Source: Flavobacteriaceae bacterium (GTDB taxonomy: Bacteria; Bacteroidota; Bacteroidia; Flavobacteriales; Weeksellaceae). From it: a stretch of DNA of 64,000 bases. The notes under the pieces were generated by a model, which ran no database searches, was not told the DNA's origin, and saw only the letters and a list, made by a program, of their open reading frames with translations. The DNA is taken from contig JAAYKY010000007.1 of NCBI GenBank assembly GCA_012522185.1, positions 1 through 64,000 of the forward strand, written 5' to 3'. The translations under genes were made by a program, and so were the position numbers. Positions 1 through 64,000 of this stretch are shown piece after piece; positions within the stretch are counted from its first letter, which is position 1, and each line of letters starts with the position of its first letter.

Positions 1-208
1 CTTTCCAAGTGAAAAATAATTAACATGAAAAAACAACCAATCGAACCATCGAATCTCTTCGAAAGAAAAAAGAAATCATAAATTTCAACAGAGAATTTAC
101 AAAAAGATAAACAGTTCAAATAAGAATATCTGTACTGTTTAAAATAAAGTTTATTTGTTTAATCCTATATCATTTTTCAGGAGATTACACGCAGTTCTGT
201 CCTTCATG

Positions 209-276
209 TACCAAATTCTTTTTAAATAAACTCTAAGATATGTAGTCTCTTATAGCTTGTGCAAAAGAATTTGGTA
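209..276. repeat. 14-bp perfect inverted repeat TACCAAATTCTTTT / AAAAGAATTTGGTA with a 40-nt loop, just past the hsdM stop
   Basis: Arms read directly at 209-222 and 263-276. Confidence 0.7.
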
Positions 277-1881
277 TTAAATCGGCTTTAATCCTAACTC
301 TCTCAAATATTCATTATGTTTATTTGTACTACTGTTAATTTCTCTTTCAATTTTTTCCAATTTGGTATGAACCTCATTTAAATTAACAATAGGTTCAGGT
401 TCTGCTGTACTTACATACCTTGAAATATTCAGGTTGTAGCCGTTTTTTTCGATTTCTTCCAAGGAAACTTTACGAGAATATCGCTCGTGCTCTTGTCGGA
501 ATTGGTAGGTTTCTACAATGTCTTTAATATGGTCTTCACTTAAACTATTTTGGCGTTTGTTCTTTTCAAAATGTTCGGCAGCATTGATGAACAATACGTC
601 TTCCTCTTTTTTACATTTTTTCAAAACCAAAATACAAACGGGAATTCCTGTCGAATAAAACAAATTGGAAGGCAATCCAATCACCGTATCAATATGATTG
701 TCTTTTAAAAGCTTGGTTCGTATGCGTTCTTCTGCACCACCACGGAACAGAACACCGTGTGGCAAAATAATCGCCATCGTTCCATCTTCTTTTAGAAAAT
801 GAAAACCGTGTAACAAGAAAGCAAAGTCGGCAGCTGACTTGGGTGCTAAACCATAACTTTTGAAACGAAAATCTTCTCCCATCGCCTCATTCGATTCCCA
901 ACGTAAACTAAATGGCGGATTTGCCACAATGGCATCAAACTCTATTTTTTTACTCGGGTTCATTTCATTTAATAAATCCCATTGATTGAGCAAAGTATCT
1001 CCGTGAAAGATTTCAAACTCAGTATCTTTCATTCCGTGCAAAAGCATATTCATTCGGGCGAGGTTGTAGGTTGTTACATTCTTCTCTTGCCCGTAAATCT
1101 TACCCACACTTCCTTTGTTTTCTTTGATTTTATGGCGAACATTGAGAAGCAAAGAACCCGAACCACAGGCAAAATCCAGTATTTTGTCCAATTTATCTTT
1201 TTTACCCGATTCAGGGTTTTGGCTGTCCAAAGTTACAATCTCTGAGAGTATGGTAGAGATTTGCTGAGGCGTATAAAACTCTCCTGCCTTTTTACCTGAA
1301 CCGGCTGCAAACTGACCGATTAAATATTCGTAAGCATCGCCCATCGCATCGATGTCTTTGGAAAAGCCAGCAATGCCTTCGGCTATTTTTTGAATAATGG
1401 TACAAAGCTTTTTATTCCGTTCGGTAGGCGTTTTTCCCAGTTTTTCGGAATTGAGGTTAATCTCCGAGAACAAACCTTGAAAGGCACTGTCAAAAGATTC
1501 GTTTTCTATGTAGCGAAAACCCGCTTCAAGCGTACTCAATAAATCACCATTTTGTGTGCGAGCCATATCCGCAATCGTATCCCATAAATATTGAGGTTCT
1601 ATGACATAATGCACCTTTCTACGCATTTGCTGTTCAAAATCCTTGATGTCATCTGGATTTTCGGCATACCATTTTTGCAAAGGTGTTTTGTAGCCGTTTT
1701 CTTTCGGATAATCTCTTCCCAATTCCTTTTTAGCTGCCTCTTCGTAATTCAAAGATAAATACCGAAGAAAGAGAAACGAAAGCATATAATCTCGAAAATC
1801 ATCTGCATTCATTGCTCCGCGTAATTCATCAGCAATAGCCCAAAGTGTTTTCCCTAATTGTTGTTGTTCTTTTTGTGTCAT
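277..1881 (-). CDS. hsdM: Type I restriction-modification system DNA methyltransferase subunit (HsdM)
   Basis: Motifs DFACGSGSLLLNV and NPPF, HsdM N-terminal region, 534 aa. Confidence 0.95.
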   Translation of the reverse strand: MTQKEQQQLGKTLWAIADELRGAMNADDFRDYMLSFLFLRYLSLNYEEAAKKELGRDYPKENGYKTPLQKWYAENPDDIKDFEQQMRRKVHYVIEPQYLWDTIADMARTQNGDLLSTLEAGFRYIENESFDSAFQGLFSEINLNSEKLGKTPTERNKKLCTIIQKIAEGIAGFSKDIDAMGDAYEYLIGQFAAGSGKKAGEFYTPQQISTILSEIVTLDSQNPESGKKDKLDKILDFACGSGSLLLNVRHKIKENKGSVGKIYGQEKNVTTYNLARMNMLLHGMKDTEFEIFHGDTLLNQWDLLNEMNPSKKIEFDAIVANPPFSLRWESNEAMGEDFRFKSYGLAPKSAADFAFLLHGFHFLKEDGTMAIILPHGVLFRGGAEERIRTKLLKDNHIDTVIGLPSNLFYSTGIPVCILVLKKCKKEEDVLFINAAEHFEKNKRQNSLSEDHIKDIVETYQFRQEHERYSRKVSLEEIEKNGYNLNISRYVSTAEPEPIVNLNEVHTKLEKIEREINSSTNKHNEYLRELGLKPI

Positions 1882-3041
1882 TATGCTGTTAGTTCTTTTT
1901 GTTTGTCTTCTACAAATATTTTTGGTAAATAAAACTCATATTTTTCGAGAAAACTATTTAAAATTCTTTTAAATAAATCTTTATTATCTTCTCCCATTTC
2001 TTTTGGATCAAAAACAGAATACTTCCCATGACTGAATAGTTGTAAAGCTCTTTCAAAAAGCACTTCATCATCTAACCCATCAATACATTTATCAATTTTT
2101 TCGTACCCAAAAAATGTTGCAGTCTTTTCGAGAATACTTCTTAGTGAATTAAAATGAAACGTATAAATTTTATTTGAATCTGCGACCTTTCTTAACTCAC
2201 TTAATATAGCAATATGATGGAAGAATGGGGTATCTGTTGTGGTTTGAAGAACATAACCTTCATTTCCTTTATTATGAAGAAAATATCTTTTACTTTTAAT
2301 TCTTCTGCCAAATTCATTAAACAATATATTGTAAAACAAACTATGGTGTGTTGATATTACTGTTTTGACACTTACCTTTTGCTTTCCTTCAGCATCTTCC
2401 ACAATTAGTAAATTGGCTAAGTCACAGGCAACAGCAATTGCGTTATTCTCATCTAGGGATGAAATAGGGTCATCAATATAAATAAACTTTACCCAACTGT
2501 AAGCAGGGTCTTTATCTATAACTAATTGACAGATTGCCAGAAAGAAGCTCCAAATAAAAAGAGTTTCTTCTCCTCTTGAGATTTTAATATTTTCAACTTC
2601 TTTCGTTTCCTCATCGACAACAATCTCTCTTGAAAAGGAGACTTTTGAATTTTCATAATCTATGTGGAACTTTACATCAACATAATTATTAAAAAATACC
2701 GCTATTTTTGAATCTAACGCCAGCTCATGTAATCCGCTAAAAAACATAGACTTGGAGTTCATTTTTAAAAACCTTTCTGAATCATTTTCTAAATCATTTT
2801 CCCAATAAAATAAGTCCTCGGTGAAAGCATTGAAATATAAAGTATCTCTGCTATGTAAATTAGTGTCTTCATCAAGAACCTTCCCTAATTCTTTAAACTT
2901 CATTGACAATCTAGTTTTTCCTGTTCTATTGTGTGCAAAAAATAGAACTAAATCTTTCATACTTCGATTATCCCCCAATAAGTCTTTACGAAAATGTTGG
3001 GCTATGTCAGAAAGGCTATTAAAGTCAATTGTTGAATTCAT
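1881..3041 (-). CDS. prrC: PrrC-type anticodon nuclease (ABC-ATPase-like N-terminus plus RNase domain)
   Basis: Walker-A-like AHNRTGKT, YFNAFTEDLFYWENDL, ISRGEE, Walker-B IYIDDPISSLD, C-terminal LRSILEKTATFFGY...FSHGKYS; 386 aa; start shares a base with the hsdM junction (TAATG). Confidence 0.88.
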   Translation of the reverse strand: MNSTIDFNSLSDIAQHFRKDLLGDNRSMKDLVLFFAHNRTGKTRLSMKFKELGKVLDEDTNLHSRDTLYFNAFTEDLFYWENDLENDSERFLKMNSKSMFFSGLHELALDSKIAVFFNNYVDVKFHIDYENSKVSFSREIVVDEETKEVENIKISRGEETLFIWSFFLAICQLVIDKDPAYSWVKFIYIDDPISSLDENNAIAVACDLANLLIVEDAEGKQKVSVKTVISTHHSLFYNILFNEFGRRIKSKRYFLHNKGNEGYVLQTTTDTPFFHHIAILSELRKVADSNKIYTFHFNSLRSILEKTATFFGYEKIDKCIDGLDDEVLFERALQLFSHGKYSVFDPKEMGEDNKDLFKRILNSFLEKYEFYLPKIFVEDKQKELTA

Positions 3042-3060
3042 TTAATTTACGAATTAATTA

Positions 3061-3429
3061 TTATAAATATGCAAATGATTGTGGAGGCAACAAATCAAAC
3101 TCTTTTTTCAGATCAAGAGGTTCATTGTACATTTTTGCCTTTTTAATCTTTATCGCATAAGCAGTTTCCCTATTTGAAAAATAATCATTGAAAAAATCCT
3201 CTGAAATCCCTGATTTATCTCTTGTTTTTCTCCATATATTTTCAGGAGTAGAATTTAAAATGTCTTCTATTTCAAATTCTCCAATTACTTTCTGAACAGG
3301 AGAAGAAGCATATACTATTACTGTTGTAATATTAGGTCGTTTGAAAATGACCTTTCTAAATTCATATTTCTTTGTGCCATCAAAAATTTTGAAGGCAAAT
3401 TCTGGTTTAATCGATAATAAAACTTTCAT
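3061..3429 (-). CDS. ASCH-domain (PUA-like) protein
   Basis: LLSIKPEFAFKIFDGTKKYEFRK ... VYASSPVQKVIGEFEIEDIL is typical of the ASCH family. Confidence 0.75.
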   Translation of the reverse strand: MKVLLSIKPEFAFKIFDGTKKYEFRKVIFKRPNITTVIVYASSPVQKVIGEFEIEDILNSTPENIWRKTRDKSGISEDFFNDYFSNRETAYAIKIKKAKMYNEPLDLKKEFDLLPPQSFAYL

Positions 3430-4909
3430 CGCTTCTTGTTGCTTTTAATATTGTTTCCAATTGTTCTGTTGTTATCTTTTTAAATCCTCTAGGTGCATCA
3501 TTTATACCATTTAGAATTTTAAGGTCTATTAACTCTTTCATATTTATACGATGAGGAAATGAGTAAACAAAAAGAAATTTCACTACGAAAGGTTTACTTT
3601 TTGAGTAATTCCACATTGCACGAAGTTGATTTTCAGGAAAGACACTATTCTTACGGCAATGCAATACAAACTCCTCCTCATTATCAAATTCATATCGCAC
3701 TTCATCTGTAATACCAATACTCGTAACGACACTGTGATAATATCCACCTGTTCTATAAAAAATCAAAATATCTCCTTTTTGAGGATGTGGTTCAAAAGCT
3801 CTTGAAACATATACTTTGCTAATACTATTCCTATGAGGGAAATCTTCAATAAAATCCTCCGGTGATTCAGTATTTAAAATGGAATCTGGTAAAAGTTCCG
3901 TATGATATTCTGGATAGATAGGTACTATAAAACAATCGTTACCTTTTGAAATATAAGGATAATGGTGTTTTAAATTAGTACTACTTATTTGCTTACTAAA
4001 ATCTCGTACATATACTAATTCGTCATCCTTTTTACCCCATAATATAAAACCCCATTGCTCAAATAAATCTATTAATCTTCTTTGTTCATCTCTTTTGTCA
4101 AAAATAGTTACATATATTTCATCTACTTTATTTTTTAAAGCATTGTCAAAAATAATTTTCATAAACCGTTCTCCTAATCTGAAGCCGTTGTTTATAACTT
4201 TAAATGTGCCTATTTTTAATCTTCTTTTAGGAAGAAAAGAAGGAGTTATATCATGATAACTTTCTGTCTGGTCTTCTATTTTCAGATAAAGAAAAGAAAG
4301 AATTAAACCATTCTTTGAGTTAACAGTTATATAAGCTTCTTCATCAAATTTTCTAATAAACCATTTTTCAAAACCATCATAATCTTCTTTTAAGCTTGCA
4401 AAGAAATCATCATCAAGACTAATTCTTCCAAATTTTAGTTTCTGAACATTTAAGACTTTATAATCTACTAAGTCAGGGTGTTCAGCAAAGATTTTTTCTA
4501 AAAATTTATCTATTGTAAATACTTTATCATCGATTTCTAAATCTTTAGCTTTACGATGAATTTTTTTGTCTTCCGTAATTAAAATATCAACTCTTCCTAC
4601 AAAAACCTCATTTAAAAACTGCGTATCTATTCTATCATTTTCATTAGTATCATCTTTCTCGGATACTTTCATCACCTCAGGTTGCATTGGTGAGGGAATA
4701 TCTATTTTTTCATAACTCTCCACTTTTATATTAAAGGTATTTACTGTGTTCTTATCCTGATACTTTTCAAGTTCTCTTATAGAATAAGAATGAATACACT
4801 TTGTATATTTTGCTCTTTCCAACCAACGATAAAGTATCCCAACATCTTGATTTAAAACACGAGATGCTTCACGATGAATAATAATATTTGTATCTAAAAG
4901 TGCTTTCAT
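3407..4909 (-). CDS. Multidomain protein: N-terminal PIN nuclease-like, central GNAT-like, C-terminal PUA/EVE-like
   Basis: MKALLDTNIIIH and DILITEDKKIHRKA (PIN acidic motifs); FRLGERFMKIIFDNALKNKVDEIYVTIF (GNAT-like); KGDILIFYRTGGYYHSVVTSIGI (PUA-like); overlaps the ASCH gene by 23 nt. Confidence 0.72.
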   Translation of the reverse strand: MKALLDTNIIIHREASRVLNQDVGILYRWLERAKYTKCIHSYSIRELEKYQDKNTVNTFNIKVESYEKIDIPSPMQPEVMKVSEKDDTNENDRIDTQFLNEVFVGRVDILITEDKKIHRKAKDLEIDDKVFTIDKFLEKIFAEHPDLVDYKVLNVQKLKFGRISLDDDFFASLKEDYDGFEKWFIRKFDEEAYITVNSKNGLILSFLYLKIEDQTESYHDITPSFLPKRRLKIGTFKVINNGFRLGERFMKIIFDNALKNKVDEIYVTIFDKRDEQRRLIDLFEQWGFILWGKKDDELVYVRDFSKQISSTNLKHHYPYISKGNDCFIVPIYPEYHTELLPDSILNTESPEDFIEDFPHRNSISKVYVSRAFEPHPQKGDILIFYRTGGYYHSVVTSIGITDEVRYEFDNEEEFVLHCRKNSVFPENQLRAMWNYSKSKPFVVKFLFVYSFPHRINMKELIDLKILNGINDAPRGFKKITTEQLETILKATRSDESFIID

Positions 4910-4915
4910 ATTTTA

Positions 4916-6157
4916 CTATTTAACTTTCGGAAACAACCCCTGCATCAAACCTTTTTTATGTTCTTTTAATTGTTCTATTTTCTCTGCTTGCGCTGTGATG
5001 AGCTCATCTAAAGCAGAAAGGCAAGAAGCGATTTTTTGTTGTTCTTCTTTCTGAGGTGATAGGGTTGGAATATTAGTTATTTCGTTTTTTCCGATTTCTT
5101 TAAATGTTGAGCCAGATGCTCTTTTTATAAGAGCTTCTTTATTTTGTAATATCCAATACAACCAGAATGTGTTAACTTCCGTACTGTGCACAATCAATGA
5201 CTGAAAACCTTGATTTGTTGTGCATTCTTCTTCCGTAATTGATACATCACCAATTGTTGCTCTTGTTGTAATTAAAATTGTTCCTTTGGGTAAAAGTTTA
5301 GCCGATGAATTTTTTAAACCTTGCTCCGTTATTTTCCTAATGCTACTTTTTAATTTACCGTTTTTAATCTCTGTTGGAGTGTACCAAAGAATTTCTCCAT
5401 CCCAATATTCTTGCTTTGAAGTATCGGGAGTGCCTCCTCCTACAAAATCACCAACTTCTCCCAAGCTTTTCTCCACCCACTCCCCATCTTTCTCAAACTC
5501 TTTAAATCGATACTTAGGTACTTTTTTACCCTCTTGAGGGAAAAGATTTTGCATCAAGCCTTTTTTGTGGTCTTTGAGCAAATCCATTTTTTGGCTGTGA
5601 GCTTCAATTACTTCATCTAAAGAAGAAAGACAAGATGCTATTTTTTGTTGCTCTTTGGGTAGTTTAGGTTTTTGAATAGTAAACTTTTCAAATGCAGTTT
5701 TGTTTATTATCGGTACAGCTGTTTGTCCAGCCAAATTTTTAAGTTGTACAATGTTCCTTGAAATGGCATAATAAACAAATTCATAATGGTTTGATGTGTT
5801 ACATACAATAGAATTGATTTGTTGATTAGTTGCACATTCAACTTTATTAATGCCATTTAAACCAATGGAAGCAATACAGGTTACTAAAATTGAGTTTTTG
5901 GGAATTACCCTTGTTCTCTCTTTGCCTTTTTCTGTGAGTTTTAGGACTGAATTATAAATATATTTTTCTTTAAAGTCTTGTGCTGTTACCCAAACAAAAT
6001 CACCACCCCAATATTCACTTTCTTCTTTACTTGGAGTACCACCAGTAATAACATTTCCAACTGAATCAATCGAAATATCTTCCCATTCTCCCTCATTCTT
6101 AAACTCAGGAAAACGCAATGAGGGTATTAATTTATTTTCTTTCTTATTCATTCTCAA
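4916..6157 (-). CDS. hsdS: Type I restriction-modification system specificity subunit (HsdS), two TRDs
   Basis: Two TRD halves, each followed by the spacer QQKIASCLSxLDExI...HKKGLMQxLFP. Confidence 0.93.
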   Translation of the reverse strand: MRMNKKENKLIPSLRFPEFKNEGEWEDISIDSVGNVITGGTPSKEESEYWGGDFVWVTAQDFKEKYIYNSVLKLTEKGKERTRVIPKNSILVTCIASIGLNGINKVECATNQQINSIVCNTSNHYEFVYYAISRNIVQLKNLAGQTAVPIINKTAFEKFTIQKPKLPKEQQKIASCLSSLDEVIEAHSQKMDLLKDHKKGLMQNLFPQEGKKVPKYRFKEFEKDGEWVEKSLGEVGDFVGGGTPDTSKQEYWDGEILWYTPTEIKNGKLKSSIRKITEQGLKNSSAKLLPKGTILITTRATIGDVSITEEECTTNQGFQSLIVHSTEVNTFWLYWILQNKEALIKRASGSTFKEIGKNEITNIPTLSPQKEEQQKIASCLSALDELITAQAEKIEQLKEHKKGLMQGLFPKVK

Positions 6158-7034
6158 TTTCCTTTAAAATAACTTTTCCCCATTCTTCACCAATCTTAGA
6201 AAAAGCAAACCACCTTTTTCCTAAATCTTTGAGCGAAGCTCCCAAATGATATACTTCTGTATTGTCGATAATCAAAAAACGGTCGTGGCTTTTGGTAAAG
6301 GCTTTCAGCTCAAAATTGCCGTATTGTTCGTTGGCTTTTTTTACGTCTAAGGTCAATTGTTTGGTACTGTTTTTAGTTAATAAAAGCACCTTTACCGCTT
6401 TTGTTTTCTTGGATAGATGCGTTAAGGTACTTTCGTCTATGTAATTATCAATTAATACAATGTTTTTCTTAGCAGAGCGAATGATTTTGGAAGCCAATTC
6501 ATACGCATCAAATATTTGTCCGTCAAAGAAAACGCCTTGTGTAGGAATAATATCTTTGTTTTCTAATGCTTTAAAAACTTTTTCAAATTTTTGGTCAGTT
6601 TGCAATTGTTTACGTTCAATGCTGTCCATACGCTGTAACAATCCACTATGGTTGGCAATGAGTTTGCGCATTTCTACAAAAGTATTGATAATTTGAATGC
6701 TTACTTTTACAGCCACATCACTACGCAACACGGCAGAAAGCATTGCTACACCTTGTTCGGTAAAAGCGTAAGGATTTACCGAAGAATGCTTTAGGGATTC
6801 GAACCGGTCACAATTTGTGACTAGTTCTATTTTTTCATTGTCAGTAAGTTGAAAACGAAACTGTTGCGGAAACCTTTCTATGTTCCGCTTGACGGCTTGA
6901 TTTAAAACTTTAGTCTCCACCTGATACATTTCCGCTAAATCACGGTCAAGCATAACTTGCAACCCTCGAATGGTAAAAATTCTATTTTCTATTTCTTCCT
7001 GTGATAGGATAGCATTATCTCCCATTTTACACAA
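6144..7034 (-). CDS. ORF6N-domain protein with C-terminal PLD-like segment
   Basis: N-terminus IFTIRGLQVMLDRDLAEMYQVETKVLNQAVKRNIERFPQQFRFQLT (ORF6N); C-terminal SHDRFLIIDNTEVYHLGASLKDLGKRW; overlaps hsdS by 14 nt. Confidence 0.8.
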   Translation of the reverse strand: MCKMGDNAILSQEEIENRIFTIRGLQVMLDRDLAEMYQVETKVLNQAVKRNIERFPQQFRFQLTDNEKIELVTNCDRFESLKHSSVNPYAFTEQGVAMLSAVLRSDVAVKVSIQIINTFVEMRKLIANHSGLLQRMDSIERKQLQTDQKFEKVFKALENKDIIPTQGVFFDGQIFDAYELASKIIRSAKKNIVLIDNYIDESTLTHLSKKTKAVKVLLLTKNSTKQLTLDVKKANEQYGNFELKAFTKSHDRFLIIDNTEVYHLGASLKDLGKRWFAFSKIGEEWGKVILKEIENE

Positions 7035-7180
7035 TTAGTTTAAAATATTTTTTTTGTTTTTACAATTTGCCCAAATACGAAATTATGTTCCTCACTTAAA
7101 ATTACTTGGATAGCAAAACAAAACGATTTACGTTTTATAATACCTTTCTTCTCACTGATAATTCAAAACTCACAATTCCC

Positions 7181-10159
7181 TTACTCATAAGCTGCCAATC
7201 CACTAATATCTCTTCCTTGCGCCAATTTTTTTAATTGCGGCACCAAGTCTTCCATAAGTTCCAATTCCTTTATCCTGCGTTCTTTCCAACTCAAATCCAA
7301 TGGAGCTAAAAGATCTGTCAATTTTTCTCCGTCAAAAATCATTCGGCTCATAACTTTTTCTACAAAAGCTTTTAAATCTGCTGTTTGCAATCCATTTTTA
7401 TTGGCAATTGCAGCTAATTCTTTGTTGTATTTTTCGTCTTTAAATTTGTCATACCCCTTGCGTAGTGCTGCTACATCTTGCCCTTGGTTCCAATCCAAAC
7501 TGTTGATGTATTCGGTTAAGTCTTCTTCTTCATCCATCATATTTGAATGTGACTTTAACAAAGCAATCACCTGTGCTTTGGTCATTTTCTGTTTGGATGG
7601 TTTTTGTTGTGTACTATCGGCGATCAGATTCATAATGTAATCGTAATCAATTACAGCAGAAGCAAAGAGTACAAATTCAAAATCTAATTGTTGAATTTCC
7701 TCCGGTGTATTTTCACCTTCTTTTTGACGTCGCTTTTGAAAGTTTTTAGCCGTTTCAATATAGTTACTGCGAAACTCCTGAAAAATAGGTGTTGGCAAAA
7801 TATCTTCAATAACCGCCTTTTGCTCTTCAGTGATGTCAGTATATTGGTCAAGTTGTGTTTTAAGTCGCTGTACTTCCTTAAAGTTTTGCACAAAAGCAAT
7901 ACGCGCAGCATCTCCTTTTAGATTGTAAACTTCCTGCGGTTCATAAGCGCCAGTGTTTTCCTGCATAAATACACCTAATTTCTCCACTGCTTCTTTAAAT
8001 TTGTCAATCACCACAGGCGCAGGCTCTACCAACCAAATTTCTCTTGATTTTTCTTTATCTTCTTCTCCTGAAAACAAAGCGATGGCTTGGTTTACTGCAT
8101 CTTGCTGCGAACGAAAATCCAATATATTCCCATAAGGCTTGCTGTCGTTTAACACACGATTCGTGCGTGAAAATGCTTGAATTAATCCGTGGTATTTCAG
8201 ATTTTTATCTACATAAAGTGTATTGAGATACTTGCTGTCAAAACCCGTGAGCAACATATCCACTACAATGGTTATGTCTATTTTATTTTTATGAGGATAG
8301 TCTTTGCTGCTGTATTTCTGGTTTTTAATACGGCTTTGCACATCTTGATAATACAAATCAAAATCACTGAGGCTGTGATTGGTCCCAAATTGTTGATTGT
8401 AATCGGTAATTATTTCCGTTAAGGCTTTTTTCTTCTCTTCAGGATTTTGTTTGTTGTCTTCTTTTTCTTGGGCCAAATCCTCTTGTATTTGTTGAATGTC
8501 TTTGTTGCCCTCAGCAGGAGGCGAAAACACACAAGCGATGTTCAAAGGTGTAAAATCTGGATTTTCCTCCTTTTTATTTTTCTGAATTTCATTAAAGAGT
8601 TTGTAATATTCAATAGCATTATTGATAGAGGCCGTAGCTAAAATGGCATTGAACTTTCGATTGTTTGTAGCCGAATTATGTTTGTCCAAAATAGCTTCTA
8701 CCACAGCTTGTTGTGTAATGGCTTCACCTTGTTTCGCAGGTTGTGAACCTTCGCCTTTGAAATAATCAATATGGAATTTCAAAACATTTCTGTCGTCTAT
8801 GGCGTGAGTAATCGTATAGGCGTGTAATTGTTTTTCAAAAATATCTTCGGTCGTTTTGTAGGTTTCAAATTCACCTTCTCTAATTTTTTGTGTAGAATTC
8901 TCTTCAAAAATGGGTGTCCCCGTAAATCCAAATAATTGCGCATTTGGAAAAAACTCTTTTATGGCTCTGTGATTTTCTCCAAATTGCGAGCGGTGGCATT
9001 CGTCAAAAATAAATACAATGCGTTTGTTGCTCAACGGCTGCAGGCGTTCTTTGTAATTCCTTTGGTTGGTTCCATCAAGCGCCAAGCCTAACTTTTGAAT
9101 GGTCGTAACAATGACTTTATCGGCATAATTGGTAGAGAGTAATCGTCTGACCAATGTTTCGGTATTGGTATTTTCTTCTACACTACCTTCCTGAAATTTA
9201 TTGAATTCTTCACGGGTTTGTCGGTCAAGGTCTTTCCGATCCACTACAAACAAACACTTTTCAATATCAGGGTTATTCTTTAAAAGTGTAGAAGCTTTAA
9301 ACGAAGTCAAGGTTTTCCCACTTCCCGTTGTATGCCAGATATAACCGTTGCCTCGATTATCTTTTATACAGTCCACAATGGCTTTTACTGCATAGACTTG
9401 ATAAGGTCGCATCACGAGTATTTTCTGCTCACTTTGCACCAATACCATATATTTACTAATCATTTCACCCAGCGTACACTTGGGCAAAAACTTTTCAGTA
9501 AAAGTGATAAGGTCGTTGATTTTTTTGTTGTTAATGTCAGCCAATTCATATACAGGCAAAAATTGTTCGTCTGCATTGAAAGCAAAGTGTTGGTTTTTGT
9601 TATTGGCAAAATACAAAGTTCGATTGCCGTTACTCACAATAAACAACTGCATAAAACACAACAAGGAATTACCGTAGCCATTTCCTGGTTCGTTTTTATA
9701 ATCTACAATTTGCTGCATCGCCCTACGATGTGAAATATCTCCTTTTTTCAGTTCGATTTGCACCAGAGGTAAGCCGTTGATGAGCAGGATAACATCATAC
9801 CGCTGAAAACTATTCTCGGTATTAATCCGCAATTGATTGATGACTTCAAATTCATTTTTGCACCAATCTTTAATGTTTACTAAAGTATAATGCAATGGCG
9901 TACCATCTTCCCGCTGAAAGTATTGATTTTCCCGTAATAACTTTGAAGCTTCAAAAACGTCGGGTTTAATTATTTCTTCTCGCAACCGCAAAAATTCACT
10001 GTCCGTTAATCGCACCCGATTTAATGTTTCAAATTTTTGACGAAAATTTTGTTCGAGTGTTTTTCGGTCAATGATATCCGGTCGGCTAGTATATTTTAAG
10101 TTTTTGAGTTGTTCAATGAAGCCTAACTCTATCAGGTTTTCTTTATTCATTTTTCCCAA
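7181..10159 (-). CDS. hsdR: Type I restriction endonuclease subunit R (HsdR)
   Basis: HTTGSGKT, DECHRSQFG, GFTGTP helicase motifs; 992 aa; N-terminal nuclease region with QIELKKGD. Confidence 0.95.
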   Translation of the reverse strand: MGKMNKENLIELGFIEQLKNLKYTSRPDIIDRKTLEQNFRQKFETLNRVRLTDSEFLRLREEIIKPDVFEASKLLRENQYFQREDGTPLHYTLVNIKDWCKNEFEVINQLRINTENSFQRYDVILLINGLPLVQIELKKGDISHRRAMQQIVDYKNEPGNGYGNSLLCFMQLFIVSNGNRTLYFANNKNQHFAFNADEQFLPVYELADINNKKINDLITFTEKFLPKCTLGEMISKYMVLVQSEQKILVMRPYQVYAVKAIVDCIKDNRGNGYIWHTTGSGKTLTSFKASTLLKNNPDIEKCLFVVDRKDLDRQTREEFNKFQEGSVEENTNTETLVRRLLSTNYADKVIVTTIQKLGLALDGTNQRNYKERLQPLSNKRIVFIFDECHRSQFGENHRAIKEFFPNAQLFGFTGTPIFEENSTQKIREGEFETYKTTEDIFEKQLHAYTITHAIDDRNVLKFHIDYFKGEGSQPAKQGEAITQQAVVEAILDKHNSATNNRKFNAILATASINNAIEYYKLFNEIQKNKKEENPDFTPLNIACVFSPPAEGNKDIQQIQEDLAQEKEDNKQNPEEKKKALTEIITDYNQQFGTNHSLSDFDLYYQDVQSRIKNQKYSSKDYPHKNKIDITIVVDMLLTGFDSKYLNTLYVDKNLKYHGLIQAFSRTNRVLNDSKPYGNILDFRSQQDAVNQAIALFSGEEDKEKSREIWLVEPAPVVIDKFKEAVEKLGVFMQENTGAYEPQEVYNLKGDAARIAFVQNFKEVQRLKTQLDQYTDITEEQKAVIEDILPTPIFQEFRSNYIETAKNFQKRRQKEGENTPEEIQQLDFEFVLFASAVIDYDYIMNLIADSTQQKPSKQKMTKAQVIALLKSHSNMMDEEEDLTEYINSLDWNQGQDVAALRKGYDKFKDEKYNKELAAIANKNGLQTADLKAFVEKVMSRMIFDGEKLTDLLAPLDLSWKERRIKELELMEDLVPQLKKLAQGRDISGLAAYE

Positions 10160-10304
10160 TTTTTCGAAATTCGATTTTTTATTAAGATAGCAGAAATATT
10201 TTCTCTATTTTTTTCCGCTTAGGTTAAGGTGTAAAATATTTAATCAATGCTAAATCCACATAGAGAATTTTATTGATAGATTCAAAATTTCTTAAAACTA
10301 CAAA

Positions 10305-10438
10305 TTAAATAAAATCTTTGATATTTCCGGCTCTTTGTACTTCATAAATAACTTCAAAGTCCGCAGGTAACTTTATTATATAAATTTCTCATTTTTATCA
10401 TGTAAGACAGCTTTGGTAAAATAGATTTCTGTGGATTT
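10305..10438 (-). pseudogene. Short coding remnant with an apparent frameshift
   Basis: Minus-strand reading gives STEIYFTKAVLHDKNEKFI then, after a frame change near 10383, YIIKLPADFEVIYEVQRAGNIKDFI-stop. Confidence 0.35.
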
Positions 10439-10440
10439 AT

Positions 10441-12282
10441 TTACCTAACTAAATCATTTCCTCCCCCATTCAACTTTCGGTTCAGTTCCGCTTGAAATTC
10501 TTCCATCACCGGTTTTACGGTGCTTTCGGGTAGGTCTGAAATACGAATGTACATCAGTCCGTCAATGGCATCATTGAACTTCGGATCGACATTGAATCCA
10601 ATCAGTTTTGCGTTTTGCTTGATGTATTTTTTAATCAAAACCGGAAGACGTAAAACATTTGGCTCGATTTCATCAATCAGTTTGTCAAACTTATTCAAAT
10701 CGGCTTCGGCTTCATCAAAGAAAAATTCTTTGTCTTCGTCTTTCAGTTTCACTTTGAATTCCTTTTTCGGACGAACATATTGCGCCACATAAGGGTCGTA
10801 ATAATGCGATTTCATAAATTCAATCATCAGAGATTTCGAAAAATCGGAGAATTGATTGGAAATGGAAACGCTCCCGATGATGAACTTTTCTTCCGGGTTT
10901 CGAAGCGTAACGTGCACAATTCCTCTCCACAAAAGGAAAAGCGGCATCGGCTTTTGCTGATAAGCCGGCACCACAAAGGCACGCCCCATTTCGATGCATT
11001 TCTTGAAAAACGGATGCAATTCCGGTTCGATGTGAAATAATTCGTTCAAATAAAATCCATCCACCCCAAACTGCTCATAAACCTCTTTCCCCAACGCCAT
11101 TCGATAAGCTCCCACGATTTTATGGGCCTCATTGTCCCATAAAAACAAATGGTGATAATGGACATCGTATCGATCCAAATCGATTTCCTGATTGGTTCCC
11201 TCACCGATTTCCCGGAAAGTAATTTCACGCAATCGCCCGATTTCTCGCAAAAGATTTGGGATTTCGTGGGCCTTGCTGAAATAACATTCGTAATTATTAT
11301 TCTTAAAAAGCAGTGCATCCTCAGTCTTTTTCAATACTTCAATTTCGGCATTGATCAAATCCGCAGAAGTCTCTTCCACAATGGGTTTGGGTTTCTTGCT
11401 TCTTGCATTGATCGCAATCGTAGCCGGAATTTTCAAAGTTTCGATGAGAAGCGATCTTTTTTGGGTATAATAAGTGGAAAGTGCATAAGTTTTTTTGCGA
11501 AGGAATTCCGAAAAAGCTTTTACCTCTTCAAATTCCAATTGTTGTTTCGGTAAAATCGGCTTCCCAATTCGGATTTGAATCGGTTTAACACGCGGTCGAA
11601 CCATTTCCGAGGGGAGCATCGCCGTTTGTAAATTCGGACTGAGTGCCGCCATCCGATAAAAAAGCGGACTGTTTCTAGCCCGGAAATACATCGGAATCAC
11701 GGGAACATTCATTTTTTTAATCAGCTTGATGGCCGATTCCTGCCATTCGCGGTCGGCCACATTTCCTTCTTCGTCTTTAGCAGAAACTTCTCCTGCCGGA
11801 AAAATCCCAAGACAACCTCCGTCACGAACGTGCCGAATCGCCTCACGCATTCCCGAACTGCTGTTGTAAACTTCCTTTCGGGTTTCAAAAGGATTGACGG
11901 CGATGACCATGGGTTCGAGCGGTTGGATGCGGTGCAGTAAAAAATTGCCCATCACTTTAAAGTCCGGGCGGATTTTCCCAATGATGTGCATCATCAAGAT
12001 TCCGTCCAGCGCACCCAGCGGATGATTAGAAACAACTATAAACGGACCTTCCTTGGGAATTCGATTCAAATCTACATCGTGAAGTTCATATTTAACATTG
12101 AGGTCGTCCAAAAGATATTGCAGAAAATCGGCAGAACTTTTCCCCAAACCGTTTTTGTACAAATCATTTAACTTATTGATACCACTGATGTTTTTAAACA
12201 ACCAGGAAATAGGGTATCCGACCGGCCAGAATTTTTTAAGTCCGGAAGCCTGATAAATATCTTTGGTGCTGATTAAACTCAT
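10441..12282 (-). CDS. Bifunctional lysophospholipid/N-acyltransferase, OlsF-like (ornithine/amino-acid lipid synthesis)
   Basis: PlsC-type acyltransferase half (VVSNHPLGALDG, GIFPAGEVS) plus OlsB/hemolysin-like half (GEGTNQEIDLDRYDVHYHHLFLWD...IVGAYRM). Confidence 0.8.
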   Translation of the reverse strand: MSLISTKDIYQASGLKKFWPVGYPISWLFKNISGINKLNDLYKNGLGKSSADFLQYLLDDLNVKYELHDVDLNRIPKEGPFIVVSNHPLGALDGILMMHIIGKIRPDFKVMGNFLLHRIQPLEPMVIAVNPFETRKEVYNSSSGMREAIRHVRDGGCLGIFPAGEVSAKDEEGNVADREWQESAIKLIKKMNVPVIPMYFRARNSPLFYRMAALSPNLQTAMLPSEMVRPRVKPIQIRIGKPILPKQQLEFEEVKAFSEFLRKKTYALSTYYTQKRSLLIETLKIPATIAINARSKKPKPIVEETSADLINAEIEVLKKTEDALLFKNNNYECYFSKAHEIPNLLREIGRLREITFREIGEGTNQEIDLDRYDVHYHHLFLWDNEAHKIVGAYRMALGKEVYEQFGVDGFYLNELFHIEPELHPFFKKCIEMGRAFVVPAYQQKPMPLFLLWRGIVHVTLRNPEEKFIIGSVSISNQFSDFSKSLMIEFMKSHYYDPYVAQYVRPKKEFKVKLKDEDKEFFFDEAEADLNKFDKLIDEIEPNVLRLPVLIKKYIKQNAKLIGFNVDPKFNDAIDGLMYIRISDLPESTVKPVMEEFQAELNRKLNGGGNDLVR

Positions 12283-13523
12283 TCTTCTTTCACAATTATT
12301 TGCAAAGTATTTTTAATGATTTGACGCAGCAACTCGGTTCCTTTATAAAACGAATAGGAAGACTTCTCGTCAAAGTGCCTAAGGGTGTATAAAGATACTT
12401 CTTTTTCCCATTCAATCTGATATTCGGATTTTAACTTATCCAGCAGCACTTCCATCTGATTGAATTTATCTTCCAGGCAAAGCGACAAACTGATGGCCGA
12501 ATTCTGCATCATATTGACTTTGATTTTCAAATTATGAAGCAAATTGAAAATACGGCTGATTTTTTCTTCTGTAATAAATGAAAAATCAGAAGTCGTAAGT
12601 CGCAAAAGGTTTTGGTTCTTTTTGACGATATAACAAGGTACAAAAGGCTCCAGCGTAAGTTTATTCTGAATTTCTGTTCCTGAACCCTTCGGGTCAATGA
12701 ATGATTTCACATAAAAAGGAATTCCTTTTTGTCGAAGTGGTCGCATGGTTTTCGGGTGAATGACCGAAGCGCCGTAATAGGCCAGTTCGATGGCTTCTTC
12801 GTAGGAAATTTTATGGAGCAACTTTGCGTCCTCAAAATAACGCGGATCGGCATTCAGCACGCCCGGAACGTCTTTCCAGATCGTCATGCTTTCGGCATTC
12901 ATACAATACGCAATGATCGCCGCCGAATAATCCGAACCTTCACGGCCCAAAGTCGTGGTGAAATAATTCGGGTCAGAACCCAGAAACCCTTGAGTAACAT
13001 AGAATTTGGAATTGTCCAGCGAGCTGAAATTCTTTTCGGTTTCTTCCCAGATGACTTTTCCTTCCCGATAGGTTTCATCGGTTTTGATGAAATCGCGCAC
13101 ATCCAGCCAGGTATTTTCAATTCCGACTGAATTCAAAAAACTGCTGACGATTTTAGTCGAAATCAATTCGCCACAACAAACTACTTGATCGTACACAAAA
13201 TCATAATTCGGTGATTTATTTCTTCGTAAAAACCCACATAAATCTTCAAAAAACTGATGAATTTCGGATTTGAGTGAAGCGGAATCGGTGAATAATTCAT
13301 CGGCAATTTCCAAATGCATTTGCCGGATTTCGTCGATTTTTTGGGTGAAATCAGTCTTTTCAAAATAAAGTTTGACTACTTCTTCCAGTGCATTAGTGGT
13401 TTTGCCCATGGCTGAAACTACCATAAAGGTTCCGTTGTAACCTGCTGACTTTAATACCGATGCGATGTTTCGCACGCTTTCTGCATCTTTGACCGATGCC
13501 CCCCCGAATTTGAATACTTTCAT
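12279..13523 (-). CDS. Aspartate kinase
   Basis: MKVFKFGGASVKDAESV; TTLGREGSDYSAAIIA; 4-nt overlap with the downstream acyltransferase gene. Confidence 0.92.
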   Translation of the reverse strand: MKVFKFGGASVKDAESVRNIASVLKSAGYNGTFMVVSAMGKTTNALEEVVKLYFEKTDFTQKIDEIRQMHLEIADELFTDSASLKSEIHQFFEDLCGFLRRNKSPNYDFVYDQVVCCGELISTKIVSSFLNSVGIENTWLDVRDFIKTDETYREGKVIWEETEKNFSSLDNSKFYVTQGFLGSDPNYFTTTLGREGSDYSAAIIAYCMNAESMTIWKDVPGVLNADPRYFEDAKLLHKISYEEAIELAYYGASVIHPKTMRPLRQKGIPFYVKSFIDPKGSGTEIQNKLTLEPFVPCYIVKKNQNLLRLTTSDFSFITEEKISRIFNLLHNLKIKVNMMQNSAISLSLCLEDKFNQMEVLLDKLKSEYQIEWEKEVSLYTLRHFDEKSSYSFYKGTELLRQIIKNTLQIIVKEE

Positions 13524-13574
13524 TAAATTTCTCTAATTGTATGCAAATATATAGCAATGAAGACTTTCAAGAAA

Positions 13575-14468
13575 CTACCATTGCTGTAATTTGTACGTAT
13601 AAACCTTTTCGTCTCTTAAAATTACCCGAAGGATATATATTCCGGTCGGGCCTAAAATTTTGTTTAATCTAAGTTCTGTTTGTGGCGTATCGACTTTTTG
13701 TTGCTGAATGAGTTTTCCGTTCAAGTCGTAAAATTGAATTAACTTGATGTTTTCAGCACCTTTTAGTTGATAGGATTTCGTTTTTCGTTTGAAAAATAAT
13801 TCAGGTTTTTTGTTAAATCTGTCTGTTTCTTTGATTTTCATAACTGACTGACAGCCTGATATGGAATCCAAATTTTCATAAACCAAATCGTTGTTTTTAA
13901 AGAGACAACTGAGTTTTCCCGCACCATTGATATCGGCCTTTCCACCCGGCGCCGTAATCATGGAAAGCGAACCTACGCCTTCTATCCAGACTACATTATA
14001 ATCTGTAATTTCATTGGATTGGGTTGGGGTAAAATAAAAATGCCTGTGCGGAATATCGTTTACCAAATTGATACTTCGGATGGAATCCAGTTTAAAGAAA
14101 CCGGCATCTGCAGGAAAAGGCGTGATAGGATTAAACATTTGAATTGTGTCCCCAACACTTACCGAAAAGTCGTAAAGTAAATATTCATCAACATGGTTGA
14201 ATTCGTCAAACTTTGTAAGAAAAACCTTTTTTTGCTCCACTTCTTCTCTAAGCAGAAAACTTCTTGAAATGTAATGATATCCTTCCAGAATTTTATGGGG
14301 TTGGTTGTTGAAAATAGTATCGCCGTCGGTATAATAAACATCAGTCATACAACCGCCGTAACAGTTGGTCAGGTGCCATTCGTTGACAGATTCCAGCATG
14401 GGTTTATAGTCTTGTGCGTTTAAACCATAACCAGCAATAGAAATCAGCAGAAATAAAAATCTTTTCAT
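13575..14468 (-). CDS. Secreted protein with T9SS type A-like C-terminal sorting domain
   Basis: Start at internal Met (MKRFLFLLISIAGYGLNAQ signal peptide); C-terminal GPTGIYILRVILRDEKVYTYKL. Confidence 0.7.
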   Translation of the reverse strand: MKRFLFLLISIAGYGLNAQDYKPMLESVNEWHLTNCYGGCMTDVYYTDGDTIFNNQPHKILEGYHYISRSFLLREEVEQKKVFLTKFDEFNHVDEYLLYDFSVSVGDTIQMFNPITPFPADAGFFKLDSIRSINLVNDIPHRHFYFTPTQSNEITDYNVVWIEGVGSLSMITAPGGKADINGAGKLSCLFKNNDLVYENLDSISGCQSVMKIKETDRFNKKPELFFKRKTKSYQLKGAENIKLIQFYDLNGKLIQQQKVDTPQTELRLNKILGPTGIYILRVILRDEKVYTYKLQQW

Positions 14469-14542
14469 TGGCTGAAAATTTAATAAACAAAGATAATCCA
14501 TCTATTGATGTATATTTGTAAAACCCAAAAAATCATTTAAGC

Positions 14543-15550
14543 ATGAATTTAGAAGCAGGCCAGACTTTAGGCGAGTTTATCATTGAAAACCAGAAAGATT
14601 TCCAATATTCATCGGGAGAATTAACCCGACTGCTGAGTTCCATCAAACTGGCAACCAAAATCGTAAACCATAAAGTAAATCAGGCTGGATTGGTCGATAT
14701 CATCGGGAAATTCGGAGCGGAAAACATACAAGGTGAGGAGCAGCAGAAACTCGATGTTTTTGCCAATGAAGTTTTCATCAAAACGCTTTCGCAGCGAGAA
14801 GTCGTTTGTGGAATCGCTTCCGAGGAGAGCGATGATTTTGTGCGTATTGAGAATTGTCAGAATTCTGAACTGAGCAAATACGTTGTTCTGATTGATCCAC
14901 TTGATGGATCTTCTAATATTGATGTAAACGTTTCGGTGGGAACCATTTTCTCGATTTACCGAAGGGTAACACCGGCCGGGACTCCGGTTCAGCTCGAAGA
15001 TTTCCTTCAACCCGGAAACAAACAAGTAGCTGCCGGATATGTGGTGTACGGGAGTTCTACGATGTTGATTTATACAACTGGAAACGGAGTCAATGGATTT
15101 ACATTGAATCCCTCCATCGGGACATTTTATCTATCCCATCCTCAAATGAGAATCCCCGAAGACGGAAAGATTTACAGTATCAACGAAGGAAACTATGCCA
15201 TGTTTCCACAAGGCGTTAAGGAATATCTTAAATATTGTCAAAAAGTAGAAGAGGATCGTCCCTATACTTCGAGGTACATCGGTTCGCTTTGTGCCGATTT
15301 TCATCGGAATTTAATCAAAGGTGGAATTTATATTTATCCATCTGGAACCAAAAGCCCGAACGGTAAACTGCGTTTGCTTTATGAATGCAATCCTGTTGCT
15401 TTCTTGGCTGAGCAAGCGGGAGGAAAGGCCTCCGATGGATTCAACCGGATTATGGACATTCAACCGACTGAACTTCATCAAAGAGTTCCTTTCTTTTGTG
15501 GCTCCAAAAACATGGTCGAAAAGGCAGAGGAATTTATGGTGAAAGCTTAG
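14543..15550 (+). CDS. fbp: Fructose-1,6-bisphosphatase class I
   Basis: [47 protein letters not shown]. Confidence 0.96.
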
Positions 15551-15733
15551 TTGGGAAATCTCTAAACCCAGCAGTTAAAAAATCTGGAATTCGAAGTTGC
15601 AATTTAGGAAAGAATTTCTAATAGGATATTGATCAAACTCTCCATTGCTTTGATCCATTGGGTTTTGCTTTGAGTCTTCTTTCAGGCGTTTTACTAAAAA
15701 TAATGAAGTTGCTTTTGAAAACCTATAATCATT

Positions 15734-16552
15734 TTGATTATATTTAGACTCAAAACCAGGATTATAAAAAAAGATAAATACGTCATTATCACCGGAGCAG
15801 CTTCGGGATTGGGCAAGGAATTTGCAAAACTCTATGCCGAGGAAGGTCATTCACTTATTTTAATTGATATCAACGAAAATGAACTTCATCAAACTGCAGA
15901 ATGTATTCGTGAAGAGACCAAAGCCCTTGTAAAGACATTGACCAAAGATTTGTCGCTTGCTGAGGTTTCTCAGGAAATTTATGATTATACCTGTGTAGAA
16001 AATCTTGAGGTTTTTGGTCTAATCAATAATGCCGGATTCGGTGTTTTTGGGAATTTTTCGGAAACGGATTTGAAAGATGAGCTCAAAATGGCAGGACTTC
16101 ATGTTTTGACTCCAATTGCATTGACCAAATTATTTCTAAAAGGAATGCTCGAAAGGAATGAAGGTGAGATTTTGAATATTTCCTCTTTGGCGGGTTTTCA
16201 ACCGGGACCTTTGATGTCGGTGTATTATTCGACCAAAGCATTTTTGATTTCATTTACGGAGGCGATTGCCCGTGAAAATAAAAACTCCAAGGTTCGCATC
16301 AGTGTTCTTTGTCCGGGTGTAGTCAATACGAATTTTCGAAAAAATGTTTGCGCCAATAAGGAGGCGAAGATCAAATCGATGAATAGTTGTCCGCGTCAAG
16401 TGGCGTTTTATGGCATTCAGAAGATGCGTCTTGGAAAGGTTGTTTGCCTTCCTTCTGTTTCTTGTAAATTTCTTTCACTTTTGCCAAGATTTCTTCCGCG
16501 GAGTATGGCAAGAAATATTGTGTACAATATCCAAATGCGAAACAGGGGTTAG
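15734..16552 (+). CDS. Short-chain dehydrogenase/reductase (SDR)
   Basis: VIITGAASGLGKEFAKLYAEEG, NNAGFGVFG, YYSTKAF; exact start uncertain. Confidence 0.88.
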   Translation: MIIFRLKTRIIKKDKYVIITGAASGLGKEFAKLYAEEGHSLILIDINENELHQTAECIREETKALVKTLTKDLSLAEVSQEIYDYTCVENLEVFGLINNAGFGVFGNFSETDLKDELKMAGLHVLTPIALTKLFLKGMLERNEGEILNISSLAGFQPGPLMSVYYSTKAFLISFTEAIARENKNSKVRISVLCPGVVNTNFRKNVCANKEAKIKSMNSCPRQVAFYGIQKMRLGKVVCLPSVSCKFLSLLPRFLPRSMARNIVYNIQMRNRG

Positions 16553-16557
16553 TATCT

Positions 16558-16704
16558 GCGTGAGGGATGGAGGCATTTGTATGAGCTCTTTCTTTTTGCC
16601 TTCGAGAGTCTCATGCTGGATCGAGAGTTTCGGGTGGCAAAAGAAAAGCGAGTGCCGAGAGCCCGACGCCGTTGCGGAGCTTGCGTAGCAACGGGGGCAC
16701 GCCC
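16558..16704. repeat. REP-like structured intergenic element with two hairpins
   Basis: Arms GAGCTCTTTCTTTTTGCC (16583-16600) and GGCAAAAGAAAAGCGAG (16636-16652); CCGTTGC (16669-16675) and GCAACGG (16688-16694); locally GC-rich. Confidence 0.6.
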
Positions 16705-16712
16705 AGAAATAT

Positions 16713-17054
16713 TTATTCTTCAGTTGAATCGAAACTCTCTTTCAGTTTGATGAGTTCGGAGCGGATGTATTCCATACGGGCGATGAGTTCCACTTCTTCT
16801 TTGATGTTTTCCTGTTCCTGTAGTGCGATTTTGGCGCCTTCGAGGGTATAGCCTCTTTCTTTTACGAGGTGATAAATGAGTTGGAGGTTTTTGATGTCGT
16901 CGGGTGTGAAAAAGCGGTTTCCTTTTTTGTTTTTCTTGGGCTTAATGATGTCGAATTCTTTTTCCCAGAAACGAATAAGGGAAGCATTTACCCCAAAAGC
17001 TTTGGCGACTTCCCCAATACTGTAATACAATTTATCTGGTAATTCAATCTGCAT
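16713..17054 (-). CDS. MerR-family transcriptional regulator
   Basis: KLYYSIGEVAKAFGVNASLIRFWEKEFDIIKPKKNKKGNRFFTPDDI. Confidence 0.92.
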   Translation of the reverse strand: MQIELPDKLYYSIGEVAKAFGVNASLIRFWEKEFDIIKPKKNKKGNRFFTPDDIKNLQLIYHLVKERGYTLEGAKIALQEQENIKEEVELIARMEYIRSELIKLKESFDSTEE

Positions 17055-18023
17055 TTAGTCCAAAGATACAGACATTTGCTGAGATTTGTCAAGCAGAATT
17101 TTGAATTCGTCGGGACTTACATCTTGATAGAAATAAGAAACGGGATCAATCGGCTTTCCATCTTTGTGGATTTCATAGTGCAAATGCGGTCCTGTGGAAA
17201 GACCGGTGCTTCCTACGTATCCGATGATATCGCCTCGTTTTACTTTCTGTCCACGTTTTGCTTTGACTTTGCTCATATGTGCATAAAGCGTTTCGTAGCC
17301 GTATCCGTGATTGATCACCACCACATTTCCGTATCCGCCTTCTCTTCCCGATAATTTCACGGTTCCGTCTCCGGTGGCATAAATCGGCGTTCCGGTATGT
17401 GCGGCAAAGTCAGTTCCGGTATGCATTTTACTGATTTTTAGAATCGGGTGCATACGCATTCCATATCCGGAAGCTAAGCGCGTTAAATCTTTATTGGCAA
17501 CCGGCTGTATGGCGGGCAGGTGTGAAAGCATTTTGTCTTTTTCTTTTGCGCTGATGATGATTTCATCCAATGATTTGGACTGAATGACCATTTGTTTGTT
17601 GAGAATGTCAATATTTTTGGCTACTTCAGAAACCATATCGCCGTATTTCCAGTCTGAGAATTTGGAATAGCGATTGACACCACCAAATCCTGCTTTACGG
17701 ACATCGTCGGAAATCGGTTCTAATTCAAAATAACTTCGGTAGATATTATTGTCTCGGTTTTCGATTTGCCCGAGAACTTCTTGGGATTGTTTAACTTTTT
17801 TATTTAACAATTCATACTGAATTTTCATTTCCTGCAATTCGGCAGCCAATGAATTTTCTTCCGGTGAATTGACTTTATTACTAAATACAAATCCAGAAAT
17901 CACTCCGAAAAAAGCAGTTACAATAAGAAAGACCGCCAAATTCTTGATTTTGCGGATTCGTCGTTTTCTAATAGGTTTGAAGGAGGTGGTTTGTGCGTTG
18001 TATTTAAACTTTTTATTCGCCAT
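17055..18023 (-). CDS. M23-family metallopeptidase
   Basis: Start at MANKKFKYN; MHTGTDFAAHTGTPIYATGDGTV ... GSTGLSTGPHLHYEIHKDG. Confidence 0.93.
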   Translation of the reverse strand: MANKKFKYNAQTTSFKPIRKRRIRKIKNLAVFLIVTAFFGVISGFVFSNKVNSPEENSLAAELQEMKIQYELLNKKVKQSQEVLGQIENRDNNIYRSYFELEPISDDVRKAGFGGVNRYSKFSDWKYGDMVSEVAKNIDILNKQMVIQSKSLDEIIISAKEKDKMLSHLPAIQPVANKDLTRLASGYGMRMHPILKISKMHTGTDFAAHTGTPIYATGDGTVKLSGREGGYGNVVVINHGYGYETLYAHMSKVKAKRGQKVKRGDIIGYVGSTGLSTGPHLHYEIHKDGKPIDPVSYFYQDVSPDEFKILLDKSQQMSVSLD

Positions 18024-18266
18024 TGGTGAATTCTCTATTATTTTTCCATGTGTGCAAAGCAAAATAAAGGAAAATTACCACGGGGTCTTGTTAAGGAAAT
18101 TGTAAAATATCCTTAATCTTCAATAAATAAATAGATAATTCAGAGGAAGTTTCGTTTCTGAATTTTAAGAAAAAAAATAGAAGTTTAACATTATCAATTA
18201 GTGTTCCAAAGTTCGTAATTGCAAAAATTCTTCGTTGGTTATAAATTCTTTGTGCTAAGGTTTTGG

Positions 18267-20708
18267 TTATTCGCGGTAGTAAATCCTTTTAACCCTGGAA
18301 GAAATCGAAGTCAAAACTTCGTAAGGAATCGTGCCCATTTGTTCGGCAACCTCTGAGATGCTCGGATTTTCCCCAAAAATAATGACTTCATCACCTTCTT
18401 TGCAAGGGCAATTCGTCACATCTAACATCAGCATATCCATACAAACCGTCCCGACGATGGGGACCAGTTTTCCGTGGACATTGACTTTGCCCAAGCCATT
18501 GCCCAAAGACCGACGAATGCCATCTGCATATCCGACCGGAAGCGTTGCAATTCGGGTTTTTCTTTCCGCTTTGAACCTTCGGCCGTAACTTACCGTTTCG
18601 CCTGTTTGAATTTCCGAAATCCGTGAAATCACAGTTTTGAAAGTCACCACATTTTTCAGCTGTTTCCGGGAATCTTCATCGTCTGAAATTCCGTACATCC
18701 CGATTCCAAGCCGAACAGCATCATATTGATTTTCAGGAAAATGAATAATCCCCGGCGAATTCAATGCATGTTTGACCGGCTTTATGTTCAATTCTACTGA
18801 GATTTTGTCATAGATTTCGTCAAAGATTCTTAATTGTTCTTTGGCGAAATCTTTTTCTTCCGGCACATCTGCCGTGGCCAAGTGCGTAAAAATAGATTTT
18901 ACAACCACCGATTTTTCGGAACTTAATTTTTGAATCAATTCATCAATTTGTTCGGCACGAAAACCCAATCGGTTCATTCCGGAATCAATTTTCAGATGAA
19001 TTGGATAAGCTTCTGTAATCGATTTTTCCTTTAAAGTTTGAAGAAATAAATCCAAAACCCGAAGACTGTAAATTTCAGGTTCAAGTTTGAAATCAATAAT
19101 GGACGAATAACTGCTTTGCTCGGGGTTCATCACCATAATCGGCAAGGTAATTCCGGCTTTTCGAAGCTCAACTCCTTCATCGGCATAGGCAACTCCCAAA
19201 TAATCAATTTTCTGATGCTCAAGCGTTTGGGCAATTTCAAAACTTCCGGTTCCGTAGGAATTCGCTTTGATCATCGCCATGATTTTGGTTTCGGGACGAA
19301 GTTTACTTTTGAATAAATTTATATTATCAACCAAAGCTTTTAAATTGATTTCCAGAACGGTATCGTGTGATTTTTTTTCCAAAAAAGCAGAAATTTTCTC
19401 TAATTGGAAAGGTCTTGCGCCTTTGAGCAATATGGCTTCGTTATGGACGTTCTGAACGCTCAATTCCTTTAGAAATTCGTCGGTGTTTTCAAAAGTTCGG
19501 GCAGGCGTTTGGAAGAGGTTTTTGTATTTCGGAATGAATTCTCCAATCAAAACCAAATCATCGATCTGATGAGAATTCACCAAATCGGCTACTTTTTGGT
19601 ACAATTCTTCTTTGTCCAAACTGCTTTGAAGCACATCGGTCAGTACCAGACTTTTTCGCGGAAAAGCTTGTTGTGCCAACACATCCAAAGCGACTTTTAC
19701 CGAATGTAAATCCGAATTGAAACTATCATTGATCACCACACTGTCCCGAATTGCTTCCTTGATTTCCAAACGCATTTCAATGGGTAAAAGTTGTGAAGTC
19801 AAAGGCAAATATTCCTCTAAATCAAGTTCCAGCGCAAGAATTACTGTCAAAACCGTCAAAATATTTTCGATAGAAGCTTCGTCTTGAAATGGAATTTGAA
19901 ATGAATGATTTTGGGAATTGAATTGTACCAGAATTTTTGTTCCTTTTGAAACTTCTTGAGTGGAAATGATTTGAATCGTACTGCCGGATTTTTTACCGAA
20001 ACTAAAGAATTTCTTATCGGGATAAACTTCTTTTAGAGTTTTTTCAACCAATTCATTATCAGAATTATAAATGATTATTTCTGAATTTTGAAATAATTTG
20101 ATTTTCTCTCTTATGATTATTTCTTTCGAACTGAAATTCTCCAAATGCGCCGAGCTTATATGGGTGAGCACACCGATTTTCGGTTGGATAATTTCTTCCA
20201 AAACCTCCATTTCGCCGGGTTTTGAAATTCCGGCTTCAAAAATTCCGAGTGAATTTTCAGACTTCATCTGCAAAACCGAAAGCGGAACACCAATCTGGGA
20301 ATTATAGCTTTTCGGACTTCGCACGATTGAGAAGTCTTTCCACAAAAGTTGATTCAACCATTCTTTGACAATGGTTTTTCCGTTGCTTCCGGTAATTCCG
20401 ATGACGGGTAAATTGAAGTTTTTACGATGAGATTTCGCCCATTCCTGTAATGCTTTCAGAGGCGAAGGAACCTTTAGATAAACCGCATCTTCAAAGATTT
20501 CTTCGGTTTGGGCAACCACAAAAATCCGAATGCCTTTTTTATAAGCTTCCGATGTATATTTATTGTCGCCAAATGCAAAAAACACAGCATGATTGGGCTG
20601 GTAAATCGTCCGGGAATCGAAATAGATTTCTTCAATCTTTCCGGTGGGATTTCCGGTTATTTCAGCCGAAATAATTTCTGCTAATTCTTTTGTTTCGTAG
20701 GCTTTCAA
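18267..20708 (-). CDS. Bifunctional UDP-N-acetylmuramoyl-tripeptide:D-Ala-D-Ala ligase / alanine racemase (MurF-Alr fusion)
   Basis: GITGSNGKTIVKEW (Mur ligase P-loop); EINLKALVDNINLFKSKL...AMIKANSYGTGS (alanine racemase PLP lysine). Confidence 0.94.
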   Translation of the reverse strand: MKAYETKELAEIISAEITGNPTGKIEEIYFDSRTIYQPNHAVFFAFGDNKYTSEAYKKGIRIFVVAQTEEIFEDAVYLKVPSPLKALQEWAKSHRKNFNLPVIGITGSNGKTIVKEWLNQLLWKDFSIVRSPKSYNSQIGVPLSVLQMKSENSLGIFEAGISKPGEMEVLEEIIQPKIGVLTHISSAHLENFSSKEIIIREKIKLFQNSEIIIYNSDNELVEKTLKEVYPDKKFFSFGKKSGSTIQIISTQEVSKGTKILVQFNSQNHSFQIPFQDEASIENILTVLTVILALELDLEEYLPLTSQLLPIEMRLEIKEAIRDSVVINDSFNSDLHSVKVALDVLAQQAFPRKSLVLTDVLQSSLDKEELYQKVADLVNSHQIDDLVLIGEFIPKYKNLFQTPARTFENTDEFLKELSVQNVHNEAILLKGARPFQLEKISAFLEKKSHDTVLEINLKALVDNINLFKSKLRPETKIMAMIKANSYGTGSFEIAQTLEHQKIDYLGVAYADEGVELRKAGITLPIMVMNPEQSSYSSIIDFKLEPEIYSLRVLDLFLQTLKEKSITEAYPIHLKIDSGMNRLGFRAEQIDELIQKLSSEKSVVVKSIFTHLATADVPEEKDFAKEQLRIFDEIYDKISVELNIKPVKHALNSPGIIHFPENQYDAVRLGIGMYGISDDEDSRKQLKNVVTFKTVISRISEIQTGETVSYGRRFKAERKTRIATLPVGYADGIRRSLGNGLGKVNVHGKLVPIVGTVCMDMLMLDVTNCPCKEGDEVIIFGENPSISEVAEQMGTIPYEVLTSISSRVKRIYYRE

Positions 20709-20730
20709 ATTATTAAATCGATTTAATTTC

Positions 20731-20830
20731 CTTTGTGAACTTTTGTGTCAAACTTTGCGAACTTTGTGGTAAATAGATTTTTTGAATTTAACCACTAGGT
20801 ACACAAAGAAATTCACAATGGCACACAAAG
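20731..20830. repeat. Imperfect inverted repeat of CTTTGTG/CACAAAG units (dispersed-repeat family)
   Basis: CTTTGTGAACTTTTGTGTCAAACTTTGCGAACTTTGTGGTAAA versus TTTAACCACTAGGTACACAAAGAAATTCACAATGGCACACAAAG; related unit at 48871-48910. Confidence 0.6.
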
Positions 20831-20845
20831 ACTGAATATGTTTAA

Positions 20846-21433
20846 CTATGTATTCTCCTTTTTCCGTTCTTCCCAAAAAGCCGTCCGACTCAGTGGTTCA
20901 TATTCCTCTTTTTCACCCAGCTCCACTAATTTATCACTTTGGATTTTCCGATGGGAATAATGCGCCAAATTCCCTGTTTTCACACAAATCGCATGGACTT
21001 TTGTGACGTATTCGGCGGTAGCCATCAGATAAGGCATCGAACCAAAGGGCCGTCCTTTGAAATCCATATCGAGTCCGGCGATGATGACACGTTTTCCTGC
21101 ATTTGCCAGCTGATTGGCAACTTCCACAATTCCTTCGTCAAAAAATTGTGCTTCATCAATTCCGACGACTTCGCATTCATTGGCCAAAATCAGAATATTA
21201 TAAGCCGATTCCACGGGTGTTGCAATCAATGAATTTTGATTGTGTGAAACCACTTCTTCTTCATCGTATCGCGTATCCACAGCGGGTTTGAAGATTTCAA
21301 CTTTTTGTTTGGCAAATTTTGCACGGTTGATACGACGAATCAGTTCTTCGGTTTTGCCGGAAAACATCGATCCGCAGATGACTTCAATCCATCCGCTTTG
21401 TCGGGTATGGTTTATGGTGTTTTCTAAAAACAT
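20846..21433 (-). CDS. tdk: Thymidine kinase
   Basis: [43 protein letters not shown]. Confidence 0.96.
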
Positions 21434-21490
21434 GGGAAAACAAAGTTAATTGTTTTATTCAGAAGTTTCGTGAAGGATTTTAACCGGAAA

Positions 21491-22279
21491 TTATTTGAAA
21501 ATTTCATTCAAAACCTTTGCAAGACGCAGTCCGCCTTTGAGCAATTGCTCTTCCAAAGTGGAAACGTACTGATAATTATATGGAAACCAAAGTTTGTCAC
21601 CCGCTTTGGTGTTGGCATAAATATCTTCTGCTTTTTGATAAGAGTCATACAACCAATCGTTTAGGTTTCCTGCGGTTAAAGTTTTATTGAATTTCTTATT
21701 GTGAAAGTCCAGCACTTCGGCATATTCCGTATAGCTGTATTGTTGAAAATCAATGAGTTTACTATCCCAAAGCGAATGGATATTGGTTTTGCTTCGGAAC
21801 CATTCGACCTCAATTTTATTTCCACCTAAATCTTCTTCACGTCCGATGTGCAACGGCTGATGTGCATCGCCAATCAGGTGAATCAGGAAGTAAAGATTTT
21901 CCTGTTTTTTCTCAAGCGATAAATTTTTATGATTTTTTAATTCATCGATGATGATTAAAGTTCGTTTGTAGAGATTTTCCTCGGACGAATTTTCCAAAGT
22001 TTGGTCAAATTCAGTTCGATTTAAACCACCGGGAAAGTTGAGATAATGCCAAGAATCGGCCATTTTCCAGTCGGGATTTGATTTGATGAAATCCGGCCAG
22101 TTCGCCCAATAAGCCAAAGGTTGTTTTCCGATGATTTTTTTGATTTCCCGTTTGGCTTTGCTGTTTAAATGAGCTTCGGCAATTTCAGCCACGACCCTAT
22201 GTCCGGTTGTGCCCCACGCAAATGAATAAACAGAAGTGAGCAAAAGCCCCAAAACCAATAGGTTATTTAAAATTCTCAT
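21491..22279 (-). CDS. S1/P1 nuclease family protein
   Basis: Signal peptide then WGTTGHRVVAEIAEAHL; HLIGDAHQPLHIG; GGNKIEVEWF; NIHSLWDSKLI. Confidence 0.92.
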   Translation of the reverse strand: MRILNNLLVLGLLLTSVYSFAWGTTGHRVVAEIAEAHLNSKAKREIKKIIGKQPLAYWANWPDFIKSNPDWKMADSWHYLNFPGGLNRTEFDQTLENSSEENLYKRTLIIIDELKNHKNLSLEKKQENLYFLIHLIGDAHQPLHIGREEDLGGNKIEVEWFRSKTNIHSLWDSKLIDFQQYSYTEYAEVLDFHNKKFNKTLTAGNLNDWLYDSYQKAEDIYANTKAGDKLWFPYNYQYVSTLEEQLLKGGLRLAKVLNEIFK

Positions 22280-22398
22280 ATTTCTAAAATCTGTTGCAAT
22301 CTATGAATTGTGTTGAAAATATGGAATTAAAACAGCTTAAAATTAATTCGAAAGAACATTTGGCACAGAATTAGAAAATTAAATCCTAAAATGGAATT

Positions 22399-22644
22399 AT
22401 GAAAAAATTAATCAGAATTTTCTATTTGTTTTTGGGTCTGACTTTCATCACAGCTTGTGCACCCAAACGTCCTCCGCACCCCAAACCTCCGCACAAGGTT
22501 TTAAAGGCAGAAAAAAAGAAAAAACTGCCACCCGGACAAGTGAAAAAAATCCGCGGTTCAAAATCGGCAAAACCTTATGCGCCTGGGCAAATTAAAAAAC
22601 AAAAACATAAAAAACAACGCAAACCGATAAGATCGGGAAGCTAA
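22399..22644 (+). CDS. Small basic lipoprotein with PPGQVKK/APGQIKK motifs
   Basis: Lipobox LTFITAC; repeated PPGQ-KK ... SAKPYAPGQIKK. Confidence 0.65.
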   Translation: MKKLIRIFYLFLGLTFITACAPKRPPHPKPPHKVLKAEKKKKLPPGQVKKIRGSKSAKPYAPGQIKKQKHKKQRKPIRSGS

Positions 22645-22647
22645 GAT

Positions 22648-24327
22648 TTAAGCACCCAATATTTTTTTCAAAATCATTTTGGTAATTAAATAAGTCGGCT
22701 TGACTCCGGTAAGCCCCAAACCTCCTGAAGCCAATGTACTACCCGTTTCCAATGGATTATCGGATGCGTAGTAAGCGTACATAACTTTCAAATCGGGTGT
22801 AATGTGATTACGGATTTTGGAAGCAATCTGAATCGCTTTCTGATAATGTCCGCCTTCCATTTCCAATCCGATTGCCTTCCAGGAAGAATCTTTGAAATAT
22901 TCCAAAACGTCTTTGTTTTGAAGGGAAGTTCCCAAAACGGTAATCATCGGTCCGGCAAAAACACCCAATCGATTTCCCTTGAAATCATCCGGCGTCAGTT
23001 CGTTTTCAAATACGTAATTGTCGGTCGGCCCTTCAATAATATGAGAATTCGGCACCATGATGTCGCCTTTTTTACCACAAAGAATTCCAGCTTTCCCCAT
23101 GATCGAAACCGATTTGAAGTTCATCATGGTAGAAGAAGTTTTGGTTTTATATGGTTTCAAAAGTTCGTCCATCACTTCAAAAGCTTGTTCACCAAAGGCA
23201 TAATCCATCACGATTAAAACGTCTTCCGGCGCTTTTTCCAATGAAGAAAAAGCGGTATTTTTGAAATTAACTTTCTTAAGATCAATGATTTGAACGTCGA
23301 TGTTGGTTCCCGAAGAATCCGGAATGAAAATCAATCCATTTTTGTGGGAATAATTTTGAGTTAATTCACGGAGAGCTTTGTTTTTGGCGGATGACAAATC
23401 TTTGTAAATCTCAAACTCATTATTGGATTTGAAATCTTTTTCAAGGGCATCAAAAGCGTAAAGCATATTGGAAACACTGTGCATATTAGCACTGATGATG
23501 TGTAAAGGACGGTTTAATAAATTATTGTCACTCAATACTTTTTTAATGGTATTGGCCCATTTTTCGCCGACGATGTGGTGCCCGATTCTTTCCCTTAAAA
23601 TCGGTGAAAACGTAATTTCACGTCGTTTGAATCCGGTAAAATCCTGTTGAGAAGTTTGTCCCATCCAGTAAATTATGCGAAAGAATTTCTCTCGGTCGGT
23701 TTCGGTACTGAAATATTTATAGGCAATTACTGTCTCGTTATAGGATCTCCCCAAAATTGTAGAAAGGTGCATCAATGCTACGTCTCGTTCTTTGGTGGGG
23801 AGTTTTGTAGAAGGTTCGCTCAGTGCAATTTCTTCAATTTTCTGCCAAACTCGACTGATTTGTTGGGTTTGTTTGTTATAGGCTTTCGCCCGGATTTTAT
23901 CGGACTCGTTGTACAAAAAAGTCAGGTGCGTGAGTGTATCATAAATTTCGGAACGACCCCGCGTTACTTCAATATTCATTTGGTCCTCATCGACACGGTA
24001 GCAAATTCTTCTACGTTTCGGAGGAATAATCGGTTTGAATTTTGTGAAATCCACTCCTTCATTGGAAGTAAAGTGAATATAAGGTGTTTCGGTAATTCCG
24101 TCGGGTAGGCGATCTAGCACATAGAAAAGTCCGTTTAGTTCCACTTTTTCTGGATCGGCCATGGAACCATAAATTTCAGGATTTAGTTGTAATAATAATT
24201 CCTGAATCATTTGTCCGGATTGTCCGGTAGGGCGATAAGTTCCGCGGTGGAACATATGTCGCATGGTGATGTAAAGTCGGTCAATAGCTGTTGTAGAGAG
24301 TCTTGCTCGTGTAATATTTTGAATCAT
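22648..24327 (-). CDS. Conserved Bacteroidota protein of unknown function (DUF6909-like), C-terminus reminiscent of nucleoside phosphorylases
   Basis: 559-aa ORF; C-terminal WKAIGLEMEGGHYQKAIQIA resembles the PNP-family MExEG motif. Confidence 0.6.
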   Translation of the reverse strand: MIQNITRARLSTTAIDRLYITMRHMFHRGTYRPTGQSGQMIQELLLQLNPEIYGSMADPEKVELNGLFYVLDRLPDGITETPYIHFTSNEGVDFTKFKPIIPPKRRRICYRVDEDQMNIEVTRGRSEIYDTLTHLTFLYNESDKIRAKAYNKQTQQISRVWQKIEEIALSEPSTKLPTKERDVALMHLSTILGRSYNETVIAYKYFSTETDREKFFRIIYWMGQTSQQDFTGFKRREITFSPILRERIGHHIVGEKWANTIKKVLSDNNLLNRPLHIISANMHSVSNMLYAFDALEKDFKSNNEFEIYKDLSSAKNKALRELTQNYSHKNGLIFIPDSSGTNIDVQIIDLKKVNFKNTAFSSLEKAPEDVLIVMDYAFGEQAFEVMDELLKPYKTKTSSTMMNFKSVSIMGKAGILCGKKGDIMVPNSHIIEGPTDNYVFENELTPDDFKGNRLGVFAGPMITVLGTSLQNKDVLEYFKDSSWKAIGLEMEGGHYQKAIQIASKIRNHITPDLKVMYAYYASDNPLETGSTLASGGLGLTGVKPTYLITKMILKKILGA

Positions 24328-24370
24328 ATATATCTAATTAAATTAAAAGTTAAACAAAAGCAGATTAGGA

Positions 24371-24964
24371 TTAAAACCATCTGCGTTTCTTTTTGCGCTC
24401 TTTGTATTCCTGATCGATTTTCAAAAGTTCATCGTACCATTCCTGTCCAAATTTCCGAATGAGCGCATCTTTCAGGAAATGCACTACGTTGACCTTTAGC
24501 TCTTTGCCGAGTGCGCAGGCATCCGAGCAAATGTCCCAAACATGATAATTAACGGCTGTGAATTTTTTGTATTCTTTCAGTCGAATGGGGTACAAATGAC
24601 AGGAAATTGGTTTTTTATAATCGGTTGCTCCTTCCTCCCAAGCCTTTTCGATCCCGCATTTTGTGATTCCTTTTTCATCAAAAATCACATACGCACATTC
24701 GCTTCCATTTACCAAAGGAGTGACCCATTCACCATCAAAATCTTTTTCGTACTTACCTGATTTTTCAATTGCAGCAATTCCTTCAGGCCGCAAATACGGC
24801 TTGATGTCTTCGTAGATATCATCGAGTATGGGTAATTCGTCCTCATCGAGAGGAGCGCCGGAATCTCCGTCCACACAACAAATTCCCTTACATTTACTTA
24901 GGTTGCATACAAATTCCTCAGAAAGAATATCTTCAGAAATCAGAGTGTCGCCAATCTGAAACAT
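24371..24964 (-). CDS. DUF3109-family protein (Cys-rich)
   Basis: FVCNLSKCKGICCVDGDSGAPLDEDE; SCHLYPIR. Confidence 0.85.
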   Translation of the reverse strand: MFQIGDTLISEDILSEEFVCNLSKCKGICCVDGDSGAPLDEDELPILDDIYEDIKPYLRPEGIAAIEKSGKYEKDFDGEWVTPLVNGSECAYVIFDEKGITKCGIEKAWEEGATDYKKPISCHLYPIRLKEYKKFTAVNYHVWDICSDACALGKELKVNVVHFLKDALIRKFGQEWYDELLKIDQEYKERKKKRRWF

Positions 24965-25087
24965 AAATTTCTTATTTATTGACGCACAAATATAAGCCCT
25001 TTATTTTTGTTTTGTAAATTTGTAGTATCTATTCGAATGAACCTAATCCTAAAGCAGTTTGATTTTAACAAGATTGAAAGGATAATT

Positions 25088-25849
25088 ATGCAGAAAGAAT
25101 TTCAAAGTTTTATTGGAGAAGAATGGAAAAATGTGGACTTAAAAAGTCCCTATGTAAAGGACTATCGGCTTGAGGTTTCCAATTTTGGAAGACTAAGATC
25201 AGTGACTCCAAAAGGTTTAAATCTTTTAAAAGGAAGCGATACGAACGGCTATCGAACCATCCGACTTAAATTATTTAAACCCCGTCCAGAAGAAGATCAA
25301 TTATTACTTGACAAATATTTAAAGGAAATTCGAGACTTACGCAAAGTTGTCAGAAAGTTAGAAAAAGAAGGCCCGGTTTCTGAGTTTAACTCTACCCAAG
25401 GAGAACTAGAAAAACTCATCAAGAAAAAAGATAAATTCCTAAAAAAAGAAACCAAAGCGAGGACAATTTATTACCAAGCACTCGTCCATCGGCTCGTAGC
25501 CGAATATTTCCTTCCCGAAACCCATACCGAAGGAAAAGTTGTGGCACATCTGGATTTCAATAAACACAATAATCGTCCATCCAATTTAAAATGGATGACG
25601 ATGGAAGAAAATATTGCACACCAGCAAAACAGTCCCTATGTGATTTCTGATTATAAAAAACGTAAAGATCGCTTTTTTCCTTCTGAAAACAATTCAAAAC
25701 TCACCGAAACCAAGGTGATGTATCTGAAGAAACTCTTGAACGAAGGAAAGCCCATGAAACAACTCGTTCGAATGTTCAAAGTGACCGAAACCCAAATTCT
25801 GCGAATCAAACGCGGCGAAAACTGGGGCAGGGTAAAAGCAGCGAAATAA
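25088..25849 (+). CDS. NUMOD4 / HNH-endonuclease-like protein
   Basis: EEWKNVDL...RLEVSNFGRLRSVTPKGLNLLKGSDTNGYRTIRL (NUMOD4); VHRLVAEYFL...VVAHLDFNKHNNRPSNLKWMT (HNH-like). Confidence 0.78.
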   Translation: MQKEFQSFIGEEWKNVDLKSPYVKDYRLEVSNFGRLRSVTPKGLNLLKGSDTNGYRTIRLKLFKPRPEEDQLLLDKYLKEIRDLRKVVRKLEKEGPVSEFNSTQGELEKLIKKKDKFLKKETKARTIYYQALVHRLVAEYFLPETHTEGKVVAHLDFNKHNNRPSNLKWMTMEENIAHQQNSPYVISDYKKRKDRFFPSENNSKLTETKVMYLKKLLNEGKPMKQLVRMFKVTETQILRIKRGENWGRVKAAK

Positions 25850-25871
25850 TGTTTCATCACTGCGGTTTTCT

Positions 25872-25879
25872 TACTTTTG
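25872..25879 (+). promoter_or_regulatory. Bacteroidota -7 box (TACTTTTG) 6 nt before the dxs ATG
   Basis: Matches TAnnTTTG; spacing would imply a leaderless transcript. Confidence 0.35.
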
Positions 25880-25885
25880 CAGGAA

Positions 25886-27658
25886 ATGAAATCTTTGCTC
25901 GATCATATCTATTCCCCAAACGAACTTCGCCAACTGAAAAGAAGTGATTTGTCTCAAGTTTCCGCAGAGTTGAGAGAATTTATTCTCGATACGCTTTCGG
26001 TGAAACCGGGACATTTGGGAGCAGGTCTTGGTGTGGTGGAGCTGACCGTTGCGCTTCATTATTTTTATGATACGCCCGAAGATTTGCTCATCTGGGACGT
26101 GGGACATCAATGCTATCCACACAAAATTCTGACCGGACGAAAAAAGCAGTTCGATACGCTTCGCCAATTAAATGGTATTTCAGGGTTTCCTACCAGTGAA
26201 GAAAGTGAGTTTGACGCATTCGGAACGGGACATTCTTCGACTTCCGTTTCGGCCATTACCGGAATGGCAATTGCCGATCAAATGTTGGGAAAATCCAATA
26301 AACACATCGCGGTAATCGGTGACGCATCCATAGTTTCCGGGATGGCACTCGAAGGTCTGAACCACCTGGGAAGTACGGATTTGGATGTTTTAATTATTCT
26401 AAATGATAATTCGATTGGGATTGATCCATCGGTAGGCGCTTTGAAGGAGCATTTTTTTCATTTGGAAAATGGCGGCCAACATTCTGTTTTTGAAGATTTT
26501 GGATTTCATTACAAAGGCGTAATTGACGGACATAATTTTGAGGAATTATTTTCAGCTTTTGAAGAACTGGAATCCATTAAAAAACCAAAAATTCTTCACA
26601 TCAAAACGGTAAAAGGAAAAGGATATGCCAATGCGGAAGCCGATCAGGTAAAATGGCATTCGCCCGGATTATTCAACAAGGCAACCGGGGAAATTTCCAA
26701 AACATTGCAATCGAAAATTTCGTTTCAGGAAATTTTTGGCGAAACAATGAGCGAACTGATGCGTCAAAATGAAAAAATTACTGCCATCACGCCGGCAATG
26801 CTGACCGGGAGCAATCTGGTCAAATCGAAATTGGAATTTCCAAACCGTGTTTTGGATGTAGGAATTGCGGAACAACATTCGGTTACGCTCGCAGCCGGAA
26901 TGGCAACGCAGGGAATCATTCCGTATCTGGCGATTTATTCGACGTTTTTGCAACGTGCTTACGATCAGGTCATTCACGATGTGGCATTGCAAAATTTACC
27001 CGTTGTTTTTTGCATTGATCGCGCAGGAATTGTTGGCACGGACGGTGCAACGCATCACGGTTATTTCGATGTTTCTTTTTTGCGAAGCATTCCCAATATG
27101 ATCGTTTCGGCTCCGATGGATGAAAAAGATTTCAGGAATTTGCTTTTTACGGCTCAGTTTGCTGATGCTCCTTTTTCCATTCGATTTCCAAAAGGAAATA
27201 CGGAGGTAGAAGTTTTAGAATCGGATTTTAATCGGATTGAAATTGGAAAAGCGGAAGAGTTAAAATCTGGAAAGGAAGTCGCGATTTTGACTTTTGGAAC
27301 GATAGGAAATCGAATTCAAAAGATTTTATACCAAATAGAGTCAGAGAGATTGTTTGCTGAGCGTAGTCGAAGCATCGGTCATTATAAATTTATTTTCTGC
27401 AAGCCTTTGGATGAGGATTTATTGGATGAAATTTTCAATCAGTATAAAACCATAATTAGTTTTGAAGACGGAATTTTGAGCGGTGGATTTGGCGATGCGA
27501 TTTTGGAATATGCTTCAGAAAAAGAATTCAAAGGAAAAATTATAAGAAAAGCTTACCCGGATGAATTCATTGGGCACGGTTCAGTAGAGGAATTGGAAAA
27601 ACAAATCGGTTTGGATGAGGAGTCGATTTTGGAGTTTTTATTAAATTTAGAGCCCTAA
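25886..27658 (+). CDS. dxs: 1-deoxy-D-xylulose-5-phosphate synthase
   Basis: VWDVGHQCYPHKILTGR, GTGHSSTSVSA, GDASIVSGMALEGLNH; ATG at 25886 preferred over the TTG at 25877. Confidence 0.95.
   Translation: MKSLLDHIYSPNELRQLKRSDLSQVSAELREFILDTLSVKPGHLGAGLGVVELTVALHYFYDTPEDLLIWDVGHQCYPHKILTGRKKQFDTLRQLNGISGFPTSEESEFDAFGTGHSSTSVSAITGMAIADQMLGKSNKHIAVIGDASIVSGMALEGLNHLGSTDLDVLIILNDNSIGIDPSVGALKEHFFHLENGGQHSVFEDFGFHYKGVIDGHNFEELFSAFEELESIKKPKILHIKTVKGKGYANAEADQVKWHSPGLFNKATGEISKTLQSKISFQEIFGETMSELMRQNEKITAITPAMLTGSNLVKSKLEFPNRVLDVGIAEQHSVTLAAGMATQGIIPYLAIYSTFLQRAYDQVIHDVALQNLPVVFCIDRAGIVGTDGATHHGYFDVSFLRSIPNMIVSAPMDEKDFRNLLFTAQFADAPFSIRFPKGNTEVEVLESDFNRIEIGKAEELKSGKEVAILTFGTIGNRIQKILYQIESERLFAERSRSIGHYKFIFCKPLDEDLLDEIFNQYKTIISFEDGILSGGFGDAILEYASEKEFKGKIIRKAYPDEFIGHGSVEELEKQIGLDEESILEFLLNLEP
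27356..27373 (+). repeat. Dispersed-repeat-like segment GCTGAGCGTAGTCGAAGC inside dxs
   Basis: Encodes AERSRS within SERLFAERSRSIG, a stretch not expected in Dxs. Confidence 0.5.
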
Positions 27659-27683
27659 CAGGGTTTGAAACCCTGTTAGGGCT
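27651..27683. repeat. 16-bp-stem palindrome overlapping the dxs stop codon
   Basis: AGCCCTAACAGGGTTT-G-AAACCCTGTTAGGGCT. Confidence 0.85.
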
Positions 27684-27840
27684 GCCTGGCATCCCATTTT
27701 ATGAAGAAATATTTACGTATTTTCTATTTATTGCAGCTCCTACGAAACGAAAACCGGAGAGGGGAGAAGCTCTTAGGGTTTAGACTTTCAAACTTTATAC
27801 ATTACACTATATTTCCTTAAATTTGTAAAAACAGAATATT

Positions 27841-28167
27841 ATGGCACTTACAGAACAACAATTGAATGAAATCGGCGAGAAGCTGGTCGAGAAATTCAAA
27901 TCCATATACGACCCGGAAATCCCGGTAGATATCTATGAATTAGGACTGATTTACGATGCTTTTGCCAATGCAAACGGAAAAGTAAAAGTCCTGATGACAC
28001 TTACTTCTCCCAACTGCCCGGTGGCCGAAAGTATGCCCAACGAGGTAAAGGAAAGAGTAGAGGAAATAGAAGGAGTAGAAGAAGCAGAAATTGAACTGAC
28101 TTTTGATCCGCCTTGGGATCGCGACATGATGAGCGAAGAAGCGAAATTCGAATTGGGTATGTTGTAA
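27841..28167 (+). CDS. DUF59/MIP18-family Fe-S cluster assembly factor
   Basis: SIYDPEIPVDIYELGLIYD ... MTLTSPNCPVAESMPNEV ... FDPPWDRDMMSEEAK. Confidence 0.9.
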   Translation: MALTEQQLNEIGEKLVEKFKSIYDPEIPVDIYELGLIYDAFANANGKVKVLMTLTSPNCPVAESMPNEVKERVEEIEGVEEAEIELTFDPPWDRDMMSEEAKFELGML

Positions 28168-28203
28168 AAAAAATTAGTATTTTTCATAAAAATTAAAAAA
28201 AGC

Positions 28204-29145
28204 ATGAATCCATTTGAAATCTTATCTGCATTCTCTGGTATCTTTTATATCATCGTTGCAATTTTTATCCTGAGTACATTGGGATTGTTCTTTATTGTGA
28301 AGCAGCAAACCGCAGTTGTAATTGAACGTTTCGGAAAGTTCCAAAGCGTAAGGAATTCCGGTTTTCAGTTAAAAATCCCAATTGTCGATCGTGTTGCCGG
28401 AAGAGTTTCTTTGAAAGTACAGCAACTTGACGTGGTGGTAGAAACCAAAACCAAAGACGACGTATTTGTAAAAATGAAAGTTTCGGTTCAGTACATGGTC
28501 ATCAAAGACAAAGTTTACGAAGCTTTTTACAAACTCGACAATCCTTTTGCTCAAATCACCTCTTATGTTTTTGATGTGGTGAGAGCTGAAGTTCCTAAAT
28601 TACGTTTGGACGATGTCTTTGAAAAGAAAGACGACATTGCGATCGCGGTCAATCGAGAAGTTCAGGAGGCGATGAATACCTATGGATACGATATCATCAA
28701 AACTCTTGTGACAGATATCGATCCAGACGAGCAAGTAAAACACGCAATGAACCGAATCAATGCTTCGGAACGTGAAAAAGTAGCGGCTCAATATGAGGGA
28801 GACGCTCAAAGAATTTTGATTGTCGAAAAAGCAAAAGCAGAAGCTGAAAGTAAAAGACTGCAAGGACAAGGTATTGCAGACCAAAGAAGAGAAATCGCTC
28901 GTGGTCTTGAGGAATCCGTAAATGTTTTAAACAAAGTCGGGATTAACTCCCAAGAGGCTTCAGCTTTGATTGTAGTAACTCAACACTATGATACTTTACA
29001 AGCCGTTGGCTCGCTCAATAAATCCAATTTGATTTTATTGCCCAATTCCCCGCACGCAGCCGGTGATATGCTCAACAATATGATCGCTTCATTTTCGGCA
29101 GCAAGCCAAATTGGAGAAGAAATGAAGAAGGCTAAAAAAGACTAA
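28204..29145 (+). CDS. SPFH/Band 7 domain membrane protein
   Basis: N-terminal TM, VKQQTAVVIERFGKFQSVRNSGFQLKIPIVDRV. Confidence 0.93.
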   Translation: MNPFEILSAFSGIFYIIVAIFILSTLGLFFIVKQQTAVVIERFGKFQSVRNSGFQLKIPIVDRVAGRVSLKVQQLDVVVETKTKDDVFVKMKVSVQYMVIKDKVYEAFYKLDNPFAQITSYVFDVVRAEVPKLRLDDVFEKKDDIAIAVNREVQEAMNTYGYDIIKTLVTDIDPDEQVKHAMNRINASEREKVAAQYEGDAQRILIVEKAKAEAESKRLQGQGIADQRREIARGLEESVNVLNKVGINSQEASALIVVTQHYDTLQAVGSLNKSNLILLPNSPHAAGDMLNNMIASFSAASQIGEEMKKAKKD

Positions 29146-29220
29146 TAGTGAATTAGATAGAATATTTTTTTATTCAAAATTTAAAGTTAAATTAGCACTA
29201 ATAATTAAAACCCTTATAAC

Positions 29221-30234
29221 ATGAAGAAAAATTTATTCTCTTTGCTTGCCGCATTCTTTGTATCAGGATTGGCAGTAGGTCAAAGTCTGAGTGCTGAAAA
29301 CTTGGATGCAGACACTGAAGTAATTATCGGAACTCCGGAAATTGGTCCGACAGGGGTAACAGAAGGTACTTTGTACAGTAATGGACCTTACTACAATGTT
29401 CCAGGAACGCCCAACATCAGTTTATTGGAAAGCGTCACAGTAGGTGTGACGACCTTAGGAGCAGGACATTCTTCTGCAGCAGGCATTCGTGTCGCAGATG
29501 ACTGGGAGGTTACAGAAAATGTAATTGTAGAAAACATTCAGTTTTATGCCTATCAAACAGGTTCAAGTACGACTTCAACGATTACTGGAGTAAGCTTGGC
29601 GATTTGGGACGGACCTCCAAGCGATCCTGCAAGTAGCATAGTTTGGGGTGATCAGTTTGAAGACTTTTTTGACTCAACCGAATGGACAGGTGCCTACCGA
29701 GCGAGTGAAACAAACCCAAGTGATACCTCTAGACCTATTATGATCACTACAGCCAATACAGATGGATTGGAATTAGCCCCGGGTACTTATTGGTTGGATT
29801 GGGACGCAACAGGCTCTTTGACTTCAGGTCCTTGGGCTCCACCGATTGCTATTTTAGGAGAAGCTACCACTGGAAACGCTTTACAGTTCTTACCAGATGA
29901 AGGAGGCTGGGGAGATTTGTTAGATGGTGGAACTTTTACCGGAATGGGACTTCCATTCGAAGTAAATGGAGAAGTTGTAACTGCTGGAGTTAATGATTTC
30001 TCAGCTACTTCTATTAGCATTTATCCGAACCCAACTGCGAAGTTCATCAATATCAAATCAGGAGCAAAAATCGAGTCGGTAGTTGTCTATAACTTAGCCG
30101 GACAAGAGTTGATGAAAGCCTCTCCAAAAGGTAAGAATTCAGCATTTGATGTTTCTTCTTTGCCAAGTGGAACTTATATTATCAAAGCTGTTGTAGATGG
30201 AAAGGTTCAAACCCAGAAATTTATTAAAAAATAA
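29221..30234 (+). CDS. Secreted protein with T9SS type A sorting domain
   Basis: Signal peptide; C-terminal ISIYPNPTAKFINIKS...YNLAGQELM...SGTYIIKAVVDGKVQTQKFIKK. Confidence 0.85.
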   Translation: MKKNLFSLLAAFFVSGLAVGQSLSAENLDADTEVIIGTPEIGPTGVTEGTLYSNGPYYNVPGTPNISLLESVTVGVTTLGAGHSSAAGIRVADDWEVTENVIVENIQFYAYQTGSSTTSTITGVSLAIWDGPPSDPASSIVWGDQFEDFFDSTEWTGAYRASETNPSDTSRPIMITTANTDGLELAPGTYWLDWDATGSLTSGPWAPPIAILGEATTGNALQFLPDEGGWGDLLDGGTFTGMGLPFEVNGEVVTAGVNDFSATSISIYPNPTAKFINIKSGAKIESVVVYNLAGQELMKASPKGKNSAFDVSSLPSGTYIIKAVVDGKVQTQKFIKK

Positions 30235-30254
30235 AATTCATTAACAAATAATTC

Positions 30255-30283
30255 AAATGCCGGTTTCTGACCGGCATTTTTTA
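30255..30283 (+). terminator. Rho-independent terminator
   Basis: AAATGCCGGT-TTCTG-ACCGGCATTTTTTA hairpin plus T tract. Confidence 0.85.
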
Positions 30284-30314
30284 TGGAATTAAAAATAAAT
30301 TAAAATCGAATTCG

Positions 30315-30322
30315 TAATTTTG
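30315..30322 (+). promoter_or_regulatory. Bacteroidota -7 box (TAATTTTG) 5 nt before the Fur-family ATG
   Basis: Matches TAnnTTTG; would give a leaderless mRNA. Confidence 0.35.
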
Positions 30323-30327
30323 AGGAA

Positions 30328-30735
30328 ATGGAAATTCAGGAAAAAATACTTCAAACACGAAAAATTCAACCCACCGCCATGCGGATTTTGGTGTTAAGAG
30401 CCATGCAGAATTCCGAACACGCTATAAGCCTTACCGAATTGGAAGCTTTGTTCGATCAGGCCGACAAAACCACCTTGTACCGAACGCTTAAAACATTTGA
30501 AAAAAACAAACTCGTTCACAGCATTGATGACGGAACCGGTTCCATGAAATACGCGCTCTGCGATGAAACTTGCGACTGCCTTCCCGAACAAGCACATATG
30601 CATTTTCATTGCAACAAATGCGAACTGACTTTCTGTATGAAAGAATATAATTTGCCCAAAATTCAAATTCCCAAAAAATTCAAAGCCGAAGAAACAAGTC
30701 TGGTGGTCAAAGGCTTATGCGAGAAATGCAGTTGA
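30328..30735 (+). CDS. Fur-family transcriptional regulator (Zur-like candidate)
   Basis: TTLYRTLKTFEKNKLVHSID; HMHFHCNKCELTFC; C-terminal CEKC. Confidence 0.88.
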   Translation: MEIQEKILQTRKIQPTAMRILVLRAMQNSEHAISLTELEALFDQADKTTLYRTLKTFEKNKLVHSIDDGTGSMKYALCDETCDCLPEQAHMHFHCNKCELTFCMKEYNLPKIQIPKKFKAEETSLVVKGLCEKCS

Positions 30736-30746
30736 GCCAAATTCTT

Positions 30747-30761
30747 TGCAACCGAGTTGCA
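30747..30761. promoter_or_regulatory. Candidate operator: TGCAAC-CGA-GTTGCA palindrome between fur-like gene and P-type ATPase
   Basis: Perfect 6-bp inverted repeat upstream of the ATPase start. Confidence 0.4.
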
Positions 30762-30799
30762 GTAAATGCAAGCTAAATTTGAGGGAAAAAGAATGAATT

Positions 30800-32722
30800 A
30801 TGTCGCAGGATTGTTGTTCCACTACCTCAAATTCGCAACATGAACATGAGCACGACCACGGGGATGCTTTTTCACTGAAAGCCTATTTCCCGGCTATTAT
30901 CAGCGGATTTATGCTTGCAATGGGCATCGCAATGGATTATTTTAACTGGGAAGTTTTTCAAAACGAAATGCTCCGAATTCTCTGGTACATCGTAGCCTAT
31001 ATTCCCGTGGGCTTTCCGGTTTTATTGCAAGGATTTCGATTGATTCTAAAAGGTGAATTCTTTACCGAATTTTCCTTGATGTCCGTGGCAACTATCGGCG
31101 CTTTTATTTTGGGCGAATATCCCGAAGGCGTTGCCGTCATGCTGTTTTATGCGGTTGGCGAACTTTTTCAAAGCGCCGCGGTCAATAAAGCTCGGAACAA
31201 CATCAAAGCCCTGCTCGATGTACGGCCGAATTCAGCCAATGTCTTCCGGGAAAACAAATGGCAAAGCATTGCTCCGGAACGCGTTGAAATCGGCGAAAGA
31301 ATTCAGGTGAAATTGGGCGAAAAAGTTCCTTTGGACGGAATTTTAATTTCAGATTTTTCAAGTTTCAATACCTCGGCGCTGACCGGAGAAAGCAAGCCCG
31401 AAACCATCCGAAAAGGTGAAACTATTTTAGCCGGAATGCTCAACGAAGGAAAATTAATCGAAATCCAAACCACCAAAAAATTCGAAGACAGTTCATTGGC
31501 GAAAATCTTGGAAATGGTTCAGGAAGCGAGTTCAAGAAAAGCCAAAACCGAATTGTTCATCCGAAAATTCGCCAAAGTTTATACACCCGCCGTTTTCTTT
31601 CTCGCCGTGGCGGTAACGCTTTTGCCCTACTTTTTTGTGGAAAATTATTTGTTCAGGGAATGGTTTTATCGGGCTTTGATTTTTCTGGTTATTTCCTGTC
31701 CCTGTGCGCTGGTGATTTCGATTCCGCTCGGATATTTTGGTGGAATTGGCGCCGCTTCCCGAAATGGAATTCTTTTCAAAGGTTCGAATTTCCTCGATTT
31801 GATGGCCAAAGTCAATACGGTGGTGCTCGACAAAACCGGAACTTTGACACGTGGCGTTTTCAAAGTTCAGAAAGTAAAAACCGAAGGTTTATCGGAAAAT
31901 GAATTTTTGGAGTATGTCTCGGCATTGGAAAGGAATTCCACACATCCGGTGGCCAAAGCGGTGGCTGAATTTTATCCTTCGAATTGGGAAGCGACCGAAG
32001 TAGAAGAATTTTCGGGAATGGGTCTGAAAGGAATGGTAAACGGAAAGGAAGTGCTGGCAGGAAATGGAAAGCTGATGGCTAAATTCAGAGTTGAATTTCC
32101 CAAAGAAATTGAAAATATCATCGAAACAATCGTATTGGTTTCCATCAATAAAAATTACGCCGGATATATTTTGATTTCGGATGAAATGAAAGCCGATGCT
32201 GCACAAGCGATTTCGGAAATCAAAAAAGCAGGCGTTTCTCAAATAATGATGCTGAGCGGTGACCGTAATTCGATTGTCCAAAAAACCGCTTCAGAAGTTG
32301 GAATTGGCCAAACTTTCGGAGAGCTTTTGCCGGAAGGCAAAGTCGAGAAAATCAAAGAATTAAAAGAAAATCCTCAAAACATCGTCGCTTTTGTAGGCGA
32401 TGGAATCAATGATGCGCCCGTTTTAGCCTTAAGTGACGTGGGAATTGCGATGGGCGGAATGGGTAGCGATTTGGCGATTGAAACGGCCGATGTGGTCATT
32501 CAAACGGATCAACCGTCCAAAATTGCTACGGCCATTAAAATCGGACGAAAAACCAAGCAGATTGTTATTCAGAATATTACATTGGCTTTTGTTGTGAAAT
32601 TAATTGTGATGATTTTGGGTGCAGGCGGGTTAGCAACGATGTGGGAAGCCGTTTTTGCGGACGTTGGCGTGGCCTTATTGGCGATTTTAAACGCTGTACG
32701 AATTCAGAATATGAAGTTTTGA
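30800..32722 (+). CDS. Heavy-metal translocating P1B-type ATPase (Zn/Cd-type)
   Basis: His-rich N-terminus, SCPCALVISIPLG, DKTGTLTRG, GDGINDAP; no N-terminal HMA domain seen. Confidence 0.94.
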   Translation: MSQDCCSTTSNSQHEHEHDHGDAFSLKAYFPAIISGFMLAMGIAMDYFNWEVFQNEMLRILWYIVAYIPVGFPVLLQGFRLILKGEFFTEFSLMSVATIGAFILGEYPEGVAVMLFYAVGELFQSAAVNKARNNIKALLDVRPNSANVFRENKWQSIAPERVEIGERIQVKLGEKVPLDGILISDFSSFNTSALTGESKPETIRKGETILAGMLNEGKLIEIQTTKKFEDSSLAKILEMVQEASSRKAKTELFIRKFAKVYTPAVFFLAVAVTLLPYFFVENYLFREWFYRALIFLVISCPCALVISIPLGYFGGIGAASRNGILFKGSNFLDLMAKVNTVVLDKTGTLTRGVFKVQKVKTEGLSENEFLEYVSALERNSTHPVAKAVAEFYPSNWEATEVEEFSGMGLKGMVNGKEVLAGNGKLMAKFRVEFPKEIENIIETIVLVSINKNYAGYILISDEMKADAAQAISEIKKAGVSQIMMLSGDRNSIVQKTASEVGIGQTFGELLPEGKVEKIKELKENPQNIVAFVGDGINDAPVLALSDVGIAMGGMGSDLAIETADVVIQTDQPSKIATAIKIGRKTKQIVIQNITLAFVVKLIVMILGAGGLATMWEAVFADVGVALLAILNAVRIQNMKF

Positions 32723-32744
32723 ATAAATAAAATGAACAATTATC

Positions 32745-32777
32745 AGCCCTGTTAGGGTTCCAAACCCTAACAGGGCT
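32745..32777. repeat. 15-bp-stem palindrome related to 27651-27683 with arms swapped
   Basis: AGCCCTGTTAGGGTT-CCA-AACCCTAACAGGGCT. Confidence 0.85.
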
Positions 32778-32869
32778 TTAACAAGGCTTTTGAAAGAAAA
32801 ATTTATTTCAACTTCCTGCCAATCCTTATTATTTGGTTTAATTTTGTGAAACTTTAAAAACAAAATCAA

Positions 32870-34153
32870 ATGAAAATCTGGGATAAAGGTTTCTCTGTAA
32901 ACGATAAAATCGAAAAATTCACGGTAGGAAAAGATCGAATTTTAGACGGTTATCTCGCCAAATACGATGCGATTGCGTCCAAAGCACAAGCCAATATGCT
33001 GAGTCAAGTCGGAATTATTTCGGCTGATGACAATCAAAAACTACAAATCGCGCTTGACGATATTCTGAAAGAAATTGAAAACGGAGATTTCCTCATCGAT
33101 GAAAACTTTGAAGATGTTCATTCCAAAATCGAAGCGGAATTAATCATAAAAACAGGCGATGCCGGAAAGATGATCCATACCGCACGCTCCCGAAATGACC
33201 AGGTTTTGGTGGCCATTCAATTGTTTTTGAAAGAATATTTGACCGAAACCAAAACAAAAGTGCTGGAATTGATCGATATCTTGGTCAATAAAGCAGACGA
33301 ACATAAAAACGACCTGATGCCCGGATATACGCATTTCCAAGCGGCCATGCCGAGCAGTTTCGGGATGTGGTTTTCGGCGTATGCAGAAAATTTATTGTCC
33401 GATTTATACTTCTTGGATGCGGCTTTCAAAGTTGCCGACCAAAATCCATTGGGTTCCGGTGCAGGATTTGGAACAAGTTTTCCAATCGACCGAAAAGCAA
33501 CTACCAAAGAATTAGGTTTTTCCGAAATGGCGGTAAGTTCTGTCGGAGCGCAAATGTTGCGTGGGAAATCTGAGAAATCGACTGCCGTAGCGATTTCGAT
33601 GATTTGCGGAACTCTTTCTAAAATGTCGTATGATTTGGTAATGTACAATAGTCAGGATATGGGATTTGTGAAATTGCCAAAGGAAATGACAACCGGTTCT
33701 TCCATTATGCCGCACAAAAAAAATCCCGATGTTTTTGAATTGACGCGTGCGCATTGCAATCGTTTGCAAGGATTGCCAAATGATATCATTTTGACTATCA
33801 ATAATTTACCGAGCGGTTACCACCGTGATTTTCAGATTTTAAAGGAAATTTTATTTGAACCGATGGTTCAGTTCAACGATATTCTCGATATTTTGATTTT
33901 TGCTTTGCCGCAAATTCAGATTACTGAAGGATTTATGAATCAGGAAAAATACGATTCAATTTATACGGTGGAAAACATCAACCATTTGTTGCAAACCGGG
34001 ACTTCTTTCCGGGATGCTTATAAAATTGTGGGAATTTCGGTGGACGAAGGAAATTACGTACCGCACAAGGAATTCCAAACTTCACATTTGGGAAGTATTC
34101 ACAATTTAGGATTGGAAGAAATCCGCGAGAAAATCAAACGATACAAAGGATAG
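32870..34153 (+). CDS. argH: Argininosuccinate lyase
   Basis: HTARSRNDQV, TGSSIMPHKKNPDVFEL. Confidence 0.95.
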   Translation: MKIWDKGFSVNDKIEKFTVGKDRILDGYLAKYDAIASKAQANMLSQVGIISADDNQKLQIALDDILKEIENGDFLIDENFEDVHSKIEAELIIKTGDAGKMIHTARSRNDQVLVAIQLFLKEYLTETKTKVLELIDILVNKADEHKNDLMPGYTHFQAAMPSSFGMWFSAYAENLLSDLYFLDAAFKVADQNPLGSGAGFGTSFPIDRKATTKELGFSEMAVSSVGAQMLRGKSEKSTAVAISMICGTLSKMSYDLVMYNSQDMGFVKLPKEMTTGSSIMPHKKNPDVFELTRAHCNRLQGLPNDIILTINNLPSGYHRDFQILKEILFEPMVQFNDILDILIFALPQIQITEGFMNQEKYDSIYTVENINHLLQTGTSFRDAYKIVGISVDEGNYVPHKEFQTSHLGSIHNLGLEEIREKIKRYKG

Positions 34154-34164
34154 ATTTCCGGACG

Positions 34165-34207
34165 CTTTGACAAAGTTTTATTCGTAGTGAAGAGAACTTT
34201 GTCAAAG
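34165..34207. repeat. 13-bp inverted repeat between convergent genes
   Basis: CTTTGACAAAGTT (34165-34177) / AACTTTGTCAAAG (34195-34207). Confidence 0.65.
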
Positions 34208-34223
34208 TTTTGATGGAATTTCA

Positions 34224-35129
34224 TTAATTATCCCAAAACTGAGACTGAACTCCTTGTTTATTTTCTTCAATAAATTCTCGAATTTCTTTACTCTCTTTCG
34301 AATTTCTTTTTGAATTTTTTCCGGTGTAAATAATACTGATTGAATCCTTCATTTTTTGGAAGATAATTTGTTTCGGATAAGCGATTTCAGCATTCTCAAA
34401 AATGTAAATACTGTCGGACTTTGAAACCAAGTCGTAACGAATTGTTTTGTTTTTAAGCAAAACATCGAAGAAATTAAATTTAGAACTCAAAGAATCTTTT
34501 TCAGGAACAAAATAGGAATTCCCTAATCTCCTTTTGTCTTCCCTTTCAGAAAGTTCCGTTTGAGAAGGATTTTGAAGAATTGCTTTGCTTTCTTTTTTGG
34601 CTGAAATCGCAATCTCCTCGCTTTCTTCTGAAATTTTTGCTCTTGCCATTACGGGTGCAGCGGAAACTTCTTCTATGGGTGCGATGTCGTAAACCGCTTC
34701 TGATTTCATGGGTTCGGGAAGTTTTAATTCGATTTGTTGAGGTTTGTTTTCCAGTTCATTCTCGATGATTTCCGGTGCCGATTTTTTCTCTTCACGAATG
34801 ACCACTGATGGATTGCTTTCCTCCAATTTATTTAGAATCTCCGATGCGTTTTCTTCATTGATTTCTACCGGAACTTCATATACAATCTGAGTTGAATTCT
34901 CCAGCTTTGAAGCAGGATTGGGATTATTCAATAATGACCAAACACCAATGACCATTCCTAATACAACACAAGCTGCTGTGGCATATTTCCACCATTGAAT
35001 TTTCTTTTTCTGAACGGATTTTTCATCGAGTCGTTCTTCGATTCGGTCCCAAATCAAATCCCGCGGTTCTTCATCCAATCCGTGTCGGTTGTCCCGAAAC
35101 ATATCTTCTATGGGATCATTTGTGCTCAT
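34224..35129 (-). CDS. Single-TM protein, candidate anti-sigma partner
   Basis: One TM near the N-terminus (WWKYATAACVVLGMVIGVWSLL); 4-nt overlap with the upstream sigma gene. Confidence 0.6.
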   Translation of the reverse strand: MSTNDPIEDMFRDNRHGLDEEPRDLIWDRIEERLDEKSVQKKKIQWWKYATAACVVLGMVIGVWSLLNNPNPASKLENSTQIVYEVPVEINEENASEILNKLEESNPSVVIREEKKSAPEIIENELENKPQQIELKLPEPMKSEAVYDIAPIEEVSAAPVMARAKISEESEEIAISAKKESKAILQNPSQTELSEREDKRRLGNSYFVPEKDSLSSKFNFFDVLLKNKTIRYDLVSKSDSIYIFENAEIAYPKQIIFQKMKDSISIIYTGKNSKRNSKESKEIREFIEENKQGVQSQFWDN

Positions 35130-35668
35130 ACCGATTTATTTTGGCTAATTCCATATTCGTTCAACAATACTTTCAACTTTTCCTTTGCCAAATTGAGCTG
35201 GGATTTCGAAGTTCCTTCGGAAATCTTCAGTTTTTCGGCAATTTCGCTGTGTTTATATCCCTCGATTACGTAAAGATTAAACACCGTCCGGCAACCGGTT
35301 GGCAGAAAATCCAGTAATTTCAGAATGTCCTGTTCATATAAATTTTCCAAAGCCGTTGCATCTCTTTTGGGTTGGATGTTTGAAGTTTCCAAATACACTG
35401 TAAAATCATTTTTCTTGCGAAGCTCCATCAGGCATTCATTGATAAAAATCCTTTGCATCCAACCTTCAAAATTTCCTTTTCCTTCAAAAGAATTGATGTT
35501 CTCAAAAATCTTCAAAAACCCTTTGACCAATACATCTTCCGCCAATTCTACATTTTTCATATAACGTTTGCAAACTCCAAAGAAGCGTGCGCTGTATTTT
35601 TCATACAACAACTTCTGAGCCTTGCGGTCACGGCGTTTACAGCCTTCTATGAATTCCACTTCTTTCAC
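35126..35668 (-). CDS. RNA polymerase ECF-type sigma factor
   Basis: Sigma-70 region 2-like AEDVLVKGFLKIFENINSFEGKGNFEGWMQRIFIN; region 4-like YKHSEIAEKLKISEGTSKSQLNLAKEKL. Confidence 0.92.
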   Translation of the reverse strand: MKEVEFIEGCKRRDRKAQKLLYEKYSARFFGVCKRYMKNVELAEDVLVKGFLKIFENINSFEGKGNFEGWMQRIFINECLMELRKKNDFTVYLETSNIQPKRDATALENLYEQDILKLLDFLPTGCRTVFNLYVIEGYKHSEIAEKLKISEGTSKSQLNLAKEKLKVLLNEYGISQNKSV

Positions 35669-35906
35669 GGTTTTTCTTCTGATTATAAAGATGCGAATAA
35701 ATTTAAAAAGGTTGGTTTGTGGAAAATTTAAATTAATTGACGATTCTTTATCAAATTATCTGATTTCTTGCATATTTCTTTATAATCATTCTAAATTATA
35801 AAGCAATAATTAATTTGAATTGAGAATGTTCTGAAAAATGTTTAATTAAAGGGTAAATTTGTAATCCTTTATTGAAAGGGAATTTTTAACTAAAAATTAA
35901 ACGATT

Positions 35907-38177
35907 ATGGCATTTGATATTGATATGATTAAGGACGTCTATTCCCGAATGAAAGAGCGGGTTGATACAGCAAGACAAGTTGTGGGGCGGCCTTTGACTT
36001 ATTCAGAAAAAATACTTTATGCACACCTTCATGCTGGAGTTGCAACAGAAGCTTACACACGTGGTGAATCCTATGTAGATTTCGCTCCGGATCGTGTAGC
36101 TATGCAGGATGCGACGGCGCAAATGGCACTTCTGCAGTTCATGCAGGCCGGAAAAGTAAAAACAGCTGTTCCTTCGACGGTTCACTGTGATCACTTGATT
36201 CAGGCAAAAGTAGGTGCGAAAATTGACTTACAAGACGCAATCAATAAATCTTCGGAAGTATTTAACTTCCTTGAATCAGTTTCCAACAAATACGGAATTG
36301 GTTTCTGGAGGCCCGGCGCAGGGATTATTCACCAAGTAGTTTTGGAAAACTATGCGTTTCCGGGTGGAATGATGATCGGTACTGACTCACATACGCCAAA
36401 TGCCGGTGGATTGGGAATGGTAGCGATTGGAGTAGGTGGAGCCGATGCGGTGGACGTGATGGCAGGAATGGCCTGGGAATTAAAAATGCCAAAATTAATC
36501 GGAGTTAAATTAACCGGAAAACTAAACGGATGGTCTTCTCCAAAAGACGTGATTCTGGAAGTAGCCGGATTATTGACCGTAAAAGGAGGAACCGGAGCCA
36601 TTGTAGAATATTTCGGTGAAGGAGCCGAAAGTCTTTCTGCAACAGGAAAAGGAACCATCTGTAATATGGGTGCTGAAATTGGAGCAACGACTTCCATCTT
36701 TGCTTATGACGATGCTTCTGAGCGTTACCTGAGAGCAACGGATCGTAATGATGTGGCTGAACTGGCTAATGCACACCGCGAATATTTACGTTCGGACAAA
36801 GAAGTTTATGAAAACCCTGAAAAATATTACGATGAACTAATTGTCATCGACCTTGATAAATTGGAACCAAGACTGAACGGACCTTTTACACCCGACTTGA
36901 TGACACCGGTTTCCAAAATGAAAGAAGTTGCCGGAAACAATGACTGGCCTTTGACGGTAGAATGGGGATTGATTGGTTCTTGTACCAACTCTTCTTACGA
37001 AGACCTTTCAAGAGCAGCTTCCATTGCCAAACAAGCAGTGGACAAAGGATTGGTGACCAAAGCAAGCTTTGGAATCAATCCGGGTTCAGAACAAGTTCGT
37101 TATACAGCGGAAAGAGATGGGATTTTGCAGCCTTTCAATGATTTGGATGCGGTAATTTTCACCAATGCTTGCGGACCTTGTATTGGTCAATGGGACAGAG
37201 AAGGAGCCGATAAAGAAGAGAAAAATACCATCGTTCACTCGTTTAACCGAAACTTTAAAAAACGTGCTGACGGAAACCCAAATACTTATGCATTCGTAAC
37301 TTCACCTGAAATGGTAGCAGCAATCGCGATTGCAGGTCGTCTGGACTTCAATCCGATTACCGATACCTTGACCAATAAAAACGGTGAAGAAGTAAAATTG
37401 GATCCACCGGTAGGAGAAGAATTACCTTCAAAAGGTTTTGATGCAGAAGATCCGGGTTATCAAGCGCCTGTGGAAGATGGGTCTACGGTGGAAGTAGTCG
37501 TGAAACCAGATTCAGAGCGCCTTCAATTATTGGAAAGTTTTCCGGCTTGGAACGGACAAAACATCATGGGGGCGAAATTATTGATAAAAGCTTACGGTAA
37601 ATGTACCACCGACCATATTTCAATGGCAGGTCCTTGGTTGCGTTTCCGTGGTCATTTGGATAATATTTCAAACAATACCCTGACAGGTGCTGTCAACGAA
37701 TTCAATCAGGAAACCAATAAAGTTAAAAATACTTTGACGGGCGAATACGGTGCGGTGCCAGATGTAGCAAGAGCTTACAAAGCAGCGGGCGTTCCAACCA
37801 TCGTAGTGGGAGACGAAAACTACGGTGAAGGTTCTTCACGTGAGCACGCAGCCATGCAGCCGAGACATTTGGGGGTAGCAGCGGTTTTGGTACGTTCTTT
37901 TGCACGTATTCACGAAACCAACCTGAAAAAACAGGGAATGCTTGCGCTTACATTTGCCAACAAAGAAGATTACGATAAAATTCAGGAAGACGATACCATT
38001 AACTTTATCGATTTAACTGAGTTTGCGCCGAACAAACCTTTGACTTTGGAATTCGTTCATGCGGACGGAACCAAAGATTTGGTCAAAGCCAATCATACTT
38101 ATAATGCAGCTCAGATTGAATGGTTCAAAGCAGGTTCTGCACTGAATCTAATCAAAAAGCAACAAGCTCAGAATTAA
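35907..38177 (+). CDS. Aconitate hydratase
   Basis: [49 protein letters not shown]. Confidence 0.96.
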
Positions 38178-38200
38178 AAATTCGTAAATCAGAATAATTA

Positions 38201-38232
38201 AATCCCGTTCAGAAATGAGCGGGATTTTTTTA
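38201..38232 (+). terminator. Rho-independent terminator after aconitase
   Basis: AAATCCCG...CGGGATTTTTTT. Confidence 0.85.
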
Positions 38233-38357
38233 AATTACTAGAAAGAAATTATCAATAGAGCGATTGAAGCCATTTGAAAGGTTCTGACTTTGTTAACGAT
38301 TTGTAAACACAAAGATTTAGCACGGATTTTGGCATATACTAACCAAATCTTTAAATT

Positions 38358-39242
38358 ATGAACACAGTTAGATTCTTTTTAGGCGCATTGATGATTATGG
38401 CGGGAACCGTTGTAATGGATGCACAAGTTAGATCAACATCCGGAAACACCGTGAGAAGCGGGTCTGAAAAAGCGACCACAACCAATTCGTCTGTACGTTC
38501 AGGCAATTCGACACAGGTTCGCCAGTCAACCGGAACAAATCAAACGGTACGTTCCAATCAGAATTCATCTGTGCGAAACAATCAGTCGGCAACAGAAAAG
38601 CAGCCGGTGAGAGCGACGCAGAATAATTCAGTTCGAAACACTTCAACTTCAAATAATGTTCGGAATAATTCTTCGGTAAAAAATGAATCGGTTCGTTCCA
38701 ATTCAACTCCGACTCGTGCAAATAATGGCAGCCAATCGGTTAGAAACACTGAGAATAGAACAATCCGAGTGGAAAATCAGCCGCAAGCAAGAACTTATAA
38801 CCGAAATTCAGTGAAATTTGAAAGTGGTGCGGCGCGAAGAGTGATTTATCACAATAATAAGAATGCGAATTTTCACAAAGTGAATTACAATAACCATTAT
38901 TATTACATCGACAACGGATATTATTACCAATGGCACAACAACCACTATATGAGAGTGATGGCTCCGATTGGATTTTACGTTCACACATTGCCGATGGGCT
39001 ATACCAATATCTATATTGGCGGAAACCATTACTACCACTATAACGGAACTTTTTATAACTGGTATAATAATAACTATTACGTAGTTGAACCTCCGATTGG
39101 TGCAATCGTTTATGCTTTACCTGCTGATTATGAGAGGGTTTATATCAACGGCGAGAGGTTCTATGAATACTTCGGAGTATTGTACAAAAGAGTTAGATAT
39201 TACGGCAAGAGAGCTTATCAAGTAGTAGGATACATCAATTGA
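38358..39242 (+). CDS. Secreted protein with degenerate VRS/VRN repeats and Tyr/Asn-rich DUF6515-like C-terminus
   Basis: Repeated SVRNN/TVRSN motifs; YYYIDNGYYYQWHNNHYMRVMAPIG. Confidence 0.7.
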   Translation: MNTVRFFLGALMIMAGTVVMDAQVRSTSGNTVRSGSEKATTTNSSVRSGNSTQVRQSTGTNQTVRSNQNSSVRNNQSATEKQPVRATQNNSVRNTSTSNNVRNNSSVKNESVRSNSTPTRANNGSQSVRNTENRTIRVENQPQARTYNRNSVKFESGAARRVIYHNNKNANFHKVNYNNHYYYIDNGYYYQWHNNHYMRVMAPIGFYVHTLPMGYTNIYIGGNHYYHYNGTFYNWYNNNYYVVEPPIGAIVYALPADYERVYINGERFYEYFGVLYKRVRYYGKRAYQVVGYIN

Positions 39243-39266
39243 TAAATAGATTTTAATTAATCTGGG

Positions 39267-39292
39267 AACCCGGCTTTAGGTCGGGTTTTTTT
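39267..39292 (+). terminator. Rho-independent terminator
   Basis: AACCCGGCTTTAGGTCGGGTTTTTTTC. Confidence 0.8.
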
Positions 39293-39305
39293 CATTTCCA
39301 ATTCT

Positions 39306-40490
39306 TTAGGAATTCGACAAACTACTTGGTTTTTTTCTCAATTCCAATAGGAAATGAGCGCCTGTTCCGAAAATTATCGCACCAAGTATTGCAACCGTAA
39401 AACTTCCAACTATGTATTGCAACAAATGTTGACCTACGAATTCTTTATAAGACTCCAAAGCATCCCAACGAAAAGGAGGAAGGGGTTTATTGCCCAAAAT
39501 AAAACCACCCGTTTTCAGCGAAATATAAATGATAAACGGAATCAACGGCGGCATACTGACATTGGAGAAAGCAAAAGCAATCAATTTGTTCAGTCTCAAT
39601 AAAAAAGCAAGCGAAAGCACCAAAATCGTATGAAATCCCCAAAAAGGAGAAAGCCCGATGAAAACACCCAAAGCAACAGAAAGAGCTTTTTTGGCATTTG
39701 AATCCTCGCTGTGAAGTAAATCTTCTAAAAAGAATCGTTTAAATCCTTTTTTTTTAAAAGAATTGAAATAAGTCTTTGGTTTATAATAGATAAGTGCAAG
39801 GAAAACCAGCCAGGTATTCAACAAACTGATTCTTGAAAAGTCCTTAAACGGCCGAAAGTGCGAAACCCTTTCCGATTCATCATACAAAACCTGAATCGGA
39901 ACATTTTTAACTGGAATCCCTGCCCAAGCTGCCTTCACGATGACTTCGATTTCAAATTCAAATTTTCTCGTGAAAAACTTCATGTCTTTCATTCGTCGGA
40001 TCGGATACAGCCGAAAACCCGATTGAGTGTCTTGGAGTTTAATTCCCGTTTCAAATCGATACCAGAAATTGGAAAAACGATTCCCAAAACTGCTTTTTCC
40101 GGGAATTCCGTCTTGCTCCATATTACGGTCGCCAATGAGCAAAGCTTCACCGTTTCTTTGAATTTCTTCCAGAAATACCGGAATATCTTCTGGGAAATGT
40201 TGACCATCGGAATCGATGGTTATCACATAATCAAATCCAAGTTTCAAAGCCTCTTTAAACCCGGTTCGTAAAGCCATTCCTTTGCCTTGATTTTTAGGTA
40301 GATGAATGGCTTTAATTGGCGAGAATTCTTTTAAAATTTCAGCCGTAGAATCGGTGGAACCATCGTTTATCACGATGATTTCATTTGTAATTGTCAAAGT
40401 TTTATCCAAAACGCGTCGTAGCGTTTTTTCATTGTTGTAGGTCGGAATGAGGACACAAGCATTGAGGTGACTAAGCGCGTTGGAGGACAT
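39306..40490 (-). CDS. Glycosyltransferase family 2 fused to DUF2062 domain
   Basis: CVLIPTYNNEKTLRRVLD...IINDGSTDST (GT2); C-terminal ALSVALGVFIGLSPFWGFHTILVLSLAFLLRLNK (DUF2062). Confidence 0.9.
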   Translation of the reverse strand: MSSNALSHLNACVLIPTYNNEKTLRRVLDKTLTITNEIIVINDGSTDSTAEILKEFSPIKAIHLPKNQGKGMALRTGFKEALKLGFDYVITIDSDGQHFPEDIPVFLEEIQRNGEALLIGDRNMEQDGIPGKSSFGNRFSNFWYRFETGIKLQDTQSGFRLYPIRRMKDMKFFTRKFEFEIEVIVKAAWAGIPVKNVPIQVLYDESERVSHFRPFKDFSRISLLNTWLVFLALIYYKPKTYFNSFKKKGFKRFFLEDLLHSEDSNAKKALSVALGVFIGLSPFWGFHTILVLSLAFLLRLNKLIAFAFSNVSMPPLIPFIIYISLKTGGFILGNKPLPPFRWDALESYKEFVGQHLLQYIVGSFTVAILGAIIFGTGAHFLLELRKKPSSLSNS

Positions 40491-40498
40491 TTTTGGAT

Positions 40499-40963
40499 TT
40501 AACTTTTGGAATAATCGGTCAAATAACCCTTGATCATATTAACCAATCCTTGGTCTTGAATTTCGGGAAGTGCCGACTGTATAAATTTTTTATCCGACTC
40601 AATTTGGGTGTTGTATTTAAACATTTTGGGAAGGTTTTCCTGAATGCTCAAACGAATCAGACGAATTTCCACATTGTCCGGATCCTTTTGCACCGCTTTT
40701 TCAATCAAATCAATTCCGTCTTTTACTTTGTTTTTTCGTTGCAATAAAGGTTCGTAACGCGCAAGCAAAGTTTGTCCGGCTCCTTTGTAAGCAAGCATTA
40801 CCGCTTTATCGGAACTGCTCACCGTTTTTACTTGTTCGTAAAATGAATTGGCCTTTTCTTCGGACTTTGTGGCTTCACGATAAGATTTCCGCAAATCGTT
40901 TGATTGCGCAAAAACTGCCAAGGAAAAATTCAGGGTGATGAAAATAAATAATAATGATTTCAT
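40499..40963 (-). CDS. Secreted/periplasmic protein of unknown function in the pigment cluster
   Basis: Signal peptide; position in a tightly packed operon. Confidence 0.6.
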   Translation of the reverse strand: MKSLLFIFITLNFSLAVFAQSNDLRKSYREATKSEEKANSFYEQVKTVSSSDKAVMLAYKGAGQTLLARYEPLLQRKNKVKDGIDLIEKAVQKDPDNVEIRLIRLSIQENLPKMFKYNTQIESDKKFIQSALPEIQDQGLVNMIKGYLTDYSKS

Positions 40964-40965
40964 AA

Positions 40966-41337
40966 CTAAATTTCTTTAAAATTCCCTCCGAATTTTAGAG
41001 CCGGATTTTCATCCATCAAAACCATGGCTTTGATGGAAATCTCTCCTTCTTCTACTGGTTCAAAAGACAAATCAAACCGCACTTCCTCGTTTTCTTCGGG
41101 ATTGATGATGGCCATAAACTTCACATTTCGTGCCGTTTTCAGCATCAATTCTTTGCCGAAATGCTTCTCACTCAATTCCTTTATGATTTGCATAGTGCAA
41201 ACGCCCGGTGTAACCGGATGATTGGGAAAATGCCCTTGAAATATCGAATGATTTTTATCGATTTTTACCATAACCGAAATTCCATTTTCAGTGGATTTTG
41301 AATCAAGAATGATGTAAAAATCGTTTAGAAGTTTCAT
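40966..41337 (-). CDS. Hotdog-fold 3-hydroxyacyl-ACP dehydratase (ApeI/FabZ-like)
   Basis: Start at MKLLNDFY; IFQGHFPNHPVTPGVCTMQIIKEL. Confidence 0.85.
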   Translation of the reverse strand: MKLLNDFYIILDSKSTENGISVMVKIDKNHSIFQGHFPNHPVTPGVCTMQIIKELSEKHFGKELMLKTARNVKFMAIINPEENEEVRFDLSFEPVEEGEISIKAMVLMDENPALKFGGNFKEI

Positions 41338-41356
41338 AAATATGCGGAAATAATTA

Positions 41357-41953
41357 TTATTTAAGGCGAAATTTATAAACAACGCCAAGCTGAATGACCT
41401 GATTTAGACGAGATTTGCCGTTGTCCCAGTTGAAGAAGTCTATGACATCTTGCAATCCTTGTTTGTACCTTGCCTCGAAGCTTAATCCAAAGGGTAAATC
41501 ATAACCCAAACCACCTACCACTGCGAAATCAAAAGGTTGCGTATAAAGATAACCCAAGTAATTTCCCTCATCATCATAAATTCCTTGATCCGATTCAGAA
41601 TAGCTATCGTCAATTTCGAAATTGAATTCAGGCCCAATTAAAAAATGAAACCCTTCCGCGAAATAGAATTTATTGATTACACCTATCGTAAAATAAGTCA
41701 TTTTTAAATCTTCTCTTGTATTATAAACCTCTGAAGCCCCTTGCATGGAAACACCTATTTCTGGCTGAAGTGCATAAAAATGACTGAATTTAACAGCAAA
41801 AGCTGCCCCACCATATGCGCCTACATAGGATTTTCCATCCATATCGCTCACATTGGCAATGTTGATACCTGCTTTCGGTCCCAGCCAAAGCTCAACTTGT
41901 GCTTGAGAGATTACAGAAAACATCAATAAACTAAGAATAAAGATTTTCCTCAT
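41357..41953 (-). CDS. Outer-membrane beta-barrel (PorT-like) protein
   Basis: Signal peptide; LWLGPKAGINIANVSD...; C-terminal QVIQLGVVYKFRLK. Confidence 0.8.
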   Translation of the reverse strand: MRKIFILSLLMFSVISQAQVELWLGPKAGINIANVSDMDGKSYVGAYGGAAFAVKFSHFYALQPEIGVSMQGASEVYNTREDLKMTYFTIGVINKFYFAEGFHFLIGPEFNFEIDDSYSESDQGIYDDEGNYLGYLYTQPFDFAVVGGLGYDLPFGLSFEARYKQGLQDVIDFFNWDNGKSRLNQVIQLGVVYKFRLK

Positions 41954-41963
41954 GAAATTAATT

Positions 41964-42575
41964 TTATTGGTAATTTAACAAATGTAAGTAAATTTTTATT
42001 GGCATTTTACTATGAGAAATTTCAATTTTTAGAAATGATTTTTCCCAATCATTCAAGTCGATTTTGATGTCCTCCTTTCCATTTGCCAAAATGATTTTAA
42101 GCAATTTGCCTGATGGGTCAAACTGATAGTAAAGATTTTTATTATCAATAAATTTCGAAACTTGAAGAACCCTATTTTCATGATTTGAATATTCAGCTTC
42201 TATCCAATTCTCTTCCGAAAATAGCATCGCAAAATCTTTTTCCAATAAATTCAAAAGTATTTTTCTGTCCAACTCTTCAATGGCGTAATTTAACTTTAAC
42301 TCTCTTTCAATGATTTCAAAATCAAGTATTTTGCCGCCAAATTCATTCAGAAAAGCCAAACGATAATGATTTATTTCTAACTTTTTAACGGCTAAAATTC
42401 CTCCGAAATTATTCCCAAAGGCATCAATTGAAATTTTAAAGGATTTTTCTTCGAAAACTTTTAAATAGTCGGGGGTGAACCTTTCAATTGTTCTCTCTTT
42501 CGGCTCAAAATCTTTTGTGTAAGAAGCGCAAGAAACAAAAACCAGCAAAAAACTACATAAAAGAAAACTTTTCAT
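41964..42575 (-). CDS. Lipoprotein (DUF3261/LolB-like candidate)
   Basis: Lipobox LLVFVSCAS; next to LolA; RLAFLNEFGGKILDFEI. Confidence 0.6.
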   Translation of the reverse strand: MKSFLLCSFLLVFVSCASYTKDFEPKERTIERFTPDYLKVFEEKSFKISIDAFGNNFGGILAVKKLEINHYRLAFLNEFGGKILDFEIIERELKLNYAIEELDRKILLNLLEKDFAMLFSEENWIEAEYSNHENRVLQVSKFIDNKNLYYQFDPSGKLLKIILANGKEDIKIDLNDWEKSFLKIEISHSKMPIKIYLHLLNYQ

Positions 42576-43188
42576 CGGCTACACTTGCGTTTTTTCTTTG
42601 ATTATTGAATTCGATTAATGTATAATCCAGACTCGGTTCCGTGGTTTTGATTTTTTTCAATAAATAGGTTTTTCCGTCAAATGTCAAATCGATTTGTCGG
42701 ATGTATTTTTTGTAAGTCTTATCAGTCGGAATCATTTTCGCTACGAAATCATTCCCCGATTTCGAATAAGTAATTTTGAATTTCGTTTCGTCCAAAACGG
42801 CCGATCCATTCACGGTCCCCAACATAATCTGACTTAAATCTTTCAATAATTTGCTCGAAGAAAGATCGGATTGCTTGGTCTTGCCATTATCGTTCACAAA
42901 CATTTTATTGTTGTTGAAAATCACATAATAACTGAAGGGCGAAACGTATTCCCATCGGATTTTCGATTTGGATTTATAGTATAATTTTCCCGAAGATTTT
43001 ACATCATTTTCCATGAAATCCAAATGTTTTGTCTGGACAAAATCGCTTTGCAAGGAGTGGAGATCGGAAGTAGCTGAATTGATATTGGCTTTCAATTGAG
43101 CGATTTCAGATGAATTTAATTGTGAAAATACCAAACCAAATGGCGTCAACAAGAGAAGGAAACAAAATTTAAAAATAAGGCTCTTCAT
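42553..43188 (-). CDS. LolA-like outer-membrane lipoprotein carrier
   Basis: LQSDFVQTKHLDFMENDVKSSGKLYYKSKSKIRWEYVSPFSYYVIFN. Confidence 0.88.
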   Translation of the reverse strand: MKSLIFKFCFLLLLTPFGLVFSQLNSSEIAQLKANINSATSDLHSLQSDFVQTKHLDFMENDVKSSGKLYYKSKSKIRWEYVSPFSYYVIFNNNKMFVNDNGKTKQSDLSSSKLLKDLSQIMLGTVNGSAVLDETKFKITYSKSGNDFVAKMIPTDKTYKKYIRQIDLTFDGKTYLLKKIKTTEPSLDYTLIEFNNQRKNASVADEKFSFM

Positions 43189-43939
43189 TGATCAATTCAT
43201 TTATGGTAACAAAACTAAGGTTTTTGCGCTCAACTTCAGGCAATAAGTGTTCCAGAATCGGGATAATGTTTTCATGTGAATCGTGCAAAAGAACGATGTC
43301 GCCCGCTTTTAGGTTTTTCCTCAGTTTTGAAAGAATTTTTTTCGGATTTCTTAATATCGTATCATAGGTTCTTTGATTCCATCCGATAGTAAGATGTCCT
43401 GTTTTTTCTAATGCATCTGCCAAATGTGGCGTGGTCACTCCATAAGGCGGACGGAAAAATTTCGGCTTTTTGCCTGTAATTTTCTGAATTTCCAAATCCG
43501 TTTCTTCAATTTCTTTGAGCCATCTGGCTTTTCCTTTGAAATCAATGGTTTTTGAATGGGTGAAACTATGATTTCCAATGCTATGTCCTTCATCCAGAAT
43601 TCTTTCCACCAAATAGGGGTGTTTTTTTAAGTTTTCTCCAATCAAGAAAAAACTTGCTTTTGCCCGATGTTTTTTTAATAATTCCAGAACTTTCGGTGTG
43701 TAAATGGGATGAGGTCCATCGTCAAATGTCAAAGCAATTTTTTGAGAATTTTTATCGCCAGAATGAATGGCCGGAATGAAGAAGTTGAATTGAATTTTGG
43801 AGGAAACAATGACGATAAAAATCAATAAAACTAAAAAGGGAAATAAAATCCAAGTCCAGTTAAACCCCAAATACCAGAAAATTCCAGCTAGAAAAAAACT
43901 GTCGAAGATTAAGATGTAAAAGAGGAATTTTCGTTTCAT
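43169..43939 (-). CDS. Polysaccharide deacetylase family protein
   Basis: KIALTFDDGPHPIYTPKVLELL; SIGNHSFTHS; RPPYG. Confidence 0.93.
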   Translation of the reverse strand: MKRKFLFYILIFDSFFLAGIFWYLGFNWTWILFPFLVLLIFIVIVSSKIQFNFFIPAIHSGDKNSQKIALTFDDGPHPIYTPKVLELLKKHRAKASFFLIGENLKKHPYLVERILDEGHSIGNHSFTHSKTIDFKGKARWLKEIEETDLEIQKITGKKPKFFRPPYGVTTPHLADALEKTGHLTIGWNQRTYDTILRNPKKILSKLRKNLKAGDIVLLHDSHENIIPILEHLLPEVERKNLSFVTINELINEEPYF

Positions 43940-44994
43940 TCTTTGCTCAAGAAAATCAGGGAATGGTTGTTTCCTCTTCGCTGATTGTAAACCAAAATAT
44001 TCTGATAAGCATCTCTTTCCAAATTGTTTAGCTTCAAAATTTCAGGAATTTTTTGATGCTCCAAAACTTTAAATCCTGTTTCAATAGCCAAAGCCGTTAC
44101 CGTATCAAATTCCCCAAAAATATTTTTATAAATCATTTGAGGTTTGTCTTTGAAAATACCTTTGGAAACCGTTTCATAAATTCCATCGTAGCGGGAATCT
44201 CCGTTATAGCCCAAAATCACTGCATCGATTTCTTCAATTTGAATTCGATTTTTTTCAAGGAAATTTTGAATGAATTCTTCTGTGTTTTGCACTTCAAATT
44301 TGGTTTCTACCGCTGAAATTACGCCCAAATAATTTTCAGGTTTCTTTGCGGAAGCCAGAAAAAATCCGGCACCTTCGGCATTGACTTCTCCGATGGATTT
44401 AGAATTGATGTCGATAGGAATTTTAGGATTTTCCAGATTGACATAGCCGGCGGAATTCCAGAATTCCATCGTTTTTTCGCTGATTTCATCCAGTCCACCG
44501 ATTAAAATTTGATGTTCCGGGTTTTCATTCAAATACAAAATCGCATCCAAAACCGCTGACTCAAAGGAGTTTGCATTGTTGGTGTACGTCATATTATATC
44601 CTTTGCAACCCAATGCCAAAGCAACCGTCGCAGCCGCCATATTGTGCGTGGATTGGATAAAGGGTGTCGGGTTGAGCATTGCGCCGTCGTTGTCCCACAT
44701 GGCTTCCACAAACTTTTCGGAATCGCGCAGACAGCCTTGTCCGGTTCCGGTGATGACCGCATCAATTCTGGGACTTTCCGCTTTTTGAATGGCTTTTTGC
44801 GAAGCATAAACCGCCATTCGCATACTTTTTCCCATTCGCCGCAACTGCATCGGCGGAATGAACTCTTTGTAATCCGGGGCGTTGACTTCTATGGCATTTT
44901 CGGAATATTCTGTGATTTCATCAAAAAAATAATCATCCCGAAAACTCGGTTGAATAGAAATCGAACAGCTGCTATGGATGTAGATTTTTTTCAT
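43936..44994 (-). CDS. Beta-ketoacyl synthase-like protein of flexirubin/APE cluster
   Basis: Start at MKKIYIHSS; TGTGQGCLRDSEKF...STHNMAAATVALALGCKGYNMTYTN. Confidence 0.82.
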   Translation of the reverse strand: MKKIYIHSSCSISIQPSFRDDYFFDEITEYSENAIEVNAPDYKEFIPPMQLRRMGKSMRMAVYASQKAIQKAESPRIDAVITGTGQGCLRDSEKFVEAMWDNDGAMLNPTPFIQSTHNMAAATVALALGCKGYNMTYTNNANSFESAVLDAILYLNENPEHQILIGGLDEISEKTMEFWNSAGYVNLENPKIPIDINSKSIGEVNAEGAGFFLASAKKPENYLGVISAVETKFEVQNTEEFIQNFLEKNRIQIEEIDAVILGYNGDSRYDGIYETVSKGIFKDKPQMIYKNIFGEFDTVTALAIETGFKVLEHQKIPEILKLNNLERDAYQNILVYNQRRGNNHSLIFLSKE

Positions 44995-46184
44995 TAAACT
45001 TTTTGAAAGATTAAACAACTACAATTCCCACCAAATCCCAATGAATTTGATAATACGGTATGGATTTCTTTGGATTTGATTTCGGTTTGAGGTTTCAAAT
45101 CAAATTCTTTCATCGGGGTTTTCCAGTTCAAATTCGCAAAAACCTTTTGATTTTTCAGTGCTAACAGCGAAAAAACCGCTTCGACTGCTCCTGCGGCAGC
45201 CAAAGTGTGTCCGGTAAAGGCTTTGGTGGAACTGAAATCGGGAATTCTTTCAAAAATCCGGCTCAAGGATTTTCCTTCCGAAAAGTCATTATTCGGTGTT
45301 GCCGTTCCGTGTGCATTAACATAATCAATCACTTCCGGTTTCAAATCCGCAATTTCCAAGGCAGTTTTCATCGCCAGATAAGCGCCTTCCCCATCGTCCG
45401 AAGAAGCGGTTTGATGAAAAGCATCATTGGCATTTCCATATCCAGCCAAAAAACCTAAAACCTTTTTATTACCAACCGATTTTTCTGACTCCAAAACGAT
45501 GTAAGCGGCTGCTTCTCCCAGATTTAATCCTTTTCGTTCTTCATCAAAAGGTTGACAATGTTCGTCCGAATAAATCATCAGCGAAGAAAATCCATTGATG
45601 GTAAATGCCGAAAGCGAATCGGTTCCGCCGACGATCACCCGATCAAGAATTCCCGCTTTGATCATTCTTGCGCCGAGCATAATCGCATTGGCAGCAGACG
45701 AGCAAGCGGTGCTGATGGTCGTTACATAATCTTTAATTCCCAAGATTTCGGCAATTTGTTCGGCGTGCACACCGCAATTTTGAGTAGGAATGAATTTCCG
45801 GTTTGCTTCCGACTCCTTGAAGTCGAAATAATATTTTTCGGTGGCGTCCATTCCGCCTACAGTGGTAGCCGAAATAAAGCCGGTTTTCAACCCGTCGTTT
45901 ACATTTATTCCGGCGGAAAGAACTGCTTCCTTAGCGGCTTTCAGGCCGATCAATGTACTTCGGGTGAAAGCTTGTTTGGGATTTAAATTTAATTCGGAAT
46001 AGAGTTCTTCATTGGAAATAAGAATCTCGCCGACCCATTTTTCCTCGTGGATCAAAGGATCTTTTACCGAATATTTTTTTATGCCGTGCCGGTTTTCCAG
46101 CAAAGAAGTTTCGTTTTCAGCCAGATTGTTTCCGATGGCCGAAATTATACCCATTCCGGTAATGGCAATCGGTTGTTTATTCAT
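44994..46184 (-). CDS. Beta-ketoacyl-ACP synthase
   Basis: ISTACSSAANAIMLGARMI (active-site Cys), VNAHGTATPNND, GHTLAAAGAVEAVFS. Confidence 0.93.
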   Translation of the reverse strand: MNKQPIAITGMGIISAIGNNLAENETSLLENRHGIKKYSVKDPLIHEEKWVGEILISNEELYSELNLNPKQAFTRSTLIGLKAAKEAVLSAGINVNDGLKTGFISATTVGGMDATEKYYFDFKESEANRKFIPTQNCGVHAEQIAEILGIKDYVTTISTACSSAANAIMLGARMIKAGILDRVIVGGTDSLSAFTINGFSSLMIYSDEHCQPFDEERKGLNLGEAAAYIVLESEKSVGNKKVLGFLAGYGNANDAFHQTASSDDGEGAYLAMKTALEIADLKPEVIDYVNAHGTATPNNDFSEGKSLSRIFERIPDFSSTKAFTGHTLAAAGAVEAVFSLLALKNQKVFANLNWKTPMKEFDLKPQTEIKSKEIHTVLSNSLGFGGNCSCLIFQKV

Positions 46185-46441
46185 TATTTCGGGCGGTTTG
46201 CTTCGATGTAATCTGCCATCGTCTGAACGGTTTCAAATACTTTTCGGCCTTCTTTGGGGTCAGCCAATTTGATTCCGTATTGTTTGTCCAACAAAACGAT
46301 CAGTTCGAGTGCGTCAATGGAGTCCAATCCCAGTCCGTCGCCAAAAAGTGGCGTATCGTCCTGTAAATCTTCAAGGGTTATATCTTCCAGGTTCAGCTGG
46401 GTGATGATTTTTTCTTTTAATTCTTGTTTTAATTCGCTCAT
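46184..46441 (-). CDS. Acyl carrier protein
   Basis: FGDGLGLDSIDALELIVLLDKQYGIKL (phosphopantetheine site DSIDALEL). Confidence 0.94.
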   Translation of the reverse strand: MSELKQELKEKIITQLNLEDITLEDLQDDTPLFGDGLGLDSIDALELIVLLDKQYGIKLADPKEGRKVFETVQTMADYIEANRPK

Positions 46442-46443
46442 TT

Positions 46444-47049
46444 CTAATGGTATAAATTTTTTATGCTTTCAATGGTATGATTAGTAGTTCCTTCATTTTC
46501 AACTAAATAAATCAAAACATCGAGGTTGTTTTCATCGGCTTCGACCCATCCTGCCAAGACTTTATCAGCCTTGTTTTCGGATAAAATCTGTTCTGTATAA
46601 TTAACGAGATTTTCCGATGAAAATTTTTCAAATATAAGGAAAAGATTTTCACTGAATAATTGATGTCGGATGCTGATTTCGCCTAGCGCAATATTGGGCA
46701 AAGTATAAACAAAAACGGCCGGACTCGCTCCGGATTCTTGATTGTAAATTGTCTCGGCGTGCTTTTGGTCAGAAGCCCAGCTTGCACCACGATTGGAAAA
46801 GACCAATGCGGTATTGGTTTCCCGGATTTGGACTTTTTTCGAAATAAATTCGACAGCCAGAAATGCCGCTTTACAAAGCAAATCCATTTTGAAAAATTTG
46901 GGATAATTCGCTTCGGAATTCCGATAAATGGTTTTCAAAAAATCCGATACGGACTCATCGGGATTTCGCTCCCATAGGACTTTTCCGTCAGAAATGATTT
47001 TCTGATTTGTAATGCGAGAATAGGATGAGATTTTCCAGGTTTGAGTCAT
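46444..47049 (-). CDS. Half-length ketosynthase-like protein of pigment cluster
   Basis: 201 aa; KS N-terminal-like LVFSNRGASWASDQKHAETI...TLPNIALGEISIRHQLFSENLFLIFE; no active-site Cys seen. Confidence 0.6.
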   Translation of the reverse strand: MTQTWKISSYSRITNQKIISDGKVLWERNPDESVSDFLKTIYRNSEANYPKFFKMDLLCKAAFLAVEFISKKVQIRETNTALVFSNRGASWASDQKHAETIYNQESGASPAVFVYTLPNIALGEISIRHQLFSENLFLIFEKFSSENLVNYTEQILSENKADKVLAGWVEADENNLDVLIYLVENEGTTNHTIESIKNLYH

Positions 47050-47457
47050 CTATTTACTTAATATTTCTTTGAATTTATGTAAATCAGCAATTGAAACTTT
47101 AGGGAATTCAATATCATTTAAAACATTAAAATCTTTATCATGCGTGATGATAAATTCAGCTCCTGAATTGATGGCAGCATCTATAAATTTATTATCATCG
47201 GGATCGTCTTTAATTAAATTCCATTTATAAAAAACATCAACTTGTTCGGTGTTTGATGAGTTTAAAATTTCTAAAATAATATTTTCGGCTAATGTAGGGG
47301 AATAAAAATCAGCAATGATTTCATTGTATTCATCTAAAATCTCATTTGAATAACATAAAATGAAATCTTTTCTTCGAAAAGCGTCCCACGCCCATCGAAA
47401 TTTTGATTGTTTCGGAATGGAAACTAAAAGACAATTAGTGTCCAAAATAATTTTCAT
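47050..47457 (-). CDS. PIN-domain toxin (TA system, COG1569-like)
   Basis: MKIILDTNCLLVSIP; DPDDNKFIDAAINSGAEFIITHDKDF. Confidence 0.88.
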   Translation of the reverse strand: MKIILDTNCLLVSIPKQSKFRWAWDAFRRKDFILCYSNEILDEYNEIIADFYSPTLAENIILEILNSSNTEQVDVFYKWNLIKDDPDDNKFIDAAINSGAEFIITHDKDFNVLNDIEFPKVSIADLHKFKEILSK

Positions 47458-47687
47458 TATTTATAAGGAGTTCTTTTGTGAGCCTGAAGAAAGTCTTCTA
47501 ATTTTTCTTGAGAGAGATTTTTATTCTTCCAAATAAAATCAGCTTCTTCATCTACTTTTTTCTGATAAAATTCAACCAAAAAATCCTTCAGCTCCTCTAA
47601 ACTCAAATTATCATGACTATGTGAGAACATTTTGAGTAAATGAAGTTGAATGGAATTCAATGGATTTTCTAAAGCAGGATTACTCAT
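47457..47687 (-). CDS. Putative antitoxin of the PIN toxin
   Basis: 76-aa ORF directly upstream, TAATG overlap with the toxin start. Confidence 0.7.
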   Translation of the reverse strand: MSNPALENPLNSIQLHLLKMFSHSHDNLSLEELKDFLVEFYQKKVDEEADFIWKNKNLSQEKLEDFLQAHKRTPYK

Positions 47688-47739
47688 TTTTGTTTAATCA
47701 TTTACACAAATATACAATATATAGCTAAATTAAAACAGT

Positions 47740-48855
47740 CTAAACTTTCTCAAAAACCGTTGCAATATTACTTCCCCCAAAACCCGAAGCGGTTTTTAAA
47801 AAAGTTTTCAATTTTTTCTTTTCGGCAGTTCGGATGATATTGACCGGATGTGTCGTCCCTTGATTTTCAAATCTAAGCGAAGGAATGAGTACATTGTTTT
47901 TCAGAGAATGAATGCTCAGAATGGTTTCCAAAATTCCGCTCGCGCCCAATGTATGTCCGAAATAAGCTTTGAGACTATTGGTCGGGATTTCCGATAAACC
48001 GCAACGATGAAAAGCAATCGACTCCATTTCATCATTGTACAAAGTGGCGGTTCCATGAGCTGAAATAAAATCAATTTCCACTTCGGAATTTTCCAATGCT
48101 TTTTGGATACTTCGAACCAAACCTTCGCCGGTTCGCGAGGGACCTGAAATATGATTGGCATCGTTGAAATTCCCACTTCCGAGAATTTTTACAGAATTTT
48201 CCGAAGGAATTTTACTCAGACAAACTGCTGCAATGGCTTCGCCTAAATTAATCCCGTTTCGGTCGCGATCAAAGGGTTTGCAAACCGTATCGCTCACCGC
48301 TTGAAAAGACTCAAAACCCGATAAAATAAAACGGGAAACTTCATCGGCTCCAATGACAATGGCATTTTCAAATTGATCCGATTGCAATAATCTTCGGGCA
48401 TATTCAATGGCCAATGAACCCGAAATACAGGCATTGGAAAGGATTTGAATTTTATTTTTCAGTGAAAAATATTGCTCGATTTTTTGGGTCAATGAAGTCA
48501 GCAAAGCTCTGTCGTTTGAAAACTCCGAATTGGGATTTCCTAAAATGGAAATATTCCCTTTGGTGGAAGAAAGAATCACTAAAGTTTTTTCATTCAGCTG
48601 TACGTTTTTCTTCGAAATCAAATCTTTCAGACAAAGAACAATCAGTTTTTCGAGTCGGGTAAAACTTTCGTCTGCAATTAAACCTTCCCAATTTTTTTCT
48701 TCAATCAGCGCAGCCGGAAAATCATTTGGAGAAAGTTGAGGGTTCGAATGTTTTTTCACCGCTGACTGTCCCGACAGGATTTTTTCAAACGCCAGTTCGC
48801 TTCCGAGTCCGAAAGGAGTGATCAAAGAATCTGCTGTTATGAAAATATCGGTCAT
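47740..48855 (-). CDS. Beta-ketoacyl-ACP synthase
   Basis: Start at MTDIFITADS; LSNACISGSLAIEYARRLL, SAHGTATLYNDEME, FGHTLGASGILETILS. Confidence 0.92.
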   Translation of the reverse strand: MTDIFITADSLITPFGLGSELAFEKILSGQSAVKKHSNPQLSPNDFPAALIEEKNWEGLIADESFTRLEKLIVLCLKDLISKKNVQLNEKTLVILSSTKGNISILGNPNSEFSNDRALLTSLTQKIEQYFSLKNKIQILSNACISGSLAIEYARRLLQSDQFENAIVIGADEVSRFILSGFESFQAVSDTVCKPFDRDRNGINLGEAIAAVCLSKIPSENSVKILGSGNFNDANHISGPSRTGEGLVRSIQKALENSEVEIDFISAHGTATLYNDEMESIAFHRCGLSEIPTNSLKAYFGHTLGASGILETILSIHSLKNNVLIPSLRFENQGTTHPVNIIRTAEKKKLKTFLKTASGFGGSNIATVFEKV

Positions 48856-48870
48856 TTTAAATTCTATTTT

Positions 48871-48910
48871 TACCACAAAGTACACTAAGTTTTTTCACAA
48901 AGTACACAAG
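48871..48910. repeat. Dispersed repeat TACCACAAAGTACACTAAGTTTTTTCACAAAGTACACAAG
   Basis: Shares ACCAC..GTACAC..AAG / CACAAAG units with 20787-20830. Confidence 0.6.
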
Positions 48911-48941
48911 AAATAATTGGTACATTATTATTATTTTAAAA

Positions 48942-49355
48942 TTACATTAAATCATATTTCTTTTTCCATTCCTCAAAAAACGGCGGATTGGACAGAAATA
49001 ATTCGCCTTTTTCCTGGTCGGTAAAAACCTGAATCGTTTCTCCGGTTGCGACGAGCTGGCCTTCTTCGTTGAAAATTTTATACGTAAAATGCAGTTTTGC
49101 CGCCGCTTGATTGATATGAGTGGTTTCAATGCTCGCCCAATCTCCGTGTCGCAGAGGCAATTTATAATCCACAGTACACTTTACAATCGGTGCAAATAGT
49201 CCCGCGTTTTGAATGTCTTTGTAAGAAATCCCAAATTTCTCGCCAAATGCTTCCCGTCCGTCTTCCAGATAGGTCACATAATGCCCGTGCCAGACAATCC
49301 CCAACGGATCCGTCTCGTTAAATCTTACCCTAAATTTTGAAGTATGTGAAAGCAT
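48942..49355 (-). CDS. Acyl-CoA thioesterase (4-hydroxybenzoyl-CoA thioesterase-like)
   Basis: VRFNETDPLGIVWHGHYVTYLEDGREAFGE. Confidence 0.92.
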   Translation of the reverse strand: MLSHTSKFRVRFNETDPLGIVWHGHYVTYLEDGREAFGEKFGISYKDIQNAGLFAPIVKCTVDYKLPLRHGDWASIETTHINQAAAKLHFTYKIFNEEGQLVATGETIQVFTDQEKGELFLSNPPFFEEWKKKYDLM

Positions 49356-49357
49356 TT

Positions 49358-49867
49358 TTATTCTATATTTAAATCAAGCACTCCTAAGTTGTTCTCAATT
49401 ATTGGGGTAACTTCAAAAGTTACAGGAATGTCATGAGGCTTTCCTAATAAATTTGTTCCCTTAAGAAATTGGTTGTTTTTTATTAATACTAAACTTTCAA
49501 ACCAACAATCAAAAAAATTAACAAAATCATGAAAATAATTGTTGCAAATTGAAATAGTGTTTTGTTGATTATGTCCTCCCGACTGAAAGTCTAAATATTC
49601 TTCAAATACACAGTTTTCTATCTGTAGTCCGCCTTGGAAATATGTAAATACGAATTGTGATTTTTTAAATTTGGTATTGGATAGTTTGACGACTTTATTA
49701 AATCTTGTTACGCTACCGGAAAAATATTCTATTTCACAATTCTCTATTATAACTTCTTTATTCCAAATTTTATTTGTTTCAAGATTAATTTGTCCAGATA
49801 TGGTTAGCCCAACTAATGGTTTTCCTTTTTGTAAAAGTTCTAAAGCTTCAAAATTTGTGACTTTCAT
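49358..49867 (-). CDS. Pentapeptide-repeat-like / beta-helix hypothetical protein
   Basis: Repeated F/L-centred short motifs (NTKFKKSQFVFTYF, ENCVFEEYLDFQ, NNYFHDFVNFFDC). Confidence 0.5.
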   Translation of the reverse strand: MKVTNFEALELLQKGKPLVGLTISGQINLETNKIWNKEVIIENCEIEYFSGSVTRFNKVVKLSNTKFKKSQFVFTYFQGGLQIENCVFEEYLDFQSGGHNQQNTISICNNYFHDFVNFFDCWFESLVLIKNNQFLKGTNLLGKPHDIPVTFEVTPIIENNLGVLDLNIE

Positions 49868-49875
49868 TGCCTTCT

Positions 49876-51168
49876 TTATATCAAGTTATTCCTCTTATTA
49901 ATCCAAACCGAAAGCATAAAAGTTCCGACAAAAAACAGAAACAAAAACAATAATTCTTTGGAAATATCCATTAGACTTCCGTTCCGTAAAATGATGTCAT
50001 AAAAAGCCGTAATTCCCCAGTTCATCGGCGAAAACACCGCCACTTTCTGCATAATTTCCGGCATCATATAAACCGGCACCCAAATTCCACCGATGGCCGA
50101 TAGGATAATCGTAAAAATCGCTCCGAAGGGCGCACTTTGTTCCTGGGTTTTCATAATCGTTCCGATTAAAATTCCCAATCCGATGGCTGCAAAGGACGAG
50201 AAAATCACCACGATGGTCATCGGGATTAATTTTCCGCCGGGTTTGAAAGGAATCAATCCCAATTGTGGGAAAATAAATCTCGCAATCAGCAACATTACCA
50301 CAAACTGAATCAGACAAATCACGGTATAAGTGATGATTTTGCCGGACGCAATCGTCGCATAGGAAACTGGACTTGTACGAATGCGGATGATGGTTCCCAG
50401 ATTTTTTTCTTTGACGATGTTGATGCCAAGCGGGACGACAATAAAGAAAATTCCGAAAAGAATCCAAGCGGGAACGTTGTGCTGAACCGTGTTGGGATGA
50501 ATTCCATCTTCGCCTTTTTGGGCAATGATTTCCTCGAACTGAATCGCATTTTCGGTCATCGTATTTCCTTCGGTTTCGATGCCCATTTGTTCTTCAAAAA
50601 CCGAATAAATCTTTCGGGACTCCACTTTGGACATCAGTTTTTCAATATCGTTTTTGACGGAATTCCTAAAAGTTTCGCCAACGGCCGGATCAAAATATAG
50701 TTTGATTTTGGATAAATTTTCTTCGACTAAATCTTCCGAACTGTTTTCAGAAGAATCGTTTTCTTCGAGTGAAAATTCGGCGAGAATTTTTTCGACATTG
50801 GAATGAATTCTTGTTTCCAGTCCTTCGGAAAGATTTTCAGGAATGACAAGCGCAATCTGGTATTTTCCGTCGCTGACGAGTTTGAGTGCGGTCGTTTCAT
50901 CGATGGCTTCATCTTTCCAATTCTGAATCAATTCCAGTGCTTCTGCTTCTTCGATATTTTTTTCAATGATTTCCCCGAATTCGCCTTGGTCATTGTTCAC
51001 CAAAACCACCGACATTGTATTGCTTGTAGAGTCCTTGAATGTAGTTTGCTGAATAAGCGTAATGGTAATCAGCAAAATCGCGGGCATGATGAAAAGAATG
51101 CCCAATCCGCCCCAATCGCGCACCAAAAGCAACATTTCTTTCTTTATGGAAGCCAATAATTTATGCAT
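49876..51168 (-). CDS. ABC-2 type transporter permease
   Basis: N-terminal TM, large extracytoplasmic loop, multiple C-terminal TMs (ABC2_membrane_3 type). Confidence 0.88.
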   Translation of the reverse strand: MHKLLASIKKEMLLLVRDWGGLGILFIMPAILLITITLIQQTTFKDSTSNTMSVVLVNNDQGEFGEIIEKNIEEAEALELIQNWKDEAIDETTALKLVSDGKYQIALVIPENLSEGLETRIHSNVEKILAEFSLEENDSSENSSEDLVEENLSKIKLYFDPAVGETFRNSVKNDIEKLMSKVESRKIYSVFEEQMGIETEGNTMTENAIQFEEIIAQKGEDGIHPNTVQHNVPAWILFGIFFIVVPLGINIVKEKNLGTIIRIRTSPVSYATIASGKIITYTVICLIQFVVMLLIARFIFPQLGLIPFKPGGKLIPMTIVVIFSSFAAIGLGILIGTIMKTQEQSAPFGAIFTIILSAIGGIWVPVYMMPEIMQKVAVFSPMNWGITAFYDIILRNGSLMDISKELLFLFLFFVGTFMLSVWINKRNNLI

Positions 51169-51907
51169 TTCGAATTTGATTTCCGGTTAGTTCCAAAAAG
51201 ACTTCTTCCAGATTGGAAGCTCCTTTTACGTTTTGAATCAGCTCTTCCGAACTGCCTTCAATCAAGATCTTTCCTTGGTCGATGATGCTCAGTCGCGTAC
51301 AGAAATCCTGTGCTTCGACCAAATGATGCGAAGTATAAAGAATGGTGGTTCCGTTGGAATTTAATTCCTTTAAAATATTGATAATCACTTCTTTGGATTG
51401 AATATCTACGCCAACGGTGGGTTCGTCGAGAAAGAGAACTTCGGGTTGATGGAGGATTCCGGTCAGAAGGTTGATCCTACGTTTCATTCCGCCGGAAAAG
51501 TTCTTTACCGGACGATTTCTAAAATCCGTTAGGTTTACTTTTTCCAATCCGGTATCGATGCGATTTTTCAGATCTTTTCCGTGGAGATTGTACAAACTTC
51601 CAAAGAATTCTAGGTTTTCATAAGCCGTCAAAGTTGGATAGAGCGCATATTCTTGGGGTACCACACCGATTTTTTTCTGGATGCTGGTTTTATGCGATTT
51701 GAAGTTTAAATTGTTGATCAAAATTTCACCTGAAGTAGGCGACAGCAGTCCGCACATCATGGAAATAAGTGTGGTTTTTCCGACACCGTTTGGGCCGAGC
51801 AAACCAAAAATTTCGCCTTTTGAAATATCCAGATTGAAGTCTTGGATGACAAAGGTTTTCTTTCCGTCATAGGATTTGCTCAGATTATGGCATTGAATGG
51901 CTTCCAT
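51161..51907 (-). CDS. ABC transporter ATP-binding protein
   Basis: Start at MEAIQCHNLSKSY; GLLGPNGVGKTTL, NFSGGMKRR, LFLDEPTVGVD. Confidence 0.95.
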   Translation of the reverse strand: MEAIQCHNLSKSYDGKKTFVIQDFNLDISKGEIFGLLGPNGVGKTTLISMMCGLLSPTSGEILINNLNFKSHKTSIQKKIGVVPQEYALYPTLTAYENLEFFGSLYNLHGKDLKNRIDTGLEKVNLTDFRNRPVKNFSGGMKRRINLLTGILHQPEVLFLDEPTVGVDIQSKEVIINILKELNSNGTTILYTSHHLVEAQDFCTRLSIIDQGKILIEGSSEELIQNVKGASNLEEVFLELTGNQIRNA

Positions 51908-51996
51908 CGATTGCGAAAGTAAAAAAGTTTGTAGAAAGAACAATGATTTGGAGCTTTGATTCCCTAAATCTTATTTGATTTGGATGAATTTAAATC

Positions 51997-52035
51997 AAAA
52001 AAAATCGGAGAATGCTTTGTCAGCACTCTCCGATT
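51997..52035 (-). terminator. Rho-independent terminator of the downstream-facing T9SS gene
   Basis: Minus strand AATCGGAGAGTGCT-GACAA-AGCATTCTCCGATTTTTTTT. Confidence 0.85.
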
Positions 52036-52069
52036 ATAGTCAGCTACCTATTTTCAGGAAGCGAATTTA

Positions 52070-54565
52070 TTATTTCTTAATTACTTTGAAAGTTTCAATT
52101 ACTCCATTTTCCAAAGTCACTCGGATCACATATAGTCCGCTGTTTAATGCGCTCATATTGATCTGACCGTTCTGAACTTTTGCATTGTTCTGAACTTTTT
52201 GTCCTGTCAAATTAAAGATTTCAACTGAATTCACAGCTTTTTGTGAATTGATGTTCAGAATATCTGTTACCGGGTTTGGATAATAGCTGAAGTCTGAAGC
52301 CATCAATTCGTTTGAACCTAAAGTAGCACATTCGCCTACGAGTTCCAATACTCCGTCCGCTTCGTATTCGAATACGGAAGTATTTGTTACCCAAATTAAA
52401 TCATCTGGATCGAAAATATACTGTTCGTATGAAGTATTCAGGGTTTGATTTGCCTCAAGGTAAACCATCTGTGCGTTGGATTCGATTTGAGCTCCCACCC
52501 AGAACGTTGTGTTTTCTTCTTCAGCAATTAACTCAAATGGATTGATATCGAATGTTACTTCGTATGCGATGAATCCAAAGTTTCCACCTACGTTTTTAAT
52601 GGACGATGGCGTCAGTCCAGTAAATGCAATTAGTTCTTCTCCAGGGCCATTTCCATCGGAGTCAGCGTACAGATAGATGTCTCCTGCGTTGATTTCTGCC
52701 AGAGGTTCAATCCAAAGATTAAGTTTAACTTGCTCAATGGTGAACATTTCTCCTGCTTGTACTTCGAAGTCATTTGCGAAGATATACTGATCAATTGGAC
52801 CTAAACCTGTTTGGAAGTTTTCCCCAGGAGTTTCTTTGCCACAATCATCTTCCTCTGCGGGAGTTCCTTCCTCTACCATCAGACTATAGTCCTCCGTTTG
52901 TCCGTAGAAATATTCGCCACAAGCTTGAATAGGATTTGCGTTGTAGTTTTTAATTACTCTCATTCGGGTAAGTCCTGTAAGTGCGTCGTTTGGAACTTGG
53001 ATGTCAGCGGTTACTTGCTGTCCGTCCATTCCACTTGAGTTAAACAAAGCTCCTATGTGGTAAAGTTCAGTTTCTGTATCAAATTCTCCGTCTTGATTCC
53101 AGTCGATGAATACGTTTACATAGTTTACATATCCATCTCCGGTGTAGCCTTCAACGGCAATTGGATAAGTTTGTCCTTGAGAAACATTGGCAATCATGTC
53201 CAAGAAGAATTCATTGGGAGTGATTGAGTCAGCAGAAGTTTCATTGTCAATTTCTTCAAAATTCACATATGTGATTGGTTCTGCAACTCCTTCAAAGCTT
53301 GCTGCGCAATAGGTATCGTTTACTTCTACTATAAATGCACAAGCGCTGATTACATTGCCATCTGCATCTCTTAATTCGTGATAAACAGAAGTCGTTCCAA
53401 TTGGGAATTCAGATCCAGAGGGAAGTCCGTTTACCAATACGATTTCCAATCCTTCCGGTACTTCATCTATGCATTCAAAACTTAATTCGTAGTTTACTAC
53501 TGCTGTTGATTCTCCGTTTTCAGCAGTTACACTGATGTTTTCAGGACAAATCAATGTACATTCGGATTCGATCAATAATTTATCATCGAAATAAATCGCC
53601 CATCCTGATGCCATGAAAGCAGGTCCGTCAGTAAATCCTGCTACGTAGTTTCCATCTGTTGAAATTCTGTAAGCAGTTCCACCTAAATCGCTACCACTGA
53701 TACCGAAATTGGCCAATACGTCCGTAATTAGCCTTGGTTGATTACCTAAAAACGAATGATAGATAACCGGAGATCTAGAAAATCCGGGAGCTTCTGCATA
53801 TCCCACTGCTACATCTGTATTGGAAATAGAAGTAAAAGTGACAGCATAGTGTGATGCGGGAGCGGTAAAGCTTTGCAAGGTAGCATTGGCAACGTCATAA
53901 ATAATCGCTTGACCTTCCAACTCTCCCACGGCCAATCCATTATCATTAATTCCACTCATGGAGCCGACATTCTCTTCAATAACTGTAGTTGTACCGTCAG
54001 GATTGAAGATCGCTGGCATCCTGAAAGTTCCCGATGGCAAATCATCTACCCATCCTACCGCATATCCATCATTGTTAACGCCATACGCAGCACTGTATTC
54101 GTAGGCTGGATCGTCCAAAAGTCTAAGTTCGTTGGTTTCTGTGTTGTAGATGAACCCCCAAGCTGTATTTGTAGTTGGATCCCATGTGGTTTGACCAACC
54201 ACCCAAATTCCATTTTCTGAAATATCATAAAGCGTATCATCCTCTGTCAAAGAAATAGGGAAGGGCGTCCAAACTCCATCGAGCCTAACACCAAGAGAAC
54301 CACTTGACATATATCCTACAACTTGCTCCAAGTCATTGATAGCAGACACTCGGACAGCATCGCTTTCGATTCCTGAAGATGAATTCGTTGTGAAATCATA
54401 ATATCCTCCACTATGGAGTCCATGACCTTGGCTGTTGATGTCCATAATCGCAGTCCCAAAGCCCGACAATTGATTTAATTGTACTTGAGCTGAAACCAAG
54501 CCACCCATAACCATTCCTCCGGCAATCAATAGTGACTTAGCTTTTAAAAAATAATTGTTACTCAT
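52070..54565 (-). CDS. Large secreted protein: HAF-like repeats, GEVED-like domain, T9SS type A sorting domain
   Basis: GVNNDGYAVGWVDD / GINDNGLAVGEL repeats; VFIDWNQDGEFDTETELY; FSYYPNPVTDILNINS...LNSGLYVIRVTLENGVIETFKVIKK. Confidence 0.88.
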   Translation of the reverse strand: MSNNYFLKAKSLLIAGGMVMGGLVSAQVQLNQLSGFGTAIMDINSQGHGLHSGGYYDFTTNSSSGIESDAVRVSAINDLEQVVGYMSSGSLGVRLDGVWTPFPISLTEDDTLYDISENGIWVVGQTTWDPTTNTAWGFIYNTETNELRLLDDPAYEYSAAYGVNNDGYAVGWVDDLPSGTFRMPAIFNPDGTTTVIEENVGSMSGINDNGLAVGELEGQAIIYDVANATLQSFTAPASHYAVTFTSISNTDVAVGYAEAPGFSRSPVIYHSFLGNQPRLITDVLANFGISGSDLGGTAYRISTDGNYVAGFTDGPAFMASGWAIYFDDKLLIESECTLICPENISVTAENGESTAVVNYELSFECIDEVPEGLEIVLVNGLPSGSEFPIGTTSVYHELRDADGNVISACAFIVEVNDTYCAASFEGVAEPITYVNFEEIDNETSADSITPNEFFLDMIANVSQGQTYPIAVEGYTGDGYVNYVNVFIDWNQDGEFDTETELYHIGALFNSSGMDGQQVTADIQVPNDALTGLTRMRVIKNYNANPIQACGEYFYGQTEDYSLMVEEGTPAEEDDCGKETPGENFQTGLGPIDQYIFANDFEVQAGEMFTIEQVKLNLWIEPLAEINAGDIYLYADSDGNGPGEELIAFTGLTPSSIKNVGGNFGFIAYEVTFDINPFELIAEEENTTFWVGAQIESNAQMVYLEANQTLNTSYEQYIFDPDDLIWVTNTSVFEYEADGVLELVGECATLGSNELMASDFSYYPNPVTDILNINSQKAVNSVEIFNLTGQKVQNNAKVQNGQINMSALNSGLYVIRVTLENGVIETFKVIKK

Positions 54566-54802
54566 GCTTTTTAGTTATTTTAATGTAAAATCTAGCTAAC
54601 AATATTAGACATAAATTTTCTTAATATAACCTATATAATAGGCATGACTCTTTAAAAATTCACGAATTTTTAAACACTAAATAAATCTCCTTTGTTTTGA
54701 TTTTTAGCGATTTAATTAAATTTATTAGGGATTTAGAAAGGAATTGTGTTTTCAACCGAGATTCGAAGAGAAACTTAGATTTTTCAAAAAAATTAAATCG
54801 TT

Positions 54803-55927
54803 TTAAAACCGAAATCCGGATTTCAATTTCTTAATTCGTTTCTGAAAATTAACTTCAGTTTTGGTAATCCAAATTATAAATCCAATCAAAATTAAACCTA
54901 AAGTTAGAAAAAGAATACCATATTTATTTTTCAGATTTTGGGATTTTGACTTGACTTCTTCTTGATGTTTTTCAATTAACTTATTGATCGTTTGTCTTTC
55001 ATTTTTCTTAATTTCAGAATGAACTTGACTGTGTTTTTTATAATAATCCTGAAATTCTCGCCAATTGTTCAAAGCCAGATTATTGTCCGAAAGTCCTTTG
55101 TAAATCGATCGGTTTAAAACCAAATCACCAACGCTTTTCGCTTCATTTTTTGCTTCAATAAGTACTTGGATTGCTTCTTCATAATTGGACTCCAACGTAA
55201 AAACTTCAGCCAATCCTTTTAAGGAATAAGCGCGTAAACTATTGGCCTGAACTTGGGAGGCATAATCTTCCGATTTTTTAAAATTGATTTTTGCAGAATC
55301 CAATTGATTGAGAGTGATAAAACAATTTCCCTTATTGTAGAGTACAACACTTTGGTTTGACTTTACTTTTTCGAGATCCTTGCCATAGGAGAAACTTTTG
55401 TAAGCTTTATTAAAATAGTCAATGGCCAAGTCGCAACTCAATTGACTCCGATAAATGAAACCACGAATTGCATAATTACTTCCCACATCAAATTGCAGGG
55501 AATCATTCATCGGTAGCGATTCAATCAAACGATCGGCCTCTTCTAGGATTTCCAAAGCTTTGGTGTTGACACCCAACGAATGGTATTGATTGGCGATTTT
55601 TACTAAAACCTGATATTGCAAAACCGGATTGTCCAAATTTTGACTCAGATTTTTGGCCTGTAAAATAGTTTCAAGCGACTTTTCGTAATTGCGCAACGAC
55701 CAATAAGCATTGGTGAGAATGTGCAAAACTTGGATTTGCTTTTCAGGATTTTTATCGTAATTTTTCAGTAAAATAGTACCGATTTCAATTGCTTTCTCCG
55801 GTTTATCATAAACATCCATCAAAGCGACTTTGAGCAAACTATCATTTCTTTCTTGCGCAAAACTAAATGGCATCAATAAGCAGAAAACCCATGAAAAAAT
55901 TAGATATTTTTTGCCGGAGAAAATCAT
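54803..55927 (-). CDS. TPR-repeat protein with C-terminal TM
   Basis: Repeated TPR helices; C-terminal YGILFLTLGLILIGFIIWITK; 4-nt overlap with upstream AraC gene. Confidence 0.8.
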   Translation of the reverse strand: MIFSGKKYLIFSWVFCLLMPFSFAQERNDSLLKVALMDVYDKPEKAIEIGTILLKNYDKNPEKQIQVLHILTNAYWSLRNYEKSLETILQAKNLSQNLDNPVLQYQVLVKIANQYHSLGVNTKALEILEEADRLIESLPMNDSLQFDVGSNYAIRGFIYRSQLSCDLAIDYFNKAYKSFSYGKDLEKVKSNQSVVLYNKGNCFITLNQLDSAKINFKKSEDYASQVQANSLRAYSLKGLAEVFTLESNYEEAIQVLIEAKNEAKSVGDLVLNRSIYKGLSDNNLALNNWREFQDYYKKHSQVHSEIKKNERQTINKLIEKHQEEVKSKSQNLKNKYGILFLTLGLILIGFIIWITKTEVNFQKRIKKLKSGFRF

Positions 55928-57396
55928 GATACTTCTTTGATTTTTAAGTTTTCATCTTTCAAAAAATCGATAAAAATACTCGGTGAAACTCCTACGATGG
56001 ATTTGAAAACGGTTGCAAACGAACTATGCGAAGAAAAACCAGATTCCTCTGCCAAATAGCTTACCTTGTAATTCAAATAGGCAGGTTCTGACTTCAATTT
56101 CTCAGTTATATAATTGATTCTCAATTCGTTTATGTAAGCATTGAAGTTTTTTCCTTTGTGACGATTGATGACTTCTGAGAGATATTTTGTGTTGGTATTT
56201 AGCCGAACCGCCAGTTTGCCAAGCGACATATCTTTTTGGGTGAATTTCTTAGAGTTTTCAAACTTGGTTAAACCCGAAAGGATCTGATCTTCACTTTCCT
56301 TCAATAAATTTCCGGCTCTCAGAGAAAGCTCTTTTTTATCGGTTTCTTCGAGTTTTTCTTCTTTTTCATCCGAAGGATTTCGCAAAGATTTTTGTTGAAT
56401 TAACTCCAATTCAGCTTTCTTTGATTTTAATTCAAGTTTTTTAAGATAATCTAAAATTTGAGCCAAGCTTTTTTCCTTGTTTTTATTGCGGATGCTAAAT
56501 AAGATTTTCAATCCAATTCCTAAAATTACCAAAATACCCAATCCGATAAGTAAAGACTTAAATCGCTTTTCTTTTTGAATGAATTCTTCGTCCATTGACT
56601 TCACCAATAATGTATAAGCCTGATTGGAAGCTCGGTTCTCGATTTCAGAAGATTCATTCATCATCTGTTTTAAAACTTCGCTGCTTTGCCGATATTCTGA
56701 AATGCTATCAAGCGCCAAATAGCTTGCAGCTAAACGAATATGAGTTTCTTCGCCCAAAAAAGGATTCTTGATTTTGTTTTCAATGAATCTGGATTTTTTA
56801 TAAAACTCAAGTGCTTGACTAAATTCCTTCTTTTCAAAAAGTAAATCACCTTTTAAATGAAAATAAATCACTTCCAAATAGCCCGGATTTTCGAAGTTCA
56901 AAAGAGTCTCTGCACGGTTTAAATGAAATTTTACCGAATCCATTTGGCCTTGCTCCCTCAAAAGTTGTGCATGAATCAAGAAATCTTCAATGGCAAATAA
57001 ATCATCGCTCTCTGAGTCTTTAAATCTTTGATTTAGAGTTTCGTTAGATAATTGCAGGCGTTTGAAGACTCTACGCGTCAAAGCATTGTTTTGGTTGCGA
57101 AGTTTGGTGTCTTTCGCCTCTTTCAATAAATTATTTGATTGAAAAATAAGTCGAAGTGCTTCGTCGTATGCTCCCATAATATAGGATGCCGAGGCGCTAA
57201 TGTGGTTTGCTTTGGCTTTTTGTGCCGGATTTTCAGATAAATTCAGGGTGTACTCAGCAATGGTCTTTGCTTCCTTTGGATTGTAAAAAACCATTTCAGC
57301 CGCCTGGTTCAAAAGCTTATGCGTTTCGGTTTTTTGAGCTGTTGAAACAATGGCCCAAAAAAAGCAGATTAGCAATAATAATCGCTTTTTCAGCAT
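55924..57396 (-). CDS. TPR-TM-AraC-type transcriptional regulator
   Basis: TPR-like N-terminus, TM, C-terminal LAVRLNTNTKYLSEVINRHKGKNFNAYINELRINYI...SYLAEESGFSSHSSFATVFKSIVGVSPSIFI. Confidence 0.9.
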   Translation of the reverse strand: MLKKRLLLLICFFWAIVSTAQKTETHKLLNQAAEMVFYNPKEAKTIAEYTLNLSENPAQKAKANHISASASYIMGAYDEALRLIFQSNNLLKEAKDTKLRNQNNALTRRVFKRLQLSNETLNQRFKDSESDDLFAIEDFLIHAQLLREQGQMDSVKFHLNRAETLLNFENPGYLEVIYFHLKGDLLFEKKEFSQALEFYKKSRFIENKIKNPFLGEETHIRLAASYLALDSISEYRQSSEVLKQMMNESSEIENRASNQAYTLLVKSMDEEFIQKEKRFKSLLIGLGILVILGIGLKILFSIRNKNKEKSLAQILDYLKKLELKSKKAELELIQQKSLRNPSDEKEEKLEETDKKELSLRAGNLLKESEDQILSGLTKFENSKKFTQKDMSLGKLAVRLNTNTKYLSEVINRHKGKNFNAYINELRINYITEKLKSEPAYLNYKVSYLAEESGFSSHSSFATVFKSIVGVSPSIFIDFLKDENLKIKEVS

Positions 57397-57510
57397 TGGA
57401 AATGATTAATTAGATTTCGACAAAGATAAATATTTTAACTTCATTTTATTTGATGAAGCCAAGAATTGAATGAAATCAGTAAATTAAAAGAAAAAAATTA
57501 AACTCTCTAT

Positions 57511-58506
57511 TTAAATCGCTTTCTTTAACTCCTGAAAAAACTTTCTTTCGCGTTCAGACAATCCCATCAACTGATCGGAAAGTTTTTCATATACATTTTC
57601 TTCTCCACTGCGGTTCTTGTAAACCCGGGAAATATTGAGTGCAAAATCTCGCCATTCGTCCCCGATTTCGGTCATTTCTTTGGATAATTCTTTGAGTTTC
57701 GGATTCTTCAGAATTTGAGAAGCTTCCTCCAGAAAAGCCGCATAAATAAAGCGAAATCCGCCACCGCCCGTTCCGATTTCTTCCTGCATCCGGATCAATT
57801 GCCCCAGATAATGATTGGTTTTTTTGGTGCCCAATTTTTTTGGCCATTTCCGGATGCTTTTCGCCACCCACTTCATGGCATTCACGCCGACAATTGGCAC
57901 GGGAGCCAGCATATCCTTACAGGTTTTTTGGATGCCCTTTTTGATGGCTTGTTCCCAATCATATTGCGTCGGGACGCTTTCCAGATAATACAAATGTCCT
58001 TTTGGTGGTAATGCACCTTGTGCAAATCGAACTTTGGATAATTCTTTTTCCGTAAGTGAAGTTGGGGTTTCCATCACCGGATCGGAAATCAAATAGCGGT
58101 CACTATCTTTCCCGAAAACAACTAAATTATGAGCATTGAAATGGAAACGATATTCGTCCGGAAAATAAGTTAAATTATAAACTCCAACCTGAAGTCCCAC
58201 AGGAATTCCTTCTCTGATTTTTTCGTCCAGAATTTTCTGGGCTTCTGCCTCTGATTTGAATCGTTTGTGAATGACTTTGATGCGCATTTGTTTGGCAAAA
58301 CGCCGGAAAATATAGCCAGGCATCGGTCGATAACTAAATCCCGGAGCGAAATTCACTTTCAAAAAAGGTAAATAAACAAAAAATAAACCGGCGCCAATCC
58401 CGAATACCAAAGGTTCGGAAACTTTTACGCCATGGTGGTTCATCAAGTTGGAAATCACGCCATTTTCACAATGAGCGGATTGTTTGTGTTGAAATTCAAT
58501 CTGCAT
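57511..58506 (-). CDS. BtrH N-terminal-domain protein (cysteine-peptidase-like) of flexirubin clusters
   Basis: HCENGVISNLMNHHGV...HFNAHNLVVFGKDSDRYLISDPV. Confidence 0.8.
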   Translation of the reverse strand: MQIEFQHKQSAHCENGVISNLMNHHGVKVSEPLVFGIGAGLFFVYLPFLKVNFAPGFSYRPMPGYIFRRFAKQMRIKVIHKRFKSEAEAQKILDEKIREGIPVGLQVGVYNLTYFPDEYRFHFNAHNLVVFGKDSDRYLISDPVMETPTSLTEKELSKVRFAQGALPPKGHLYYLESVPTQYDWEQAIKKGIQKTCKDMLAPVPIVGVNAMKWVAKSIRKWPKKLGTKKTNHYLGQLIRMQEEIGTGGGGFRFIYAAFLEEASQILKNPKLKELSKEMTEIGDEWRDFALNISRVYKNRSGEENVYEKLSDQLMGLSERERKFFQELKKAI

Positions 58507-58586
58507 GAATCGGGTTTTTCACTTTGTCAAGTTTAATTATGAATAGACTTGCCAAAGCTTTCATTCGGGTTAAAATAATTGCGAAT

Positions 58587-58991
58587 CTAATTATTTACGG
58601 TAAAATTTTTCAGTTCCTCCACAGAAATTTCAAAAACATCGGCATATTTTTTCAAAGTTTTCTCCGATAATTTCCGGAAACGTTTAGGGTTAAAATGACG
58701 TTTGACAAACCAACGATGAATGCCCGCATAACTTGCCAAAATCGAAATATCCATTCGGTGAACTTCCATGAAATAGGCGAGGGGACTGAGCTTGCCCGCG
58801 GCGATTTCTTTTTTGGTTTGCTCAACTCGTTCTTCTATTAATTTTATGGATTCGTCCAAGGCAGTAGATTTTACTTCCCAACCCGAACTTTGAACGGTCG
58901 TGTAATTTCCGTTTTCATCAACTGCATAGCAAACTTCCTGCGCAACTTTTGACAAACTTCCATTGTCCTGTGGTACTTCCTCTTTTTTCAT
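58587..58991 (-). CDS. HTH-like small protein of pigment cluster
   Basis: MDISILASYAGIHRWFVKRHFNPKRFRKLSEKTLKKYADVFEISVEEL resembles XRE-type HTH. Confidence 0.6.
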   Translation of the reverse strand: MKKEEVPQDNGSLSKVAQEVCYAVDENGNYTTVQSSGWEVKSTALDESIKLIEERVEQTKKEIAAGKLSPLAYFMEVHRMDISILASYAGIHRWFVKRHFNPKRFRKLSEKTLKKYADVFEISVEELKNFTVNN

Positions 58992-59016
58992 CGGTTTAAA
59001 TTTTAAACATAAAATT

Positions 59017-59472
59017 CTATAACTCGCGTGTCTGCAAAATCATTTTCATTTCGGTGGTGAAAGCTAATTTGGAATTAACCTTAGTTTCAGCTTTTACATT
59101 GCAAATTTTCAAATTCTCGGACTCAAAAACAAGTTCAGTGGAGGTTGTAGTGAAAATTTCGTCTTGTTCTTTGGGTAGAAAATGTACCGTCATAGCATTG
59201 ATATGACTGATGAATCCTACCGAATCCTTTCCTTCACCCCATAAATTTTCTGAAGAATTCGCAAAGAAAAATTTCAGAAAAACAAAACTGCTTTGAGCTG
59301 CATTTTCAAGCAAACCCAATTCCGAAAAACTCCCATTGGAGAAAAATAAACAGGAATCCTCGATTTTATATTGGGTTTTTGCAACTAGATCCTCCACCGA
59401 AATCACTTTGTCGATGCACAAAATCGGTTTTCTGTGCGGTATAAGCTTTTCAATTTCGGGGTAGTTTTTCAT
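59017..59472 (-). CDS. ApeP/FabZ-like hotdog dehydratase
   Basis: IEKLIPHRKPILCIDKVISVEDLVAKTQYKI. Confidence 0.75.
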   Translation of the reverse strand: MKNYPEIEKLIPHRKPILCIDKVISVEDLVAKTQYKIEDSCLFFSNGSFSELGLLENAAQSSFVFLKFFFANSSENLWGEGKDSVGFISHINAMTVHFLPKEQDEIFTTTSTELVFESENLKICNVKAETKVNSKLAFTTEMKMILQTREL

Positions 59473-59481
59473 TACTTAATT

Positions 59482-60621
59482 TTAACACACCGTCAAAACC
59501 GCACAGGAATAAGCAAATCTTCCACTTTCGGGAATGCAAAGCAATACTTTTTGTCCTTTTTTCAACTTTCCGGAATTCATCAATTCTTCGGTTACGATGA
59601 AAATGGAAGCTGCGCCAATGTTTCCAACCTCCGATAAATTATAATACCATTTATCCACCGGGAAATCCAATCCTACCGCAGCGAACTCCTCTCGCAATCC
59701 GTCTTTGAAATAATTCGAAGAAATATGCGCCAACACATAATCCATGTCGTTGGGGTCGAGATTGTGTTTATCAAAGGAAGCACGCAAAGATTGCGCACCT
59801 TTTTTCAAAATGTATTGATCCAGAAGTCGTGTGTCTTGTTTCAGCGCAAAAATGGATTGATTCAACCATTCATCAGCCGGATATTCCGCCCAGGACTTCA
59901 AACTTCCGTCTTCCTGTTTTTCACTTCCTGAATACATACATGCTTCGATTTCGTGGGCATACGAATAGAAATCAATGAATTCAATCCGTAAACTCAACTG
60001 GTTTTCTCTGGGTTTACTTTCCAAAAGAAATGCACCCGAACCGTCGGAAAGCATCCAACGCAAAAATTCTCTTTTAAAAGCCACAATGGGTTTCTCTTCC
60101 AAAAGTTTCAGATTTTCCACTTCATGGTTGAATTTATCGGCCGTCATCCAGATTGAAAATCGTTCTGAACCTGCTGCCACTGCATTCTTAACTGCTCCGG
60201 CTTTGACAGAAAGGAAGGCATAATTCAAAGCATTCATCCCCGAATTACAAAGTCCCATCGAAGTATTGATTTCAATGGATTGATTGGTTTTTAAAACGCC
60301 ATGCACCATGGAAGCGTGCGAGGGCTGAATCTGGTCGGCCGAAGTTGTTCCACAAGAAAGCAACTGCATATCGTCTTTGGTGAAATTTTCGTCAAATAGT
60401 CCTTCGACGGCTTTGGCAGTAATTTCAGCATTGGTATGCGTGGGTTTTCCGTTTTTGTCCAGTGCGTAATAGCGGGTTTTGATTCCGTTATTGCGCAAAA
60501 TCAAAGCTTTGGCTTTGGAGGGTTTTCCGTTGACCAATCCCAAATAATCTTCCATTTCATCGTTCTGAACCGGGTCATTGGGTAGGTAGGTGGACGCTTT
60601 GGTGATATATACTTCATTCAT
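59482..60621 (-). CDS. Ketoacyl-ACP synthase III family, DarB-like (dialkylresorcinol synthesis)
   Basis: Start at MNEVYITKAS; DMQLLSCGTTSADQIQPSHASMVHGVLK, NTSMGLCNSGMNALNYA; next to DarA-like gene. Confidence 0.85.
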   Translation of the reverse strand: MNEVYITKASTYLPNDPVQNDEMEDYLGLVNGKPSKAKALILRNNGIKTRYYALDKNGKPTHTNAEITAKAVEGLFDENFTKDDMQLLSCGTTSADQIQPSHASMVHGVLKTNQSIEINTSMGLCNSGMNALNYAFLSVKAGAVKNAVAAGSERFSIWMTADKFNHEVENLKLLEEKPIVAFKREFLRWMLSDGSGAFLLESKPRENQLSLRIEFIDFYSYAHEIEACMYSGSEKQEDGSLKSWAEYPADEWLNQSIFALKQDTRLLDQYILKKGAQSLRASFDKHNLDPNDMDYVLAHISSNYFKDGLREEFAAVGLDFPVDKWYYNLSEVGNIGAASIFIVTEELMNSGKLKKGQKVLLCIPESGRFAYSCAVLTVC

Positions 60622-60638
60622 CTTTAAAAAACTAGGTT

Positions 60639-61544
60639 TTAAATTCCTTGATAATATTTGATTTGATTTTTCCTTTTCCACCAAAAAATCGGAGTGGTAA
60701 GGTTAAACAATATTAAAACAATTGGTGAAATTACCCAAATCGCGAGCATCAAATAAAATTTGTAAACGCCAACCCAAAACTTACGTTTGTTTGGGTTTTT
60801 ATGGATAACTTTTGAGAAAACCGTAAACAGACGATTTCCTACTTTTTCTACTTTGATTAAAAACGGACGGATTTCCACTGCACCGTTTTTGACCAGTACC
60901 GCCTGCATCCCTTCGTAATTCTCTGATTTAGCAAAAGGCAAAATAATTTCTCCGAATTTTGAAGCGGAATTGATTTCTTCGTCCGAAACTCCTGCTTTGG
61001 GAAAAGGTTTGGGCGATACTTTGTTTCCGGTTTGAAGCCAATTCAGAATGGTAATCACACTGGTGTAATTGTCGTGACGATCCACCAATGCAATATTGCC
61101 CACCAATTTTATATTTAATTCTTTGAAATAAACTTTGAGTTTTTCCTGTGAAAGCATCCACATATTTCGGGTGCCTGAAACCGTAATCAAAGGCTTTCCG
61201 GACAATAATTTCGGAGCGAAATCACTTTTTAGAAAGGAAATAATCGGGATGGAGGGCGTTAGAAACCAAACCTGATATCCAAAAATAATCAAATCGTAAT
61301 CCTTGTTGAGAATTTCCTCGGAAGGCATTTCCAATTCCACGGGAATTTGGAGGTAAGACTCTGGGAAAGTATTGTAAAACACATCAGAAGGCCAAGGAAA
61401 AGGGAAATCTTTTTTGGGCTTGATCTGGTAATAAGTAACCTTGAATTCTTCCTGATTCTCCCAGAAAGGTTTTGTTAAGTTTTTAACGATTTCTTCTAAT
61501 TGTCCTGTTTGAGTGTAATAAGTAACAAGAATATTTTTAGCCAT
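60639..61544 (-). CDS. DarA-like dialkylresorcinol condensing enzyme (flavodoxin-fold N-terminus)
   Basis: Start at MAKNILVTYYTQTGQLEEIVKN; TVSGTRNMWMLSQEKLKVYFK. Confidence 0.85.
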   Translation of the reverse strand: MAKNILVTYYTQTGQLEEIVKNLTKPFWENQEEFKVTYYQIKPKKDFPFPWPSDVFYNTFPESYLQIPVELEMPSEEILNKDYDLIIFGYQVWFLTPSIPIISFLKSDFAPKLLSGKPLITVSGTRNMWMLSQEKLKVYFKELNIKLVGNIALVDRHDNYTSVITILNWLQTGNKVSPKPFPKAGVSDEEINSASKFGEIILPFAKSENYEGMQAVLVKNGAVEIRPFLIKVEKVGNRLFTVFSKVIHKNPNKRKFWVGVYKFYLMLAIWVISPIVLILFNLTTPIFWWKRKNQIKYYQGI

Positions 61545-61683
61545 TTCGATGCAGGATTTATACAAAAATAACCAATAAATTAAAGAATTGGCCGGTTTTG
61601 GCGGGTTGGGATTCGCTATTTGAAGAGGCAAATCTAAACAATTGATTTATTTGAATTCTTTTTTTTTATAAAAATGAGAGGAT

Positions 61684-62127
61684 TTATTCCATTTCTTTGG
61701 CTACAATCGTTCGCATTTCGCCTCGGGCAATGAGCCTTCCGTTTAGAAAAACCTCCCCTGAAACCATGGTTACGCCCATGATTTGTTGCAGTACCTTGAT
61801 CCTTGTTCGCAGCTCTTCACCTACTTTGGGCAGTTCGAAAATTTCTATATTTTTGATGGATCCAATGTAGCCAACCGGCGCCGGTTCATTTCGTAAAAAG
61901 AAATTATAACCCTGATGAAGCGCTATGCTTTGTGCAAAATGTTCAATAACACCCGACTCCAGCAATTCATTTTTATGGTTAACCAGAATATGACCTTCTG
62001 GCACAGTAAATCCCGATAAAATCTCCCGTTCGTTATGTTCATAAATGCTGTCCACCAATACAAAGGGCGGACGCTGAGGGATAAGGTCTAAGATTTTTTC
62101 GGATGATGAAACAATGGCTTGGGACAT
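61684..62127 (-). CDS. ApeP/FabZ-like 3-hydroxyacyl-ACP dehydratase
   Basis: ILDLIPQRPPFVLVDSIYEHNEREILSGFTVPEGHILVNHKNELLESGVIEHFAQSIAL. Confidence 0.85.
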   Translation of the reverse strand: MSQAIVSSSEKILDLIPQRPPFVLVDSIYEHNEREILSGFTVPEGHILVNHKNELLESGVIEHFAQSIALHQGYNFFLRNEPAPVGYIGSIKNIEIFELPKVGEELRTRIKVLQQIMGVTMVSGEVFLNGRLIARGEMRTIVAKEME

Positions 62128-62243
62128 AGAATTATATTAAAATGTAAACATAAGAAAATCTCAGCCTATCTGGAATTGGGGAATGGTTTTTTCTTTAGTT
62201 ATGAACTTCATTTGTGAAAAATAAATTCAGATTCTTTTCGACC

Positions 62244-62283
62244 AAAAAACCAGGCTTCCTTTTTGGGAGAAAGGGAAGCCTGG
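62244..62283 (-). terminator. Terminator-like hairpin in minus orientation
   Basis: Minus strand CCAGGCTTCC-loop-GGAAGCCTGGTTTTTT (stem arms 62250-62259 and 62274-62283). Confidence 0.75.
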
Positions 62284-62334
62284 ATGAGGGACAATACAAA
62301 TTCAGCGAGCCTATCGGGTAGTGATTGGCCTTGA

Positions 62335-62400
62335 TTAAGGAATAACTTCGTCGCCGTTTCTCAAACGGGTGTGTCCGGACTCCACGATGATGGTTTCCAA
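62335..62400 (-). pseudogene. C-terminal coding fragment (LETIIVESGHTRLRNGDEVIP-stop), adaptor-protein-like
   Basis: Minus-strand frame ends in TAA at 62335-62337 followed downstream by the hairpin at 62283-62250. Confidence 0.45.
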
Positions 62401-63687
62401 TCTTTTGTTTATGCATTGCTTGCCGTTACGAGTTTAAAGGTGGAAGAAGAAACCGAGGAAGCTTTGAGGAATGCCAATAAAGCTTTGGAAATTGCAGAGG
62501 AGATTCAAAGTTTTCAAGGACTAATTTTATCGAACTACGCCTTAGGTGAAGCTTATAATTTCAAACATAATTTTAAGGAAGCGATTCACCATTTTGAAGT
62601 GGCCGCAGACTTGGCGGAGAAATACCGCTTGTTGAATATCTTGATTTCAAGTCAGGCAGGATTGGTTCAGAGTTATATCAATACCGATGATTATCAAAGC
62701 GCCATTCGATACGGAAAACTTGCTTTAAACAATGCCGAGAGAATTGAAAACAACGAAATCAAATTCAATCTCTATAAAAACATTGCTCTTTCTTATGCGC
62801 ATTTGGGTCGGCATGACTCGGCTTACTATTATTCGACGATTGCGTTGGACGAATATTTATACAAAGTAAATGAGGACAATCAAAGAATCATCCAGGAATA
62901 TTTGGTGAAATATGAAACGGAAAAAAAGGAAAATTTGATTTTAAAACAAGATCGTGATCTACGACAAAAGCAAAATTGGATTTTACTTTTGAGTAGTGTC
63001 ATCATTTTGGGTTTGATTGGCTTTGTTTTCTATCGCAAATACATTCATTTAAAAACATTGAAACTCAAAGAAGAAAAAGAAAAGGAAGTTTTACTGTCGA
63101 TTGATTTGGGTGAAAGGAAAGAACGTAAGAGGTTGTCGAGGGAGCTTCACGACGGTGTAGCTTCTCAACTAACTGCTGTGAAATTATTGCTGGAATCGGG
63201 CAATCCGACTCGTCAGTCGCAAAAAGCACTTGAGGTTATAAAGGAAGTACAAAAGGAAATCCGTGACGTGGCTTATAGTATTTTGCCGGTTGATTTCGAG
63301 CGGGTTCCTCTTCATCAAGCCATTCGTAAATTTTGCTATCAGATTAGTATTCCCGAATTAAAGGTCCATTTTTTTAGCAATGTGGAAGAATTGGAATTGG
63401 AAAAAACCACTGCACATAGTTTGTACCGAGCGGCTCAGGAAATCATTCAAAACGCAATTAAACATGCGCAAGCGAATTCCATTCATGTGCAGTTCATAGA
63501 GAAATCGGGTGAATTGGAAATTAGTATTGAAGACAATGGACTCGGTTTCGATACTGAAATTTTAAACCAAGAAAATACCCTTCGGTTTTTGATTGACCGA
63601 TTAAGTTTGATCGACGCTCGCTTGGAAGTGGAATCTTTTCCCAACCAAGGAGCGGTTTTTAACATAACTAAAAAATTGTCAAAATGA
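62371..63687 (+). CDS. TPR-containing sensor histidine kinase (HisKA_3 type), probably N-terminally truncated
   Basis: KRLSRELHDGVASQLTAVK, AAQEIIQNAIKHAQA, EDNGLGFD; only a GTG start and no internal Met. Confidence 0.85.
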   Translation: MSGLHDDGFQSFVYALLAVTSLKVEEETEEALRNANKALEIAEEIQSFQGLILSNYALGEAYNFKHNFKEAIHHFEVAADLAEKYRLLNILISSQAGLVQSYINTDDYQSAIRYGKLALNNAERIENNEIKFNLYKNIALSYAHLGRHDSAYYYSTIALDEYLYKVNEDNQRIIQEYLVKYETEKKENLILKQDRDLRQKQNWILLLSSVIILGLIGFVFYRKYIHLKTLKLKEEKEKEVLLSIDLGERKERKRLSRELHDGVASQLTAVKLLLESGNPTRQSQKALEVIKEVQKEIRDVAYSILPVDFERVPLHQAIRKFCYQISIPELKVHFFSNVEELELEKTTAHSLYRAAQEIIQNAIKHAQANSIHVQFIEKSGELEISIEDNGLGFDTEILNQENTLRFLIDRLSLIDARLEVESFPNQGAVFNITKKLSK

Positions 63688-64000
63688 ATATTTTAATTGC
63701 AGATGACCATCATTTGGTTTTGGAAGGTTTGGCCAATATTTTAAGTGAAATCAAAAGCGCAAATGTTTATCAAGCAAGCCATAAAGGCTTAGTGACTTAT
63801 CATTTGCGTAATCAAAATATTGACATTCTCTTCCAAGATTTATTGTTCGGCGATCATAATGCAAGAGAATTTATCCAAGATTTGATTCGGGAATTTCCGG
63901 ATTTGAAAATCATTGCGATTTCTTCCGTTTCCGATTTGGAAATTGTTGAATCTTTGTTTAAACAAGGGGTTCATGGCTATTTGCTGAAATCGGATGATTT
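63684..64000 (+). CDS. Response regulator (receiver domain), cut by window end
   Basis: MNILIADDHHLVLEGLANIL...DILFQDLLFGDHNAREFI; ATGA overlap with kinase. Confidence 0.88.
   Translation, partial: MNILIADDHHLVLEGLANILSEIKSANVYQASHKGLVTYHLRNQNIDILFQDLLFGDHNAREFIQDLIREFPDLKIIAISSVSDLEIVESLFKQGVHGYLLKSDD

What the first reader, a model, noticed from the sequence alone, without database searches (positions are those of the whole stretch)
1881..3041. PrrC-type anticodon nuclease embedded in a Bacteroidota type I RM operon with the RNase triad intact
Seen: the protein matches PrrC along its length by recalled motifs: AHNRTGKT, NAFTEDLFYW(E/D)NDL, IS(R/K)GEE, IDDP(I/V)SSLD and LRSILEKTATFFGY. R301, E305 and H338 have spacing like the R320/E324/H356 triad described for E. 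coli PrrC, and the R and H codons were checked at 2139-2141 and 2028-2030. Its stop overlaps the hsdM start (TAATG). Established: E. coli PrrC is held silent by the EcoprrI type Ic HsdRMS complex and cleaves tRNA-Lys when a phage peptide disables restriction. Inference: this is a second-line abortive-infection trap in a Flavobacteriia-like host, coupled translationally to HsdM.
Basis: partly seen in the sequence, partly recalled or inferred. Interest (0 to 1): 0.85.

Follow-up and report, generated by a model that had tools for sequence, protein, structure and literature searches.

The report
PrrC tRNA-cutting toxin in restriction operon
A bacterium related to Flavobacterium carries, inside a DNA-restriction gene cluster, an ordinary and apparently intact copy of PrrC, a known suicide enzyme that cuts a transfer RNA when a virus disables restriction; the only unusual point is that a second candidate defence module sits between it and the specificity gene.

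Summary
The 386-aa protein matches the PADLOC PrrC model full length (E 5e-129). It aligns with an E. coli PrrC of 396 aa, in which Arg320, Glu324, His356 and Asp287 fall at exactly those numbers; the window equivalents are R301, E305, H338 and D270. The triad is present in every homologue of 113 that reaches those columns. Homologues at 50-75% identity occur in many phyla, nearly all in type Ic-like loci ordered hsdR-hsdS-prrC-hsdM. A Klebsiella system with that order has been shown by others to target tRNA-Lys and block phage (PMC11555353). This is therefore a new member of a known kind, with no new mechanism.

The P-loop reads AHN-R-TGKT where 96 of 113 homologues have Gly; Arg recurs in five others, so it is a natural variant of unknown effect. 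A PIN-GNAT-EVE plus ASCH gene pair (PADLOC PDC-M11A/B) separates hsdS from prrC, a junction otherwise almost never interrupted. Cleavage, its tRNA-Lys target and HsdRMS silencing are inferred here, not shown.

The parts
1881..3041 (-). prrC: 386-aa ABC-ATPase/HEPN anticodon nuclease (RSCM clade)
   Evidence: PADLOC PDLC02360 E 5e-129, residues 6-374; 34% identity to E. coli PrrC, 50% to a K. quasipneumoniae plasmid PrrC; predicted fold mean pLDDT 83
2913..2936 (-). Walker A, AHNRTGKT; Arg39 codon AGA at 2925-2927
   Evidence: G41, K42 and T43 invariant; Arg39 shared by 5 of 113 homologues, Gly in 96
2793..2837 (-). YFNAFTEDLFYWEND, presumed to be the 15-residue PrrC box
   Evidence: invariant or nearly so in 113 homologues; a 15-residue 'PrrC box' is reported as shared by all PrrC proteins (PMC3014915); the identity of this stretch with the box is inferred
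2232..2234 (-). Asp270, equivalent of E. coli PrrC Asp287 (wobble-base contact)
   Evidence: three-way alignment; role of Asp287 from PMC3014915
2028..2141 (-). RNase triad R301, E305, H338
   Evidence: present in all homologues that reach these columns (112, 112 and 111 of 113)
277..1881 (-). hsdM, 534 aa; start overlaps prrC stop by one base
   Evidence: TIGR00497 E 6e-117, NPPF motif
3061..3429 (-). PDC-M11B, 122-aa ASCH-like protein inserted between hsdS and prrC
   Evidence: PADLOC E 4e-53; weak Pfam ASCH E 6e-4
3407..4909 (-). PDC-M11A, 500-aa PIN ... EVE protein (GNAT middle part by inference)
   Evidence: PADLOC E 1e-213; Pfam PIN_3 E 7e-4, EVE E 0.011 on the C-terminal piece; architecture described in PMC7641849
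4916..6157 (-). hsdS, two recognition domains
   Evidence: Pfam Methylase_S, two stretches, E 2.5e-58
6144..7034 (-). ORF6N-domain gene (PDC-S05) between hsdR and hsdS
   Evidence: Pfam ORF6N E 5e-32; PADLOC PDC-S05 E 2e-121
7181..10159 (-). hsdR, 992 aa, type IC-like (EcoR124_C domain)
   Evidence: TIGR00348 E 2e-118; PF12008 EcoR124_C E 3e-60

Best explanation
This is a PrrC anticodon nuclease built into a complete type Ic-like restriction-modification locus. The N-terminal two thirds form an SMC/Rad50-like ABC NTPase, and the C-terminal third is a HEPN-type RNase with the Arg-Glu-His triad. The likely cycle is: HsdRMS binds PrrC and keeps it latent; a phage anti-restriction factor, or another disturbance of HsdRMS on unmodified DNA, releases it with nucleotide binding or hydrolysis; it then cuts the anticodon loop of host tRNA (most probably tRNA-Lys) and stops translation so that the infection aborts. 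Shown here by computation: the gene, its motifs, the conserved triad, the complete operon, the clade and its gene order, and a host tRNA-Lys(UUU) with the loop CTTTTAA. Inferred from the family: silencing, activation, cleavage and phage defence.
For: Full-length PADLOC PrrC match, E 5e-129. Triad, Walker B, signature and linchpin His conserved in 113 homologues. Residue-for-residue match to E. coli PrrC R320/E324/H356 and D287. Nearly all close homologues lie in hsdR-hsdS-prrC-hsdM loci. Predicted fold with SMC/Rad50/PtuA-like ABC heads among the best PDB matches. tRNA-Lys with the CTTTTAA loop in the same genome. Literature: PrrC170 from K. quasipneumoniae, same gene order, targets tRNA-Lys, arrests growth and blocks T1 and T7 (PMC11555353); latency and activation of E. 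coli PrrC (PMC3014915); HEPN assignment (PMC3710099).
Against: Arg39 in the P-loop replaces a residue that is Gly in 96 of 113 homologues, and could weaken nucleotide binding; it recurs in five homologues that keep the other motifs, so it is not evidence of decay. The query has a fairly long end branch (0.27 against a median of 0.17). The tRNA-recognition stretch is two residues shorter than in E. coli PrrC, so the substrate could differ. No wet data on this protein.
Confidence: 0.87

Rival explanations
1. It is a PrrC anticodon nuclease held by HsdRMS, but it cuts another tRNA than tRNA-Lys.
For: The stretch equivalent to E. coli PrrC 284-294 differs in sequence and is two residues shorter. 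A review states that substrates may vary because the recognition sequence varies (PMC3014915).
Against: Asp270 aligns with the wobble contact Asp287. The K. quasipneumoniae plasmid PrrC held here has the same DTPFFHH stretch, and a K. quasipneumoniae PrrC with the same gene order targets tRNA-Lys (PMC11555353). The host tRNA-Lys loop is CTTTTAA.
Confidence: 0.15
2. The gene is intact in the RNase domain but crippled in the NTPase by Arg39, so it is a latent toxin that can no longer be activated, tolerated because it is silent.
For: Arg replaces Gly in Walker A (codon AGA, one base from GGA); Gly in 96, and Ala, Ser or Cys in 12, of 113 homologues. Mutations in universally conserved Walker A residues abolish ACNase activity of E. 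coli PrrC (PMC3014915).
Against: Arg at this position occurs in five other full-length homologues, in at least two separate parts of the tree (Arcicella; the Kushneria, Moraxellaceae, Rhizobium, Microvirga group), with the other motifs kept. The position is not among the invariant Walker A residues G41, K42, T43. The query departs from no other column conserved above 90% except C165S, which 8 others share.
Confidence: 0.08
3. A generic SMC-like ATPase of the AAA_13 family without anticodon nuclease activity.
For: Pfam assigns only AAA_13 (E 2e-12); no NCBIfam model matches.
Against: PADLOC PrrC E 5e-129, the conserved C-terminal triad and alignment with E. coli PrrC over the C-terminal region, linkage to hsd genes in nearly every homologue.
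Confidence: 0.02

Closest known systems
PrrC170 of Klebsiella quasipneumoniae (PMC11555353), R-S-PrrC-M order
   Same: Gene order HsdR-HsdS-PrrC-HsdM; a K. quasipneumoniae plasmid PrrC of the same order is 50% identical to the window protein with the same triad and DTPFFHH stretch.
   Different: The published sequence itself was not held here, so identity to that exact allele is not measured. The window locus adds ORF6N and PDC-M11 genes; the Klebsiella plasmid locus has other inserts, between hsdR and hsdS.
E. coli PrrC with EcoprrI (prototype)
   Same: ABC motifs, presumed PrrC box, R-E-H triad, Asp287 equivalent, linkage to a type I system.
   Different: 34% identity, gene order M-S-PrrC-R instead of R-S-PrrC-M, separate clade for proteins of that order; shorter recognition stretch.
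RloC
   Same: ABC ATPase plus the same kind of RNase triad.
   Different: RloC has a zinc-hook coiled-coil insert and a longer spacing (Arg-X3-Glu-X36-52-His, PMC2610378). The window protein has 386 aa, no insert, and 32 residues between E305 and H338.
PDC-M11 / PIN-GNAT-EVE with ASCH partner (PMC7641849)
   Same: The two genes next to prrC are this known pair; association with type I systems is already described.
   Different: Here the pair sits between hsdS and prrC, a junction free of recognised whole genes in the other RSCM loci measured.

Membership tests
PrrC anticodon nuclease | Full-length sequence similarity to PrrC | tested here: met
   PDLC02360 E 5e-129, residues 6-374; 34% identity to E. 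coli PrrC over residues 26-342
[quoted passage not shown]
   Walker A met with one variant residue, Arg39, shared by 5 of 113 homologues
PrrC anticodon nuclease | 15-residue PrrC box in the N-domain | tested here: inconclusive
   YFNAFTEDLFYWEND is conserved across all homologues, but the paper giving the box sequence was not held
PrrC anticodon nuclease | C-terminal Arg-X3-Glu ... His triad | tested here: met
   R301, E305, H338 align with R320, E324, H356; codons checked
PrrC anticodon nuclease | Linkage to a type Ic restriction-modification locus | tested here: met
   hsdR with EcoR124_C domain, hsdS, hsdM intact
PrrC anticodon nuclease | No zinc-hook coiled-coil insert (distinguishes it from RloC) | tested here: met
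   386 aa, no insert in alignment with E. coli PrrC
PrrC anticodon nuclease | Cleaves tRNA in the anticodon loop; silenced by HsdRMS | not testable with these tools
   Needs expression and tRNA sequencing
RloC | CXXC zinc-hook/coiled-coil insert in the ATPase domain | tested here: not met
   No such insert in the 386-aa protein

The most novel reading that the evidence does not exclude
The locus is one linked unit in which HsdRMS controls two separate translation-targeting effectors, PrrC and the PIN-GNAT-EVE/ASCH pair inserted at the hsdS-prrC junction, with the ASCH/EVE readers of modified bases helping to trigger or restrain PrrC.
Probability: 0.07. Interest if true: 0.55.

Novelty: new member of a known kind. 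Interest (0 to 1): 0.2.

Why it matters
It adds one more well-formed PrrC to a widespread clade (R-S-PrrC-M order) for which only a Klebsiella member was found tested in the papers read. It could serve as a Bacteroidota test case for whether tRNA-Lys targeting and HsdRMS silencing hold across phyla. The survey also suggests that one hsd backbone (hsdM mostly 65-81% identical) can carry PrrC proteins only about 29% identical to the window's, a possible handle on how the silencing contact evolves.

Tried and rejected
Dead P-loop: Arg39 first looked unique (24 homologues), which suggested a crippled NTPase or a sequencing error; the wider set showed five more with Arg in at least two lineages, so the idea was demoted to a minor rival.

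M11 as a dedicated PrrC partner: rejected, because none of the more than 80 RSCM loci with a close PrrC holds M11 within the fetched flanks, and none of 11 other M11 loci holds prrC within the fetched flanks.

Low G+C of prrC (30% against 38% for hsdM) as a sign of recent insertion: rejected, because prrC is lower than the hsdM region in most loci, median difference 4 points.

Loss of the tRNA-Lys contact: the first alignment suggested Asp287 had no equivalent; direct alignment with an E. coli PrrC places Asp270 there.

Full report
Observation. The minus-strand ORF 1881-3041 encodes 386 residues from an ATG. The triad codons are at 2139-2141 (R301, AGA), 2127-2129 (E305, GAA) and 2028-2030 (H338, CAT), and the stop shares one base with the hsdM start, TAATG. 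The window is the start of contig C29 of a 2.55-Mb genome.

Identity. PADLOC's PrrC model matches end to end, E 5e-129. Pfam gives only AAA_13 and NCBIfam nothing, so annotation pipelines would call it an AAA family ATPase, as they do for most plasmid relatives. An E. coli plasmid protein annotated as anticodon nuclease, 396 aa, in a locus ordered hsdM-hsdS-prrC-hsdR, has R320, E324, H356 and D287 at exactly the positions published for E. coli PrrC (PMC2610378; PMC3014915). They align with window R301, E305, H338 and D270. Identity is 34%.

Conservation. In 113 distinct homologues, R301, E305 and H338 are conserved in all that reach those columns (112, 112 and 111; the rest are gaps). G41, K42, T43, E158, D190, D191, P192, S195, D197 and H232 are invariant. 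The stretch YFNAFTEDLFYWEND is nearly invariant; it is presumably the 15-residue PrrC box mentioned in PMC3014915, but the source paper was not held.

Family and context. A tree of 112 PrrC proteins splits into three groups. The window protein is in the largest, found in Bacteroidota, Pseudomonadota, Spirochaetota, Bacillota, Chloroflexota and others. In that group the order is hsdR-hsdS-prrC-hsdM almost without exception; a few loci lack hsdS between hsdR and prrC, two of them with hsdS beyond hsdM. The hsdS-prrC junction is nearly always a short overlap or a gap under 10 bases, with one gap of 321 bases and a few values that reflect start-codon choice or a measuring artefact. The prrC-hsdM junction is often a 4-base overlap, with inserts of 0.6-1.7 kb in about ten loci. 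Full-length PrrC genes were found in 19 of 296 Bacteroidota genomes, this one included. Five other genomes of the same genus lack a full-length prrC, so the locus is accessory.

The restriction system itself looks complete: hsdR with the EcoR124_C domain typical of type IC, hsdS with two recognition domains, hsdM with its catalytic motif.

Structure. The AlphaFold model (49 sequences, mean pLDDT 83, pTM 0.74) has an ABC-type N-domain and a helical C-domain of lower confidence. The best PDB matches include retron Eco8 and retron IA proteins, Rad50 and SMC heads, and PtuA, with low TM-scores. This fits an SMC-like head but does not by itself test the nuclease. The HEPN assignment rests on PMC3710099.

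Mechanism. E. coli PrrC is held latent by EcoprrI, freed by the T4 peptide Stp with GTP hydrolysis and dTTP, and cuts tRNA-Lys (PMC3014915). PrrC170 from K. quasipneumoniae, with the same gene order as the window locus, arrests growth, targets tRNA-Lys and protects against T1 and T7 (PMC11555353). A K. quasipneumoniae plasmid PrrC held here is 50% identical to the window protein; whether it is the PrrC170 allele could not be checked. The host genome has a tRNA-Lys(UUU) with the loop CTTTTAA. Silencing, release and cleavage are therefore well-founded inference for the window protein, not shown.

First, Arg39 in the P-loop. Gly in 96 of 113 homologues, Ala, Ser or Cys in 12, Arg in 5: Arcicella, and a group of Kushneria, Moraxellaceae, Rhizobium and Microvirga. 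It is a recurrent natural variant whose effect is unknown. Second, two genes between hsdS and prrC. They match PADLOC candidate PDC-M11A/B, the PIN-GNAT-EVE plus ASCH pair already reported next to type I systems (PMC7641849). The pair moves independently: 11 other genomes of 395 in the phylum carry a substantial M11A, each with M11B close by, and none of those loci contains prrC within the fetched flanks. No RSCM prrC locus examined contains M11. An insertion at this junction is thus unusual, but as a combination of two known modules it does not change what PrrC is.

Verdict. Real, correctly read, intact as far as sequence can tell, and ordinary. A new member of a known kind.

Noticed in passing
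window 3061-4909: PDC-M11A/B (PIN-GNAT-EVE with ASCH partner) inserted between hsdS and prrC, a junction otherwise free of recognised whole genes in the RSCM loci measured; the genes are 28-29% G+C.
   Followed up: partly
window 6144-7034: ORF6N-domain gene (PADLOC PDC-S05) between hsdR and hsdS; the same gene family occurs at that place or just after hsdM in several other RSCM loci.
   Followed up: no
L011-L019: A third PrrC clade, about 29-32% identical to the window protein, sits at the same hsdS-hsdM junction of loci whose hsdM is mostly 65-81% identical to the window's. Its recognition stretch lacks an evident Asp287 equivalent. The same backbone seems to accept very different PrrC proteins, perhaps with other tRNA targets.
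   Followed up: partly
window 2925-2927: Arg39 (AGA) in Walker A where most homologues have Gly; recurrent in at least two lineages.
   Followed up: yes
L171 467-4254: K. quasipneumoniae IncA plasmid RSCM locus carries a TrlF-family ATPase gene and an RNA-binding-domain gene between hsdR and hsdS: another cargo slot in the same kind of locus.
   Followed up: no
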